From positions 1-51,322 of the forward strand of contig NZ_QJSR01000012.1 in NCBI RefSeq assembly GCF_003217095.1: a stretch of DNA of 51,322 nt. The letters run 5' to 3'. This document shows, in pieces, positions 1-51,322 of this stretch (its first letter is position 1; the number at the start of each line of letters is the position of its first letter). The notes under the pieces were generated by a model. That model was not told the origin of the DNA and made no database searches. It worked only from the letters and a program-made list of their open reading frames with translations. This DNA is from Rhizobium sp. PP-CC-3A-592 (GTDB lineage: Bacteria > Pseudomonadota > Alphaproteobacteria > Rhizobiales > Rhizobiaceae). A program made the translations under genes and the position numbers.

Positions 1-748
1 GCGCCAAGCCCAATTGGGCAAGCAGTTCCGGCACTCGATAGATATTCCTAAGGGCGTCAACCAGCTGTGTCTTCTCCCGATTACTCAGGATCTGCTGATC
101 GACGCCCAGGCCTTTTTTTAGCAGTTCATTGGCCTTCTTTAGGAGATCATGCTCGAGTTGCAACTGGCGGACATCACGCTGGAGGGCTTCGAGCTGTCGC
201 TCGAGTTCTTCACGTTCTGGCGCTTTAGCGTTGGTTTTGCGGCGTTTCATGGATGAAGAAGCCTCATGACCGAGAAGCTGGTCTCTCCAATTATGCAATG
301 TCGGCCTTGAGACGCCCAGCCGGTCAGCCACCTGTTGAGCGCTTTCATCTCCACTACAGAGACCTATGACCCCTGCTTGCCGGATCTCATCGGAATAGCC
401 ACGGCGCCAAGATCGACCGACCACGGATGAGCGCGCCTCCGGAAAGGCCTCCCGGACCCATCCGGTTAGAGTTCCGCGACCAGGGTAGCCAAGCGCCCTC
501 ATCGTCGAAGAGATGCAACGATCGTGAGTGCGGTAATGCTCAAGGGCAGCCTGCTTTTGGGCCTCGGAACATTTTGGTGCTCGAGCTACCGACTGAACAC
601 GCAAGTCGCGGTTCTCGACGTACTCGCGGTACCAACCCCTCAGGGCATTCTTTGTGGGATAACCCAACTGCCGAATGGTTGCCTTGAGCCTCTTGCCAAG
701 CCGGATGTAGAGCTCAACGGCTCGAAGTCTGTCTGCATAGGAATACAT
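1..748 (-). CDS. IS3-family transposase, N-terminal part, cut by window edge
   Basis: A single open frame runs from an ATG at 748 to the window edge (249 codons seen). AGGAGG lies 5-6 bases upstream of the ATG (around 752-757), which fixes the start. The N-terminus has two helix-turn-helix-like repeats ([21 protein letters not shown], then [18 protein letters not shown]), followed by a third ([17 protein letters not shown]). After these comes a leucine-rich coiled coil ([19 protein letters not shown]) and the segment [20 protein letters not shown]. This is the typical order of the DNA-binding half of IS3-family transposases that carry OrfA and the start of OrfB in one frame. The DDE catalytic core would lie outside the window. 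The element sits 5' of the azoreductase fragment and probably ends near 780-800, but its inverted repeat could not be confirmed because the other end is not visible. Confidence 0.8.
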
Positions 749-799
749 GAACTACCTCCTGCTGGTGGTCCAAGTTTTCGTCCGCACCCCCGCCGGGTC

Positions 800-926
800 A
801 GCTCTCAGTGGAGATCAACAGGCCTGGTTCATGGCAAGGCTTGCACGATCCTGATGGCGTCCGGCGGGAGCTATACGGAGGACTCTCCCAGCCGCGATCG
901 TGATATTGCAACCAGCTACCTCAAGC
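800..926 (+). pseudogene. Azoreductase-like gene, middle fragment, left of IS66
   Basis: The frame reads [20 protein letters not shown]...TSYLK up to the IS66 insertion. It resembles the part of FMN-dependent NADH-azoreductase / quinone oxidoreductase (AzoR family) with the G-K-K-x-x-x-I-x-x-x-G-G segment before the last helix. Deleting IS66 and one copy of its target duplication joins this frame exactly to the fragment at 3422-3571 (TSYLK then LILKVIGIEDV). The N-terminal half of the gene is missing on the left, where the IS3-family element lies. The left edge given here is approximate. The family call comes from this short stretch and the C-terminal fragment only. Confidence 0.6.
919..926. 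repeat. Target site duplication, left copy, of IS66 element
   Basis: CCTCAAGC occurs immediately outside the left inverted repeat and again immediately outside the right one at 3421-3428. Eight base pairs is the usual target duplication length of the IS66 family, so the insertion looks simple and undisturbed. Confidence 0.9.
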
Positions 927-939
927 GTAAGCGGTGTTC

Positions 940-2472
940 TCAGGCCACGGCTTTGAGTTCGGGATTTGCGGCGTATGCCGAAGGCAGCAGATCGTCGATC
1001 TGGCTGTTTGGATGCCCGTTGACGATCCGGGTGAGGACGTCTGAGATATAGGCCATCGGCTCGACATTGTTGAGCTTGGCAGTCTCGATCAGCGAGGCGA
1101 TGGTCGCCCAGTGTTCGGCCCCGGCGTCGGAGCCTGCGAAGAGCGCATTCTTGCGATTGAGGGCAATTGGCCTGATGGATCGCTCGACGGTGTTGGAGTC
1201 GATCTCGATCCGCCCGTCGTCGATGAAGCGGGTCAAGCCGTCCCAGCGTGACAGGGCATAGCGGATTGCTTCGGCGAGCTTTGTCTTCTGGCTTATGTGG
1301 CCGAGTTGTTCACGCAACCAGGGAGCGAGGCTGTCGATGATGGGGCAGCTCTTTTGTTGGCGCGTGGCGCTACGCTCCTCGTGGGTCCGGCCACGTATCT
1401 CGTCTTCGATCCTGTAAAGTTCGCCGATGCGTCGGAGCGCCTCGCTGGCGATGGGTGCCGGGCCGGCAGCAGCCAGCTCATAGAAGCGGCGTCGAACATG
1501 GGACCAGCAGAATGCCAGCGACACGGTATTCTTTGCCGCGAGCGGGCGATATCCACTGTAGCCGTCGACCTGCAGGATGCCGACGAAGCCGTCGAGATGG
1601 GCCATCGGCCGTTCGCCTTTGCGATCCGGCGCGTAGACATAGGCGACGCCGGGTGGGTCATCGCCCTGCCACGGCCGGTCATCTCGTGCATAGGCCCAAA
1701 GCTGTCCGGTCTTGGTCTTGCCGCGCCCCGGATCGAGCACGGGTGCTGTCGTCTCGTCGGCGAAGAGCTTGGACGACGACTTCAAATGATCAAGCAACCG
1801 CTGATGAACGGGGCGAAGATGCCAGGCGGCACGACCGACCCAATCGGCGAGCGTCGAACGGTCGAGGTCGATGCCCTGACGCTTGTAGATTTGCGCCTGG
1901 CGATAAAGTGGCAAGTGGTCAGCATATTTGGAGACCAGCACCTGGGCGACGGTAGCCTCGGTCGGAATGCCACCTTCGATCAATCTTGCCGGGGCCGGAG
2001 CTTGGACAACGACCTCCTCGCAGGCCCGGCAGGCATACTTTGGGCGGCGCACCACCAGCACGCGGAACTGGGCGGGCACAATGTCGAGCTTCTCGCTGAC
2101 ATCCTCGCCGATCCGGTCCAGGTCATTGTGGCAGCACGGGCAGGCATGGTCATCGATATCGACCACGACCTCGATGCGCGGCAGGTGTGCTGGCAGCGAA
2201 CCCCGGTTCGTGCGCCGTTTAGCGACTTGCGACTGGTGAAGAGCATTCGACGCCTGCTCCTTCTCTTCCAGCCCGGCGGCCTCGACCTGCTCGGCCTCTT
2301 CAAGCCCCAGCAGAAGCTGGTCTTCGGGAAGGGTCTCGGCACGGCGGCCGAAGCGGTGGCGCTGCAATTCCTTGATGATCTGACGCAGGCGGGCATTCTC
2401 CGCCTCACGCGAAAGCACCATGGCTTTCAGCGCGTTCAGGTCATCCGGAAGCTCGTCTGCCGTCATCGTCAT
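940..2472 (-). CDS. tnpC: IS66 transposase TnpC
   Basis: The 510-aa product has the normal length for the IS66 DDE transposase. An N-terminal leucine-rich segment (about residues 12-42) precedes a zinc-finger-like region with paired cysteines (CPCC near 110 and CRAC near 145). The catalytic core shows the three expected acidic positions: an Asp in FADETTAPV, an Asp in [10 protein letters not shown] and a Glu in [11 protein letters not shown]. The C-terminus ([13 protein letters not shown]) is the usual IS66 tail. The gene follows tnpB after about 70 bp. The frame looks intact. Confidence 0.95.
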
Positions 2473-2543
2473 AGGTTGAGAACAGCATATTTTGCCGCTC
2501 GGAACGAGAGGTTGAATGCGGCTGATTCAATTGGTCGCGGCCG

Positions 2544-2900
2544 TCATCCGGCCTTAACAGGCGTGCGCGTTTGGCTCGGCGCTGCCACGCGTTTCCAGTC
2601 CAATCCTTCGAACAGAGCCGAGAACTGGGCGGATGTCAGATGCATCGCGCCGTCCTGCATTCGAGGCCAATGGAACTCGCCATCCTCAAGTCGTTTGGCG
2701 ACCAGACACACGCCGCTGCCATCCCAGAAGATCAGTTTGATCCGGTCCGTGCGCTTGGCCCGGAATACGTAGATCATGCCGGAAAACGGGTCAGCACCCA
2801 TCTCAGCCTTCACCAGTGCCGCCAATCCTTCCGCGCCTTTGCGGAAGTCTCCAGGCTTGGTGGCGATCATTACCTTCACCGCACCGGACGGCCCAATCAC
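2544..2900 (-). CDS. tnpB: IS66 accessory protein TnpB
   Basis: The 118-aa protein carries the hallmark TnpB segments: KPGDFRKGAEGLAALV near the N-terminus, GMIYVFRAKRTDRIKLIFWDGSG in the middle, and FHWPR further on. It starts with GTG at 2900, and this GTG overlaps the TGA of tnpA (GTGA), which suggests translational coupling. TnpB is known to be needed for IS66 transposition, but its biochemical role is not established. Confidence 0.93.
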   Translation of the reverse strand: MIGPSGAVKVMIATKPGDFRKGAEGLAALVKAEMGADPFSGMIYVFRAKRTDRIKLIFWDGSGVCLVAKRLEDGEFHWPRMQDGAMHLTSAQFSALFEGLDWKRVAAPSQTRTPVKAG

Positions 2901-3343
2901 GATTGAGCCTTCAACGCCTGGATGACGGCAGCAATGGTTGTGGCATCGGTGCCCGAGGCAATGCGCAGCGTGGCTCCATCAATCTTTAATTCAATAGCCG
3001 ACTCCGGAAAAGTTCTTCTTGGCAAACGTGCCTGCCGCGCCTTCTTCGGCTCCGACGTCTCGGGTGTCACGATGACCGCTGGTGCAAACATCGGCTCCTC
3101 CGCCGGCACAGAAAGAACCCCAGCTGGCTTTCGGGCGAGCCGTCGCCATGTGAACAATTGCTGAGGCATCAACCCATGCCGCCGCGCCACAGAGCACACC
3201 GTCACGCCCGGTTCGCAGCTCTCCGCAATGATCTGCGCCTTCTGATCGTCGGTCCATTCCCGACGACGGCCATTGCCAGTGAACACCTCGAACCGGCGTA
3301 CCGGCTCATCCTTGGATTTAAGCGTAAGCTCTGAAATCGACAT
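2897..3343 (-). CDS. tnpA: IS66 accessory protein TnpA
   Basis: The protein is 148 aa if it starts at the ATG at 3343 (MSISELTLKSKDE). An alternative in-frame ATG lies at 3373 and a TTG at 3379. The N-terminal half has the helix-turn-helix region of IS66 TnpA (REWTDDQKAQIIAE then SVARRHGLMPQQLFTWRR), and the C-terminus is the usual basic region ending in a short hydrophobic segment. It is the first gene of the element and its stop overlaps the tnpB start. The start codon is the only uncertain point. Confidence 0.9.
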   Translation of the reverse strand: MSISELTLKSKDEPVRRFEVFTGNGRRREWTDDQKAQIIAESCEPGVTVCSVARRHGLMPQQLFTWRRLARKPAGVLSVPAEEPMFAPAVIVTPETSEPKKARQARLPRRTFPESAIELKIDGATLRIASGTDATTIAAVIQALKAQS

Positions 3344-3420
3344 ATGTCCAAGCCCTCTTTCGAGGCTGAACATCGTCAATCAAACGCCGATCCGGAAGGT
3401 GGGGTCAGGACAGCGCTTAC

Positions 3421-3428
3421 CCTCAAGC
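3421..3428. repeat. Target site duplication, right copy, of IS66 element
   Basis: CCTCAAGC directly follows the right inverted repeat of the IS66 element and matches the copy at 919-926. Confidence 0.9.
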
Positions 3429-3571
3429 TGATCCTCAAGGTAATCGGCATTGAGGACGTGACCGTCGTGGCGGGCGGAAACGCGAAGTCGGTCGATATGG
3501 GACAAACGACGAGAGATGAATTCCTGCAAAGGTTTGCCCCGCAGGTAGAAAAGGCAGCAGCAGCCAATTAA
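3422..3571 (+). pseudogene. Azoreductase-like gene, C-terminal fragment, right of IS66
   Basis: The frame continues the left fragment after removal of IS66: LKLILKVIGIEDVTVVAGG, then VDMGQTTRDEFLQRF, ending at TAA. A C-terminal Y-L-x-x-x-L-x-x-I-G-I-x-D-V segment followed by a short helix is typical of AzoR-type FMN-dependent NADH:quinone or azo reductases, which protect against quinones and azo compounds. The gene has lost its N-terminal part and is split by IS66, so it cannot give a working enzyme. An ATG upstream at 3344 lies inside the IS end and is not a credible start. Confidence 0.65.
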
Positions 3572-3624
3572 CTTGGTCGGCTGCGCATGCGTCGAAATTG
3601 CATGACATGGAAGCGATGGCCTAA

Positions 3625-3756
3625 AGCAGACAGATCATCGCCACGCGTGGTCACGGTGACATGCTAGATGGACTGGGCAAATCGATGGTGGAGATGATCC
3701 GTTGGATAGGCATGACGCCAGTTCAAGTTGGCACGCAGGTTACGATGCCAGGTTAA
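3625..3756 (+). pseudogene. Unidentified C-terminal gene remnant
   Basis: A 43-codon open stretch after a stop codon reads like the end of a real protein (GHGDMLDGLGKSMVEMIRWI, then GMTPVQVGTQVTMPG and stop). It has no start codon and no family could be named. It lies between the azoreductase fragment and the end of the sulfur operon. The rest of 3572-3804 holds nothing recognisable. Confidence 0.25.
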
Positions 3757-3804
3757 TTTCAAATGCAAAGGAGACGAAGCCGCTCAGCAACCGTTCGTAT
3801 CGCC

Positions 3805-4845
3805 TCATCCCTGGATCGTTTCAAGGCGGATGAGCGCCTGCTGGAAGACATCGGCATCCGCCCAGGTTTCAGCCTTAAAACTTCTCTTTAGAAAATCATG
3901 ACGGCGGAGGAAATCGATCTGGATGTCGAGCAGCCTCAACCGTTCAGGCGAAAGGTCCGGTGCGAGCCTATTCTGGAAATCGTGCCCGTAGGCACTTTCG
4001 ATATCCTCCATGGTACCGGCCCGTGTTTCGTTTCGGACGATGGACCGCACGTCGTCCGGATTAACGCTTGCCCATTCCGCGGCCTTCAACGTCAGCGCGA
4101 GGAAGTCGATCACCCATTCCGGGCGGCTCTGGAGCAAGGCTTCGTGCACAGTGATCGGCCGCGGCGTACCATTGTTGACGCGCCCTTCCGGAACTGTCTG
4201 ATGATCGAGGTCGATCAGCAGGCAGAGGCCCGCATTGCGAGCTGCCGCAATAGCGGCGGCACCTTTGACATAGGCGGCATCCGCCTCTCCTTCTACGAGA
4301 AGGCTGAGCGCTGGCCATTGGGCGATACCCTTCAGATCACGCAGTCTTCCCGGAGGGATCGTCTTGCCGGTCGCGGCCTCCACGACGGTGACGTCCTGGA
4401 AATCAAGTCCGCCAATGCGCAACGCAGCTTCAAAGCCGGCTAGCGCCATGGCTCGAGAATGGCTGGCATGCCTTTCCTTAGCCCACCCGGGAATGACGAT
4501 CCGTCGATCCTTCAGCCCGGCGGGATGCTCCGTATCAATATCGGCCCGCACGACGATCGCCTGGCGCTCGTCAATCCAGGTCAGGCCAATCAACCGCGTC
4601 GGCTGCCCGTCGGATTTTGCAACGATGGCGGGAACGCTGCCGCCCTCGCGAAACAACCCCGGCAAGGCATGATCGTAGTGATGTCGCGCGATTTCGAGGG
4701 GAGCATCCTGGAGGATCCCGAGCTCCATGTCGTCTTCGGCAAATCGTTTGGCAAGCCATCCCCGTTGATGGGCAAGGCCGGTTGCGGTCGGCACGTTACA
4801 GCGGGTGTACCAAAGTTTGTCAATTTTCGACTGATCCTGCGTCAC
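3805..4845 (-). CDS. DszB-like sulfinate desulfinase / SsuA-fold protein
   Basis: The 346-aa protein has the periplasmic-binding-protein-like fold sequence of DszB (2'-hydroxybiphenyl-2-sulfinate desulfinase) but no signal peptide, so it should be a cytoplasmic enzyme rather than a transporter component. Similarity to DszB is visible at both ends: YTRCNVPTATGL near residue 13 matches the segment with the DszB nucleophile Cys27, here Cys16. HHYDH...FREGG (about 55-69) resembles the region with DszB His60 and Arg70, here probably His55/56 and Arg66. GHDFQNRLAPDLSPERL near the C-terminus matches the DszB tail. Its ATG overlaps the stop of the permease gene (ATGA), so it is the last gene of the operon and probably translationally coupled. 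The likely reaction is release of sulfite from an organic sulfinate; the substrate is unknown. A catalytically inactive solute-binding relative remains possible. Confidence 0.7.
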   Translation of the reverse strand: MTQDQSKIDKLWYTRCNVPTATGLAHQRGWLAKRFAEDDMELGILQDAPLEIARHHYDHALPGLFREGGSVPAIVAKSDGQPTRLIGLTWIDERQAIVVRADIDTEHPAGLKDRRIVIPGWAKERHASHSRAMALAGFEAALRIGGLDFQDVTVVEAATGKTIPPGRLRDLKGIAQWPALSLLVEGEADAAYVKGAAAIAAARNAGLCLLIDLDHQTVPEGRVNNGTPRPITVHEALLQSRPEWVIDFLALTLKAAEWASVNPDDVRSIVRNETRAGTMEDIESAYGHDFQNRLAPDLSPERLRLLDIQIDFLRRHDFLKRSFKAETWADADVFQQALIRLETIQG

Positions 4846-5702
4846 AGTGAGCCCTTTCGGTCATGCGAGACATGCCAATGCAACAGATGGCGCTCGATCG
4901 TCAGAAAGCCGAAGTTGAGGGCGTAGCCGATCACTGCGACAGTGGCCGCACCGGCGTACATTCGCGAAATGTCAAGCGTCTGCTGAGCCGTGAGAATGTA
5001 GAAACCGACGCCGGCATTCCCAGCGATCATGCCCGACGCGATCGCGATCACCAGCGAACTTGCCAGAGCTAGGCGAAGACCGACCATGATCTGCGGCAGT
5101 GCGGCCGGAAGGACGATTTCCACCAAAGTCTGCCACCAGGTTAGTCGAAAGGAGGCAGCGGTGTCCTTCAGCGCCTGCGGAACGGCGCGTGCACCGGCAA
5201 ACGATGCGATCAGGATCGGCTCGGTCGCCGAGATGACGATCGCCAATACATTCATCTCGCGCCCAAGGCCGACATAAAGGATGATGACTGGAATGAACAC
5301 GATTGTCGGAATCGGGCGGATCAGCTCCACGATAGGCTCGAAAATGGCGTAGATAAACCGCACGCGCGCCATCAGCACGCCGATCGTGATGCCGATGAAG
5401 GCCGCGATCACGTAGCCATATGCCATTGAGATCATCGTATTCGCGAGCTGGTCAGGCAGGTCACCCGTGGTCATCTCGGCATGCCAGACGCCTGCTATCC
5501 GGGTCGGAGCTGGCAAGCCGGGCGACGGAGCGAAACGGGCAACGATCTCCCACAGACACAGAAGCGCGGCAATCAGACAGAAGCCTATCGCGCGCTGATG
5601 ATAGAACGGGGTTCGCCGGGTCTTGTGGGCGACCGGCGTGCCGGTCACCGGCGCGATGGTCGGCGGAGCTTCATGAAACTTGACGGGCACGGCGCTGGTC
5701 AC
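4842..5702 (-). CDS. ABC transporter permease, SsuC/TauC type
   Basis: The 286-aa inner-membrane protein has about six predicted membrane segments and the binding-protein-dependent permease signature with its EAA-type loop (SFRLTWWQTLVEIVLPAALP, about residues 175-195). The start is taken as the GTG at 5702, whose bases overlap the TGA of the ATPase gene (GTGA); a longer upstream frame lies inside the ATPase gene and is a shadow. It pairs with the ATPase at 5699-6520 and the binding protein at 6528-7562 as an importer of the nitrate/sulfonate/taurine class. In this operon the cargo is most likely an organosulfur compound, by inference from the enzymes next to it. Confidence 0.85.
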   Translation of the reverse strand: MTSAVPVKFHEAPPTIAPVTGTPVAHKTRRTPFYHQRAIGFCLIAALLCLWEIVARFAPSPGLPAPTRIAGVWHAEMTTGDLPDQLANTMISMAYGYVIAAFIGITIGVLMARVRFIYAIFEPIVELIRPIPTIVFIPVIILYVGLGREMNVLAIVISATEPILIASFAGARAVPQALKDTAASFRLTWWQTLVEIVLPAALPQIMVGLRLALASSLVIAIASGMIAGNAGVGFYILTAQQTLDISRMYAGAATVAVIGYALNFGFLTIERHLLHWHVSHDRKGSL

Positions 5703-6520
5703 GATACCACCTCTTTGCGGTCTGAGGAATGCACGTCCGAGAGGAGTTGCCGTCGATATTCGAGGTATTGCGGCAATTCGCGCGTCTCCACCTGATCGCG
5801 AGGCCGGCCGAGGCGAATGGCATAGTCGCCCTTCACTCCGAAGCCGCCTTCGTTCATCACTGCGACCCGGTCGCTCAGATAGATCGCCTCGTCGATATCG
5901 TGGGTCACCAGGACCGCCGTGAAGCCAAGCTTGCCCCAAAGGTCGAGGATCATCTCCTGCAGCGATGCGCGGCTGAGCGCATCCACCGAGCCGAAGGCCT
6001 CGTCGAGCAGCAGGATGTCGGGCTTGGACGCGAGGGCCCTGGCGATGGCGACACGCTGCTGCATGCCCCCTGAAAGCTCGCGGGGATAGCGCTTGCGTGC
6101 CGCGGTCAAGCCGACCAGCTCGATGATCTGGTCGACCGAGCCCGGCGAATGGTTCGCATCCACGGCGTGACGTAGACCAAACCGCACATTGTCGGCGACC
6201 GTCAGCCACGGAAGCAGCGATTGTGTATAATCCTGCGCTACAAAGCGTGCCTGGCGGGGAGGATCCAGAACGATATCACCGGCGATCGTGACTACTCCGG
6301 AAGATGGCGCCAGCAGTCCGCCAATGAGCCGGAGCAGGGTCGACTTTCCCGACCCCGAGCGCCCAACGATCGTCAGGAACTCGCCACGCTGGATCGAGAG
6401 GTCAACCTTGCGGAGCGCTTCGACACTGCCGCGCTTGCCTTCGTAGACGACACCGGCAGCCATCACGTTAATGTAAGGCGGGGAGGTCCGGTCTCGCCTC
6501 TGAAGCACCGTTACAGTCAT
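5699..6520 (-). CDS. ABC transporter ATPase, SsuB/TauB type
   Basis: The 273-aa protein has all the nucleotide-binding motifs: Walker A GRSGSGKST (about 53-61), a Q-loop (FVAQDY), the signature LSGGMQQR, Walker B ILLLDEAF and the switch histidine in VLVTHDIDEA. It is the energy-coupling subunit of the importer formed with the neighbouring permease and binding protein. The gene starts 7 bp after the binding-protein stop and its own stop overlaps the permease start, so the three are one transcript. The extra 20 N-terminal residues before the ABC domain are not unusual. Confidence 0.9.
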   Translation of the reverse strand: MTVTVLQRRDRTSPPYINVMAAGVVYEGKRGSVEALRKVDLSIQRGEFLTIVGRSGSGKSTLLRLIGGLLAPSSGVVTIAGDIVLDPPRQARFVAQDYTQSLLPWLTVADNVRFGLRHAVDANHSPGSVDQIIELVGLTAARKRYPRELSGGMQQRVAIARALASKPDILLLDEAFGSVDALSRASLQEMILDLWGKLGFTAVLVTHDIDEAIYLSDRVAVMNEGGFGVKGDYAIRLGRPRDQVETRELPQYLEYRRQLLSDVHSSDRKEVVS

Positions 6521-6527
6521 GCTTGCC

Positions 6528-7562
6528 TCAAATGGTGGCTGCCAGCGCAGTGCTGTGGAGCAGCGGCTTCAGGTCGATGACGTTCTTGATGGTCTTGTGG
6601 GCCGCTGCGATCTTCAGCCATTCGGACGTCGCCTCCAGGTCGATCGCACCGGAATGCGAAGCGTTGGCATCGTCCATCCGCTTGATCACGCCCGGGTTTT
6701 CTTTCTCGATGGCGAAGAGGTCGACCTTGTCGTATTTCAGGGAGATCGCAGCCTTCTGTTCAGCACTGTAGCCATTGTAGCGCGAAGCGCCTTCACGGGC
6801 TGCGCGCACGAAGCGTTCGGCGCGCCCGGGCTCTTCCTTCAGCCAGGTCGATGTCGAAAAAAAACCGGCCGTCGTTGTTTTTTCCGGCACCTGCTGCCAA
6901 GGGCGGCCTTCCAGTATGATCACCCCGTACTGCTTCTCCCATTGCGCAACATTGGGGTCGGAGGCAATGGAGGCGTGGATCTGACCACCGGCCAGGGCCG
7001 CACCGACCGTATCGCGCTGATTGATGACGACAAACTCGACGTCCTCGGGCTTGATTCGGAAATGTTCGAGATACAGCGTGACGCGCAGCTTTGACTGGGC
7101 ATGCGCTGCGGTGCCGATCTTCTTTCCGCGAAGATCCGCAGGCACTTTCACGCCGCTTTCCTTGGAAGCAATGATGAAATCGGAATTGCCGCGACCATTG
7201 GCCGACTGCAGGAACGTCAGGTCGAAGCCGTTGTCGAGGGCGCCGACCCAGGCGAACAGGTCGGAATAGCCGACCTCGAGCGAACCGCCCACCGTGGCGG
7301 CAAGAATGTTAGGCCCACCGGCAAGCGTGACCAGTTCGATCTCAATGTTTTCCTTCTGGAAGAGTCCCTCCTCAATCGCGGTCTTGATGCCGGGAACGCT
7401 GCCGGCGGGTGCGCCCAGCCTGATGACGGTCCGGTCGCTTGCCAAAACGGCAGGCGCCGACAGGATACCAGCGTATGTGCCAAACCCCGCGGCAAGGCCA
7501 CCCGACAACAGTTTTAACCCGGCTCTGCGCGTAATCTTGGGCGCGGAAAAATTCTTCGACAT
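6528..7562 (-). CDS. ABC substrate-binding protein, SsuA/NMT1 family
   Basis: The 344-aa protein begins with a signal region containing a twin arginine (ITRRAGLKLLSGG) followed by a hydrophobic stretch to about residue 40 (APAVLAS), so it is exported, possibly by the Tat system. The mature part follows the aliphatic sulfonate / nitrate / taurine binding-protein pattern (IRLGAPAGSVPGIKTAIEEG, GGPNILAATVGGSLEVGYSD, LRGKKIGTA). It would capture the organosulfur substrate in the periplasm and hand it to the permease. It lies 13 bp downstream of the monooxygenase gene. Confidence 0.88.
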   Translation of the reverse strand: MSKNFSAPKITRRAGLKLLSGGLAAGFGTYAGILSAPAVLASDRTVIRLGAPAGSVPGIKTAIEEGLFQKENIEIELVTLAGGPNILAATVGGSLEVGYSDLFAWVGALDNGFDLTFLQSANGRGNSDFIIASKESGVKVPADLRGKKIGTAAHAQSKLRVTLYLEHFRIKPEDVEFVVINQRDTVGAALAGGQIHASIASDPNVAQWEKQYGVIILEGRPWQQVPEKTTTAGFFSTSTWLKEEPGRAERFVRAAREGASRYNGYSAEQKAAISLKYDKVDLFAIEKENPGVIKRMDDANASHSGAIDLEATSEWLKIAAAHKTIKNVIDLKPLLHSTALAATI

Positions 7563-7575
7563 TCTAAGGGTTCCT

Positions 7576-8727
7576 TCAGCCGGCGGCGGCGAGAGTGTTG
7601 GACTTGGGCGCCTGGACTTCCTTTGGCCACGCGTAGGGCTGCAACGGCTTCTGGGTCTGCTTCCACGCGTCGTTGAGAGGCAATAGCGGCATCACCTGAT
7701 CGGCAAACCGGTGCGCTTCCTCGAGCAGCGGATTACCCGAGACGATGAAGGATTCCACGCCGATGCGGTTGTATTCGAGCATGCGATCGGCCACCGACCT
7801 GGGGCTGCCGACCAGGGCGATGCCCGGCCCGTTACGCAACAGACCGAACCCCGACCAAACGTTCGGATAGACTTCGAGATCGCGGGCATTGCCCGGGCGC
7901 TTGCCGCCATGCAGGGCGCTCTGCCGGACCTGACCCACCGCGTCCTGCTTGGCGTTGTTGGCCTGCACTTTGGAAATGGTTTCGTCCGAGGCGCTGTCGA
8001 GCATTTCCTGTGCCGCCGCCCAGGCCTCGTCGTCCGTATCGCGCACGATCAGGTTCAGGCGGATGCCGAAGCCGAGTTTGCGTCCATAGGCCGCCGCACG
8101 TTGGCTGACTTCTTTGATCGATACCGCGGTCTCTGGCGGCGGCTCTCCCCAGGTCAGATATTTGTCGCAGTGCTTCGCCGCGATATCGAGCGCGATCGGC
8201 GACGACCCGCCGAACCAGAGCGGTGGGTGGGGGCGCTGCACCGAGGGGAACTCGGCTTTCGCCCCTTCGACACGAAGGAATTCGCCGTTAAAGTTGACTG
8301 TCTCGCCTTGCATCATCCGGCGATAGATCGTCAGGAACTCGTCGCAGCGGCGATAGCGCTCGTCATGGTCGAGATGAATACCGGCGGCGGCAAAGCTGGT
8401 GTGACCGTTGACGATGTTGAGAAGCAGCCGGCCTCCGGTGTTCTGGTCCAGCGTCGTGCTCAGCTTGACGAGTTGGCTGGGCGTGAAGATCGATGGATGC
8501 ACCGCCAGCAGGAAGCGCATGTTGCGCGCAGTATCGGAGAGCGATGCCGCAGTGATGAACGGATCAAGTCCGCCGTTTGGCTGCGTGGCAAACAATGCGC
8601 CGGAATATCCCCGCGCGTCGACTGTCGCTGCGAGCGCCTTGAGATAGTCTATGCTGACGGGGCGGCTCCAATCCGGATCCCACGGAAAGCGGCCGTCGCG
8701 GCCAATGATATACCAAAGAACATCCAT
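7576..8727 (-). CDS. FMNH2-dependent alkanesulfonate monooxygenase-like (SsuD family)
   Basis: The 383-aa bacterial-luciferase-fold protein has the SsuD length and landmarks: the N-terminal IIGRDGRFPWDP segment, RNMRFLLAVHPSIFTPSQLV, GGRLLLNIVNGH, HPPLWFGGSSPIALDIAAKH and YLTWGEPPPETAVSIKEV. SsuD enzymes use reduced flavin and O2 to cleave C-S bonds of sulfonates, giving an aldehyde and sulfite. No flavin reductase gene is present in this operon, so reduced FMN must come from elsewhere. It sits between the aldolase and the binding protein in one minus-strand transcript. The exact substrate cannot be read from sequence; a sulfone or sulfonate fits the desulfinase at the end of the operon. Confidence 0.85.
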   Translation of the reverse strand: MDVLWYIIGRDGRFPWDPDWSRPVSIDYLKALAATVDARGYSGALFATQPNGGLDPFITAASLSDTARNMRFLLAVHPSIFTPSQLVKLSTTLDQNTGGRLLLNIVNGHTSFAAAGIHLDHDERYRRCDEFLTIYRRMMQGETVNFNGEFLRVEGAKAEFPSVQRPHPPLWFGGSSPIALDIAAKHCDKYLTWGEPPPETAVSIKEVSQRAAAYGRKLGFGIRLNLIVRDTDDEAWAAAQEMLDSASDETISKVQANNAKQDAVGQVRQSALHGGKRPGNARDLEVYPNVWSGFGLLRNGPGIALVGSPRSVADRMLEYNRIGVESFIVSGNPLLEEAHRFADQVMPLLPLNDAWKQTQKPLQPYAWPKEVQAPKSNTLAAAG

Positions 8728-8748
8728 GACCTGTTATAACTCCACTAG

Positions 8749-9426
8749 TCAGAAAGGCGCCTGAGAGCCGCCGAGCAGGCTCGCCCGCAGAACGAGCGCC
8801 GCGGTTTCTTCAATCGAGACAACGAGTTCTGCAGTCTTCGTCGGGGTTTCGTGAAATGCGAGCAGACCGTGATTGGCCAGCAGGACGGCGCGCGTCTCGC
8901 TATGCTCCTCAAGCAGGGCATCGAGCTTTCCGACCATCTCGCCGGTATTTCTGTCGCCGTAGGTGCTGACCGGGATCGTGACTCGCTGGCCCTTGTTCAG
9001 CAGCGGCTCGTAGTGCGCCGGAATGGGTTTGTGGGCGACGGCAAAGGTCGTTGCATAGGGTGAATGGGTATGAATGACGGCGCCGACGCCGGGCCGCTTG
9101 TAGGCATGGGTGTGCATCTGGATCACGGAGCGGACACCCTTGCCAAGCGCACCACCGATGAAGTCGCCGGAAAGCGAGACAATGCCGAAGTCGTCCTCGC
9201 TGATGTCGCGCGGAAGGCCGCGTGAAGTGACCAGTATATGGTCGGGATTTTCGGAGAGACGCACGCTGGCATTGGCCGAACCTCCGAACTGGATGGCACC
9301 TCGGTCGTGGAGCAGCAGGATTGCGGAGATCAGTTCCGCACGCTGGCGCCGTCCGTTCTCATCCAGATGCAGAGGAGCGCCCTCTAACGCGGTGATGTTC
9401 GTGCCGAATGCAACTGCCGACGACAT
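8749..9426 (-). CDS. Class II aldolase / adducin family protein
   Basis: The 225-aa protein starts at the ATG at 9426, preceded by GAGGAGA; longer upstream starts lack this. It has the zinc-binding pattern of class II aldolases: HTHAYKRPG and HTHSPYAT around residues 115-140, and ANHGLLAFHE near 190. The phosphate/substrate loop, usually G-N-x-S-x-R, is present as GGSANASVRL. Family members are fuculose-phosphate aldolase, ribulose-5-phosphate epimerase and decarboxylating relatives, so a retro-aldol or similar step on the carbon skeleton left after desulfonation is plausible. It is the first gene of the sulfur operon; the next gene starts 21 bp downstream. Confidence 0.8.
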   Translation of the reverse strand: MSSAVAFGTNITALEGAPLHLDENGRRQRAELISAILLLHDRGAIQFGGSANASVRLSENPDHILVTSRGLPRDISEDDFGIVSLSGDFIGGALGKGVRSVIQMHTHAYKRPGVGAVIHTHSPYATTFAVAHKPIPAHYEPLLNKGQRVTIPVSTYGDRNTGEMVGKLDALLEEHSETRAVLLANHGLLAFHETPTKTAELVVSIEETAALVLRASLLGGSQAPF

Positions 9427-9493
9427 CAAATTCTCCTCATCAGTTAACCTGACCCAAAGAGAACAGAGTCTATCAAACCTATCGAGATAATAT

Positions 9494-9505
9494 GTTCTAC
9501 AGAAC
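9494..9505. promoter_or_regulatory. Palindrome upstream of the sulfur operon
   Basis: GTTCTACAGAAC, arms GTTCT/AGAAC around AC, lies about 70 bp upstream of the aldolase start, where an operon promoter or operator would be expected. No regulator gene is adjacent. This single site is only suggestive. Confidence 0.3.
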
Positions 9506-9807
9506 GTCAAAAATCGAGTTGATCTCTGCGCCGCAGGCATGAATGGGAGAAAGCGCAGGTCAAACACACAGTATTTGTAGCCCAATATCGCGCGGGACCT
9601 TCAGCCTGCGCTAGGTAAGTCCAGCCACCCAGCGCCGCAGAACGGGACGGGACGGCGCAAGTCGGTGTCAGCCACGTTGATCTCGATGCAACCTGGCCGG
9701 TCGTTCCCCTCGAAACCCTGATCAAGTTCCCGCCGGCACGATACTCTGTGTCGGGAAGCACTTCGTCCTTGGTGAGACAATGCGGATGTAAACGGGGTGT
9801 TTAGGCG

Positions 9808-9838
9808 GTGTTGGTTCAATCCCATCCTCCCCCACGAT
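9808..9838 (+). repeat. tRNA 3'-end-like fragment, opposite orientation
   Basis: GGTGTTGGTTCAATCCCATCCTCC resembles a T-arm and acceptor half of a tRNA on the plus strand (GGTTCAATCCC), but no matching 5' half or clean acceptor stem is visible. It may be an inverted relative of the tRNA-like repeat found at 9888 and elsewhere. The rest of 9430-9887 shows no gene. Confidence 0.3.
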
Positions 9839-9887
9839 GCGGTCAGAGCTTAACGGGACTGAGTGCAATGTGGCGAATATTAAGCGC

Positions 9888-9930
9888 CTTGAACCAGTTC
9901 GAACCGCCGACACGTTGATACTAAGTACCG
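9888..9930. repeat. tRNA-like intergenic repeat, copy 1
   Basis: CTTGAACCAG is followed by TTCGAACCGCCGACACGTTG and ATACTAAG. On the minus strand this reads like the T-arm and anticodon-side half of a tRNA, but it does not fold as an intact one. It is closely similar to the copy at 50927-50960 (shared TCGAACCGC, GAC, CGTTG, TACT) and shares the TTGAA...CGAACC core with five other intergenic copies in this window. Confidence 0.5.
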
Positions 9931-9936
9931 AGAACC

Positions 9937-10233
9937 CTAACGCGTTGGCACGGTGTCAGGCCATTCCTGCGCGCCATGGAGGACGCGAAGAATACGAACT
10001 GCTGTTTCGGTAATTGCATACGCCGCAACGTACGGCGTGCCATTAATGACCAGTTCGCGGGTGCCGGCAATTCTGCCAACACGACCGCTCGCGGGGAAAT
10101 CCATCAATCGGCGGACGGCAGAAACTATCCGTTCGTCAACCAGAATAGCGGCTGACGGATTTTCTGCTTCTATGTATGTGAAGATTGCATCGCGATCCGA
10201 TAACGCGAACGCGGACCAGGTTAGCTTCTCGAC
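9937..10233 (-). pseudogene. RelE/ParE-family toxin frame without a normal start codon
   Basis: A 98-codon frame reads as a complete ParE/RelE-type toxin: KLTWSAFALSDRDAIFTYIE, then VDERIVSAVRRL, GRVGRIAGTRELVINGTPYV and AAYAITETAVRILRVLHGAQEWP. It lies directly downstream of, and overlaps by 13 nt, the RelB-type antitoxin, which is the normal operon layout. At the position where translation should begin the codon is GTC (VEKLTW, bases 10233-10231). No ATG, GTG or TTG precedes the conserved part, and the first later one (TTG/ATG around codon 46) would remove almost half the toxin. A G-to-C change of an ancestral GTG would explain this. The toxin is therefore probably silenced, unless a rare start codon is used or there is a base error. 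Confidence 0.6.
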
Positions 10234-10535
10234 TTGCGAGCACCCAGGTTAAGGCGGGCCGCCGCTCGACGGCCAGCGAAATGTGCCTCAACGTCATCAT
10301 CCGAGACGTCCGGTCGAGTATCGTTCAGCGCTTCGAGTACCTTGGTACGAAACCAAGCGTCATGGGCCTCACTCCCTGAAAGAAGCTCCAGCGGCAGCGC
10401 ACCCTCGTTGGCGGTCCGGGTGAGTAAGATTCGAACCGCGTCCGATACCGTAAGCCCCATGTTTCCGAGCACTGCGGAGGCACGGTCCCGAACCTCGGCG
10501 TCAATACGAGTTTGTACCAGTGCATTTGCAGCCAT
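10221..10535 (-). CDS. RelB/DinJ-family antitoxin
   Basis: The 104-aa protein has the ribbon-helix-helix N-terminus of RelB/DinJ antitoxins (ALVQTRIDAEVRDRASAVLG, then MGLTVSDAVRILLTRTANEG, then ALPLEL). The start is the ATG at 10535, with GGAG 6-9 bases upstream; a longer frame from 10547 is less likely. Such antitoxins repress their own operon through the RHH domain and neutralise the toxin through the C-terminal tail. The toxin frame follows with a short overlap but has lost its start codon, so this may be an orphan antitoxin. The C-terminal acidic segment (RPDVSDDDVEAHFAGR) is intact. Confidence 0.85.
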   Translation of the reverse strand: MAANALVQTRIDAEVRDRASAVLGNMGLTVSDAVRILLTRTANEGALPLELLSGSEAHDAWFRTKVLEALNDTRPDVSDDDVEAHFAGRRAAARLNLGARKSRS

Positions 10536-10631
10536 AGCTATCTCCAATTTTCGGTGAAATTATAATGCAAATGAATGACAGACGCCATAGCGCTTTTAAG
10601 ACTGTCGCCGTTCTCCTTTCCTCTAGTTGCT

Positions 10632-10665
10632 CTTGAAGGCATACGAACCGGCAACCCTCAGTTCC
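10632..10665. repeat. tRNA-like intergenic repeat, copy 2
   Basis: CTTGAAGGCATACGAACCGG is followed by CAACCCTCAGTTCC. It shares CTTGAA-n5-(A/T)CGAACC-n-G-C-(A/G)-ACCC with the copies at 22490 and 36137. The rest of the gap 10536-10851 holds nothing else recognisable. Confidence 0.5.
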
Positions 10666-10851
10666 AGGCGATTTCAAGGAGAATTCCACGCTCTCATCTT
10701 CGGCGCATCTTTAGTGCCCAGGGCCATCGCGCGGGTGGAGAGTTGGCTTCGGCGAATTTCGTACCCTGTCTTGGAAAGACGTATCGCCATGGCCCGCCGT
10801 CAAGCTGATCCCACATCGCGGTTAGTCAGCCTTGACCGGTCTGCCGCGAGG

Positions 10852-11763
10852 TCAAGCAGCCGCCTCGGCCGTACCCATCAATACATCCTCACCAACCGCA
10901 TCGACCAGGAAATCCAGAACAGCACGGACACGCAGCGGAAGATTGCGGCGTGAGGCGTAGACAATGGTGATCGGCAACCGCACTGGCGGAAAGCCCGGCA
11001 TCACTTTGACCAAGCGCCCCGCAGTGATGTCATCGCCAGCAAGAATGTGAGACAACACCGCCAGTCCGCCGCCGGCGAGCGCGGCGCGATGCACCGCTCC
11101 GGTATTGTTGAAGATCATCCCCGGGGTGACCTTAACCCTTTCGATGTCGGCGCCATTCAAAAACCTCCAGGACCGCCCCTCACCGCCACGATTGTAGCAG
11201 ATGCAATCATGATCGCGGATCTCAACCAGATGGCTGGGCATACCCCGCCTCCGGATATAGCTTGGCGCTGCAACAAGGAAGGCTGTCGTCCAGCCGATCC
11301 GGCGACAGATCAGACTGCTGTCGGACACTTCGCCGAGGCGGACTTCGAGATCGATCCCCTCGCCGACCAGGTCCGAAGACTGTTCGCAAAAGAGGACGTC
11401 AACGGACAGGCCAGGACAATCATTCAAGAAGGCAGGAAGCCGGTCGCTGATATAGAGGCCGAGGGCTGCCGGCAGGCTAATCCTGACTTTTCCGGAAACC
11501 ATGCCATCAGCCGACGCGGTTTCGCCCAGCGCTTCCACAGCATCGATAACCTTCTGCGCCATCGAAATCATCTGCTCGCCCTCGACTGTCAGGGAGAGGG
11601 CGTTGGTGGAGCGGTGGAACAGCCGCGTACTATAATGCTCCTCAAGCGACGAGACCTGCCGCGACACCGCCGGCTGGGTCAGACCGAGATCCAGTGCCGC
11701 CGCAGAGAATGACCCAGTCTCGGCTACGCGCAAGAATGTCCTCAGTGCTGAAACGACGTCCAT
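10852..11763 (-). CDS. LysR-family transcriptional regulator
   Basis: The 303-aa protein has the LysR winged helix-turn-helix at residues 1-60 (FLRVAETGSFSAAALDLGLT, then QPAVSRQVSSLEEHYSTRLFHR) and a substrate-binding effector domain from about 90. It resembles the CrgA-like LysR group (NTGAVHRAALAGGGLAVLSH). It is transcribed away from the AhpD-like operon that starts at 11900, with 136 bp between the starts, so control of that operon is likely by the usual LysR logic. The inducer is unknown. Confidence 0.9.
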   Translation of the reverse strand: MDVVSALRTFLRVAETGSFSAAALDLGLTQPAVSRQVSSLEEHYSTRLFHRSTNALSLTVEGEQMISMAQKVIDAVEALGETASADGMVSGKVRISLPAALGLYISDRLPAFLNDCPGLSVDVLFCEQSSDLVGEGIDLEVRLGEVSDSSLICRRIGWTTAFLVAAPSYIRRRGMPSHLVEIRDHDCICYNRGGEGRSWRFLNGADIERVKVTPGMIFNNTGAVHRAALAGGGLAVLSHILAGDDITAGRLVKVMPGFPPVRLPITIVYASRRNLPLRVRAVLDFLVDAVGEDVLMGTAEAAA

Positions 11764-11847
11764 CCTGCTCCCCTTCTGCCCCTACCATTCGGAATAAGCG
11801 TTATGCCGAGAGCTTAGGCTAGTTTCTCTTGCCTGTCCAGAAATTAC

Positions 11848-11881
11848 GGATATTCCATATCCATAAGGATATTCAACGTCC
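11848..11881. promoter_or_regulatory. Rrf2-type operator candidate upstream of AhpD-like operon
   Basis: The 15-bp palindrome GGATATTCCATATCC (11848-11862) is followed, 19 bp further on, by a half-matching copy GGATATTCAACGTCC (11867-11881), ending just before the ribosome binding site of the 11900 gene. The same GGATAY-n3-ATATCC palindrome lies upstream of the Rrf2 gene at 15254-15268. This makes Rrf2 the best candidate for the binding protein. Confidence 0.55.
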
Positions 11882-11899
11882 TTAATAAAGGAGAAAGCC

Positions 11900-12379
11900 A
11901 TGACACAGCGCCTCAACTACGCAGCCCAGTCCCCCGAGTTTTTCAAGAAGATATCCGAGCTCAGCATGTCGCTGAAAGACAGCGTCATCGAGCAGTCGAT
12001 CCGCGATCTCGTCAATATCCGTGCCTCGCAGATCAATGGCTGCGCCTTCTGCCTCGACATGCATGTGAAGGAAGCCAAGATTCACGGCGAGAGCGAACTT
12101 CGGCTCTATCATGTTTCGATCTGGCGAGAATCCAACCTGTTCGTTCCCCGCGAACGCGCAGCCCTTGCTTGGACCGAAGCCGTTACCGAGCTGCCTGAAG
12201 GCGGCATTCCGGACGAGCTTTACGAGCGTGTCCGCGGCCAGCTCTCGGAGAAGGAAGTCTCCGACCTCACCTTCTCCATCATGACCATCAACGCCTGGAA
12301 CCGCGTCAGCATTGCCTTCAAGGGCGTGCCCGGCTCGGCCGACAAGCTCTACGGCCTCGACAAGGCTGGCCTCAGCTGA
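11900..12379 (+). CDS. Carboxymuconolactone decarboxylase (AhpD-like) family protein
   Basis: The 159-aa protein has the AhpD-type redox motif C48-A-F-C51 followed by H55 (INGCAFCLDMHVKEAK), the signature of alkylhydroperoxidase-like CMD proteins with disulfide reductase or peroxidase activity. GGAG lies upstream in AAAGGAGAAAGCC. It is the first gene of a three-gene operon with an NmrA-like protein (66 bp downstream) and a cupin. A GGATAY-n3-ATATCC palindrome in front suggests control by the Rrf2 protein at 14737-15225, and the divergent LysR at 10852 may also act here. The likely role is in peroxide or electrophile defence. Confidence 0.9.
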   Translation: MTQRLNYAAQSPEFFKKISELSMSLKDSVIEQSIRDLVNIRASQINGCAFCLDMHVKEAKIHGESELRLYHVSIWRESNLFVPRERAALAWTEAVTELPEGGIPDELYERVRGQLSEKEVSDLTFSIMTINAWNRVSIAFKGVPGSADKLYGLDKAGLS

Positions 12380-12445
12380 GGTCCGCAGACATCTGCGCCG
12401 CATCAACAACCACACGATGTCAGCACGGCTGACGGAGGAACGACC

Positions 12446-13198
12446 ATGAAAATCGTCATCATCGGCGGAACCGGCCTGATCGGTTCGAAGACCACCGAAC
12501 GCCTTCGGGCAAAAGGCGTTGAGGTGATCGCCGCGTCTCCCAATACAGGCGTCAACACGATCACCGGCGCAGGGCTGGCCGAGGCGCTGGCGGGAACGGA
12601 TGTGGTTCTCGATCTCGCCAATTCCCCATCCTTCGAGGACAAGGCAGTGATGGAGTTCTTCGAGACCTCCGGCCGCAATCTGCTCGCTGCCGAAAAGGCG
12701 GCTGGCGTGAAGCACCACATCGCGCTCTCCGTCGTCGGAACGGACAAGCTCCAGGAAAGCGGATACTTCCGCGCCAAGCTGGCGCAGGAGAAGCTGATCC
12801 GCGAGGCCGGCATTCCCTACACGATCGTTCACTCAACCCAGTTCATGGAGTTTCTCGGCGGCATCGCGCAGTCCGCCCTGGTTGAAGGCAAGGTGCATCT
12901 GTCGCCGGCCTTCGTGCAACCCATCGCCTCCGACGATGTCGCGGATGCGATGGCTGACGTGGCGCTTGACCCCCCGGTCAACGGTTTGATCGAGATCGCC
13001 GGACCGGAGCGCTTCCCGCTGAACGAACTGGTCGCCCGCTATATGGAAGCGACGGGAGACACCCGACAGGTCGTTGCCGATCCGCAAGCCAAATACTTCG
13101 GCGCCCGCCTGGAAGACCGCACGCTGGTTTCCGACAACAATCCGCGGCTCGGCAAGATCGGTTTTGAACAGTGGTTCGCCACCGCTCCTCGCAAGTGA
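12446..13198 (+). CDS. NmrA-like NAD(P)-binding atypical SDR
   Basis: The 250-aa protein opens with the Rossmann motif VIIGGTGLIGS and continues as an atypical short-chain dehydrogenase of the NmrA/HSCARG type (YTIVHSTQFMEFLGGIA, VQPIASDDVADAMADV). It lacks the YxxxK pair of classical SDRs, so it may be a redox sensor or an NAD(P)H-binding reductase. The start has AACGGAGG-like sequence (ACGGAGGAACGACC) in front. It sits between the AhpD-like and cupin genes in one operon. Confidence 0.88.
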   Translation: MKIVIIGGTGLIGSKTTERLRAKGVEVIAASPNTGVNTITGAGLAEALAGTDVVLDLANSPSFEDKAVMEFFETSGRNLLAAEKAAGVKHHIALSVVGTDKLQESGYFRAKLAQEKLIREAGIPYTIVHSTQFMEFLGGIAQSALVEGKVHLSPAFVQPIASDDVADAMADVALDPPVNGLIEIAGPERFPLNELVARYMEATGDTRQVVADPQAKYFGARLEDRTLVSDNNPRLGKIGFEQWFATAPRK

Positions 13199-13230
13199 AT
13201 TCCACTCCGCAATCACGAAGGAAGAATGTC

Positions 13231-13656
13231 ATGATCAGAAGAACCATTTGCGCGGTGGCGATCGCCATCGTCACGTCAGTAACCACGATTGCGCATGACG
13301 CACCGGGTGGCGGTTCAGCATCGAAGGTCACCCTCGTCTATGAACACGAGCTGCCGAATGTGCCGGGCAAAAGCCTCAAGGGCGTTCTGGTCGAGTACGG
13401 ACCGGGTGGGTATTCCGACGCGCATACGCACCCTGACAGCGCCTTCATCTACGCCACCGTGCTGGAGGGATCGATCCTAAGCCAGGTCAATGATGGTCCG
13501 GTCAGGGAATACAAGGCTGGAGAACACTTCTCCGAACTGCCGGGCGACCGCCACGGCGTCAGCAAGAACGGCAGCGACACGAAGCCCGCCAAGCTTCTCG
13601 CCGTCTTCGTGGTCGATACCAATCAAAAGGAACTGACCTACCCGATCAAGAAGTAA
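13231..13656 (+). CDS. Exported cupin-domain protein
   Basis: The 141-aa protein starts at the ATG at 13231 (GAAGGAAGA upstream) with a signal peptide (RRTICAVAIAIVTSVTTIAH). It then has a cupin barrel with motif 1 PGGYSDAHTHPDSAFIYATV and motif 2 ELPGDRHGVSKNG, giving likely metal ligands His-His and His. It follows the NmrA-like gene by 32 bp and is followed by a strong terminator, so it ends the operon. Its reaction cannot be named; small exported cupins of this type are often annotated only as cupin-domain proteins. Confidence 0.85.
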   Translation: MIRRTICAVAIAIVTSVTTIAHDAPGGGSASKVTLVYEHELPNVPGKSLKGVLVEYGPGGYSDAHTHPDSAFIYATVLEGSILSQVNDGPVREYKAGEHFSELPGDRHGVSKNGSDTKPAKLLAVFVVDTNQKELTYPIKK

Positions 13657-13668
13657 GGATCTCGGCAA

Positions 13669-13702
13669 GGACCGGATGCCGTCGCCGCATCCGGTCCGTT
13701 TT
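13669..13702 (+). terminator. Intrinsic terminator after the cupin gene
   Basis: An 11-bp perfect stem GGACCGGATGC / GCATCCGGTCC with a 7-base loop is followed by GTTTT. It lies 13 bp after the cupin stop and closes the AhpD-like operon. Confidence 0.85.
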
Positions 13703-13728
13703 GCCCTTCAAGTCTGGAGTGACCTGCC

Positions 13729-14754
13729 ATGGCCGTTGACCTGTCCGCACTGGCATTCGCAATCGTCGATATCGTGGGCGTGATCGGCATCCTTGTCTGG
13801 CATGTTCAGGGCAAGGATCGACCAACGGCGCGCCTCATCGTCCAGATCCTGTTCTTTGCGGCAATGACCGCGACGTTCCTGTCGCAGGGGATCCTTCCGT
13901 TTCGCGTGACAACAGTTGAGCTTGAAGGCCTGACCGCCTATCTCGGGAAATCCGCGCGCGTTCTCTGGTGGGTCCACCTCGCCTGGGCAACGATCGGCTT
14001 CGTACGCCTCTACATTGCGCTCGACCGCCGGCCGCAGGAGGCACGACTGATCCAGGATCTGATCGTCGCCGGCGTTTATCTGGGCGTAGCGCTTTCCATC
14101 ATCGGCTTCGTGTTCGGCGCACCGATCGGCACGCTCGTCGCCACCTCCGGCGTGGTCGCCATCATCCTTGGGCTTGCCCTCCAGAACACCTTGGGCGACC
14201 TGTTCTCTGGCGTGGCCCTCACACTTGGCCGCCCGTTCTCGATCGGCGACTGGATCCAGCTAGCCGACGGCACAGAAGGACGCGTCATCCAGAACAACTG
14301 GCGCTCGACGCAAATCCTGACGCCGGCACATAACGTTGTTGTTCTCCCCAACAGCGCGCTCGCCAAACTCAGTCTCACCAACCTGACGCGACCAGATGAA
14401 TCGCACCTCGTCGTATTGCCGATCCGCATTGCCGCCGATCGACAGCCATCCGCCATTGAAGCAATTTTGGTGTCTGCACTGGAGGATTGCCGGTTCATTG
14501 TTCAGGAGCCCAAGCCCGTCGTGGCGTTCAACGGCATTGATGCAATCGCAATCGATGTCGAATTGCTGTTCCGCGTGACCAGCCCTGCCAACCGAGTGCC
14601 GGCGCGCAACGAGATCATCGATGTCGTCAGCCAACAATGCGCGACCCACGGTCTTGGCTTTGCAATGCCGGCACACGCCTATCTCGTCCTTTCCAGCCAG
14701 GGCGACAAGATGGAGAAATCTGGATCGGTCGGCGGCCTACCCCGCGCGCTTTAG
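13729..14754 (+). CDS. MscS-family small-conductance mechanosensitive channel
   Basis: The 341-aa membrane protein has about four hydrophobic helices followed by the MscS pore helix and beta domain (GVVAIILGLALQNTLGDLFS, then GVALTLGRPFSIGDWIQLAD) and the signature N-W-R-S-T-x-I (QNNWRSTQILTPAHNVVVLPNS). It is in the inner membrane and opens on hypo-osmotic stress. It follows a terminator and no clear Shine-Dalgarno sequence is seen before the ATG. Its last 18 bp overlap the end of the convergent Rrf2 gene. Confidence 0.92.
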   Translation: MAVDLSALAFAIVDIVGVIGILVWHVQGKDRPTARLIVQILFFAAMTATFLSQGILPFRVTTVELEGLTAYLGKSARVLWWVHLAWATIGFVRLYIALDRRPQEARLIQDLIVAGVYLGVALSIIGFVFGAPIGTLVATSGVVAIILGLALQNTLGDLFSGVALTLGRPFSIGDWIQLADGTEGRVIQNNWRSTQILTPAHNVVVLPNSALAKLSLTNLTRPDESHLVVLPIRIAADRQPSAIEAILVSALEDCRFIVQEPKPVVAFNGIDAIAIDVELLFRVTSPANRVPARNEIIDVVSQQCATHGLGFAMPAHAYLVLSSQGDKMEKSGSVGGLPRAL

Positions 14755-15225
14755 CACCCAGTCGAAGGTTCCGGCCCAGATGCCCGGGTCGATCTCCTGC
14801 TCCAGCGTTTTCCCGAGGTCTGCAAACGTAGCTTTCCGGAGCGCCGTTCGCCACGCTTCGTCAGCTTCCCACATGATCCGTGCAATCGCACACGAACCGC
14901 TGTCACAGAAGCCGTTAGGCCGGCACGGGTTGTTGGCTCGGATGTTCTGACAGACGAAGGTCCGACCGCTCCCCTCCACTGCTTCGACCACATCGAGGAA
15001 TGTCAGCTCTGCCGCTGCCTTTGCAAGTCGATAGCCGCCCGAGGGGCCAAGCGTCGTATCGACAAGGCCTGCCTGCGACAGGCTCTGAAGTGCCTTTGAA
15101 AGATATTCCTTTGGAAGCCCATGCAGTTCTGCCAGCGCCTTGGTCGACAGATATCGCCCGTCAGGCAGGCCCGCGAGAATGGCGCAACAGTGGAGCGCCC
15201 ATTCGACTTGGCTTTTGAGAATCAT
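14737..15225 (-). CDS. Rrf2-family regulator with cysteine cluster
   Basis: The 162-aa protein has the Rrf2 winged helix (residues 1-75, LSTKALAELHGLPKEYLSKA, GPSGGYRLAK). It then has a cysteine-rich loop with Cys92, Cys101, Cys107 and Cys112 (NPCRPNGFCDSGSCAI). Three or more cysteines here usually bind an Fe-S cluster (as in IscR or NsrR), or act as a thiol switch, so it probably senses redox, nitric oxide or electrophile stress. A palindrome GGATAC-ATG-ATATCC lies 28 bp upstream of its start and recurs before the AhpD-like operon at 11848, suggesting that it controls both itself and that operon. The gene end overlaps the convergent mscS end. Confidence 0.9.
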   Translation of the reverse strand: MILKSQVEWALHCCAILAGLPDGRYLSTKALAELHGLPKEYLSKALQSLSQAGLVDTTLGPSGGYRLAKAAAELTFLDVVEAVEGSGRTFVCQNIRANNPCRPNGFCDSGSCAIARIMWEADEAWRTALRKATFADLGKTLEQEIDPGIWAGTFDWVLKRAG

Positions 15226-15253
15226 GCAGTGGGTGACCTTGGACCGGAATTAA

Positions 15254-15268
15254 GGATACATGATATCC
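15254..15268. promoter_or_regulatory. Rrf2-type operator candidate upstream of its own gene
   Basis: GGATACATGATATCC is nearly palindromic (GGATAY-n3-ATATCC) and matches 11848-11862 in both arms. It lies 28 bp before the Rrf2 start, in the promoter region. Confidence 0.55.
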
Positions 15269-15310
15269 CTATTTCGAATCGCTGTAAATACAGTCGATTG
15301 CTGGATGGAC

Positions 15311-15333
15311 CATTTGGCCTGGCATGCCAAATG
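15311..15333. repeat. Inverted repeat CATTTGGC / GCCAAATG
   Basis: Perfect 8-bp arms are separated by seven bases (ctggcat). It lies between the Rrf2 and SDR genes, about 85 bp upstream of the Rrf2 start. No T-run follows, so a protein site is more likely than a terminator; the function is unknown. Confidence 0.35.
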
Positions 15334-15471
15334 TCCACATACGGCTATCGATCGATTTCGGTCCGATGCATCGCACCGATCCGTGTCGGAACGGTACTCG
15401 AATTTATTGGTGAAATGGTGCGGCAGAACTAATTGATGGCATCTTCGAATAGCTGACAATCTTTCGGAGAT

Positions 15472-15497
15472 ACGGCCATCCCCAGGGGAATGGCCGT
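15472..15497 (-). terminator. Hairpin downstream of the SDR gene
   Basis: ACGGCCAT-CCCC and GGGG-A-ATGGCCGT form a 12-bp stem with one bulge, 11 bp past the SDR stop. There is no U-tract on the minus strand, so termination would not be a classical intrinsic event. Confidence 0.45.
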
Positions 15498-15508
15498 AAG
15501 TTGCCTGC

Positions 15509-16486
15509 TCAGCCCGGACGACCACCCAGCGACATGCCGGTCAACTGCTCCGAAAGCAGCCAGAGCCGTTCAGCTGCCTGTGGATCCATGGCCCAAGGCG
15601 CCACACCCCTGGTGCCATCCGTCTCCGTTTGCGGCAAAGCAACCTCGCAATCTTCGCAATAGACACCGCCGATACCGTCGAGTTCGGGCCGCGTTGCTGC
15701 CCAGACGCTCGTTGCTGCCCCTTGTTCCGGCGTCTTGAGATCGCGCGAGGGATCGACCCTGCGATTGCCATTCTCGTCATAGACATCGAAGGAATTGATC
15801 TCGTCTTCGCTGAGATGGCGGGCAAGATCGGTCAGGATAACGCCCGGATGCAATGAAAATGCCCGTACGCCAAGCGCTGCTCCACGCCGATCAAGTCCAA
15901 GCGCGAACAAAGCATTCGCCGTCTTCGCCTGCCCATAGGCCTGCCACTTGTCATAGGGGCGAGCCTTGAAATCAATGTCGTCGAAATCGATCGGCCCGAT
16001 CTGATGGCCGCGCGATGACACAGAGATCACCCGCGCGTTGCTTGCCTTGACCAGCACGGGCCATAGACCCGCAACCAGCCGGAAATGGCCGAGATGATTG
16101 GTGGCAAACTGGCTCTCGTGCCCAGCCTCATCACGGGCAAACGGCGTTGCCATGATGCCAGCGCTGTTGACCAGGATTGATATCGGCATGCCCGCCGCAA
16201 CGATCCTGCCAGCAAAGGCGGCAACCGATGCTGGATCCGCAAGATCCATCGCTTCGATAACAACATTGTCGATACCGGCAAGCGTGCGTTCAGCCTTTTC
16301 GCGATTGCGGGCCGGTACGATGACACGAGCGCCGGCACTTGCGAGCGCCCGCGTTGTCTCAACGCCGAGACCGGAATAGCCGCCGGTGACAATTGCCGTC
16401 TTGCCGGAAAGATAGATGCCCTCGGTGACCTCGCGCGCAGTGCTGGCCGCACTGAAACGAGATCCAATAGGTTTTTGTTCGGACAT
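15509..16486 (-). CDS. Short-chain dehydrogenase, retinol-dehydrogenase-like
   Basis: The 325-aa protein starts at the ATG at 16486 with AAGGAGCAACGAC in front. It has an N-terminal extension of about 25 residues, then the classical SDR elements: TGGYSGLG cofactor motif, NSAGIMATPF (NAG motif), catalytic Ser in VISVSSRGHQ and YGQAKTANALFALGL (YxxxK). The long form and the C-terminal GGVYCEDCEVA segment place it in the WW-oxidoreductase/retinol-dehydrogenase-like group. The preferred cofactor (probably NADP) and the substrate are not clear. It is divergent from the AraC-type gene at 16578, which is the probable regulator. Confidence 0.88.
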   Translation of the reverse strand: MSEQKPIGSRFSAASTAREVTEGIYLSGKTAIVTGGYSGLGVETTRALASAGARVIVPARNREKAERTLAGIDNVVIEAMDLADPASVAAFAGRIVAAGMPISILVNSAGIMATPFARDEAGHESQFATNHLGHFRLVAGLWPVLVKASNARVISVSSRGHQIGPIDFDDIDFKARPYDKWQAYGQAKTANALFALGLDRRGAALGVRAFSLHPGVILTDLARHLSEDEINSFDVYDENGNRRVDPSRDLKTPEQGAATSVWAATRPELDGIGGVYCEDCEVALPQTETDGTRGVAPWAMDPQAAERLWLLSEQLTGMSLGGRPG

Positions 16487-16577
16487 GTCGTTGCTCCTTG
16501 ATTTATGGCTCTGGTGTCCGTCCATTATATTGGATAGGCTCTCGGAGCCCCCAGCCTGCAGGATCCGGATTTCTGTC

Positions 16578-17519
16578 GTGATCGTCCAAAACATCCAAGA
16601 TCCTCTGTCCGACGTGCTCAGCGCTATCGATGCGCGGGCGCTGTTCTCCGTGCGATTTGCCGCTGGAGGCTCGTGGTCTGTTGCTTTTCCACCACCGGGC
16701 TACCTCAAATTCAATGCGATCCGCGAAGGCGGTGCCTGGCTGATCTCGGAGGGAGACGCACCGTTGCGCATTGAAGCCGGCGATTGTCTGGTGGTCAGCG
16801 GCAAGGCGTTTATGCTTTGCAGCGATCCCAACGTTAAGCCGATAGCGGCGGCAGAGGTGTTCGCCGGGGGCAGTCTCGATGTCTCAGTGGGCGATGGTCG
16901 GGATTTCGTTCTGCTCGGCGGCAGCGTCAACCTCGACACCGTCGACGGATCACTCCTCACCGACGCCCTCCCGCCTGTCGTAGTGATCGACCGAGAAGAG
17001 GCCGGACCGATTGGCTGGCTGCTCGAACAGTTGGACATGGAGTGGAACAGCGCCGCGCCGGGTGCTCGCATCGCCTGCAACGACCTGCTAAGGTTAGTGT
17101 TTATCCATGTCCTGCGTGCCTATATGGCGCGCCAGACATCTCAGCATCCCGGCTGGCTCGCCGGACTTGCCGATGCCCGTCTGGCTCCGGCACTGCGGGC
17201 CATCCACGCCGATCCGTCGCACCGCTGGACGGTTGAGGCACTCGCGTCTCTTGCTGGCCAGTCCCGCTCCGGATTTGCCGAGAAATTTCGCGCCACTGTC
17301 GGAGCTTCGCCGATCGACTATATCGCGGGCTGGCGGATGCGGCTTGCAGCCGCTCGCCTGCGGCGTGGCAACGAGCCGCTGCCACGGATTGCTCAGTCGC
17401 TCGGCTATGCGTCCGATAGCGCTTTTGCCGCCAGCTTCCGCCGCGCCCTTGGCCAATCACCCGCGCGTTACCGTGCCCTGTATCGCGACAAAAAGCAGAG
17501 TGAGGTTGTCAGGTCGTGA
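16578..17519 (+). CDS. AraC-family regulator with cupin_6 sensor domain
   Basis: The protein is 313 aa if it starts at the GTG at 16578; a longer open frame begins inside the divergent SDR gene and is unlikely to be used. The N-terminal half is a cupin_6-type sensor (FPPPGYLKFNAIREGGAWLI, IEAGDCLVVSGKAF). The C-terminal 100 residues carry two AraC helix-turn-helix units (WTVEALASLAGQSRSGFAEK, LPRIAQSLGYASDSAFAASF then RRALGQSPARYR). It is transcribed away from the SDR at 15509-16486 across about 90 bp. This layout is common for AraC regulators of oxidoreductases. The inducer is unknown. Confidence 0.87.
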   Translation: MIVQNIQDPLSDVLSAIDARALFSVRFAAGGSWSVAFPPPGYLKFNAIREGGAWLISEGDAPLRIEAGDCLVVSGKAFMLCSDPNVKPIAAAEVFAGGSLDVSVGDGRDFVLLGGSVNLDTVDGSLLTDALPPVVVIDREEAGPIGWLLEQLDMEWNSAAPGARIACNDLLRLVFIHVLRAYMARQTSQHPGWLAGLADARLAPALRAIHADPSHRWTVEALASLAGQSRSGFAEKFRATVGASPIDYIAGWRMRLAAARLRRGNEPLPRIAQSLGYASDSAFAASFRRALGQSPARYRALYRDKKQSEVVRS

Positions 17520-17627
17520 CTGCTGTCCTGCCAATTGGCCGATCGAGTGCGCCGGGAAATACAACGGCTAAACAAGTCGCCATTATCTGTAACCGCCTCC
17601 GGTCCGCCCCCGGCAGCATCATATCGC

Positions 17628-17660
17628 CTTGAATGGAGTCGAACCAACGGCCCTTTCCAC
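17628..17660. repeat. tRNA-like intergenic repeat, copy 3
   Basis: CTTGAATGGAGTCGAACCAA is followed by CGGCCCTTTCCACATGGG. It is most similar to the copy near 41570 (GTCGAACC-n-ACGG-n-CCTTT). Confidence 0.5.
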
Positions 17661-17671
17661 ATGGGTTGAGA

Positions 17672-18235
17672 TCAAGCCGGCAGCAATCCCGCCACGCGGT
17701 AGCTCTCAATCATCGCGTCGAACAGGTCGATATCAGAACGGCTGCGGGCGAGCAGCTGCGCCCCTGCTACAGCGGCAAAGATCGCCCGCGCTCTCGCCTC
17801 GCTTGACGTGTCATCCGTCAGGCCGGCATGCACAAGCTGCTTTGCGAGCCAGGCAACATTGATGTCTGCAAAGATTTGGACCTCGGTCCGGACCTGTTCT
17901 GGGAGGTCATCGTACTCAGCACCAAGAAAGCTGCCGAGGCACAGGCGGTTGCCGTTCTCCAGCGACATTCGGAACGTCTCCGGATACCTTCGCAGACTTG
18001 CCTTCGGATCCCTCCCGGTGTCAGCGACGTCTTCGAGCCACGCCTTCGTGTCCTGCCAGTAGCGCTCGGCGATCGCTGCAGCGAGGTTAGCTTTGCTCGG
18101 GAAGTGGTGGTAGATGCTCGCGGCTTTTATGCCGACCTCGGCAGCGAGCTCGCGCAAGTTGAGCCCGCCATAGCCGTGCGCCTGCGCGCTCAGGCGTCCC
18201 GCTGCGAGAATAGCCTCTCGGGCATTGCCGCTCAT
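17672..18235 (-). CDS. TetR/AcrR-family transcriptional repressor
   Basis: The 187-aa protein starts at the ATG at 18235 (GAGGGAGC upstream). It has the TetR helix-turn-helix (LNLRELAAEVGIKAASIYHH, then FPSKANLAAAIAERYW, about residues 24-58) and a ligand-binding C-terminal half. It is divergent from the amidase gene. Two similar 14-bp palindromes, CTAACAAATGTTAG and CTACCAACTGTTAG, lie between the two genes, 58 bp apart, and are the probable operators for repression of both genes. Confidence 0.9.
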   Translation of the reverse strand: MSGNAREAILAAGRLSAQAHGYGGLNLRELAAEVGIKAASIYHHFPSKANLAAAIAERYWQDTKAWLEDVADTGRDPKASLRRYPETFRMSLENGNRLCLGSFLGAEYDDLPEQVRTEVQIFADINVAWLAKQLVHAGLTDDTSSEARARAIFAAVAGAQLLARSRSDIDLFDAMIESYRVAGLLPA

Positions 18236-18257
18236 AATATAGCTCCCTCGCCTTAGC

Positions 18258-18271
18258 CTAACAAATGTTAG
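18258..18271. promoter_or_regulatory. TetR operator candidate 1
   Basis: CTAACAAATGTTAG has perfect 6-bp arms (CTAACA/TGTTAG) around AA. It lies 23 bp upstream of the TetR start. Confidence 0.6.
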
Positions 18272-18315
18272 ATAGGGGTTGACGAAGTAAATGTAAAGCC
18301 TTAACTCCTCACAGC

Positions 18316-18329
18316 CTACCAACTGTTAG
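18316..18329. promoter_or_regulatory. TetR operator candidate 2
   Basis: CTACCAACTGTTAG differs from operator 1 at one base in the left arm and in the spacer. It lies 15 bp upstream of the amidase start, in a position to block its expression. Confidence 0.55.
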
Positions 18330-18343
18330 TTAGAGAGACCGTC

Positions 18344-19753
18344 ATGAGCAATGAACTGATTTATTCCGACGCCACCAAGCTCGCCGAACTCATCCGCACC
18401 AGACGAGTATCGCCTGTCGAAGTCGTGCAGGCGCATCTCGACCGCATTGATGCGGTCGATCCCCAGATCAACGCGATCGTGACCCTTGCCGAAGGCGCGA
18501 TGGACGCCGCCCGCAGAGCCGAGGTCGATGTCCTTTCTGGTGCCGATCTCGGCCCACTTCACGGCGTACCTTTCACCGTCAAGGATTCAATCGATACCGA
18601 GGGCGTCCTGACGCAGCGCGGCTCGCCGATCTTCAAAGGTAGCCTCCCCGACCGCGACGCCACGAGTGTCGCGCGCATGAAACAGGCCGGCGGTATCCTT
18701 CTCGGCAAGACGAACTTGCCGGAATTCTCCTACTGGATCGAGAGCGACAACCTGCTCTCTGGGCGCTCCAACAACCCATGGAACCTGGAACGGACGCCGG
18801 GCGGTTCGAGCGGTGGTGAATCCGCGGCTATTGCCGCCGGGATGTCCCCCCTCGGTCTTGGAACAGACCTTGCCATCTCAGTACGCGGTCCAGCAGCGCA
18901 GACCGGCATCACCTCGTTGAAAGCGACCCACGGCCGCGTGCCAATGACCGGCATCTGGCCCCGCGCCCCGCGCCGCTTCTGGCATGTCGGGCCGATGGCC
19001 CGTTCGGTGCGCGATATCGCGCTGGCCTTCTCGCAGCTTGCAGGGCCTGACGGAGAAGATGCCTTCGCTTCAAGCACCGTTCCATTCGATGCCGGTATTG
19101 GCCGCCAACCGTACCGCCAACTCCGCGTCGGCTGGATGGTCGGACCCGGCTTCGGTCCGGTCGATCCAGAGGTCGCGGCGACCGTCAAAGCGGCTGCAGA
19201 AGCGCTGAGGGATATTGGCCTGTCTGTCGAGCATGTCGGCATCCCCGCATTGGAGAAGGACTTTGCTCTCGATGTCTTCAACCGCCTGCATGTCATGGAG
19301 ATGAAGTCGGCCTTCCAGGAGGCAACCGCGGGTCGTCGCGACAACGAACTCTACAAGATGGCGAAGACGATGCTCTCGCTCCCAGACACCTCAATGGGCG
19401 CATACATCGATGCCGAGCAGGCGGCCGAGCGGCTTCGAGACGGCTATGCCGACTACTTTTCGCGGTATGACGCGCTCATCACCCACGTCCTGCCGATCCC
19501 TGCCCACAAGCATGGCGTCGAGGAATTCGTCATCGACGGACAGGCGGTGGATGCGACATACCTCCAGGGCGCGACAGTGCCTCTGAACGTCACAGGCCTT
19601 CCAGGCGTCTCGATGCGGTTCGGCACCAGTGACGAAGGACTGCCGATTAACGTCCAGATCGTCGGCAAGTGGCAGGCAGAGTCAACGATCCTGCACGTGG
19701 CCTCGCTTCTGGAAGCTGTCAGCCCGACCCGTGGCCTTCATCCTCAGCTCTGA
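18344..19753 (+). CDS. Amidase signature family enzyme
   Basis: The 469-aa protein has the length and motifs of the amidase signature family. The catalytic triad is recognisable as Lys80 (FTVKDSIDTEG), cis-Ser155 in GGSSGGES and nucleophile Ser179 in GTDLAISVRGPA. In most relatives the last motif is G-G-S-I-R; here it is A-I-S-V-R, with the serine kept. The family hydrolyses amides, including aryl and aliphatic amides, and some members act in GatCAB; this one is a stand-alone catabolic type. It is controlled, by inference, by the divergent TetR protein through the two palindromes in front of it. Confidence 0.88.
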   Translation: MSNELIYSDATKLAELIRTRRVSPVEVVQAHLDRIDAVDPQINAIVTLAEGAMDAARRAEVDVLSGADLGPLHGVPFTVKDSIDTEGVLTQRGSPIFKGSLPDRDATSVARMKQAGGILLGKTNLPEFSYWIESDNLLSGRSNNPWNLERTPGGSSGGESAAIAAGMSPLGLGTDLAISVRGPAAQTGITSLKATHGRVPMTGIWPRAPRRFWHVGPMARSVRDIALAFSQLAGPDGEDAFASSTVPFDAGIGRQPYRQLRVGWMVGPGFGPVDPEVAATVKAAAEALRDIGLSVEHVGIPALEKDFALDVFNRLHVMEMKSAFQEATAGRRDNELYKMAKTMLSLPDTSMGAYIDAEQAAERLRDGYADYFSRYDALITHVLPIPAHKHGVEEFVIDGQAVDATYLQGATVPLNVTGLPGVSMRFGTSDEGLPINVQIVGKWQAESTILHVASLLEAVSPTRGLHPQL

Positions 19754-19829
19754 GTGATGTCCGATCAAGCACGGCTTTCCGCACGGGGAGGCTGTGCTCC
19801 TTCGCTACATCGACAATCACGGTACGCAG

Positions 19830-20789
19830 TCACCGGTATGCAGGGGTCGCTGACCACGCCGACGCCCGCGTTGCACTTACGACCGCCTCCATCTTGATGA
19901 AGTCGACGAAGGCTCTCAAGGGCGCGGGCATGAACCTGCTTGAGAAATAGAGACTAGGGCCTTCAAAACTCGTCCACCATTCCGGAAGAACAGGCGCAAG
20001 CTCGCCAGATGCGAAGGAAGGCTCGAGCCAGTTCTCGAACGTATAGATCAGCCCGCGTCCCGCGCGGGCGAACTCTATGGCGGCTGCGGCTGCGTCCACA
20101 CCGACGATCAGCCGGCCTGGAGGATCGACGGTCTGCAACTCGCCATTCCGCTCGAACTCCCAAGGCACGAAGACGCCGCTAGAGAACCTGAGGCGAATGC
20201 AGTCATGGTCGCGCAGTTCAACGGGACTCCTCAATATTCCATGGCGTGCCAGGTAGGACGGTGCCGCGGCAAGCGCCGTGCGCTGTACTTTCGGGCCGAT
20301 TGGGACGGCGATCATGTCTTGGGCCAGGTGCTCGCCATAGCGAATGCCGGCATCGCATCCGGCAGCCACCGCGTCTACGAGCCTGTCCTCCACCACAAAT
20401 TCCATTTGCACGCCGGGGTGCGCTTCAAGAAAACGATCAACAATTGGGGGAAGGATGTCGACCATGACCGCGCCGGTCACGTTCAGCTTCAGCAAGCCAC
20501 GAACTTCGTTTTGCGAACTTGCAGCTTCGGTTAAAGCGGCGCGGGCTTCCTTGTAGAGAGGCACCAGCCGATCAGCCAGTATCCGGCCCGCGTCAGTGGG
20601 CGAGACGCTCCGCGTGGTCCTCATCAGCAGCGGAACGCCGAGACTTTGCTCCAGGCGCTTCACTCTCTCGCTGACTGACGATGGAGAAAGCCCCATCCTC
20701 TGGGCAGTCGTTCGAAAGCCGCCGGTATCGCAGATGTCGAGAAACACCGACATGTCATCAAAACTGAGCTGGTCTTCATTGTTCGCCAT
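19830..20789 (-). CDS. LysR-family transcriptional regulator
   Basis: The 319-aa protein has the LysR N-terminal DNA-binding region (FLDICDTGGFRTTAQRMGLS, PSSVSERVKRLEQSLGVPLL, then MRTTRSVSPTDAG) and an effector domain. The TTRSVS-type wing is shared by several other LysR proteins in this window. It is divergent from the SDR gene at 20888 with 98 bp between starts, which is the likely target. Confidence 0.9.
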   Translation of the reverse strand: MANNEDQLSFDDMSVFLDICDTGGFRTTAQRMGLSPSSVSERVKRLEQSLGVPLLMRTTRSVSPTDAGRILADRLVPLYKEARAALTEAASSQNEVRGLLKLNVTGAVMVDILPPIVDRFLEAHPGVQMEFVVEDRLVDAVAAGCDAGIRYGEHLAQDMIAVPIGPKVQRTALAAAPSYLARHGILRSPVELRDHDCIRLRFSSGVFVPWEFERNGELQTVDPPGRLIVGVDAAAAAIEFARAGRGLIYTFENWLEPSFASGELAPVLPEWWTSFEGPSLYFSSRFMPAPLRAFVDFIKMEAVVSATRASAWSATPAYR

Positions 20790-20887
20790 GGCGATCAGCT
20801 TATGCAGGTTTCGGGTGGTTATCCATAGCCTTCCTCTCAGGTATTTAGACCAAAGCTTATCATCCCAGTTGGCAAGGAAAAATCATC

Positions 20888-21610
20888 ATGCAGAAGAAAA
20901 CGGTATTGATCACAGGTGCGAACAAGAGCATCGGCTTTGAAACGGGCCGTCAACTCGGCCGGCTGGGCTATTTGATATGGCTCGGCAGCCGTGACGAGGC
21001 ACGAGGAGCAGATGCTGCACGCTCTCTTGCGGTCGAGGGGATTGACGTCAGGTCGGTTTCTATCGACGTCACGGACGACATGTCGGTACGCGATGCAGTG
21101 GCTCGCGTCGAAAGCGAGGGTGGCAGGCTTGACGTCCTGATCAACAACGCGGGCATTCCAGGCCAGATGGTCCCACCCTCCCAGCAGTCCGTCGATGATG
21201 TCCGTAACATCTATGAGACCAACGTCCTGGGTCCCGTTCGGGTTACTCAGGCATTTCTGCCTCTTTTAAGGAACGCCGGCCACGCCAACATCGTCATGGT
21301 CAGCAGCGGGCTGGGGTCCCTCGGCTGGCTTTCGGATCCCAATAGCCAGTTTTATGGCGTCAACTTCCTGGGCTACAACAGCTCCAAGTCCGCGCTGAAT
21401 GCCGTCACTTTGGCTTTTGCAAAGGAACTGGTCGGTTCAGGCATCAAGGTCAACGCAGCCGATCCTGGCTACACGGCCACCGATTTCAACGGGCATTCCG
21501 GCTACCGGACGGTCGAGCAGGCGGCCAGTGGAATCGTGTGGTTGGCGACACTCGACGAAAACGGCCCTTCTGGCGGCTTCTACTTCGACGGTGTCTCTGT
21601 CCCTTGGTGA
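20888..21610 (+). CDS. Short-chain dehydrogenase/reductase
   Basis: The 240-aa classical SDR has the TGANKSIG cofactor loop, NNAG in [13 protein letters not shown], a catalytic Ser in VMVSSGLGSLG and YNSSKSALNAV (YxxxK). The C-terminus (NGPSGGFYFDGVSVPW) is typical of carbonyl-reductase-like members that act on small carbonyl compounds. AAGGAAAAATC precedes the start. It is divergent from the LysR gene, its probable regulator. Confidence 0.9.
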   Translation: MQKKTVLITGANKSIGFETGRQLGRLGYLIWLGSRDEARGADAARSLAVEGIDVRSVSIDVTDDMSVRDAVARVESEGGRLDVLINNAGIPGQMVPPSQQSVDDVRNIYETNVLGPVRVTQAFLPLLRNAGHANIVMVSSGLGSLGWLSDPNSQFYGVNFLGYNSSKSALNAVTLAFAKELVGSGIKVNAADPGYTATDFNGHSGYRTVEQAASGIVWLATLDENGPSGGFYFDGVSVPW

Positions 21611-21810
21611 GGTGGCGGCGGCTGGATGTGTTTCGCCAGCCCAAGGGGATTACCGCCAGGTCGGAAAACAAAGCTTGATGATCCGTTTGACGTCATGTCA
21701 ACATGACCCTTGCCGGGACGGACCAGCGATGGATGCATATCGACGCCCAGTTGCGTGCTGCAAGCCGGCGCAGAAGACAATTGCCTACGCAAGGGAAAAA
21801 AGGCCAATCG

Positions 21811-22398
21811 ATGGAAGCCATGCCAACTCATGCAGAATACTTCGGGCATGTGCGCACAATTATTGGCATGGTGCTCGGCTTGTGTATTGCGCGGCTGGTC
21901 AATGGACTGACGCGCTTCATTCAGCATCCCGGGACCATAAAGGTTGATCCTGTCCATCTTGGCTGGGTGATATTTCTCTTGATCACGATCGTGCATTTCT
22001 GGTGGTTCGAGTTTCACCTATCTGTCGTCCTGGTCTGGACATTTCCGCTTTATGCGTTTTTGATTTTCTACACGATAATGTTCGCAGCGCTGACTGCGTT
22101 GCTATTTCCTGATCAAATGAGTGACTATAAAGGGTTCGAGGATTATTTCGAACAAAGGAAGCGATGGTTCTTCGGGCTTCTCGCCTTCGCTTCCCTGCTC
22201 GACATCGCCGACACGCTTATAAAGGGTTTCGATTATCTGCGATCACTTGGGGTCGAATACCCGATCCGCCAGACGGCATTCGTTTTTTTGTCTGGCGCGG
22301 CGATGTTTATCACCTCCAAGCGAACACAGCTGGTCCTGGTGCTAATCGCAATTGCCTATCAGATCAGTTGGATCGTAAGGCTCTACGACGTTTTATGA
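21811..22398 (+). CDS. Conserved-looking integral membrane protein, function unknown
   Basis: The 195-aa protein (start ATG at 21811; ATG at 21820 is an alternative) is very hydrophobic. Segments near residues 12-30, 48-65, 68-95, 118-135, 150-165 and 172-190 could span the membrane, giving five or six helices. Two acidic-aromatic loops stand out: YKGFEDYFEQRKRWFFG and HFWWFEFHLS. No known family could be named. Its base composition is more AT-rich than that of the neighbours. The 200 bp between the SDR stop and this gene show nothing else. Confidence 0.6.
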   Translation: MEAMPTHAEYFGHVRTIIGMVLGLCIARLVNGLTRFIQHPGTIKVDPVHLGWVIFLLITIVHFWWFEFHLSVVLVWTFPLYAFLIFYTIMFAALTALLFPDQMSDYKGFEDYFEQRKRWFFGLLAFASLLDIADTLIKGFDYLRSLGVEYPIRQTAFVFLSGAAMFITSKRTQLVLVLIAIAYQISWIVRLYDVL

Positions 22399-22489
22399 CG
22401 GATGGCAGCCACCAGGATTGTCACCTCCCGCATGGGATGTTGGTTTGAAGGTCTGTAAATCTAAAAGGGGAAAATGCCGAGGGTACGCC

Positions 22490-22535
22490 TTGAACAGATA
22501 CGAACCCGCGACCCGCAGACTGCTAATCTTCCATC
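22490..22535. repeat. tRNA-like intergenic repeat, copy 4
   Basis: CTTGAACAGATACGAACCCG is followed by CGACCCGCAGACTGCTAATC. On the minus strand it looks like an anticodon-loop and T-arm half of a tRNA. Just upstream is AAGGGGAAAATGC (about 22466-22478), which also occurs beside the copy near 41600. The remaining gap 22399-22828 holds no convincing gene. Confidence 0.5.
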
Positions 22536-22828
22536 TCGCTGATTATCCATTATAATGTCCTTTACCATAGATATACAAACCGAGCGCCGGACGCACTTAA
22601 CGACACGGTATTCCATGATCGTCGAGTTCGGTAACGCAGCGCCATACAGAATAAAAGCGCTAAGTCGATGTGAGATACCGATCAGATCGGTCAACACGTC
22701 ACCGATGACAACACAGGGCGCCATTGTGTTGCCCGTGGTGAATCGCGTCTGCGGGACGAGCTCTACTCCCAAATCGGCGGGTGGGACGCACCCGCCTGAT
22801 CTGCATTGGCGATATATGGCCTTAATGC

Positions 22829-23608
22829 TCAAGCAGTGGGAACAGTCCCGCCGTCGATGACGTGCTCCGTGCCGGTGATAGACGATGCCCGATCCGAGGC
22901 AAGGAATGCGATCAGGTCCGCGACCTCTTCCGGCGCGGCTGGTCGTCCAAGCGGTATGCCACCAAGCGAGTTCATGATCACCTGCACCGCGTCGTCGTAG
23001 CTGATACTGGCTTGATCGGCTATGCGCTGGGCCAGACCATTGGACCCCGGGCTTGCGATCCAGCCGGGAGAGACGCGAACCACTCGTACACCATTCGGAG
23101 AAACCTCTTTGGAGATGCTTTTGCTGTAGGTGTTGAGAGCCGCTTTGGCCGAAGCATAGGCGGTCGTCGCCTCCGGAAGCGGCAGGTTTCTCTGGATCGA
23201 GGTGACGTGGATGACGACACCGCTTCCCTGAGCGACCATGCCAGGGATCAGAGCACGATCGAGCCGGATCGCTGGGAAGAAGTTAAGGTTGAACTCCTTG
23301 TCCCACTCCTCATCCGTTAGCACAGAAAAGCCGCCTGATGGTGCCGAAGAACCGCCCAGCACGTTCACAAGAATATCGAGGCCGCCGAGTTCTCGCTGCA
23401 CCGCGTCAACGACGGTTTGAACCCCCGTCGGGGTAGTCAGGTCGGCTTCAACGAATGCCGCACCGGAGAAATCTGCCGGCCTGGTGCGAGCGCTGGTCAG
23501 CACACGGGCGCCAAGCTCCTTGAAGAGCGCTACGGCTGCAGCGCCGGCGCCCGAAGTGCCGCCGGTAATCAGGGCGCGACGACCCTGCAGCGTGAGGAAC
23601 TGCGTCAT
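22829..23608 (-). CDS. Short-chain dehydrogenase/reductase
   Basis: The 259-aa classical SDR has the TGGTSGAG cofactor motif, a catalytic Ser in [23 protein letters not shown] (YxxxK) and the ending [16 protein letters not shown]. The usual NNAG motif is replaced by NVLGG, as in some relatives. Its ATG overlaps the stop of the SnoaL-like gene (ATGA), so the pair is a coupled operon. It is divergent from the LysR gene at 24073. Confidence 0.9.
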
Positions 23609-23934
23609 ACCGTGATCTCCAGTTCGGCGACCTTGTCGCCCGCGAGAACGAAAAAGAACCGCAGGTCGATGGGGCTTCCGGGGAAGTCACCGACGGCGTG
23701 GGCCGTCACAAGGGTCCTGCCGCCTTCATTGGTGATCAGAAAGGGCTCGACCGTGTAGCTGTATTGCTGGCCCTCGTCAGCCATCCACGCGCGAATGGCA
23801 TTACGGCCTCGGTGGGTCTCGCCCTTGTCCTTGACGATGCCATTTTCGGTAAACGCGGCCGCCACAGTTTCGGGCCCTCCATCGCGGTCAGCATCGAAAT
23901 ACGCTTTAATGCCCTTGGGTAGCTTGATCGTCAT
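23605..23934 (-). CDS. SnoaL/NTF2-like domain protein
   Basis: The 109-aa single-domain protein has the cone-shaped NTF2-like pattern: [29 protein letters not shown] and [17 protein letters not shown]. Such proteins may be small isomerases, hydratases or binding proteins; the reaction cannot be read from sequence. It is the first gene of a two-gene operon with the SDR and lies 138 bp from the divergent LysR start. Confidence 0.85.
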
Positions 23935-24072
23935 CTGTGTCCTCCAATCATGTTTCCAGCCTTTACCGGCTGGAACTTCGACCCTCTTGCGGCCGACAAA
24001 GTCAATCTAAGACCAGTTGATTGACATGATAACTGGGACGAAGCAGGATGAGGAATTGCGAAAAGAGGGACA

Positions 24073-24969
24073 ATGTCACGATCTGTTCTTACCGACCTCG
24101 ATGCCGTTCTGAGCATTGCCCGCCTGGGCTCGTTTCGGGCGGCCGCGCTCGAACTCAGCATGTCCACGACCGCACTGAGCAACGCCATCGCGAAGCTTGA
24201 GCAGCGCCTGGGCATTCGTCTGTTCAACCGCACAACGCGAAGCGTCTCGCTCACCGATGGGGGAACGACCTTTGTCGAGCGCATTGGACCGGCAATGACC
24301 GACATCCACGATGCCATGCTCGCGGCTCAATCGCTTCAGGATACTCCGACAGGCACATTGCGCATCAACGCATTTGCGTCGGCAGCCCGAGAGGTAATGG
24401 AACCGCTCATCCTGACGTTCATGCGGCGTTACCCCCAGGTGCATGTTGATCTGGTCACGGAAGGTAAACTCGTCGACATCGTCGCGGCAGGCTTCGACCT
24501 CGGCTTGAGGACCGTTGATCTCGTTCCCAACGACATGATCGCTCTGCCACTCGGTCTCGATCGCAGCAATGCCGTCGTCGCGTCGCCGGATTTCTTGCGC
24601 ACTCACGGCACGCCAACCGAACCAGCCGACCTTTATCGGTTCCGCTGCATTCGTGCCCGGCTCCCCAATAATGCCTTGTTTCGATGGCGGTTCGAGAAGG
24701 ACGGGAATGCCATGCAGATCGATGTACAAGGCTCGATCACGCTGGACGAGCCAAGTCTTGTGAGGATAGCGGCTCAGAACGGCGTTGGAATTGGATATGT
24801 CATGGAAGCGGATGTGCGCGATGACATTGCGGCTGGTCGATTGGTGCGCATTCTCGAGGACTGGACTCCTTCCCTGGCACCGCTCGCACTGTACTACCCT
24901 GGAAGAAAAAATCCACCGGCCGCCTTCAGTGCGTTCATTCAGGCTGCGCGAGAATTTTCCCATCGGTAG
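24073..24969 (+). CDS. LysR-family transcriptional regulator
   Basis: The 298-aa protein has the LysR DNA-binding head ([53 protein letters not shown]) and effector domain. It is divergent from the SnoaL-SDR operon, the likely target. The start ATG at 24073 follows AAAAGAGGGACA, a fair ribosome binding site. Confidence 0.9.
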
Positions 24970-25123
24970 TCGTCCGGTGATTATCGACGACATCGTCGTT
25001 ACGCACCAACATAATTTTGACGTCCGTGTGGTTGTGAAGTTTCGCCCGGAAAACGACCGGAATCAGAACATCAAACTGTTCTGAATCTAAAGCCGCATAA
25101 TTGCATCATGGAGATTGAGAGTA

Positions 25124-25249
25124 ATGCGTTGGCTCCCGGGTTCAGCCCAAAGCGCTCAATGTCGGCCGGACGAGGACGCGCAGCTTCGCGCCCTCATCTC
25201 AGCCATTGAGCACGATCCCGACACCTGCCACTTCGTCATCCAGCTTTGA
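25124..25249 (+). CDS. Small ORF or remnant, function unknown
   Basis: A 41-codon frame starts at ATG 25124, with GAGATTGAGAG a few bases upstream, and encodes a mostly hydrophilic peptide with DEDAQLRALISAIEHDPDTC near the C-terminus. It could be a small gene or a gene remnant. The rest of 24970-25326 shows nothing recognisable. Confidence 0.25.
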   Translation: MRWLPGSAQSAQCRPDEDAQLRALISAIEHDPDTCHFVIQL

Positions 25250-25326
25250 GCCGCTGCCACTTAAGATGTCGAGAGCAGTCCCAAAGCTGGTGCTATTCGA
25301 GATCCCCTACGCCATCGTGCTAGCTG

Positions 25327-25614
25327 CTACTCACCAACGACAATGAGGCCGTTGGAGGTTGCTGCCGTCTGTCGCATCGCTTTCAGCGGCTGATAATCCG
25401 GCGCGTCGTAAAAGTCACGAACGGCTTGACGGTTCGGAAACTCCAGCACGACAAGCCACGTCGGGGACCATTGTCCCTCAACGATTTCAGGATGAAGCTC
25501 CTTAACGAGTGGTCTGCCACCAAACCGCCCCGCCAAGGCGATCACTGCTCCCTCGTAATGGGTCATCGCGGGTAGATCATGGACAGTGAGATCGATCAGG
25601 ACTAGGGCGGTCAT
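25327..25614 (-). CDS. DUF1330 domain protein
   Basis: The 95-aa protein has the full DUF1330 pattern: a first strand, then ALAGRFGGRPLVKE, WLVVLEFPNRQAVRDFYDAP and DYQPLKAMRQ. These small dimeric alpha-beta barrel proteins have no settled function and are often found beside oxidoreductases. It lies 80 bp downstream of the MDR gene on the same strand and may be co-transcribed with it. Confidence 0.85.
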   Translation of the reverse strand: MTALVLIDLTVHDLPAMTHYEGAVIALAGRFGGRPLVKELHPEIVEGQWSPTWLVVLEFPNRQAVRDFYDAPDYQPLKAMRQTAATSNGLIVVGE

Positions 25615-25693
25615 GGTGTCGTGCCTTTATTGAGGATTGCGGCAAGGCCGCTCCATTGACAGGGTCATTAGCCAGGCGGCGATATCGACGCGA

Positions 25694-26662
25694 TCAGGCA
25701 GCGGTGAAGTCGAGGATTACCTTGCCGCCGCGTTCGGCATGAATAGCCGCCTCGACAATAGCCGACGGCGGATAGACGCCGCTGATCGGGGTATGCAGGT
25801 CGCCACTGACGACAAGCGGCAGGACTTCTCTGACGGCGGCAGGTGCTGCTGCGGCCGAGTCCGGGTTGCCAAGGAAGAAGCCGTGGACGGTAACCTGTTT
25901 GAAGATTGGCGACCAGGCCGGGATCGACATCGTCGCGCTACCGAGAATGGAGTAAGCGACCACTGCCGCGCGAGGCGAGACGATGGTGGCTAGCAGTCCA
26001 ATCGCCTCACCGCCGATCGCATCAATTCCCAGGCCGATGCGGCCGCCGTTGACCGCTTGCTCCGCGTCAGCTGCGGTGTTGTCGCCGGCGACCAGTACCA
26101 CATCGGCACCCGCAGCCTTCAACTCATCGACAAGCTCGGAGCGGCGGACGATATTGAGCGTTTTCAGGCCGCGAGCCTTGGCCACACCGATCACCGCCCG
26201 GCCGACTCCCGAGTTGGCGGCATTCTGGACCACCCACTCTCCAGGCTCGAGACTGGTATATTCGCTAAGCAACAGTGCCGCCGTCGGCGGATTGATCCCC
26301 AGCATCGACAGCTGGTGCAGGTCGGCATCGGGCAGAGCAAACAAACCCTCGGCGGCAATGGTCACCCGTTCGCGCCATAGCCATGTGAAGATCGGAAGAA
26401 GCACGCGGTCACCGATAGAAAGATGGTTCACTTCCGTGCCCATACCGATCACGCGGCCGACGCCCTCGTTGCCCACGGGTCCTGGCGCAGATGGCAGAAC
26501 GGGGAAGCCGCCCTTGATGACATATAGGTCGTGGGGATTGAGCGGGGACGCCTCGAGCTGAACGAGCACCTCATTCGGGCCAGGAGCTGCTGGCTCAGGG
26601 AAGTCGGCGAAGCGCAACACGTTACGGGGCTCGCCGAAGGCGGAAATCTGGATAGCTTTCAT
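25694..26662 (-). CDS. Zinc-independent MDR-family oxidoreductase (quinone/enoyl reductase-like)
   Basis: The 322-aa protein starts at the ATG at 26662 with GGAG six bases upstream. It has the GroES-like N-terminal domain (PAAPGPNEVLVQLEASPLNP, GNEGVGRVIGMG) and a Rossmann domain (NAANSGVGRAVIGVAKARG). Zinc-ligand residues of alcohol dehydrogenases are absent, so it belongs with quinone reductase and 2-enoyl thioester reductase-like enzymes that use NAD(P)H. A perfect 28-bp palindrome at 26703-26730 lies 40 bp upstream of its start. This site and similar ones nearby mark it as part of the TetR-controlled cluster. Confidence 0.88.
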   Translation of the reverse strand: MKAIQISAFGEPRNVLRFADFPEPAAPGPNEVLVQLEASPLNPHDLYVIKGGFPVLPSAPGPVGNEGVGRVIGMGTEVNHLSIGDRVLLPIFTWLWRERVTIAAEGLFALPDADLHQLSMLGINPPTAALLLSEYTSLEPGEWVVQNAANSGVGRAVIGVAKARGLKTLNIVRRSELVDELKAAGADVVLVAGDNTAADAEQAVNGGRIGLGIDAIGGEAIGLLATIVSPRAAVVAYSILGSATMSIPAWSPIFKQVTVHGFFLGNPDSAAAAPAAVREVLPLVVSGDLHTPISGVYPPSAIVEAAIHAERGGKVILDFTAA

Positions 26663-26702
26663 CAGGGTCTCCTTGGTCATACGGTCAGTCGTTATCGAAG
26701 CA

Positions 26703-26730
26703 TATTTATGGAGTAATTACTCCATAAATA
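26703..26730. promoter_or_regulatory. TetR operator candidate, site 1 (perfect 28-bp palindrome)
   Basis: The core TGGAGTAATTACTCCA (26709-26724) is extended on both sides by matching AT-rich arms, making 28 bp of perfect dyad. It lies between the MDR start (26662) and the tetR gene and could repress both. It is the best copy of a palindrome found six times between 26.7 and 28.2 kb. Confidence 0.75.
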
Positions 26731-26768
26731 GTCCATGAACCGCTATCGTGCTTCAGTCAACATAAAAG

Positions 26769-26784
26769 TGGAGCTATCGCTACA
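26769..26784. promoter_or_regulatory. TetR operator candidate, site 2
   Basis: TGGAGCTATCGCTACA keeps six of eight dyad pairs. It is 60 bp from site 1 and about 70 bp upstream of the tetR start, so it may serve autoregulation. Confidence 0.55.
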
Positions 26785-26852
26785 ATTATGTTAGGTGCGG
26801 TGCAGACGGAGAGACCACGCAGTTCATGCTGACAGCGACGAAGGGAATAACA

Positions 26853-27482
26853 ATGGTGATGAAGGGCGAGGGCCAAGCGCCGAGAGCGCGAGGACGGCCG
26901 CGGCTGTTCGACCGGACAGCGGCGCTTGACCGGGCAATGCGCGTGTTTTGGGACAGAGGGTACGAGGGAGCGACCTTCGACGAACTGATCGCAGTCATGG
27001 GCCTCAACCCTTCAAGCTTCTATAATGCCTTTGGCAGCAAGGAAGCCCTCTACCGGGAAGCGGTCGGTGCGTATCTCACCGGACCAGGCGGCTTCTTCCT
27101 CAAGGCTTTGGCCGGGGCGGGCTCAACTCAGGATGCGTTCGCGCGGCTGATGATGGCTACGGCGGCCGCCTACACTGACGATGTGAGTCCTGCTGGCTGC
27201 ATGATCTCTCTAGCCGGACTACACGATGCCCCGGACCGCGCAGATTTGCGAGACTTCATGCGTGAGGTTAGAGAGAGGTCGCGCACATTGATGATAGAGC
27301 GACTGAACGAGGGTGTCCGAAACGGCGACCTGTCAGAAAAGATTGACGTCGCCCAGATCGCCGAGTTTTTCGAAACAGTGTCGAGAGGCATGGCAGTCCG
27401 CGCGCGTGACGGCGCCGATCGCGAGACGCTTGAAAAGATCGGCGTCATGGCGCTCCAGGCTTGGCCGGGCGTGCGCGCCTAG
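26853..27482 (+). CDS. TetR/AcrR-family regulator of the MDR-tautomerase cluster
   Basis: The protein is 209 aa from the ATG at 26853 (AAGGGAA upstream; ATGs at 26826 and 26859 are alternatives). It has the basic lead GRPRLFDRTAALDRAMRVFW, then a TetR helix-turn-helix (YEGATFDELIAVMGLNPSSF, YNAFGSKEALY). The C-terminal region (PAGCMISLAGLHDAP) resembles the reactive-electrophile or solvent-responsive members. A cysteine in SPAGCMI is in the position used for sensing in some relatives, which is only a suggestion. It lies inside a set of six TGGAG-n6-CTCCA palindromes that front its own gene and three neighbours, so it is the probable repressor of the whole cluster. Confidence 0.9.
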   Translation: MVMKGEGQAPRARGRPRLFDRTAALDRAMRVFWDRGYEGATFDELIAVMGLNPSSFYNAFGSKEALYREAVGAYLTGPGGFFLKALAGAGSTQDAFARLMMATAAAYTDDVSPAGCMISLAGLHDAPDRADLRDFMREVRERSRTLMIERLNEGVRNGDLSEKIDVAQIAEFFETVSRGMAVRARDGADRETLEKIGVMALQAWPGVRA

Positions 27483-27874
27483 TCGTCGCCCTTGTCAACC
27501 GCACTTAAACCTCGCCCGAACGAAAAATTCTCCGAGGGCAATGGAATGAGGGTCACGAACACATCGTCGGGCCTGATGCCGACATCGTCGTGGAGTCGCC
27601 CGACGATCTCCTTTAGCAGCACTCGCTTCTGAGACATCGGACGCGACGCCGGGATGTGAACGGTGATGATGATCGCACCCGCAGAGCGTTCCACATTTCC
27701 ATAGGTAGGATGCAGAAAGATGTAGCCTTCGGCGTGCTCGTTGATCACGACGAACTTATCTTCCGGGGGCAGCTCAAAGCTGTCCCGAAGAGAGTGTGCG
27801 AGCGATTCCGCAATTGCCTTGCGCTGATCCAGAGAAAACAGATCCTTGGGGACGTGAACGTTGAAAAATGGCAT
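27479..27874 (-). CDS. Tautomerase (4-oxalocrotonate tautomerase/MIF-like) family protein
   Basis: The 131-aa protein starts at the ATG at 27874 (GAGGATCATGTC upstream) with the mature N-terminus Pro-Phe-Phe; Pro2 would be the catalytic base of the tautomerase superfamily. Other landmarks are LDQRKAIAESLAHSL and GAIIITVHIPASRPMSQKRV. It is longer than 4-OT (62 aa) and fits the fused, double-unit type. Such enzymes act on enol/keto and unsaturated acids or dehalogenate. Its stop lies inside the end of the convergent tetR gene by 4 bp, and a palindrome at 27919 lies in its promoter. Confidence 0.85.
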   Translation of the reverse strand: MPFFNVHVPKDLFSLDQRKAIAESLAHSLRDSFELPPEDKFVVINEHAEGYIFLHPTYGNVERSAGAIIITVHIPASRPMSQKRVLLKEIVGRLHDDVGIRPDDVFVTLIPLPSENFSFGRGLSAVDKGDD

Positions 27875-27918
27875 GACATGATCCTCATTCGTGGCATTCA
27901 CAGGGCGTGACGCATAAC

Positions 27919-27934
27919 TGGAGTTATTACTCCC
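27919..27934. promoter_or_regulatory. TetR operator candidate, site 3
   Basis: TGGAGTTATTACTCCC differs from the site 1 core at two of 16 positions. It lies 45 bp upstream of the tautomerase start. Confidence 0.6.
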
Positions 27935-27975
27935 AAATTGCTTTGCTTGCGATTTGCCTGCGCGTCAACAGTTTA

Positions 27976-27991
27976 TGGAGCCATGCCTCCA
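27976..27991. promoter_or_regulatory. TetR operator candidate, site 4
   Basis: TGGAGCCATGCCTCCA has seven of eight dyad pairs and is extended by TTTA on the left and GAAA on the right. It is 57 bp from site 3. Confidence 0.6.
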
Positions 27992-28093
27992 GAAATTTCT
28001 GGCAAGAGCCCTTCTGTCGGAAATCCATATGACAGTTGCAGCAATCGGTCACAGCGCTGTGAGGCGTTAGGCGCGGAAAACGGCTCCGCGGCA

Positions 28094-28137
28094 CCGTCAA
28101 CACAATATGGAGCAATTCCTCCATATTGTGTTGACGG
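28094..28137. promoter_or_regulatory. TetR operator candidate, site 5, within a 44-bp inverted repeat
   Basis: The core TGGAGCAATTCCTCCA (28108-28123) lies at the centre of a 44-bp inverted repeat with perfect 19-bp arms beginning CCGTCAACAC and ending GTGTTGACGG. Only the pair 28113/28118 in the centre does not match. It is 56 bp from site 6 and upstream of the MDR gene at 28205. The long arms could also form a cruciform or an RNA hairpin. Confidence 0.65.
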
Positions 28138-28163
28138 CAGTCTAAACGTCTCTTAGTGCTATT

Positions 28164-28179
28164 TGGAGCAATCGCTCCT
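28164..28179. promoter_or_regulatory. TetR operator candidate, site 6
   Basis: TGGAGCAATCGCTCCT keeps six of eight dyad pairs. It ends 25 bp before the MDR start at 28205, a position where a bound repressor would block RNA polymerase. Confidence 0.6.
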
Positions 28180-28204
28180 TAATCCATACGCATGGAGATA
28201 TTTG

Positions 28205-29194
28205 ATGACCAGAGTAGTTAGAATTCACGAGTATGGCGACGCCAGTGTACTCAGGATCGATGACGTGGATGTCCCGGCGCCAGCGGCCGACGAGGTTCAG
28301 ATCAAGGTCAAGGCAATTGGGATCAACCGTGCGGAGGTCATGTTCCGAAATCACGCCTACCTGCAGGATGCACACTTTCCAAGCCGTCTTGGCTACGAAG
28401 CTTCGGGCGTCATCGGAACCGTCGGTGCATCGGTGAAAGGTTTTGCCATTGGAGACGTGGTCAGCGTTGTTCCCTCGCAGGACATAACTAACGGCGGAAC
28501 CTACGGCGAGCTGGTCAACGTGCAATCGCGCTTGGTCGTCAAACATCCGGAGAACTTGTCTTTCGAGGTCGGCGCAGCGGTTTGGATGGCATATGTTACG
28601 GCGTGGGGCGGCCTGATCGAGCAGGCAAAGCTTTCTCACGGAGAGGCTGTCATCATATCCGCAGCGTCAAGCAGTGTCGGCATCGCGGCGTTCCAGATCG
28701 CTAAAATTGTAGGCGCGACCGTCATTGCGACGACTCGAACCAGCGCTAAGCGCCAAGCCCTTATTGATGCTGGCGCCGACTACGTCGTTGCGACGGAAGA
28801 AGAAGACCTTGTTGCTAGGGTTCTTGAAATCACGAATGGCATCGGCGCTCGGGTCGTGTTCGATCCGGTAGGCGGACCTTCGTTCGGGCCTTTGACGGCC
28901 GCCATGGCGCGGGGTGGCATCCTGCTTGAATATGGTGTTCTCAGCGCTGAGCCAACGCCATTCCCGCTCCTTACAGTTCTGAGCAAAAGCCTGACATTGA
29001 AGGGCTACCTCTACACCGAAGTCGTGTCGGACGATGCGGTCCTCGAACGCGCCAAGACTTTCATCAAAGACGGTTTGGTGTCGGGCGCGCTTAGGCCCCT
29101 GATCGCACGTACGTTCGCCTTCGACGACATCCAAGACGCTCATCGTTTTTTGGAATCCAACGAGCAAATCGGTAAGGTCGTCGTCACACTCTAA
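28205..29194 (+). CDS. Zinc-dependent-like MDR family quinone oxidoreductase
   Basis: The 329-aa protein starts at the ATG at 28205 (GGAGATATTTG upstream). It has the quinone oxidoreductase N-terminus (VVRIHEYGDASVLRIDDVDV), GYEASGVIGTVG, and a Rossmann motif in AASSSVGIAAFQIAKIVGA, and it ends IGKVVVTL. Zinc-ligand positions are not conserved, in spite of the common database label for this family; it is best read as an NADPH:quinone or enone reductase. Two palindromes (sites 5 and 6) lie directly upstream. Confidence 0.9.
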   Translation: MTRVVRIHEYGDASVLRIDDVDVPAPAADEVQIKVKAIGINRAEVMFRNHAYLQDAHFPSRLGYEASGVIGTVGASVKGFAIGDVVSVVPSQDITNGGTYGELVNVQSRLVVKHPENLSFEVGAAVWMAYVTAWGGLIEQAKLSHGEAVIISAASSSVGIAAFQIAKIVGATVIATTRTSAKRQALIDAGADYVVATEEEDLVARVLEITNGIGARVVFDPVGGPSFGPLTAAMARGGILLEYGVLSAEPTPFPLLTVLSKSLTLKGYLYTEVVSDDAVLERAKTFIKDGLVSGALRPLIARTFAFDDIQDAHRFLESNEQIGKVVVTL

Positions 29195-29464
29195 CCCACT
29201 TGCACCATATCGACTCGACGTCGATCAGGACTAAGCAAGGCCATGAAGTTGCTTTGGGGATTGATCGCGATTTCGTCGTGACAGCCAGCACCGATCAGAC
29301 ATGCCCCACGTCCGCGGCCGTCGCGGGCGTGTATTCCTATTTGGCTCGATCACAGCGACCGCCACTCTACACCCTAAACCGACGTGTGCATGACATTTCA
29401 ACTGAGGCGCTCAAGCCTTGGACGATGATTACTGCAATGCACTGGTCGCAATACTAAAGGGTCT

Positions 29465-30439
29465 ATGATCATGCGCGCAATGCAAGCAGCTGCCTTCAGC
29501 GGCTATGACAACCTCGAGCTGGTCGACGTTCAGAAGCCTGTTGCGACCGACGGCAACCTGCTGGTACGGATCACCGCAGCGGGAGTGACCCCACTCGACA
29601 ACACCATCTTGCACGGCCACATAGCCGTCGCTACCGCGCCACTGGTGCTCGGCAGCGAAGGCGCCGGCGTGATCGAGGGCGGTGACGCCGAGTTCCCGAA
29701 CGGCAGCCGCGTCATGTTTATGGGACCGTTCGGCCTCTTTGAGAGCGGCACATTTGCTGGGTACGTCGCTGTTCCCAGGGAACTGCTAGGGCGCATTCCT
29801 GACAATGTTACCGACGTCGAAGCAGCCGGCGTTCCGGTTGCCTACCTGACCGCCTATCTTGCGCTTAAGAACGCCGGCTTTGCACCCGGCAAGGTTGTTT
29901 TCGCGCCAGCTATCGGTGGGTCGGTTGGCAATGCTGCAACGCAGCTGGCTAAGGCTCTGGGGGCCAAACACGCGATTTCCTCGACCACCAACGCCAACAA
30001 GGCTATCGAGGCCACGAAGCTCGGCTTCGATGAGGTGATAGATCAAACCAAGGAATCGCTTGTAGCTGGAATCAATCGCATCACTGACGGCTATGGTGCC
30101 GATATCGTCATCGACGCCATCGATGGCGAAGTCCTAAGCGGCACGCTGCCCGCGCTCGCACAGAAGGGATCCCTAACGACCATCGGTTATGCCGGCGGCC
30201 AGGAAGCTACGATCAAGGTCATGCAGCTTATCTGGAAGTCGGCGACGATCAAAAGCTTCCTGCTCTTTAAAGAAAGCGTCGAGGACCGCAGCGATGCATT
30301 CAAAATAGTTTACGGCCTCCTCGAGTCCGGTGCGGTCAAGCCGATTTTCGCTAGGACCTTCCCGCTTGCCGAGGCGGTTCAAGCACTTCGCTACCTCGTT
30401 AAGGAGCGTCCGCTCGGCCGGGTCGTCCTGACGATCTGA
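29465..30439 (+). CDS. MDR-family quinone oxidoreductase-like protein
   Basis: The 324-aa protein (start 29465, with ATG at 29471 as an alternative; AAAGGG upstream) has the MDR GroES-like domain (NLLVRITAAGVTPLDN, GSEGAGVIEGG) and the Rossmann motif PAIGGSVGNAATQLAKALGA, and ends LGRVVLTI. It has no zinc-binding residues. It follows the previous MDR gene by 270 bp on the same strand. That gap shows no operator copy, so membership in the TetR circuit is unproven. Nothing else was found in 29195-29464. Confidence 0.88.
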   Translation: MIMRAMQAAAFSGYDNLELVDVQKPVATDGNLLVRITAAGVTPLDNTILHGHIAVATAPLVLGSEGAGVIEGGDAEFPNGSRVMFMGPFGLFESGTFAGYVAVPRELLGRIPDNVTDVEAAGVPVAYLTAYLALKNAGFAPGKVVFAPAIGGSVGNAATQLAKALGAKHAISSTTNANKAIEATKLGFDEVIDQTKESLVAGINRITDGYGADIVIDAIDGEVLSGTLPALAQKGSLTTIGYAGGQEATIKVMQLIWKSATIKSFLLFKESVEDRSDAFKIVYGLLESGAVKPIFARTFPLAEAVQALRYLVKERPLGRVVLTI

Positions 30440-30501
30440 TTAAAGCAGGAAGCGACTCGATTGTTGCCCCAACAGGCCTGACGGAGCCTCGCAGGGCATC
30501 G

Positions 30502-30675
30502 TTTGTGGAGCGCGGCACCTACCTGCCGCCGCCCGTAGCGTTGGTCATCGGCCTGATGGTAGGAGACGCGCTGGACGCTCTCGACCTGGTGGCAATGTTC
30601 CTCATTCTTACTGGAGTAGTATTACTTCAGACGGCAAACAGGCGGGTCACGCCCTTACAAGCAAAGGCGCTATGA
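30502..30675 (+). pseudogene. EamA/DMT-family transporter, C-terminal remnant
   Basis: The frame FVERGTYLPPPVALVIGLMV, GDALDALDLVAMFLILTGVV, LLQ, ending at TGA 30675, matches the last two membrane segments of drug/metabolite transporters (P-P-V-A-L-V-I-G ... L-x-G-V-V-L-L-Q). No start or upstream part is present, so only a tail remains. The remaining part of 30440-30740 holds nothing else. Confidence 0.55.
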
Positions 30676-30740
30676 GGGCTTTGTGCAGAGCATACGAAAT
30701 GATCCAGGAATAAATCGAACCGCCATCTCAATAGCAACGC

Positions 30741-32795
30741 TCACAATCCGAGTTGCAAATCTTCCTCCCCTTGGGAGGGAACTGAACAGCAAATCAGCGC
30801 CTCGCCATCTTCTACCACAAAGCTAGGCTCGGAGAGATAACTGACGTCACCCTTTACGATCTTCGTTCGGCAATCCCCGCAATTGCCAGCTCGGCAGCCA
30901 TAGGGCGGGCTGAGGCCGCTTTGCTCTGCGAGTTCCAGCAAAGAACCGCCGTCCGGCTTCCATTGCGCCAGTTTTGAAGATTGTGTGAAGACGACAGGCG
31001 TCGCAGCCGAAGCGGCAGGCTTGCGCGGCTGCGCGGGTACGTGAACAGCGTGATCGCGCTTCAGGCCGGAGGGACCGAACGCCTCCGCATGGATACGACC
31101 GTCTGCGATAATCAGCCCGCGCAACCCGTCATACATCGACTGCATGAAGGGCGCCGGCCCGCAGATGTAGAAGTCATAGTCGCCGAAGGGCAAATGTGCC
31201 TTCAACAGGGGCATGTCGATGCGGCCAGTTGCATCGAAACGGCCGTTGTCATCGACCCCGGGCGTACCGAGCACCTTGATGTCCCGAACGGTCCCTTCGC
31301 TACGCGCAACCAATTCGCCGATTTCGCTGTCGAACGCTCTTTCGGCAGAGGTGCGCGACGACCTGAACAACCAAACCTGCCGGCGATAGCGCGTTCTGTC
31401 ACCTGTATGAACGACATGACGCAGCATCGACAGCAAGGGCGTAATGCCGATGCCAGCTGCCAGGAGCACGGCCGGACGGGTGCGTTCTGTTGCATCGATC
31501 GTGAACGCTCCAGCCGGCGATAGCGCCTCGATCTCGTCGCCTTCCCGCATTTTGTGCAGGAGCGTGGATGCCCGGCCTTCACGCTTGACACTCAGCCTGT
31601 AGGAGCCGTCCGATGGTGCACTCGATAGTGTATAGCTGCGGCGGATTGTGTCCGCCCCATCCGTGATGCTGATCGGCAGATGCTGGCCTGCCAGATGCGG
31701 GATGACAGCCTCGTCGTCGACCGGCCTAAGCTGCAGCGAACGGATCGTCGCGCTTTCCTCGATTATCCGCTCCACGCGGAAGCGCCTCCAGGTTTTTGCC
31801 TGCGCCGCGACCTTCAAGCGGCTTGCGGCCTCGCGCCAGTCTCCCGTCATCAAGCTGCTTGGCGACATGCCGTCTTCAAGAAAGCTCCAGCGCAGCGGCA
31901 GTGCATCTCTGCGCAGCACCACCGTGTGTGGCATGACGCGCCAAAGCCGCTCGGCGCCCTCGAAGGCCGCAATCTCGAGTGAATCCAGTATGATCTCGAC
32001 GCTGCCGGCAATCTGCAGCATGTCACCCGTCTCATGATCGACGAACAGAAGCCCGGCGCGCGGATTGACGACAAAATTGCCAAGCGTGTTGAAGAACAGA
32101 TTGCCGTTGAAATCCGGCACAGTCAGGCCACCATCGGCATCGACACGAACGAAACCGCGCCGGCCGCCACGATGGGAGACATCCACCTGCCGTCCTTCAC
32201 CGTCGAGGTCCACATAAGACGCCACGAAGAAAGTGTCGGCGGCTTCGATGATGCCACGCTGATGTGCGTTGAGCCGATCTGAAACAATCATTTCGGAAGA
32301 GTGCGGTATTGCTGGATTGCGCACGAAGCTAAACTGACGATGCTGGATGTAGCGCGGACAGTTGCCGAAGCTCTGTCCGACAGCAACGGAAAAACGGCCG
32401 ATGCTGCTACGGATCACCGTCCCGTTCATCCTGTTACGCCGGCGCGTGATGAGATCGACGCCGACCAGACCGATCGGGTGGCCGTCGTTCATCCCCGCTT
32501 CCGCGGGATCGTTGGGATCGCTGACGGCTTCGATAACGAGTGTCTGGGCATCCGGCGTCTGCAGAAAGCCGGGCCGGCCGCTACGGATCGTCGCCCATGG
32601 AGTGCCATCGCCATCGACAGTGCCGATGACGATGAACGGCAGCATCGGAAAGAACTCCCGATGCTGATCGAGCATGAACGTGCGCAAAACCTTGCGCCCG
32701 ACGGGGTCCATTTGTTCCAGCACACCGGCGTGACGCTGTATTTCCAACTCGCCCGCATGCCAGGGCGAGGATGGTGAAAGTTCTTCAGCAGGCAT
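30741..32795 (-). CDS. PNPOx-like / ferredoxin reductase / 2Fe-2S ferredoxin fusion flavoprotein
   Basis: The 684-aa protein joins three parts. Residues about 30-330 are a pyridoxamine-phosphate-oxidase-like FMN-binding domain (FFPMLPFIVIGTVDGDGTPW, FFNTLGNFVVNPRAGLLFVD). Residues about 345-580 are a ferredoxin-reductase unit with RRSYTLSSAP (FAD), AAGIGITPLLSML (NAD(P)H) and YICGPAPFM. The C-terminal part is a plant-type [2Fe-2S] ferredoxin with Cys634, Cys639, Cys642 and Cys669/670 (YGCRAGNCGDC ... LICCS). It would pass electrons from NAD(P)H through FAD and Fe-S to an FMN site, acting on an unknown substrate. The GST gene lies 54 bp upstream on the same strand, and a LysR gene is divergent from that GST. 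Confidence 0.9.
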   Translation of the reverse strand: MPAEELSPSSPWHAGELEIQRHAGVLEQMDPVGRKVLRTFMLDQHREFFPMLPFIVIGTVDGDGTPWATIRSGRPGFLQTPDAQTLVIEAVSDPNDPAEAGMNDGHPIGLVGVDLITRRRNRMNGTVIRSSIGRFSVAVGQSFGNCPRYIQHRQFSFVRNPAIPHSSEMIVSDRLNAHQRGIIEAADTFFVASYVDLDGEGRQVDVSHRGGRRGFVRVDADGGLTVPDFNGNLFFNTLGNFVVNPRAGLLFVDHETGDMLQIAGSVEIILDSLEIAAFEGAERLWRVMPHTVVLRRDALPLRWSFLEDGMSPSSLMTGDWREAASRLKVAAQAKTWRRFRVERIIEESATIRSLQLRPVDDEAVIPHLAGQHLPISITDGADTIRRSYTLSSAPSDGSYRLSVKREGRASTLLHKMREGDEIEALSPAGAFTIDATERTRPAVLLAAGIGITPLLSMLRHVVHTGDRTRYRRQVWLFRSSRTSAERAFDSEIGELVARSEGTVRDIKVLGTPGVDDNGRFDATGRIDMPLLKAHLPFGDYDFYICGPAPFMQSMYDGLRGLIIADGRIHAEAFGPSGLKRDHAVHVPAQPRKPAASAATPVVFTQSSKLAQWKPDGGSLLELAEQSGLSPPYGCRAGNCGDCRTKIVKGDVSYLSEPSFVVEDGEALICCSVPSQGEEDLQLGL

Positions 32796-32849
32796 TGGGA
32801 CCTCCCAGGGGAAACGACGGCCGGACCAGTGCCCGGCCGCAAGGCGACG

Positions 32850-33461
32850 TCAGACTGCGAGGCCGACGGCCGTTTTTGGAAGAGCGACGAAACCGGGCAG
32901 CGCTTCGATCCGCGCCAACCAATGACGGACGTCAGGATACGGTGTCAGATCGACATTGCCCTCAGGCGCGCCAGCGATGTAGCTGTAGAGTGCAACATCT
33001 GCGATGGTCGGTGTATTGCCGATGATGAAACGGTGATTTTCGAGTTCGGCATTGATGAGGCCAAGAATCCGGTGAGCGCGGTCAATCACCTCCTCGGCTC
33101 TGAAGTCTGCTCCGAATACCATGATCAGGCGGGCCGCGCATGGGCCATACGAAATTTCTCCGGCGGCCACGGAAAGCCACTTCTGTATCTTTGCGACAGA
33201 GGCGAGATCGTCGGGCAGCCAGTCCTTGCGGCCAAGCTTCGTGGCAACATAGACAAGGATCGCATTGGAATCGTTGACGACGACATCCCCATCTACGAGC
33301 ACCGGCACTTGGCCGAACGGGTTGAGCTTCAGGAATTCGGGCGTCTTGTGCTCGCCGTTCGCCAGATCGAGGTCGACGATCTCAGCTTTCACGCTCAGCA
33401 AAGAAAGGAAGAGACGAGCGCGATGCGCATGGCCCGAAAGCGGAAAATGGTAGAGTTTCAT
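32850..33461 (-). CDS. Glutathione S-transferase
   Basis: The protein is 203 aa from the ATG at 33461 (GGGAGCAAACC upstream). It has the thioredoxin-fold N-terminal half ([48 protein letters not shown]) and an all-helical C-terminal half ([14 protein letters not shown]). The active serine or tyrosine position (LSGHAHRAR) fits the beta/theta-like bacterial GSTs. Together with the fused flavoprotein it forms a minus-strand operon that may detoxify electrophiles. The LysR at 33583 is divergent. Confidence 0.9.
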
Positions 33462-33582
33462 GGTTTGCTCCCTAGAGATCCGGACGCCATCATCCGGTGA
33501 CGTTAGAGAACTAGCGGGGACCATATTTTTGTAATAGACGGATATTTATGTAACGATCCTCTCAATTTATGGAAGACAAATA

Positions 33583-34476
33583 ATGGATCGTCTCGATGCC
33601 ATGGCGGTTTTATTGTCCGTGGTGGAACATGGCAGCCTTTCCGCCGCGTCGCGCGCACTGCACTCACCACTGCCGACGGTCAGCCGTAAGATCTCAGAGT
33701 TGGAGAGCCTTCTCGGCGTTCGCCTGTTCACCCGCACCAGCCGCCGAATCCAGCTGACCGAGGCCGGAGAGAGCTATGTCGTTGCAGCGCGTGAAATTCT
33801 GGGACGGGTTGAAGAAGCCGAACGCCGCGCTATCGGAGAATACGTCGCACCAAAGGGGGACCTGACACTGACGGCACCAATCGTCTTCGGTCGCCTGCAT
33901 GTCCTGCCGGTCGTTACGGATTTTCTGAAAGCGTTTCCGGACATCAACATTAACCTGATTTTGAGCGACCGGCCGATAAGTCTTGCCGACGAACACATCG
34001 ATGTCGCGCTGCGCATCAGCCGCCTTTCGGACAGCAGCCTGATCGCTATCCGCCTTGGCTCCACCCGCACCACCGTCTATGCCAATCCTGACTATCTTAA
34101 GCGGCATTCCCATCCGTCCCATCCAGACGAATTGAAGCAACATGATTGCATCGCGTTCGAAGGCGTGCTCTCGACACGGTTCTGGACATTCCAGGACGGC
34201 GCAAAAGATATCGCGGTGCCGATCCGCACACGCCTTTCCGTCAACACGGCGGAAGCTGCTGTCGATGCTGCAGCGTCTGGTCTCGGCATGACGCGGGTCA
34301 TGGCCTATCAAGCGAAAAACGCAGTCGATGCAGGCTTGCTGGTGCCGCTGCTGGAAGATTTCGAACGAGAGGCATCGCCGGTGCATCTCGTCCATCTATC
34401 GGACGGCCTCATGCCGCTGAAACTTAGGACGTTTCTGGACTTTGCGACGCCGCGGCTGAGGGCATTGTTGAAATAG
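33583..34476 (+). CDS. LysR-family transcriptional regulator
   Basis: The 297-aa protein has the LysR N-terminus (LLSVVEHGSLSAASRALHSP, LPTVSRKISELESLLGVRLF, TRTSRRIQLTEAG) and a substrate-binding domain. It is divergent from the GST gene with 121 bp between starts and probably controls the GST-flavoprotein operon. Confidence 0.9.
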   Translation: MDRLDAMAVLLSVVEHGSLSAASRALHSPLPTVSRKISELESLLGVRLFTRTSRRIQLTEAGESYVVAAREILGRVEEAERRAIGEYVAPKGDLTLTAPIVFGRLHVLPVVTDFLKAFPDININLILSDRPISLADEHIDVALRISRLSDSSLIAIRLGSTRTTVYANPDYLKRHSHPSHPDELKQHDCIAFEGVLSTRFWTFQDGAKDIAVPIRTRLSVNTAEAAVDAAASGLGMTRVMAYQAKNAVDAGLLVPLLEDFEREASPVHLVHLSDGLMPLKLRTFLDFATPRLRALLK

Positions 34477-34477
34477 A

Positions 34478-34870
34478 TAAATCCCTTGGGCACTGGGAGG
34501 GTGACCTCATCATATTCGAGCGTCCGTTTGGCCAAGCCAACGTGACGTCGCTTATCGAGCGCAAAAGCCGCGATACGGTGCTGATCAAAAACCACGGTCG
34601 ACATTCGCGACCGATCATGGACAAAATCGTGCGTGCCTTCTCCTCCCTGCCCGCCTTCACATGTCAGAGTTTTACTTTCGATCGCGGCACAGAGTTTGCT
34701 GCGTTCCGGGCTTTGGAAGATGGAATCGGTGCCAGGAGTTGGTTCTGCAATCCAAGCGCGCCGTGGCAAAAAGGTGCCGTCGAACACAGACCTCAGCCAC
34801 ATGTCGCAGGCAATGTAGAACCAGATCGCACGCATTCTCAACTACCAACCCGTTTCAGTGCGGGTAGGCG
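34478..34870 (+). pseudogene. IS30-family transposase remnant
   Basis: The frame reads GHWEGDLIIFERPFGQANVT, SLIERKSRDTVLIKNHGRHS and FDRGTEFAAFRALE, then WFCNPSAPWQKGAVEH, which are consecutive core motifs of an IS30 transposase (the first Asp in GDLI, the second in DRGTE). After this the sequence jumps frame and loses the N-R-R-I-R-R segment. It then continues as NTDLSHMSQAM with a stop codon and a tail QIARILNYQPVS. The start of the gene and both inverted repeats are missing, so it is a dead relic. The gap 34871-35029 holds nothing recognisable. Confidence 0.75.
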
Positions 34871-35029
34871 CCTAGTGTGCTAACCCGTCCACTGGGCGTT
34901 AAAGGCTCGCCGACATTAGCCCGTTTTTTCTCCACGGCCAGATCGCCCTTTTTTACCTCTCGAATACATTCGTGTGGAGTGTGCACATTGCGTCGCGACT
35001 GTGGCCCATAAAGTATCAGCAATCCTCCA

Positions 35030-35488
35030 CTAAGCAGGCGGCTGCATTAGTTCTATGGTGATACCATCCGGGCCGGAGATGTACGCGACCATTGTTCCGC
35101 ATCGGGGGCCGGCTGGTATCGGCTGCGGCGAACCGTTCACTGCCCACCCCGCCGTCTCAACCCGCGCGATCGCCGTGCGGATATCCTTAACCGTGAAGGC
35201 GATATGAGCGGCGCCGATCGCACCCGCGCTACGAGGTGTCTGGCCCAGCGTACGGCCTGTCGAATACTCGAGAAGCTCGATAGGGTAGCCATTTGGAGCC
35301 GTTACCAGCGCCATTCGGCAACGGGGGTCGTCAACCCCCGTAGCCTCCCGTAGAAACTCCCCACCCATCTCTCCTCGGCGAGCAAGGTCGAAACCCATCG
35401 CCTCAGTCCAGAACTGGATCGCCTCCTCCAACGAGGCGACCGAGAATCCCGTGTGGTCCACAGCTATTACGCCGGCATCTTCGGCCAT
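35030..35488 (-). CDS. VOC-family (glyoxalase/dioxygenase fold) protein
   Basis: The 152-aa protein has two beta-alpha-beta-beta-beta repeats: VIAVDHTGFSVASLEEAIQF (first metal His at about residue 11), ALVTAPNGYPIELLEY, AAHIAFTVKDIRTAIARVE, and the final metal Glu in GPDGITIELMQPPA. It probably binds a divalent metal, but the substrate is unknown; glyoxalase, fosfomycin-resistance and dioxygenase roles all occur in this fold. Confidence 0.85.
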   Translation of the reverse strand: MAEDAGVIAVDHTGFSVASLEEAIQFWTEAMGFDLARRGEMGGEFLREATGVDDPRCRMALVTAPNGYPIELLEYSTGRTLGQTPRSAGAIGAAHIAFTVKDIRTAIARVETAGWAVNGSPQPIPAGPRCGTMVAYISGPDGITIELMQPPA

Positions 35489-36387
35489 CCTTGATACTCA
35501 CATATCTACCAGTTACGTCTGCCCGATCTAGCGACGGCTCGATAGCCTTACGAACTTTCTTTCGTCTCTCGACACAGTTGGGAGCATCACTTCACGTCAA
35601 ATAATTCAGCAAAATGAAGATAATAAGTCGCATGTTCCGCCTACCATCGAAATGAGAATTAACCCAGCCAGCAAAAGCAGGGACGGAGTATCCACCGGAG
35701 TGGCTTTGGACGAAATTCGTTATGCCAGGCAAAAAAACTACTCCTTTTGTCCTTCAGCAGGTGCAAATTTCTTTCTTCGATGAAAGGCAGAAGATATCGT
35801 TCTTTTTGAAGAGCGAAATTCTGATGTTCCCGCTCAGCCTTGTGCAGGCACCATCGCATCAGTGGTGGCTTTCTCTTTCCTCTGCTGCGTATCCAAACAC
35901 CAGAACACACGACTATCTGTGCGACGACCTTCCAAATCAATGAATATCGAACGGTCCCGTGGAGCCGACGGCTTATTTCGAATGTCTCCCTTTGGCGCGA
36001 AGGCGACGAGTCGTCGCTGCGGACTATGGCCGCTTTCAGGAACGACAAACGACGACGTGAACGGCCGACTTGAGGGCGCAAAGCTGCCATGGGCGGCGGC
36101 CCCTGTTGAGCAACAGGTCGGACCAAGATTTCAGGTCTTGAAGGGGTTCGAACCCACGACCCTCTTATTTGAATGTAGCTAACGCGCTGGACTTCCACAG
36201 AGGGGACCGTCGTTTGTCTTAAAAGGGATCGGCGGATATGGGGCCGCAAGCGGACGGGCGGCTTTCAGGTGATGGAGCCGGGAAGCGGACGAATTCGGGC
36301 GAGGAGAACATGTTTGATGCATCGAAGCTGCATTACTCCGCAGCCCCGCAACGGCCCTTAACACTTCATCGGCCACGTTCTGCCCTT
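35489..36387. other. Gene-poor stretch of 0.9 kb
   Basis: Open frames of 70-196 codons exist on both strands, but none has recognisable motifs, a ribosome binding site or rhizobial codon use. The part 35560-35940 is clearly more AT-rich than the surroundings. A tRNA-like repeat lies at 36137. The segment 35970-36110 is GC-rich with repeated GACGA/GGCGG patches. It looks like eroded or transferred DNA. Confidence 0.5.
36137..36179. repeat. tRNA-like intergenic repeat, copy 5
   Basis: CTTGAAGGGGTTCGAACCCA is followed by CGACCCTCTTATTTGAATGT. On the minus strand it resembles the T-arm and anticodon half of a tRNA (GGGTTCGAACCC is a perfect T-arm), but an intact cloverleaf was not found. Confidence 0.5.
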
Positions 36388-37281
36388 TCACATTAAAACG
36401 CGTAGCGCCTCCACAACGACCTTAAACGCTGGGGAGTTCTGTCGTCTGCTTGGGTAATAGAGGTAGTAGCCCGGAAACAGCGGCGTCCAGTCATTGAGAA
36501 TCTGCACTAACTCACCAGACGCAAGCTGCTGTTGAACAAGGTTTTCGGGTACGTAAGCAATTCCGTAGCCCTTCACGGCAGCATCGATCATCGCATAGGA
36601 CGTATTGAATGTCAGTTGACCCTCTACACGGACCCGAAGCTCCCTGCCGTCCTTCTCGAATTCCCAACTATAAAGCCCTCCAAGGCGCGACTGCCGATGG
36701 TTGATGCAGTCATGAGCGACAAGCTGCTGTGGCGTTTCAGGAGCAGGCCTCCCAGCAAAATATTCCGGAGAGCCAACGACGATTAGTCGCCAGTCCGGCC
36801 CGATGCGCACGGCGATCATGTCCTTATCAACACTTTCGCCAAGCCGCACACCGGCGTCGAATTTCTCTTCCACGATATTCCGGAAGCCATTGTCGCTGTT
36901 GAGCTCGACCTTAATGTCAGGGTAGTCTCGCAGCACTGAGCGCAGCTTCGGCCAGACGACGCTTTCCAACGCGTGATCGGAAAGGGTTATGCGTACAGAG
37001 CCTGACGGTTTGTCCCTGAACTCCATCAGCGCGTCGATCTCGGTCTCAAGCTCCTCGATGCGCGGCGCCAGTGAGCGGATCAATCTCTCTCCCGCTTCCG
37101 TAGGAGAAACGCTGCGGGTTGTACGGGTCAGAAGGCGCAGCCCCATCCGAGCTTCTAGCTTCTTGATGGTATGGCTGATCGTCGATTGCGACGTACCGAG
37201 TCTCGCGGCCGCTTTTGTAAAGCTCCGCTCCTCTGCCACCGCCAAGAACCAAAGCATGTCATTGAGATCTTCCCGCTTCAT
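36388..37281 (-). CDS. LysR-family transcriptional regulator
   Basis: The protein is 297 aa from the ATG at 37281 (GGAGG six bases upstream). It has the LysR head (FLAVAEERSFTKAAARLGTS, QSTISHTIKKLEARMGLRLL, TRTTRSVSPTEAGE) and effector domain. It is closely similar in pattern to the frameshifted LysR at 42740-43632 (FDAGVRLGE, YPSRRQ). It is divergent from the MFS gene at 37382 with 100 bp between starts. Confidence 0.9.
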   Translation of the reverse strand: MKREDLNDMLWFLAVAEERSFTKAAARLGTSQSTISHTIKKLEARMGLRLLTRTTRSVSPTEAGERLIRSLAPRIEELETEIDALMEFRDKPSGSVRITLSDHALESVVWPKLRSVLRDYPDIKVELNSDNGFRNIVEEKFDAGVRLGESVDKDMIAVRIGPDWRLIVVGSPEYFAGRPAPETPQQLVAHDCINHRQSRLGGLYSWEFEKDGRELRVRVEGQLTFNTSYAMIDAAVKGYGIAYVPENLVQQQLASGELVQILNDWTPLFPGYYLYYPSRRQNSPAFKVVVEALRVLM

Positions 37282-37381
37282 GGTCCGCCTCCAAAGCATC
37301 GGTGATTGATGTCATAGGGCGATAGGTCCAAGCGAATTGCAATGACTAATCTTCGAACTGGCCGTTGCGTATATTGCCGCC

Positions 37382-38614
37382 ATGACACAACAAGCTCTCA
37401 TACAGCCCGACTTCAAAAACGACGACGACGCAGCCGCGGTCACGACTACCGCCAATTCGACTGTACCAGTTGCGGCCTGGGGCGCAGTCATCTCGATGGC
37501 CTTGTGCGTTGCCGTCCTGATCGCGTCGGAGTTCATGCCGGTCAGCCTTCTGTCACCGATTGCAACGGAGCTCGGTGTAACGGAGGGTCGGGCCGGCCAG
37601 GCGATCTCGATCTCCGGGATCTTTGCCGTCGCGACCAGCGTTTTCGTAGCTGGCATGACGCGTCGGATGGACAGGCGTCTGGTGCTCGCATCGTTCTCGG
37701 CAATCCTGGTGATCTCTGGAACGATCGTCACATTCGCCCCCAACTATCTCGTGTTGATGATAGGGCGCGCCCTGCTGGGCATTGCCATCGGCGGTTTCTG
37801 GTCGATGTCGACCTCGATCGTCATGCGGCTGGTTCCGGCCGACTCGGTCCCCAGGGGTCTTGCGATGCTGAACGCCGGCAACGCCGTCGCGGCGACGATC
37901 GCGGCCCCGCTGGGAAGCTTGCTCGGCAGCTATATCGGCTGGCGTGGCGCCTTCTTCGCCGTTGTTCCCCTGGCACTTCTGGCGCTTGTCTGGCAGTGGA
38001 TCAGCCTTCCTCCCATGCCTCCGCGTTCCAGCGAGGGCTCGTCGAATGTCTTCCGGCTGCTTTTGCGCCCGCCGGTGGCGATCGGGATGGCCTCGATCAT
38101 GCTGCTGTTCATGGGCCAGTTCGCCCTGTTCACATACCTTCGGCCCTTTCTGGAAACAGTGACGGCGGTTTCGATATCGACACTGTCTCTCCTGCTTCTG
38201 CTGATGGGTCTGGCAGGGGTCGCAGGCACCACGATCGTCAGTCACCTGCTTCAGAAACGGCTGTTTGTGATCCTCGCAGCAATCCCGCTGATCATGGCGT
38301 TCATTGCCCTGGGCCTGATCGCATTCGGATCATCCTCGACAATCACCGCCGTGCTTCTGGTCGGCTGGGGTCTGTTCAGCACGGCCGCTCCGGTCGGCTG
38401 GGGAACCTGGCTCAGCCGGACAATGCCCGACGACGCGGAGGCCGGCGGCGGGTTGCAGGTGGCGACCATCCAGCTTGCAATTACCCTCGGCGCGTCCGTC
38501 GGCGGCGTCCTGTTCGACGGCTATGGCTGGTGGACAACCTTTCTTTTGGCCGCAGGGCTGCTTTTCGGCGCGTTTCTTCTCGCCATCGCCGCTTGGCGTT
38601 CAACACGCCGATGA
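37382..38614 (+). CDS. MFS transporter, DHA1 drug/efflux type
   Basis: The 410-aa inner-membrane protein has about 12 hydrophobic helices, the DHA1 motif C-like start (SEFMPVSLLSPIATELGVTE), GxxxDRxxRR-type loop (AGMTRRMDRRLVLASFSA) and GRALLGIAIGGFWSM. It resembles the AraJ/NepI type of efflux proteins. No clear Shine-Dalgarno sequence precedes its ATG. The exported hydrolase gene follows after 61 bp. The divergent LysR is the probable regulator. Confidence 0.9.
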   Translation: MTQQALIQPDFKNDDDAAAVTTTANSTVPVAAWGAVISMALCVAVLIASEFMPVSLLSPIATELGVTEGRAGQAISISGIFAVATSVFVAGMTRRMDRRLVLASFSAILVISGTIVTFAPNYLVLMIGRALLGIAIGGFWSMSTSIVMRLVPADSVPRGLAMLNAGNAVAATIAAPLGSLLGSYIGWRGAFFAVVPLALLALVWQWISLPPMPPRSSEGSSNVFRLLLRPPVAIGMASIMLLFMGQFALFTYLRPFLETVTAVSISTLSLLLLLMGLAGVAGTTIVSHLLQKRLFVILAAIPLIMAFIALGLIAFGSSSTITAVLLVGWGLFSTAAPVGWGTWLSRTMPDDAEAGGGLQVATIQLAITLGASVGGVLFDGYGWWTTFLLAAGLLFGAFLLAIAAWRSTRR

Positions 38615-38675
38615 ACGTGCCGCTCGTTTCAACAAACCCGATTTCCATCGCTTCATCGCTCAAGGAGACATCCAT

Positions 38676-39782
38676 ATGACCACCCAGAACCAGGACGGCA
38701 CGCAGACCGCGAAGACCGGCATCGATCGCCGCAACCTGCTGAAGATGACGGGTGCGGGCATCGCAACTCTCGGGGCGATATCGGTTTTCGACACGCCGCC
38801 TGTAGGGGCTCAGGACATGTCCAGAGGCGCCGCCAATTTCTATACCAGCGACAAGGTGACCTCGCACAAGGTCACCTTCAAAAGCCAGTACCAGACATCT
38901 GTGGCCGGAAACCTCTTCCTCCCCAATGGCCTCGATCGAACCAGCAAGGCAGCCGCGATCATAGTCGGGCATCCGATGGGTGCGGTAAAGGAGCAGAGCG
39001 CCAATCTCTACGCAACCAAGATGGCTGAACAGGGCTTTATCGCCATGTCCCTCGATCTGCCGTTCTGGGGAGAGAGCGAAGGGCAGGCACGCAATCTGGT
39101 GTCCCCAGAGATGTATGCAGAGGCCTTCAGCGCAGCCGTCGATTTTTTGGGTTCGAATGCGTTCGTCGATCGCGCCAACATCGGTGCAATCGGCGTCTGC
39201 GGCAGCGGCAGCTTCGTCATCAGCGCCGCCAAGATCGATCCGCGCATCAAGGCGGTCGCCACTGTCAGTATGTACGACATGGGCGCTGCCTTTCGCGACG
39301 CACTGAACAAGTCGCAGACGATCGAGCAGCGCAAGCAGTTCATCGCAACGGCTGCCGAACACCGATGGGCAGAGGCCGACGGTGCAGAGACCCAGTACAT
39401 CGGTGGCACCACACTGGAGCTGACGGCCGATACGGATCCAATACAACGCGAGTTCTATGACTTCTATCGCACGCCTCGGGGTGAGTTCACGCCTGCCGGC
39501 GTCACCCGGGAAACGACGACGAAGCCGACCCTCAGCAGCAGCGTCAAGTTCATGAACTTCTATCCCTTCAACGACATCGAGACCATCTCGCCGCGCCCGA
39601 TGCTGTTCATCTCCGGCGACCAGGCGCATTCGAAGGAATTCAGCCAAGATGCTTACAACCGGGCGTCGGAGCCCAAGGAACTGGTCTGGGTAAAGGGCGC
39701 CGGTCATGTCAATCTCTACGACCGCGTTGATCTCATCCCGTTCGACCGGCTGACAACCTTCTTCGGTCAACATCTCGCCTAA
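38676..39782 (+). CDS. Tat-exported alpha/beta hydrolase
   Basis: The 368-aa protein starts at the ATG at 38676 (AAGGAGA upstream). Its signal has a twin-arginine motif (IDRRNLLKMTGAG) and cleavage near PVGAQ. The mature enzyme has an alpha/beta-hydrolase fold with HPMGAVKEQSANLYATKMAE, a nucleophile elbow GVCGSGSFVIS (Cys in the usual nucleophile place, as in dienelactone-hydrolase relatives, or the following Ser), DQAH as the likely acid region and GAGHVNLYD as the likely histidine. It is in the periplasm. The substrate is unknown. Confidence 0.85.
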   Translation: MTTQNQDGTQTAKTGIDRRNLLKMTGAGIATLGAISVFDTPPVGAQDMSRGAANFYTSDKVTSHKVTFKSQYQTSVAGNLFLPNGLDRTSKAAAIIVGHPMGAVKEQSANLYATKMAEQGFIAMSLDLPFWGESEGQARNLVSPEMYAEAFSAAVDFLGSNAFVDRANIGAIGVCGSGSFVISAAKIDPRIKAVATVSMYDMGAAFRDALNKSQTIEQRKQFIATAAEHRWAEADGAETQYIGGTTLELTADTDPIQREFYDFYRTPRGEFTPAGVTRETTTKPTLSSSVKFMNFYPFNDIETISPRPMLFISGDQAHSKEFSQDAYNRASEPKELVWVKGAGHVNLYDRVDLIPFDRLTTFFGQHLA

Positions 39783-39942
39783 TCGGAGCGGAACGGGTCC
39801 GCAGGCGTTGCTTGCTGCTTTGGTCCGTTCATCTGTCTCGGCCGTCATGCGGCGACTGAGACAGCCTTGCAAGCTCTGGAACACGCCTGCGCACTGCGAG
39901 GCTTCGAGCCCCGTTTACGAGCCAGCATGAGGAATGACAAAT

Positions 39943-40416
39943 ATGAAAATCTTTCGCTGGTCTGGCTTGATGGCCCTACCCTTTGTGGTCGTTCTGACGG
40001 GCTATTTCCTGGTCGAAACCGAGCTTTCTCCGACTCCAGCACTGGCGGCCGCCAATTCCGTGACATTTCCGCCTCTCGACCAGCTCAAGCATTACACGAC
40101 GGTTAGACGAGGGATTACACGGGAACACATGCTGACAAGCCCTGAGGCCCTCATTGCTCTAAAGGCCGGGCAGCCTGTTCCAACGGGCACGCACATGGTT
40201 CTTGTCGATTATCAGAGCGATGTCCTGACGCGCTACCTCGTCGGGCAAAAGATCGGCGATGGTGACAATGAGTGGGAATACCAGTGGTTCTGGCCTGATG
40301 GGAGCGTCAAGGCAGACGAAAATGTCGCTCGTTGCTATTCCTGCCATCGATCACGTCAGTCAGAACAATTCATGTTCACGTTCGATGGAGCCATCTCAGA
40401 TGATGATCTCCTCTAA
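39943..40416 (+). CDS. Cytochrome P460 family protein
   Basis: The protein is 157 aa from the ATG at 39943 (ATGAGGAATGAC upstream). It has an N-terminal membrane anchor or signal (about residues 5-28), then a P460-type domain (HYTTVRRGITREHMLTSPEA, YQWFWPDGSVKADENVARCY) and one covalent heme site C131-Y-S-C134-H135 near the C-terminus. P460 proteins oxidise hydroxylamine or nitric oxide species in some bacteria, but many paralogues are untested. It is the first gene of a close group with the DUF4405 protein (17 bp downstream) and the cyclophilin-like protein. Confidence 0.85.
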   Translation: MKIFRWSGLMALPFVVVLTGYFLVETELSPTPALAAANSVTFPPLDQLKHYTTVRRGITREHMLTSPEALIALKAGQPVPTGTHMVLVDYQSDVLTRYLVGQKIGDGDNEWEYQWFWPDGSVKADENVARCYSCHRSRQSEQFMFTFDGAISDDDLL

Positions 40417-40433
40417 CGTAAACGGGTGTCGCG

Positions 40434-41132
40434 ATGCTCCGACTAGCAACCAGTCGTCTCCTGCTTCCCGCAGTTATGGCCGCGTCCTTGATCCTGTCGC
40501 TTGCCTACTGGTGGCTCGACAACGGCCCACACGAGATTTTTGGGACGGCGATGTTCGGTCTCCTGGTATGGCATGTTTACACCAACAGGCGCTGGTTCGT
40601 AACCATTCGTATCGGCCGCTACGACGCACGCCGCTGGGCGGTCGTGATCATCCATACCTGGCTGGCAATCAACATTACCGTGCTGTTCTTTACCAGCGTG
40701 CTGATCTCCCGCTCAGTGCTGAGCTTCATCCAATTGACGGATAACGTCAGCGTCATCGAACTCCACTGGTTCTCGGCATACTGGGTGGTGTTGATCATCG
40801 CCATCCATATTGGAAGCCATTGGAAACGTGTAATGGCGACGACCGCTACAGTACTCAGGCTTTCTCCCTCGCGGATCAGGACCAACTCGCTCAGGCTTTT
40901 TTCCGCGCTCTTGCTGGCGTCTGGAACCTGGAGTTTCGCTGTCCTCGGCGTCTCGACGAAGCTGATGTTTGGCTACAGTCTGGAATTCTGGGAGTTTACC
41001 GCATCGGTGACGCCATTTTTTGCGCATTGGACAGCGGTCATTGCCGGTGTCGCCGTGCTTTCATATTACTCGATGGCTGCTCTGAGGTCCGCTGGAAAGC
41101 CCCGTTCTCACTCAAATAATTGTGCAACATGA
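40434..41132 (+). CDS. DUF4405 membrane protein (cytochrome b561-like)
   Basis: The 232-aa protein has about six membrane helices with histidines spaced as in di-heme b-type proteins (FGLLVWHVYTNRRW, VVIIHTWLA, LHWFSAYWVVLIIAIHIGSH). DUF4405 proteins are thought to bind heme and may pass electrons across the membrane. It follows the P460 gene by 17 bp, so the c-type and b-type proteins may form an electron path. Its stop overlaps the start of the cyclophilin-like gene (ATGA). Confidence 0.85.
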   Translation: MLRLATSRLLLPAVMAASLILSLAYWWLDNGPHEIFGTAMFGLLVWHVYTNRRWFVTIRIGRYDARRWAVVIIHTWLAINITVLFFTSVLISRSVLSFIQLTDNVSVIELHWFSAYWVVLIIAIHIGSHWKRVMATTATVLRLSPSRIRTNSLRLFSALLLASGTWSFAVLGVSTKLMFGYSLEFWEFTASVTPFFAHWTAVIAGVAVLSYYSMAALRSAGKPRSHSNNCAT

Positions 41133-41548
41133 GATATCTCGCAGGAACCGCGTTCGTCATCGCCTCGCTTACAATGCCAGTTGGAGGATCCGCCATGGCC
41201 CAAGATCTTATCAAGATTTCCTCCGACTGGGGCACGGTCACGGCCGAGCTTGCGGACAACGCGGCTGCTCGTGCCCTGGCCGAAATGCTGCCTTTGACCA
41301 TTGAGATGGACGATCATCTGCGCCAGGAAAAGACAGGCGACCTGCCGGCTGCCTTGCCGACGGCTTCACGACAGCGCGAATTTTCAGCGGGAACGCTTGG
41401 CCTTTGGAGTTCGGGCGACTTCGTCATCTACTACCGTGAGGGACGCGTGCCGCCGCCTGGCATCGTCATTCTGGGTCAGGTTCAAGGAGACGTTTCGATC
41501 TTTGATCGTCCCGGCGAGGTCAGCGTCAAAATCGAACGAAGTAAGTGA
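41129..41548 (+). CDS. Exported cyclophilin-like fold protein
   Basis: The protein is 139 aa from the ATG at 41129, which overlaps the preceding stop. After a signal peptide (AFVIASLTMPVGGSAMAQ) it has the pattern of the small cyclophilin-like family: WGTVTAELADNAAARALAEM, LPLTIEMDD, LWSSGDFVIYYREG and PPGIVILGQVQGDVSIF. The family's function is unsettled. It ends the P460-DUF4405 group. Confidence 0.8.
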   Translation: MRYLAGTAFVIASLTMPVGGSAMAQDLIKISSDWGTVTAELADNAAARALAEMLPLTIEMDDHLRQEKTGDLPAALPTASRQREFSAGTLGLWSSGDFVIYYREGRVPPPGIVILGQVQGDVSIFDRPGEVSVKIERSK

Positions 41549-41556
41549 ACGAAGTA

Positions 41557-41610
41557 AGTGAACGACGCTACAGCGTCGAACCGACGGTCCTTTGGAGCCA
41601 CAAGGGGAAA
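41557..41610. repeat. tRNA-like intergenic repeat, copy 6
   Basis: GCGTCGAACCGACGGTCCTT is followed by TGGAGCCACAAGGGG and AAAATGCG. Its centre is closest to the copy at 17628, and AAGGGGAAAATGC also occurs near the copy at 22490. A small tandem duplication GAACGAAGTAAGT lies just before (about 41534-41560). The rest of 41611-41925 holds no convincing gene. Confidence 0.45.
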
Positions 41611-41925
41611 ATGCGATGAATAATGCAATCACGCGCATGCCCCGGATCAATTGTGCACGCCGACTGACGACCATTTGTGTCTAACTGTTGCGGTATCGAC
41701 CGTTACGGTCACGCTTCAGATTTCCCGGCCACCGCATCCTGTTGCCGAGACTTTAAGGTTGTTCCGAGATATCAAAAGCGGAGCATCCAGAGAAAAAACT
41801 GCATTCATGATATGGGCTCATAAGTTCTATGAAAGATCGGCCTCTAATTTCGAGCGGGAGCAGTTTTATATCGATCAGGCAGCCACTGCTTCAGTGGATG
41901 CACCCATTCGAAAGGACCCCGAATT

Positions 41926-42711
41926 ATGAAGCAGCATCTTGCCGCTACGGCCTTCTCCCTCTCGCTTGCAGCAGCGCCGGTTCTTGCTGATGATAAGACA
42001 TACCCTCTCGCAACCTCGCCTGTCACACTCGAGGATATGAGGGCGGTATCGCCGGCACTTGCAAAGTACACCGAGGCATCCGTCATCGATGGGTTATGGA
42101 AACGTCCGGGTCTCTCTCCGCGAGATCGTAGTGTGATCACTGTTGCTGCTCTGATCGCCCGAAACCAACCTGTTGAACTGCCCTTTCATCTCAATCTGGC
42201 ACTCGACAATGGGGTAACGCCGGCGGAGTTATCGGAGATCATCACCCATTTAGCCTTCTACTCCGGCTGGGCGAACGCAACCAGCGCCGTCGCGGTAGCA
42301 AAGGACGTTTTCGCCGCAAGGGGTATAGGGCAGGATCAGCTTCCTGAAGCTACTCCGACCTTGCTACCTCTGGATGGTCAGAAAGATGCGCCACGACAGG
42401 CTACCGTCGAACAAACAGTCGCGCCGACATCCCCCGGTGTCGCGGAATACACCAACGGCCTGTTGTTCAAGGACGTATGGCTGCGGCCCGGATTGAACCC
42501 GCGTGACAGAAGCCTGATCACGGTCACATCCTTAATCACGAACGGGCAGATCGCTCAGGTTACCTATCACCTCAACCGGGCGATGGATAACGGTCTGAAA
42601 GCAGCGGAGGCATCAGAAATGCTGACGCAACTCGCCTTCTATGCGGGTTGGCCAAACGTATTCTCCGCTGTGCCGGTGGTGAAAGATGTAATCGCAACAC
42701 GTCCCTCGTGA
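41926..42711 (+). CDS. Exported protein with two carboxymuconolactone decarboxylase domains
   Basis: The 261-aa protein begins with a signal peptide (LAATAFSLSLAAAPVLAD) and then has two CMD repeats: RDRSVITVAALIARNQPVEL, PFHLNLALDNGVTPAELSEI and RDRSLITVTSLITNGQIAQV, TYHLNRAMDNGLKAAEASEM. Both keep the His of the CMD core, but neither has the CxxC pair of AhpD. Exported tandem CMD proteins of this type lack an assigned reaction. It is convergent with the broken LysR gene that follows. Confidence 0.85.
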   Translation: MKQHLAATAFSLSLAAAPVLADDKTYPLATSPVTLEDMRAVSPALAKYTEASVIDGLWKRPGLSPRDRSVITVAALIARNQPVELPFHLNLALDNGVTPAELSEIITHLAFYSGWANATSAVAVAKDVFAARGIGQDQLPEATPTLLPLDGQKDAPRQATVEQTVAPTSPGVAEYTNGLLFKDVWLRPGLNPRDRSLITVTSLITNGQIAQVTYHLNRAMDNGLKAAEASEMLTQLAFYAGWPNVFSAVPVVKDVIATRPS

Positions 42712-42739
42712 GCCCTGCGCACAAAGGATTATTACTTTG

Positions 42740-43632
42740 CTAGGCGCGCTCCCGGAGAGCCGCGAGCACTATGGAGAAGGCTGCCGAGGGCTGCCTTCTC
42801 GACGGATAGTAAAGGTGATATCCCGGATAGTAGGGACAGTAGTCCCCCAGCACCTGATCCAGCCGGCCGTCCCTCAGATCAGCGAGAACCAGCCCCTCTG
42901 GCAGGAACGCGATCCCGTAACCGTCGCGGGCCATCTGCAGGATCTGATGGATGCCGTTGGACGTCATCTGGCCATCGACACGGACGTTAACGTTCTGCCC
43001 GTCCTTTTCAAATTCCCAGGCATAAAGCCCGCCCTTGGTGGGAAGTCGTAGATTGATGCAGTCGTGCCCTGTCAGATCGAGTGGTGACGCAGGTGCTTTT
43101 CGCTTCTCAAAATATTTGGGTGCCCCAACAGCGACCATCCTTTGATCGCCGCTGATCCGCGCCGCAATCATTCCCGGTGAAACGATCTCGCCTAGCCTGA
43201 CACGGCATCAAAACGCTCGGCAACGATATCCGTCAGGCCATAGTCCACGATGAGTTCGACTTTGATCTCGGGATAGTGCTGGAGAATTTGTCGTAGCTTG
43301 GGCCACAAGACATGATCTATGGCGAAATCATCCGCGGTGATGCGGATCGTGCCTGCCGGCTTCCCCCGTGAATCGCTGAGCAAAACAAGCTCTTGTTCTA
43401 TCTCCAGCAATCGTGGCGCCATTGTCTCAAGAAGTCGCTCGCCCTCCGGTGTTGGCGCTACGCTACGGGTGGTTCTTGTGAGAAGGCGCAAGCCGAGCCT
43501 CTCCTCAAGTCCTCGGATCGAGTGGCTCAATCCGGATTGGGAGATGCCAAGCTGTGCCGCAGCCTTCGTGAAGCTGCGCTCGCGAGCGACCACCATGAAC
43601 GCCATCAAGTCGGTCACGTTTTCTCTTAGCAT
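42740..43632 (-). pseudogene. LysR-family regulator broken by a single-base deletion
   Basis: The DNA-binding part reads normally from 43632 (VVARERSFTKAAAQLGISQS, GLSHSIRGLEERLGLRLLTR) to RFDAVSG and a stop at about 43192. The effector part continues in another frame as VRLGEIVSPGMIAARISGDQ and ends at 42740. Inserting one G in GATGCCGTGTCAGG (near 43205) would restore F-D-A-G-V-R-L-G-E, exactly as in the intact paralogue at 36388. So this is a one-base frameshift, either a true pseudogene or a base error. It is divergent from the IS5-split cupin gene, which was probably its target. Confidence 0.85.
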
Positions 43633-43836
43633 CCGTCATCTCCACACTACCTGGCCTACCGTAACGACACGAGCCACCGGCGCCAGACACTTATGAGTGA
43701 GCCCCATATATCCTTTCGAATTTCGATCTCTAATACCGCAGTAAGTTCATCCCATTTGTTTGTAGCCAGCGCGTTCCTCGTTACCAGGGGGAAGCGTTCA
43801 GGCAAGGTTCAAAAGACACGACAGAAGGACGATAAG

Positions 43837-43930
43837 ATGAAACTGCTCGCCACAACTGCCATGCTCTTCTCCATTTTCACAACGACACAAGCCTTCGCTG
43901 AATCCACCGAGGTCTTTGGAGCTGGATCTA
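43837..43930 (+). pseudogene. Exported cupin gene, 5' part, split by IS5-family element
   Basis: The frame reads MKLLATTAMLFSIFTTTQAF, AESTEVFGAGSR and runs into the IS end; GACGATAAG lies upstream of the ATG. The signal peptide ends near AFAES. Removing the element joins it in frame to the 3' part at 44765-45137 (GSR then PTAKGPEANF). Confidence 0.8.
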
Positions 43931-43931
43931 G
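43928..43931. repeat. Left target duplication of IS5-family element
   Basis: CTAG occurs at 43928-43931 and again at 44764-44767. Because the element ends in GG...CC, the true duplication may be only TA (43929-43930 and 44765-44766). Confidence 0.75.
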
Positions 43932-43948
43932 GCTCAGGACTCATTGTT

Positions 43949-44377
43949 TCAAATCCAGAAGATGACGGTTGCAGCGATGCAGATGGCTGAGAAGAAAGTG
44001 TGGGCGCATCGGTCGTATCGTGTAGCAATGCGTCGCCAGTCCTTGAGCTTGGCGAAGAGGTTCTCGACCTTGTGGCGCTGGCGATAGAGTGCCTTGTCGT
44101 AGGGATAAGGAATGTTCCGGCTTCGGCTCGACGGAATGCAGGGTTCTATGCCCTTGGTTACGAGCGCCTGCCGGAACCAGGTGCTGTCGTAGCCGCGATC
44201 GGCGATAAGGACGTTGGCTGGCGGGAGGGCGTTCAGCACGAGACGGGCGCCTTTGTGGTCACTCATCTGACCTTCCGATAGCAGCATGACGACGGGACGG
44301 CCTTTGTCGTCGCAGACGGTGTGGAGCTTGGAGTTCAGGCCGCCCTTGGTGCGTCCGATACGTCGGGGAACATCCCC
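43949..44377 (-). CDS. IS5-family transposase, second frame (OrfB, catalytic C-terminal part)
   Basis: The frame is open from the slippery run at 44378-44382 to the stop at 43949 (GDVPRRIGRTKGGLNSKLHT, VCDDKGRPVVMLLSEGQMSD, DRGYDSTWFRQALV, RQRHKVENLFAKLKDWRRIA). It contains the second Asp (ADRGYD) and the Glu region (KVENLFAKLKDWRR, Y-R-x-R-x-x-V-E) of DDE transposases. It is probably made as a fusion with OrfA by -1 frameshifting; an internal ATG at 44287 is unlikely to be the main start. Confidence 0.85.
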   Translation of the reverse strand, partial: GDVPRRIGRTKGGLNSKLHTVCDDKGRPVVMLLSEGQMSDHKGARLVLNALPPANVLIADRGYDSTWFRQALVTKGIEPCIPSSRSRNIPYPYDKALYRQRHKVENLFAKLKDWRRIATRYDRCAHTFFSAICIAATVIFWI

Positions 44378-44706
44378 TTTTTAAGCAGGCTCGCCGCCGT
44401 GCGGTGGGCCTTCAGGTGTGTCGCGTCGATCATGATGCGCTCGGGCTTGGGACCTTCGCCCGCCAAAGCCGCAAAGATCCGGTTGAACACGCTGAGCCGA
44501 CTCCAACGGATGAAGCGATTGTAGAGCGTCTTGTGCGGGCCGTAGTCCTTCGGCGCATCCTTCCACTGCAGCCCGTTGCGGATCACATAGACGATCCCGC
44601 TCACCACCCGCCGGTCATCGACCCGAGGCACACCATGCGCCAAGGGAAAGAACGGCGAGATCCGAGACATCTGACGCTCGCTCAGCAAAAACAAATCACT
44701 CATCAC
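44335..44706 (-). CDS. IS5-family transposase, first frame (OrfA)
   Basis: The 123-aa frame has the N-terminal IS5/IS427 pattern: LSERQMSRISPFFPLAHGVP, RVVSGIVYVIRNGLQWKDAP, YNRFIRWSRLSVFNRIFAAL and the first Asp in RIMIDATHLKAHRTA. At L-L-K-K-G it meets the run TTAAAAAGGGG, where a -1 shift would continue into OrfB. Without the shift it ends at 44335. Confidence 0.9.
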   Translation of the reverse strand: MMSDLFLLSERQMSRISPFFPLAHGVPRVDDRRVVSGIVYVIRNGLQWKDAPKDYGPHKTLYNRFIRWSRLSVFNRIFAALAGEGPKPERIMIDATHLKAHRTAASLLKKGMFPDVSDAPRAA

Positions 44707-44764
44707 GGCCTCCTCAATGGAGACTGTGAATCACATCTCAAATCAGATTAATAGGTCCTGAGCC

Positions 44765-45137
44765 TAGGCCGACTGCCAAAGGGCCGGAAGCCAACTTCAC
44801 GGGATCTGTCATGGTCGACATGCTTTACTCGAACAACGAGCACACCGGTAATTCCGGGGGCCAAGTGACGTTCGAACCTGGCGCGCGGTCGGCCTGGCAT
44901 ACACATCCCGCCGGACAGGTCCTGATCGTTACATCGGGATCCGGATGGGTTCAGGAGGAAGGTGGCGAAAAGCGCTCCATTCGGCCCGGCGACGTGGTCT
45001 GGACGCCGCCCGGCGTAAAGCATTGGCACGGAGCTACAGACCAAACCGGCGTCAGTCATATCGCGGTCTCGAACGTCAAGGATGGCAAGGCCGTCGACTG
45101 GATGGAAAAGGTCACGGACGAACAATACCTAGACTAA
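44765..45137 (+). pseudogene. Exported cupin gene, 3' part, right of IS5-family element
   Basis: Once joined to 43837-43930 this restores one protein of about 155 aa. Its cupin core is [51 protein letters not shown], with metal-binding His-x-His, Glu/Gln and His. It is similar to the intact cupin at 45244-45639 on the opposite strand (EPGAR-AWHTHP-GQ-LIVT, RPGDVVW, KHWHGA), which is therefore a paralogue. The ATG at 44811 could give a truncated protein that keeps the cupin domain but loses the signal peptide. Confidence 0.85.
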
Positions 45138-45143
45138 AAGAGA

Positions 45144-45172
45144 ATGCCGGGGACCCAACGGGCGCCCGGCAT
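45144..45172. terminator. Hairpin between convergent cupin genes
   Basis: ATGCCGGG and CCCGGCAT form an 8-bp stem with a partly paired interior (ACCC/GGG). It lies just after the first cupin stop, between two convergent genes, as expected for a terminator, but no T-run is seen on either side. Confidence 0.45.
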
Positions 45173-45243
45173 CCACACTCGTCCTTCACCGTCTTCAGCG
45201 CTCACGTTGACGTCTGAGCCTCAGTGAGCCCGGCGTCACGAAA

Positions 45244-45639
45244 CTACTTGTCGTAGTCTTCGTCGGTGACGTGCTCAAGCCAATCGACAACCTTGCCATC
45301 CAAGTGCTCCTGAATGGCAATATGGGTCATGGCCGTCGTGGGCGACGCGCCGTGCCAGTGTTTTTCGCCGGGCTCGAACCAGACGACATCGCCCGGCCGA
45401 ATCTCTTCGATTTCACCACCTTCGCGCTGCACACGACCAAATCCTGCGGTGACAATGAGCGTCTGGCCTAGCGGATGCGTATGCCAAGCAGTACGTGCGC
45501 CCGGCTCGAAAGTGACGGTGCCGGCAGCGCCGCGACGTGCATCGTTTGCTGCGTAAAGCGGATCGATCCGGACCGTCCCGGTAAACCAGTCCACTGGTCC
45601 TTTCGCAGACGGCTGCGATCCATTCTTCTGAATTTTCAT
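45244..45639 (-). CDS. Cupin-domain protein, intact paralogue
   Basis: The protein is 131 aa from the ATG at 45639 (AAGGAG with TACCAG spacer). It has a cupin core [60 protein letters not shown]. No signal peptide is seen, unlike its split paralogue. It resembles the small cupins commonly found next to CMD-type genes. Its metal-binding histidines and glutamine are all present. Confidence 0.88.
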
Positions 45640-45736
45640 CTGGTACTCCTTGGCAATTTTTTGACGCGCCACGTCATCCTATCGGCGGAGCCGGATGGTT
45701 GATGCAACGCTGAAGAATCCTGGTTTTCCGTATGTC

Positions 45737-45769
45737 TCAGGCGGCGGCTCACTTGGAACCGCCGCCTGA
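45737..45769 (-). terminator. Strong hairpin after paoC-like gene
   Basis: A perfect 11-bp stem TCAGGCGGCGG / CCGCCGCCTGA with an 11-base loop begins 6 bp past the stop of the molybdopterin subunit gene. There is no U-run, so it may act as a transcript-end stabiliser or a factor-assisted terminator. Confidence 0.55.
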
Positions 45770-45774
45770 CCACG

Positions 45775-47979
45775 TCACGCAACCTCGGGGAGCCCACCGA
45801 TCAGCTTGTCGAGCGTGACCGGATAGTGCCGCGCACGCACGCCCGTCGCATTGTAGATGGCGTTGGCGATGGCGGCGGAAACGCCGCAGAGGCCCAGTTC
45901 GCCGATGCCCTTTGCCTTCATCGGCGATGACATCGGGTCGGTTTCGTCCATGAAGATCACTTCCTGGTGCGGAATATCCGCATGCACGGGCACTTCGTAA
46001 CCGGCGAGATCATGGTTGACGAAGAAGCCGCGGCGGGTGTCCACCGCCAGTTCCTCCGTCAGCGCACCGCCGACACCCATGGTCATCGCACCGATCACCT
46101 GGCTGCGTGCGGTGATAGGGTTGAGGATGCGGCCAGCAGCGCAAACTGCAAGCATGCGCCGGATGCGGGTCTCCCCGGTCGCTACGTCCACGCCGACTTC
46201 CACGAAATGCGCGCCGAAGGTCGACTGCTGGTGCGTTTCTGTGAGGTTCCCCCACTGCATGGTGTCCTCTCCCACCAAACCTTCAGGCCCTGCGGATCCG
46301 GCCAGTGGAACCGAGCGGTTGCCGGAGCGCACCTGGCCGCCCTCGAACACCGCATCTTCGGAATTGAAACCCAGCTTCTGGGTAATCGCTTCCCGAAGCT
46401 TGACGCATGCGGCGTATACACCTGACGTTGACGAATTGGCACCGAACTGCCCGCCTGAACCGGCCGATACGGGGAAGCGCGAGTCGCCCAGTTGGACCGC
46501 AACCTTGTCCATGGTGACACCCATCATCTCGGCGGCCGTCTGGGCGATGATCGTGTAGCTGCCCGTTCCAATATCGGTCATGTCGGTTTCGACAGTGACT
46601 ATCCCTTCGTTGTCCAGGCGTACCCTTGCGCCCGACGGCAGTACCATGTTGTTGCGAAATGCGGCGGCGACGCCTGTGCCTATCAGCCAGTTGCCCTCGC
46701 GCCGTGTGCCGGGTTTGCCGCGGCCGTTCCAACCGAATGTCTCGGCACCCAGCTTGAGGCAGCCGTTCAGGTCGCGGTGCGAGAATGGGCGTTCCGGCTT
46801 TTCCGGATCGACCTGCGTGTCGTTGATGATCCGGAACTCGACCGGGTCGAGCCCAAGCTTTTCCGCCATCTCGTCCATTGCAATTTCGAGCGCCATCAAG
46901 CCCGGCGCCTCGCCGGGAGCGCGCATGGCATTGCCTTCCGGAAGATCGAGCGTTGCAAGCCGCATCGCCGTCATGCGGTTTTCGCCGGCATAGAGCAACC
47001 GTGTCTGCAGCGTAGCCGCTTCCAACTGACCACCGGGCTGGTCACCCGACCAGCTTTCGTGACCAATTGCCGTGATCTTGCCATCCGCCTGAGCGCCGAT
47101 CCGGATGCGTTGGGAAGTCGCCGGACGGTGAGTTGTGTTGTTGGCGATGAAAGGTCGTGGCAACGCGACTTTCACAGGTCGCTTGGCGGCCTTCGCACCG
47201 AAAGCCGCAAGGACCGCATCGACGCGCAGAAACAGCTTGCCGCCAAAGCCGCCGCCGATGAAGGGCGACATCAGATGGATCTTCTCCTTGTCGACGCCAA
47301 GCGTCGTTGCAAGATCGGACCTCCACCAGTCGATCATCTGGCTGGATGTCCAGAGAGTCAGTTCGTCACCGTCCCACGCGGCGATCGAAGCATTTGGCTC
47401 CATCATCGAATGGGACTGGTCTGGTGTCTCATAGGTTTCTTCCAGGGTTACGGCAGCATCCCGGAAGGCGGCATCAAAATCGCCAACGGCGCTGTCAGTT
47501 GGCGCGCCGCCGGCATCTTTAGGCTTGACCGCATCCTTGACGGCCGCCGAAAGATTGAACACGCCCTCCTCGGCCGTATAATCGACCTTTACGAGAGCAG
47601 CGGCAGCACGCGCCTGCTCAAAGGTTTCGGCTACCACCACCGCGACCGCTTGATGATAATGCTGGATTTTGCTGCCGCCGAAGAGGTTGGCAGTGTTGAA
47701 CTTGCCCTTTCCTCGTTCACCGACGTCCAGTGTCGTGACAACGGCGATAACGCCTGGCGACTTCTTGGCGGCTGCGACGTCTATCCCGTTGATTTGCCCC
47801 TTGGCGATGGCAGCACCGACCGGATAGCCATAAGCATAGTGCGTGTTCTGATCGTGCCATTCGTAGGCATACATTGCACGGCCGGTGGTCTTCAACTGGC
47901 CATCTATGCGCTGGATCGGCTGGCCCACCACCTTGAGCTGATCGATGGGATTGGTGGTTGCTGGTGTGTCGAACTTCAT
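45775..47979 (-). CDS. paoC: Aldehyde oxidoreductase, molybdopterin-binding subunit (PaoC-like)
   Basis: The 734-aa protein of the xanthine oxidase family has the length of E. coli PaoC. It shows the molybdenum-cofactor regions FIGGGFGGK, NAMRAPGEAPG and SAGSGGQFGANSS, and the catalytic base Glu694 in KGIGELGLCGVSAAIANA. Together with the FAD subunit and the Fe-S subunit it forms a periplasmic aldehyde oxidoreductase that turns aromatic and other aldehydes into acids. The gene starts 3 bp after the paoB stop and ends before a strong hairpin. Confidence 0.9.
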   Translation of the reverse strand: MKFDTPATTNPIDQLKVVGQPIQRIDGQLKTTGRAMYAYEWHDQNTHYAYGYPVGAAIAKGQINGIDVAAAKKSPGVIAVVTTLDVGERGKGKFNTANLFGGSKIQHYHQAVAVVVAETFEQARAAAALVKVDYTAEEGVFNLSAAVKDAVKPKDAGGAPTDSAVGDFDAAFRDAAVTLEETYETPDQSHSMMEPNASIAAWDGDELTLWTSSQMIDWWRSDLATTLGVDKEKIHLMSPFIGGGFGGKLFLRVDAVLAAFGAKAAKRPVKVALPRPFIANNTTHRPATSQRIRIGAQADGKITAIGHESWSGDQPGGQLEAATLQTRLLYAGENRMTAMRLATLDLPEGNAMRAPGEAPGLMALEIAMDEMAEKLGLDPVEFRIINDTQVDPEKPERPFSHRDLNGCLKLGAETFGWNGRGKPGTRREGNWLIGTGVAAAFRNNMVLPSGARVRLDNEGIVTVETDMTDIGTGSYTIIAQTAAEMMGVTMDKVAVQLGDSRFPVSAGSGGQFGANSSTSGVYAACVKLREAITQKLGFNSEDAVFEGGQVRSGNRSVPLAGSAGPEGLVGEDTMQWGNLTETHQQSTFGAHFVEVGVDVATGETRIRRMLAVCAAGRILNPITARSQVIGAMTMGVGGALTEELAVDTRRGFFVNHDLAGYEVPVHADIPHQEVIFMDETDPMSSPMKAKGIGELGLCGVSAAIANAIYNATGVRARHYPVTLDKLIGGLPEVA

Positions 47980-47982
47980 GGC

Positions 47983-48933
47983 TCAGCCCCTCGCTTCGGC
48001 AATCACGGCACCGAGCGTACGCTCGACGAGATCGACCTTGAATCGGTTTTGCTCGGTCGGACGGGCGTCCGCGAGAAGAATGGTTGCCATGGCGCGTGCG
48101 CCCTTGGGCAATTCGGCCTCTGCCGCTTCGACGCGCCAAGGTTTGTGGGCAACGCCACCCACTGCGACGCGACCCTTGCCATCCGGCTGGATGACGGCAG
48201 CAATCGAGATCAGTGCGAAGGCGTAGGATGCACGGTCGCGCACCTTGCGATAGATCTGCTTGCCGCCGATCGGAGCCGGCAGCACGACGGAGGTAATGAA
48301 CTCGCCCTGTTGCAGGGTCGTCTCGATATGCGGCGTGTCGCCCGGCAGCCGGTGGAAGTCCGCCATCGGGATCGAGCGCTTGCTGCCGTCCGGCTTCACC
48401 GTTTCGACCTCGGCATCGAGCGCCCGCATGGCAATCGCCATATCGCTCGGATGCGTGGCGATGCAGGCATCGCTGACGCCAACCACGGCATTCTGGCGGG
48501 AATAGCCGTCGATCGCCGAACAGCCACTGCCCGGCGTCCGCTTGTTGCACGGCTGGTTGGTGTCGTAGAAATAGGGACAGCGCGTCCGCTGCAATAGGTT
48601 GCCGGATGTGGTCGCCTTGTTGCGCAACTGCCCGGAAGCACCTGCCAGAAGCGCGCGCGACAGCAAGCCGTAGTCTCTACGCACAATCTCATGCGAGGCC
48701 AGATCGGTATTGCGAACCATCGCGCCGATCCGCAGGCCCCCGTCCGGGGTCGCCTCGATCGTGTCGAGCCCAAGCCCGTTGACGTCGATCAGGTGAGCCG
48801 GCGTCTCGATCTCGAGCTTCATCAGGTCGAGGAGATTGGTGCCGCCCGCGATAAACTTGGCATCCCGGTTGCCGGCAGCCGTCTTAGCCGCAGCTTCGAC
48901 CGAGGCGGCCCGTTCATAGGTAAAGGCTCTCAT
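47983..48933 (-). CDS. paoB: Aldehyde oxidoreductase, FAD-binding subunit (PaoB-like)
   Basis: The 316-aa protein begins [20 protein letters not shown] and has FAD-binding loops [15 protein letters not shown] and [19 protein letters not shown]. It also has the extra cysteine motif [21 protein letters not shown], which in PaoB holds a [4Fe-4S] cluster. It links electron flow between the molybdenum subunit and FAD. Its ATG overlaps the paoA stop (ATGA), so the three genes are coupled in the order A-B-C. Confidence 0.9.
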
Positions 48934-49565
48934 GCTTCGATCCCCGCAACTTCGGATATGGCGTCGAGAATATTGGAATAGGCGCCGCATCGACAGATGT
49001 TGCCGCTCATGCGTTCCCGAACCTCGTGGGCCGTCATCTGTGCCTGAGCCGTCAGGTCGCCGGTCACATGGCTCGGGATATTCGCCTTGATCTCTTCGAT
49101 CACGGCGATGGAGGAACAGATCTGCCCAGGCGTGCAATAACCGCACTGGAAGCCGTCGTGCTTGACGAAAGCGGCCTGCATCGGGTGCAGGTTGCCGGGT
49201 TCGCCGAGACCCTCGATCGTGGTGACCTGGTCGCCATCATGCATGACGGCAAGCGACAGGCAGGAATTGACGCGACGGCCGTCCACCATCACGGTACAGG
49301 CCCCGCACTGGCCATGGTCGCAGCCCTTTTTCGTGCCTGTCAGGTGAAGATGCTCGCGCAGGGCATCAAGCAGCGTGGTGCGGTTGTCGATATCGAGTTC
49401 GCGCCTCTCGCCGTTGACGGTGAAGGATAGTTTCGTTGTAAGGTTCATGGCTTGCCCCGCGGGCTGTGCTGCCGCTTTGCCGGCAACTCCGGTCACCGCG
49501 ACAGTCGCGGCTGACGAGACAAGTAAATTCCTTCGGGATATTTCCAGTTGGATTGGGTTTTGCAT
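48930..49565 (-). CDS. paoA: Aldehyde oxidoreductase, 2Fe-2S subunit (PaoA-like), Tat-exported
   Basis: The protein is 211 aa from the ATG at 49565 (GGAG 6-9 bases upstream; a GTG at 49577 is an alternative). A twin-arginine signal [20 protein letters not shown] is followed by two [2Fe-2S] domains. The plant-type site is in [20 protein letters not shown] and CLSL, and the second in [12 protein letters not shown] and [12 protein letters not shown]. It leads the complex to the periplasm by the Tat system. No paoD-like (XdhC) maturation gene was seen next to the cluster. Confidence 0.92.
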
Positions 49566-49775
49566 ATCCGGCTCCACTTCCTTCTTCGGTGTTGTCGAGC
49601 GCGGGTAGACCGCACCATGCTTAAGGATAGTGGCGGGGATACAAAATGATTAGGTGGCATTCATCGCTTGGACATATCGATCCTGAACATCAATCAATTG
49701 GATCGGTTCTTCAGCCGCGGAGGATAGCTCGCAAGCCAGTGATCGACAGGGCTACCGGAGTTTGGGCAATTTTGC

Positions 49776-50522
49776 TTAAAGCTGCTGGGCAGTCGGTCGG
49801 AAAATAATCTCGTTCACATCGACCTCCTCCGGCTGACTGATGACAAAAGCCGCTATACGCGCATAGCTATCTGCGGAGATGCCGATTTCGTTGACGTAGT
49901 CGCTATTCGCCGTCTTGACCGTCTCGTCAGAGATCTTGTCAAGCAACTCGGTCTTGACTGCTCCCGGGCTTAAAATTGTCGTGCGGATGTTATAGTCCTT
50001 CACCTCTTGGCGAAGACCTTCGCAGATTGCCCGGACGGCAAACTTCGTCCCCGAGTAGACAGATGAGGCTGGGAACACCAGATGACCTGCTACCGAGGCC
50101 GTCGTGATAATATGGCCAGACTTCTGCGCCTTCATATGAGGTAGAGCCGCGGCGATCCCATAGAGGACGCCCTTGATGTTGACGTCGATCATTCGGTCCC
50201 ATTCCTCGACTTTAAGCGCTTCGAGGGCGGAAAGGGGCATAATGCCGGCGTTGTTGATCAGAACATCAATGCGACCGAAAGCCTTGACTGAAGCATCGAG
50301 AAGGGTGGCGACATCTGTGCGGTTAGTAACATCCGTCGCGACAGCCAACGCTTGGCCTCCGGCAGCCTCGATGTCGCTCACTAGAGCTCCAAGACGTTCT
50401 ACTCGACGGGCGCCAAGCACGACTTTCGCGCCATGACCTGCGAGGTGACGAGCCGTTGCCTCTCCGATCCCGCTGGAAGCGCCTGTGATGACTACGACTT
50501 TGTTTTCAATATTATGGGTCAT
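49776..50522 (-). CDS. Short-chain dehydrogenase/reductase
   Basis: The protein is 248 aa from the ATG at 50522 (GGAGAAGATAC upstream). It has the classical SDR motifs [22 protein letters not shown], the catalytic Ser in [12 protein letters not shown] and [11 protein letters not shown] (YxxxK). The ADH-short type with an NADP-friendly region (GARRVERL) suggests a carbonyl reductase. It lies 210 bp upstream (in minus-strand order) of the paoABC start. That gap, 49566-49775, holds nothing recognisable. Confidence 0.9.
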
Positions 50523-50719
50523 GTATCTTCTCCGAGAGCTTGAGGCGGTGGATCGCCGGATGGAGTTTAATAATCGTGCCGCGAATAGAGGAACGTAACC
50601 CATCTACATGGGGCCTCGAAGACACGTTTGAGGGCTCGGGTTCCGACGCACCTAAAGTGTAGTAACAACGGTCAGTCTTGGCTTTTGATTGCATGCAGAC
50701 GGTGCGTTGCCGAATGCCA

Positions 50720-50815
50720 TTAGGCGGCGCAATTCCGGATATGCGCTACCCACCCTATGCTGGAAACAAGTGCAAGCACGCAGTAGGCGCACGATTGGAA
50801 GCCTGAAAATTTCAT
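50720..50815 (-). CDS. Tiny hydrophobic ORF with strong ribosome binding site
   Basis: A 31-codon frame starts at the ATG at 50815 with AAAGGAG and the short spacer AACACC just upstream, and ends at TAA 50720. The peptide has a hydrophobic middle (YCVLALVSSIGWVAHI) that could span a membrane, with four cysteines. It may be a real small protein, a leader peptide or the start of a broken gene; no family is recognised. The surrounding gap 50523-51055 otherwise holds only a tRNA-like repeat. Confidence 0.4.
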   Translation of the reverse strand: MKFSGFQSCAYCVLALVSSIGWVAHIRNCAA

Positions 50816-50926
50816 GGTGTTCTCCTTTACATTGAATGGGTCGTTTTACACCGGATCCCCCAACGGGATTAGGTCATCCATTCCGCATACGGTTATGTGC
50901 AATTTGGACCAATCGTTAGGTTTGCG

Positions 50927-50960
50927 TGAACGGAATCGAACCGCTGACCCGTTGTTACTT
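50927..50960. repeat. tRNA-like intergenic repeat, copy 7
   Basis: TGAACGGAATCGAACCGCTG is followed by ACCCGTTGTTACTTTGCGCC. It matches the copy at 9888 in TGAAC, TCGAACCGC, GAC, CGTTG and TACT. Confidence 0.5.
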
Positions 50961-51055
50961 TGCGCCAATGGAAGACATGGCTCCGCATATCAGTCATGGT
51001 CGTGTTTCGGCCCCATCGCTGCAACGATAGGACCGATCCATGTCTTGGTGAAGCG

Positions 51056-51322
51056 TCAGTGTCCCCCCACCTTTGCGTTGCAGGTGCGTGCTCCTGGCGT
51101 AAATCCGCGCGCCCGTCCGAACCATACGATCAAAAGGGCGATGACGAGCAGAACGGTCAGCGCCCATGGAAACGCCGTTGGGCCATAGGCGTCCAAAAGA
51201 ATACCGCCCATGATTCCACCGCCCGCGATGGCGCCATTCCATGCGACGACGTTCATCGACAGGGCTACGTCTGCACCATCACCCGCGGTGTCTGCCAGGG
51301 CGGTTTGCAAGAGCGTTGCGGC
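51056..51322 (-). CDS. MFS transporter, C-terminal part, cut by window edge
   Basis: The open frame enters from the window edge and ends at 51056. It shows the last two membrane segments of a DHA1-type major facilitator protein (VVAWNGAIAGGGIMGGILLD, AYGPTAFPWALTVLLVIALL) and a hydrophilic tail. The N-I-G-A/N-x-x-A-x-x-G region before the last helix is typical of sugar-efflux/multidrug MFS proteins. The rest of the gene is outside the window. Confidence 0.75.
   Translation of the reverse strand, partial: AATLLQTALADTAGDGADVALSMNVVAWNGAIAGGGIMGGILLDAYGPTAFPWALTVLLVIALLIVWFGRARGFTPGARTCNAKVGGH

Follow-up and report, generated by a model that had tools for sequence, protein, structure and literature searches.

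Six copies of one palindrome, with the core TGGAG-N6-CTCCA, stand in the intergenic DNA around a tetR gene in the soil bacterium Rhizobium sp. PP-CC-3A-592. Which protein do they serve, and what does their regular arrangement do? The window, i.e. the whole stretch of DNA that was analysed, comprises 51,322 nt (assembly GCF_003217095.1, contig NZ_QJSR01000012.1, positions 1-51,322, forward strand). A preceding sequence-only reading had located the six copies, all in intergenic DNA, and had given the spacing within each pair as about 56-60 bp. Both statements are confirmed on the sequence, with measured spacings of 60, 57 and 56 bp. The genes, sites and putative promoter elements are as follows (sites are given without strand):

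25327..25614, minus strand: DUF1330 gene, 79 bp behind MDR1
25694..26662, minus strand: MDR1, zinc-less-type reductase of the MDR superfamily; alternative start possible at 26680
26709..26724: putative operator site 1, exact core; covers the expected MDR1 transcription start
26755..26760, minus strand: putative -35 of MDR1, TTGACT, from sequence layout
26769..26784: putative operator site 2, one mismatch (CTACA); the MDR1 -35 starts 8 bp downstream
26853..27482, plus strand: tetR, putative CifR-like repressor of 209 aa with Cys116; from Pfam, structure-sequence match and fold search
27479..27874, minus strand: tautomerase-superfamily gene, Pro after the initiator Met
27919..27934: putative operator site 3, one mismatch (CTCCC); covers the expected tautomerase transcription start
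27963..27968, minus strand: putative -35 of the tautomerase gene, TTGACG, from sequence layout
27976..27991: putative operator site 4, exact core; the tautomerase -35 starts 7 bp downstream
28108..28123: putative operator site 5, exact core within a palindrome of 44 bp; the MDR2 -35 starts 7 bp downstream
28131..28136, plus strand: putative -35 of MDR2, TTGACG, from sequence layout
28164..28179: putative operator site 6, one mismatch (CTCCT); covers the expected MDR2 transcription start
28205..29194, plus strand: MDR2, quinone-oxidoreductase-like

The intact core had been assigned to all six copies. It is present at 26709, 27976 and 28108, whereas the other half of the sites, at 26769, 27919 and 28164, carry one mismatch each. 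Site 1 extends to a perfect palindrome of 28 bp (26703-26730) and site 5 to one of 44 bp at 95% (28094-28137). Three exact cores in the window compare with 0.07 expected and with a maximum of 1 in 100 shuffles. Across the whole 5.12-Mb genome, the exact core is found at 11 places, 3 of them in this cluster, versus 11 in the reversed control; with an NNATNN middle and up to one mismatch there are 13 places, 6 of them in this cluster, versus 9. TGGAG-N6-CTCCA itself is at genome background, and what stands out is its clustering, six sites in 1.5 kb of intergenic DNA.

The sequence-only reading had proposed a genome-wide motif scan as a way to further members. For this, a sequence-only operator model of 26 positions was built from 29 sites, the window's six included in training, and 150 of 989 first-look candidates were scored in the own genome. 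Counted on both strands, 11 matches were obtained; 10 of them fall on the six sites, and the remaining one lies within rpsS. The scores of the six sites prove little, being those of training sites; the point is the absence of others, no further regulon member being found in the own genome among the candidates scored. Off-cluster places matching the model number one in G003 and two in G004. Eight exact cores lie outside the cluster, and the six that were inspected (C6 and C11 were left out) each fall inside an open frame. All 11 off-cluster places inspected lie inside a frame of 100 codons or more, but in a GC-rich genome this says little. The site of locus L005 is situated just past a recJ-like gene, with no convincing gene beside it. 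Among the literature matches listed, no title names a TGGAG-N6-CTCCA operator or this gene set.

Several features go beyond the sequence-only reading: the relationship to CifR, the DUF1330 gene that follows MDR1, the TTGAC elements and the bracketing of a putative promoter by each operator pair, which is a new observation here. In the direction of transcription, the order operator, 7-8 bp, TTGAC, 27-30 bp, operator is found at 18/18 promoters in six loci. When the window stretches were shuffled by mononucleotide, none of 20000 shuffles had TTGAC at the layout offset in all three promoters. A usual 17-bp spacer would put the transcription start in or beside the downstream operator. The -10 elements of the three proposed window promoters are poor, and a generic promoter scan of the window picked none of them. 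In the window, the CTACA of site 2 creates the sequence TACAAT, a possible -10 box of tetR, with a weak scan match (2 found vs 0.8 expected). Each arm of the 28094-28137 palindrome bears a TTGAC that points outward (GTCAAC at 28096, GTTGAC at 28130); the left box, which might be an extra leftward promoter, is kept in the related loci L011, L013 and L015 and not in L014.

The pair spacing had previously been taken as a sign of cooperative repression. On this view the TetR protein would bind both sites, and the pairs would act by cooperative contact or a short loop. Pairs are indeed 56-60 bp apart in six loci and 59 bp apart in Gluconobacter, which would suit it. However, the distance is not constant: pairs differ by 4 bp (5.3-5.7 turns at 10.5 bp per turn), and in Chelatococcus it is 63 bp, whereas the operator-TTGAC distance is nearly fixed at 7-8 bp. 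To accommodate one promoter core, the two operators of a pair must stand 56-60 bp apart, so that promoter length explains the spacing; cooperativity is not to be read from it, and we regard this mode of action as improbable.

The gene block is present in five other loci with TetR identity of 83-93%: the rhizobial L011, L012, L013 and L015, and L014 of Methylobacterium sp. J-078. In 3/5 of them (L011, L013, L015) all six sites are found with at most one mismatch. L012, from Rhizobium sp. Leaf306, lacks the segment that runs from site 4 to site 5, about 134 bp, and has instead a hybrid site (7125-7140), whose left flank is that of site 4 and whose right flank is that of site 5; this hybrid operator stands between two outward-facing TTGAC boxes and serves both putative promoters. 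Site 2 reads CTACA in all five rhizobial copies, the window included, and its right half is lost in L014 (three mismatches). Only five of the 14 window genes that were compared, namely DUF1330, MDR1, tetR, tautomerase and MDR2, are directly represented in L014, and the block has thus been kept or moved as a unit. Window and L014 agree at 57/59 aligned bases of the operator core, 17/36 of the spacers, 17/18 of the -35 boxes and 223/402 other intergenic bases (core against the rest, Fisher p 7e-12). Close to the left window end, an IS66-family transposase gene is located at 943-2472.

The base conservation bears on the idea that the palindromes are not operators but structure elements of DNA or RNA, or else repeats of mobile type. 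The length of the palindromes at sites 1 and 5, 28 and 44 bp, would suit it. Against it, half sites are kept and spacers are not, the sole own-genome model match off the six sites is the one inside rpsS, and the upstream sites precede the -35 and hence lie outside that transcript; we consider it the most improbable of the explanations weighed here.

The product of tetR matches PF00440 (TetR_N helix-turn-helix) with E 1.8e-11, above the cut-off, and also TetR_C_13. Palindromic sites adjoin tetR itself and a divergent target gene; according to statements in PMC3511530, TetR regulators less than 200 bp from a divergent gene usually repress that gene. The closest solved sequence is CifR, about 44% identical (E 3e-44), and CifR structures occupy Foldseek ranks 1-6 with TM-scores to the query of 0.45-0.63, for a model of modest quality (mean pLDDT 71). 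Cys116 is invariant in 8/8 aligned proteins and aligns with Cys107 of CifR, changed to serine in 6nsm. Because a Pfam scan of 30 window proteins revealed no linked epoxide hydrolase (cif) gene, we call the protein CifR-like, not CifR. PMC4204640 concerns a different TetR target, the pqi genes, and was set aside.

We propose that dimers of this TetR protein bind the six palindromes, two of which would bracket each of three promoters, those of MDR1-DUF1330, the tautomerase gene and MDR2. With one site 7-8 bp upstream of the -35 and the other over the expected start, bound repressor would exclude RNA polymerase at both ends. The tetR gene, which faces away from MDR1 at a distance of about 190 bp, shares the first site pair and is probably autoregulated. 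That the TetR protein binds the six sites and controls the three promoters has, in our estimate, a probability of roughly 0.8, based on the layout, conservation and homology of the sequences. Speaking against it are the mismatches in half of the window sites, the poor -10 elements and their absence from the generic scan, the damaged site 2 of the Methylobacterium copy, and the rarity of exact sites at the distant homologues described below.

Two other assignments start from the same sites. In the first, another regulator would bind them, for example the LysR-type protein encoded at 24073, tetR being a mere neighbour. The LysR gene is only 1.7 kb off, and two sites per promoter are common among LysR-type proteins. 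Yet the Methylobacterium locus (12.6 kb), in which the sites persist, contains no match to this gene at E 1e-10, and the sites of Gluconobacter and Chelatococcus stand directly before the tetR homologue; this assignment is very unlikely. Another LysR-type frame of the window (43195-43632) has only 146 aa and is apparently truncated, its match being confined to the beginning of the substrate domain. In the second, TetR would be an activator, or an activator at one promoter and a repressor at the others. Some regulators activate from a position just above the -35, where the upstream sites are, and the poor -10 elements would suit this view too. On the other hand, the downstream site covers the expected start, and the nearest studied relative, CifR, is described as a repressor in PMC8244358. 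We give an activator slightly less credence still than the LysR-type protein.

Of more distant homologues, 47 loci (20 + 8 + 19; 45 distinct, L067 being equal to L029 and L074 to L020) were scanned upstream of the gene. Most have no exact TGGAG site; such sites are found in three of them: L041 and L044, near-identical copies from Gluconobacter, and L042 from Chelatococcus. Here the tetR homologues are 46%, 46% and 43% identical, respectively; the exact sites lie directly before them, and the layout is similar. In the Gluconobacter copies it consists of a one-mismatch operator, 7 bp, TTGAAA, 30 bp and the exact operator, toward a divergent SDR gene; in Chelatococcus, of a three-mismatch operator, 7 bp, TTGACG, 34 bp and the exact operator, toward a divergent MFS gene. 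Left uncounted were two-mismatch matches in L020, L022, L023, L031 and L037, and a one-mismatch match at -435 in L071. All three loci with exact sites have an SS(F/L)Y recognition helix. L029 has a similar one, SSIY, yet no exact site upstream; the helices readable in other distant loci, in a survey that omits five loci of the 19-locus set, are mostly of PSLYAAF or KSLYAAF type. The view of a compact, self-contained TetR regulon is supported by these comparisons, the sites being conserved with the gene block and matching sites being found beside homologous tetR genes in two other genera.

A strict two-site tandem pattern, by which looser pairs would be missed, occurs in 1/385 class genomes, which is the own genome, and there only as pair 5-6. 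A tetR match of E 1e-50 or better was obtained in 3/394 family genomes, the own one counted. In the plasmid collection, the tetR region is not covered to 80% by any DNA match, and the best tetR relative there reaches 46%. The own genome has a second CifR-like TetR gene on contig C15 (L023), of 36% identity. The palindrome TGGATCGGACGATCCA lies 94 bp upstream of this gene, which adjoins an MFS gene and a glyoxalase-family gene. The window segment 35035-35519 is 94% identical over 486 bp to that glyoxalase-family gene, a likeness that speaks of recent duplication or transfer.

As to the genes under the proposed control, MDR1 is closest to mitochondrial enoyl thioester reductases and MDR2 to quinone oxidoreductases. 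The DUF1330 gene occupies the same place in the Methylobacterium copy, where it is 51% identical, and is probably co-transcribed with MDR1 as an operon. No site precedes the third MDR gene (29465), which was left out of the set. The best solved match of the tautomerase is malonate semialdehyde decarboxylase (2aaj, E 8e-14), an enzyme whose key residues are Pro-1, an Asp and two Arg. The Pro after Met, an Asp and one Arg are aligned in the window protein; the other catalytic arginine aligns with Ala, in which the two differ. From the enzyme families, our guess is that the block enzymes clear an unsaturated carbonyl or similar compound.

What would lift repression is suggested by the relatives of the regulator. 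Certain epoxides make CifR release DNA, as reported in PMC8244358. Homology to CifR and the conserved cysteine make electrophile sensing plausible for the window protein: the repressor would leave its operators on contact with an electrophile, thiol-reactive or of another kind, for which Cys116 may be the target. The inducing compound would then be cleared by the two reductases and the tautomerase. The inducer is the least certain part of this reading, and we put the odds of thiol or electrophile sensing somewhat below even.

Of known systems, CifR-cif of Pseudomonas aeruginosa (6nsm, 6nsn, 6nsr) is the best match to the window TetR in sequence and fold, and shares with it the TetR-type repressor, the conserved cysteine and the divergent target. 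The CifR crystals contain operator DNA of palindromic length, and a 2012 title by Ballok et al. reportedly speaks of two CifR binding sites. The window differs in having no epoxide hydrolase among the 30 proteins scanned, in its targets (MDR reductases and a tautomerase at three promoters) and in the recognition helix, SSFYNAF against PSLYAAF of CifR. NemR of Escherichia coli is a cysteine electrophile sensor of TetR fold controlling detoxifying enzymes; its structure 4yze is at rank 25 of the fold search with 22% identity to the window TetR, and its targets and operator are other than those of the window. The Tn10-type TetR-tetA system likewise has a divergent gene with two palindromic operators between (PMC3511530). 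Its operators are given as 11 bp apart in PMC9736018, while those of the window are 40-44 bp apart, around the -35, and its target is an efflux pump, unlike the window targets.

A more far-reaching picture would be that of a rare, transferred, self-contained detoxification module that has an operator class of its own, in which TGGAG-N6-CTCCA pairs of a CifR-like repressor with an SS(F/L)Y helix clamp the -35 and Cys116 senses a not-yet-described electrophile destroyed by the reductases and the tautomerase. Taken as a whole, we hold it to be doubtful. The proposed switch is tidy but of a familiar kind, and otherwise presents routine regulatory biology. Its regularly clamped promoters could be of use in a compact biosensor. 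For the family, the finding offers a clean candidate operator for a branch of CifR-like repressors, and it would place the two MDR reductases, the tautomerase-superfamily protein and the DUF1330 protein in a single response.
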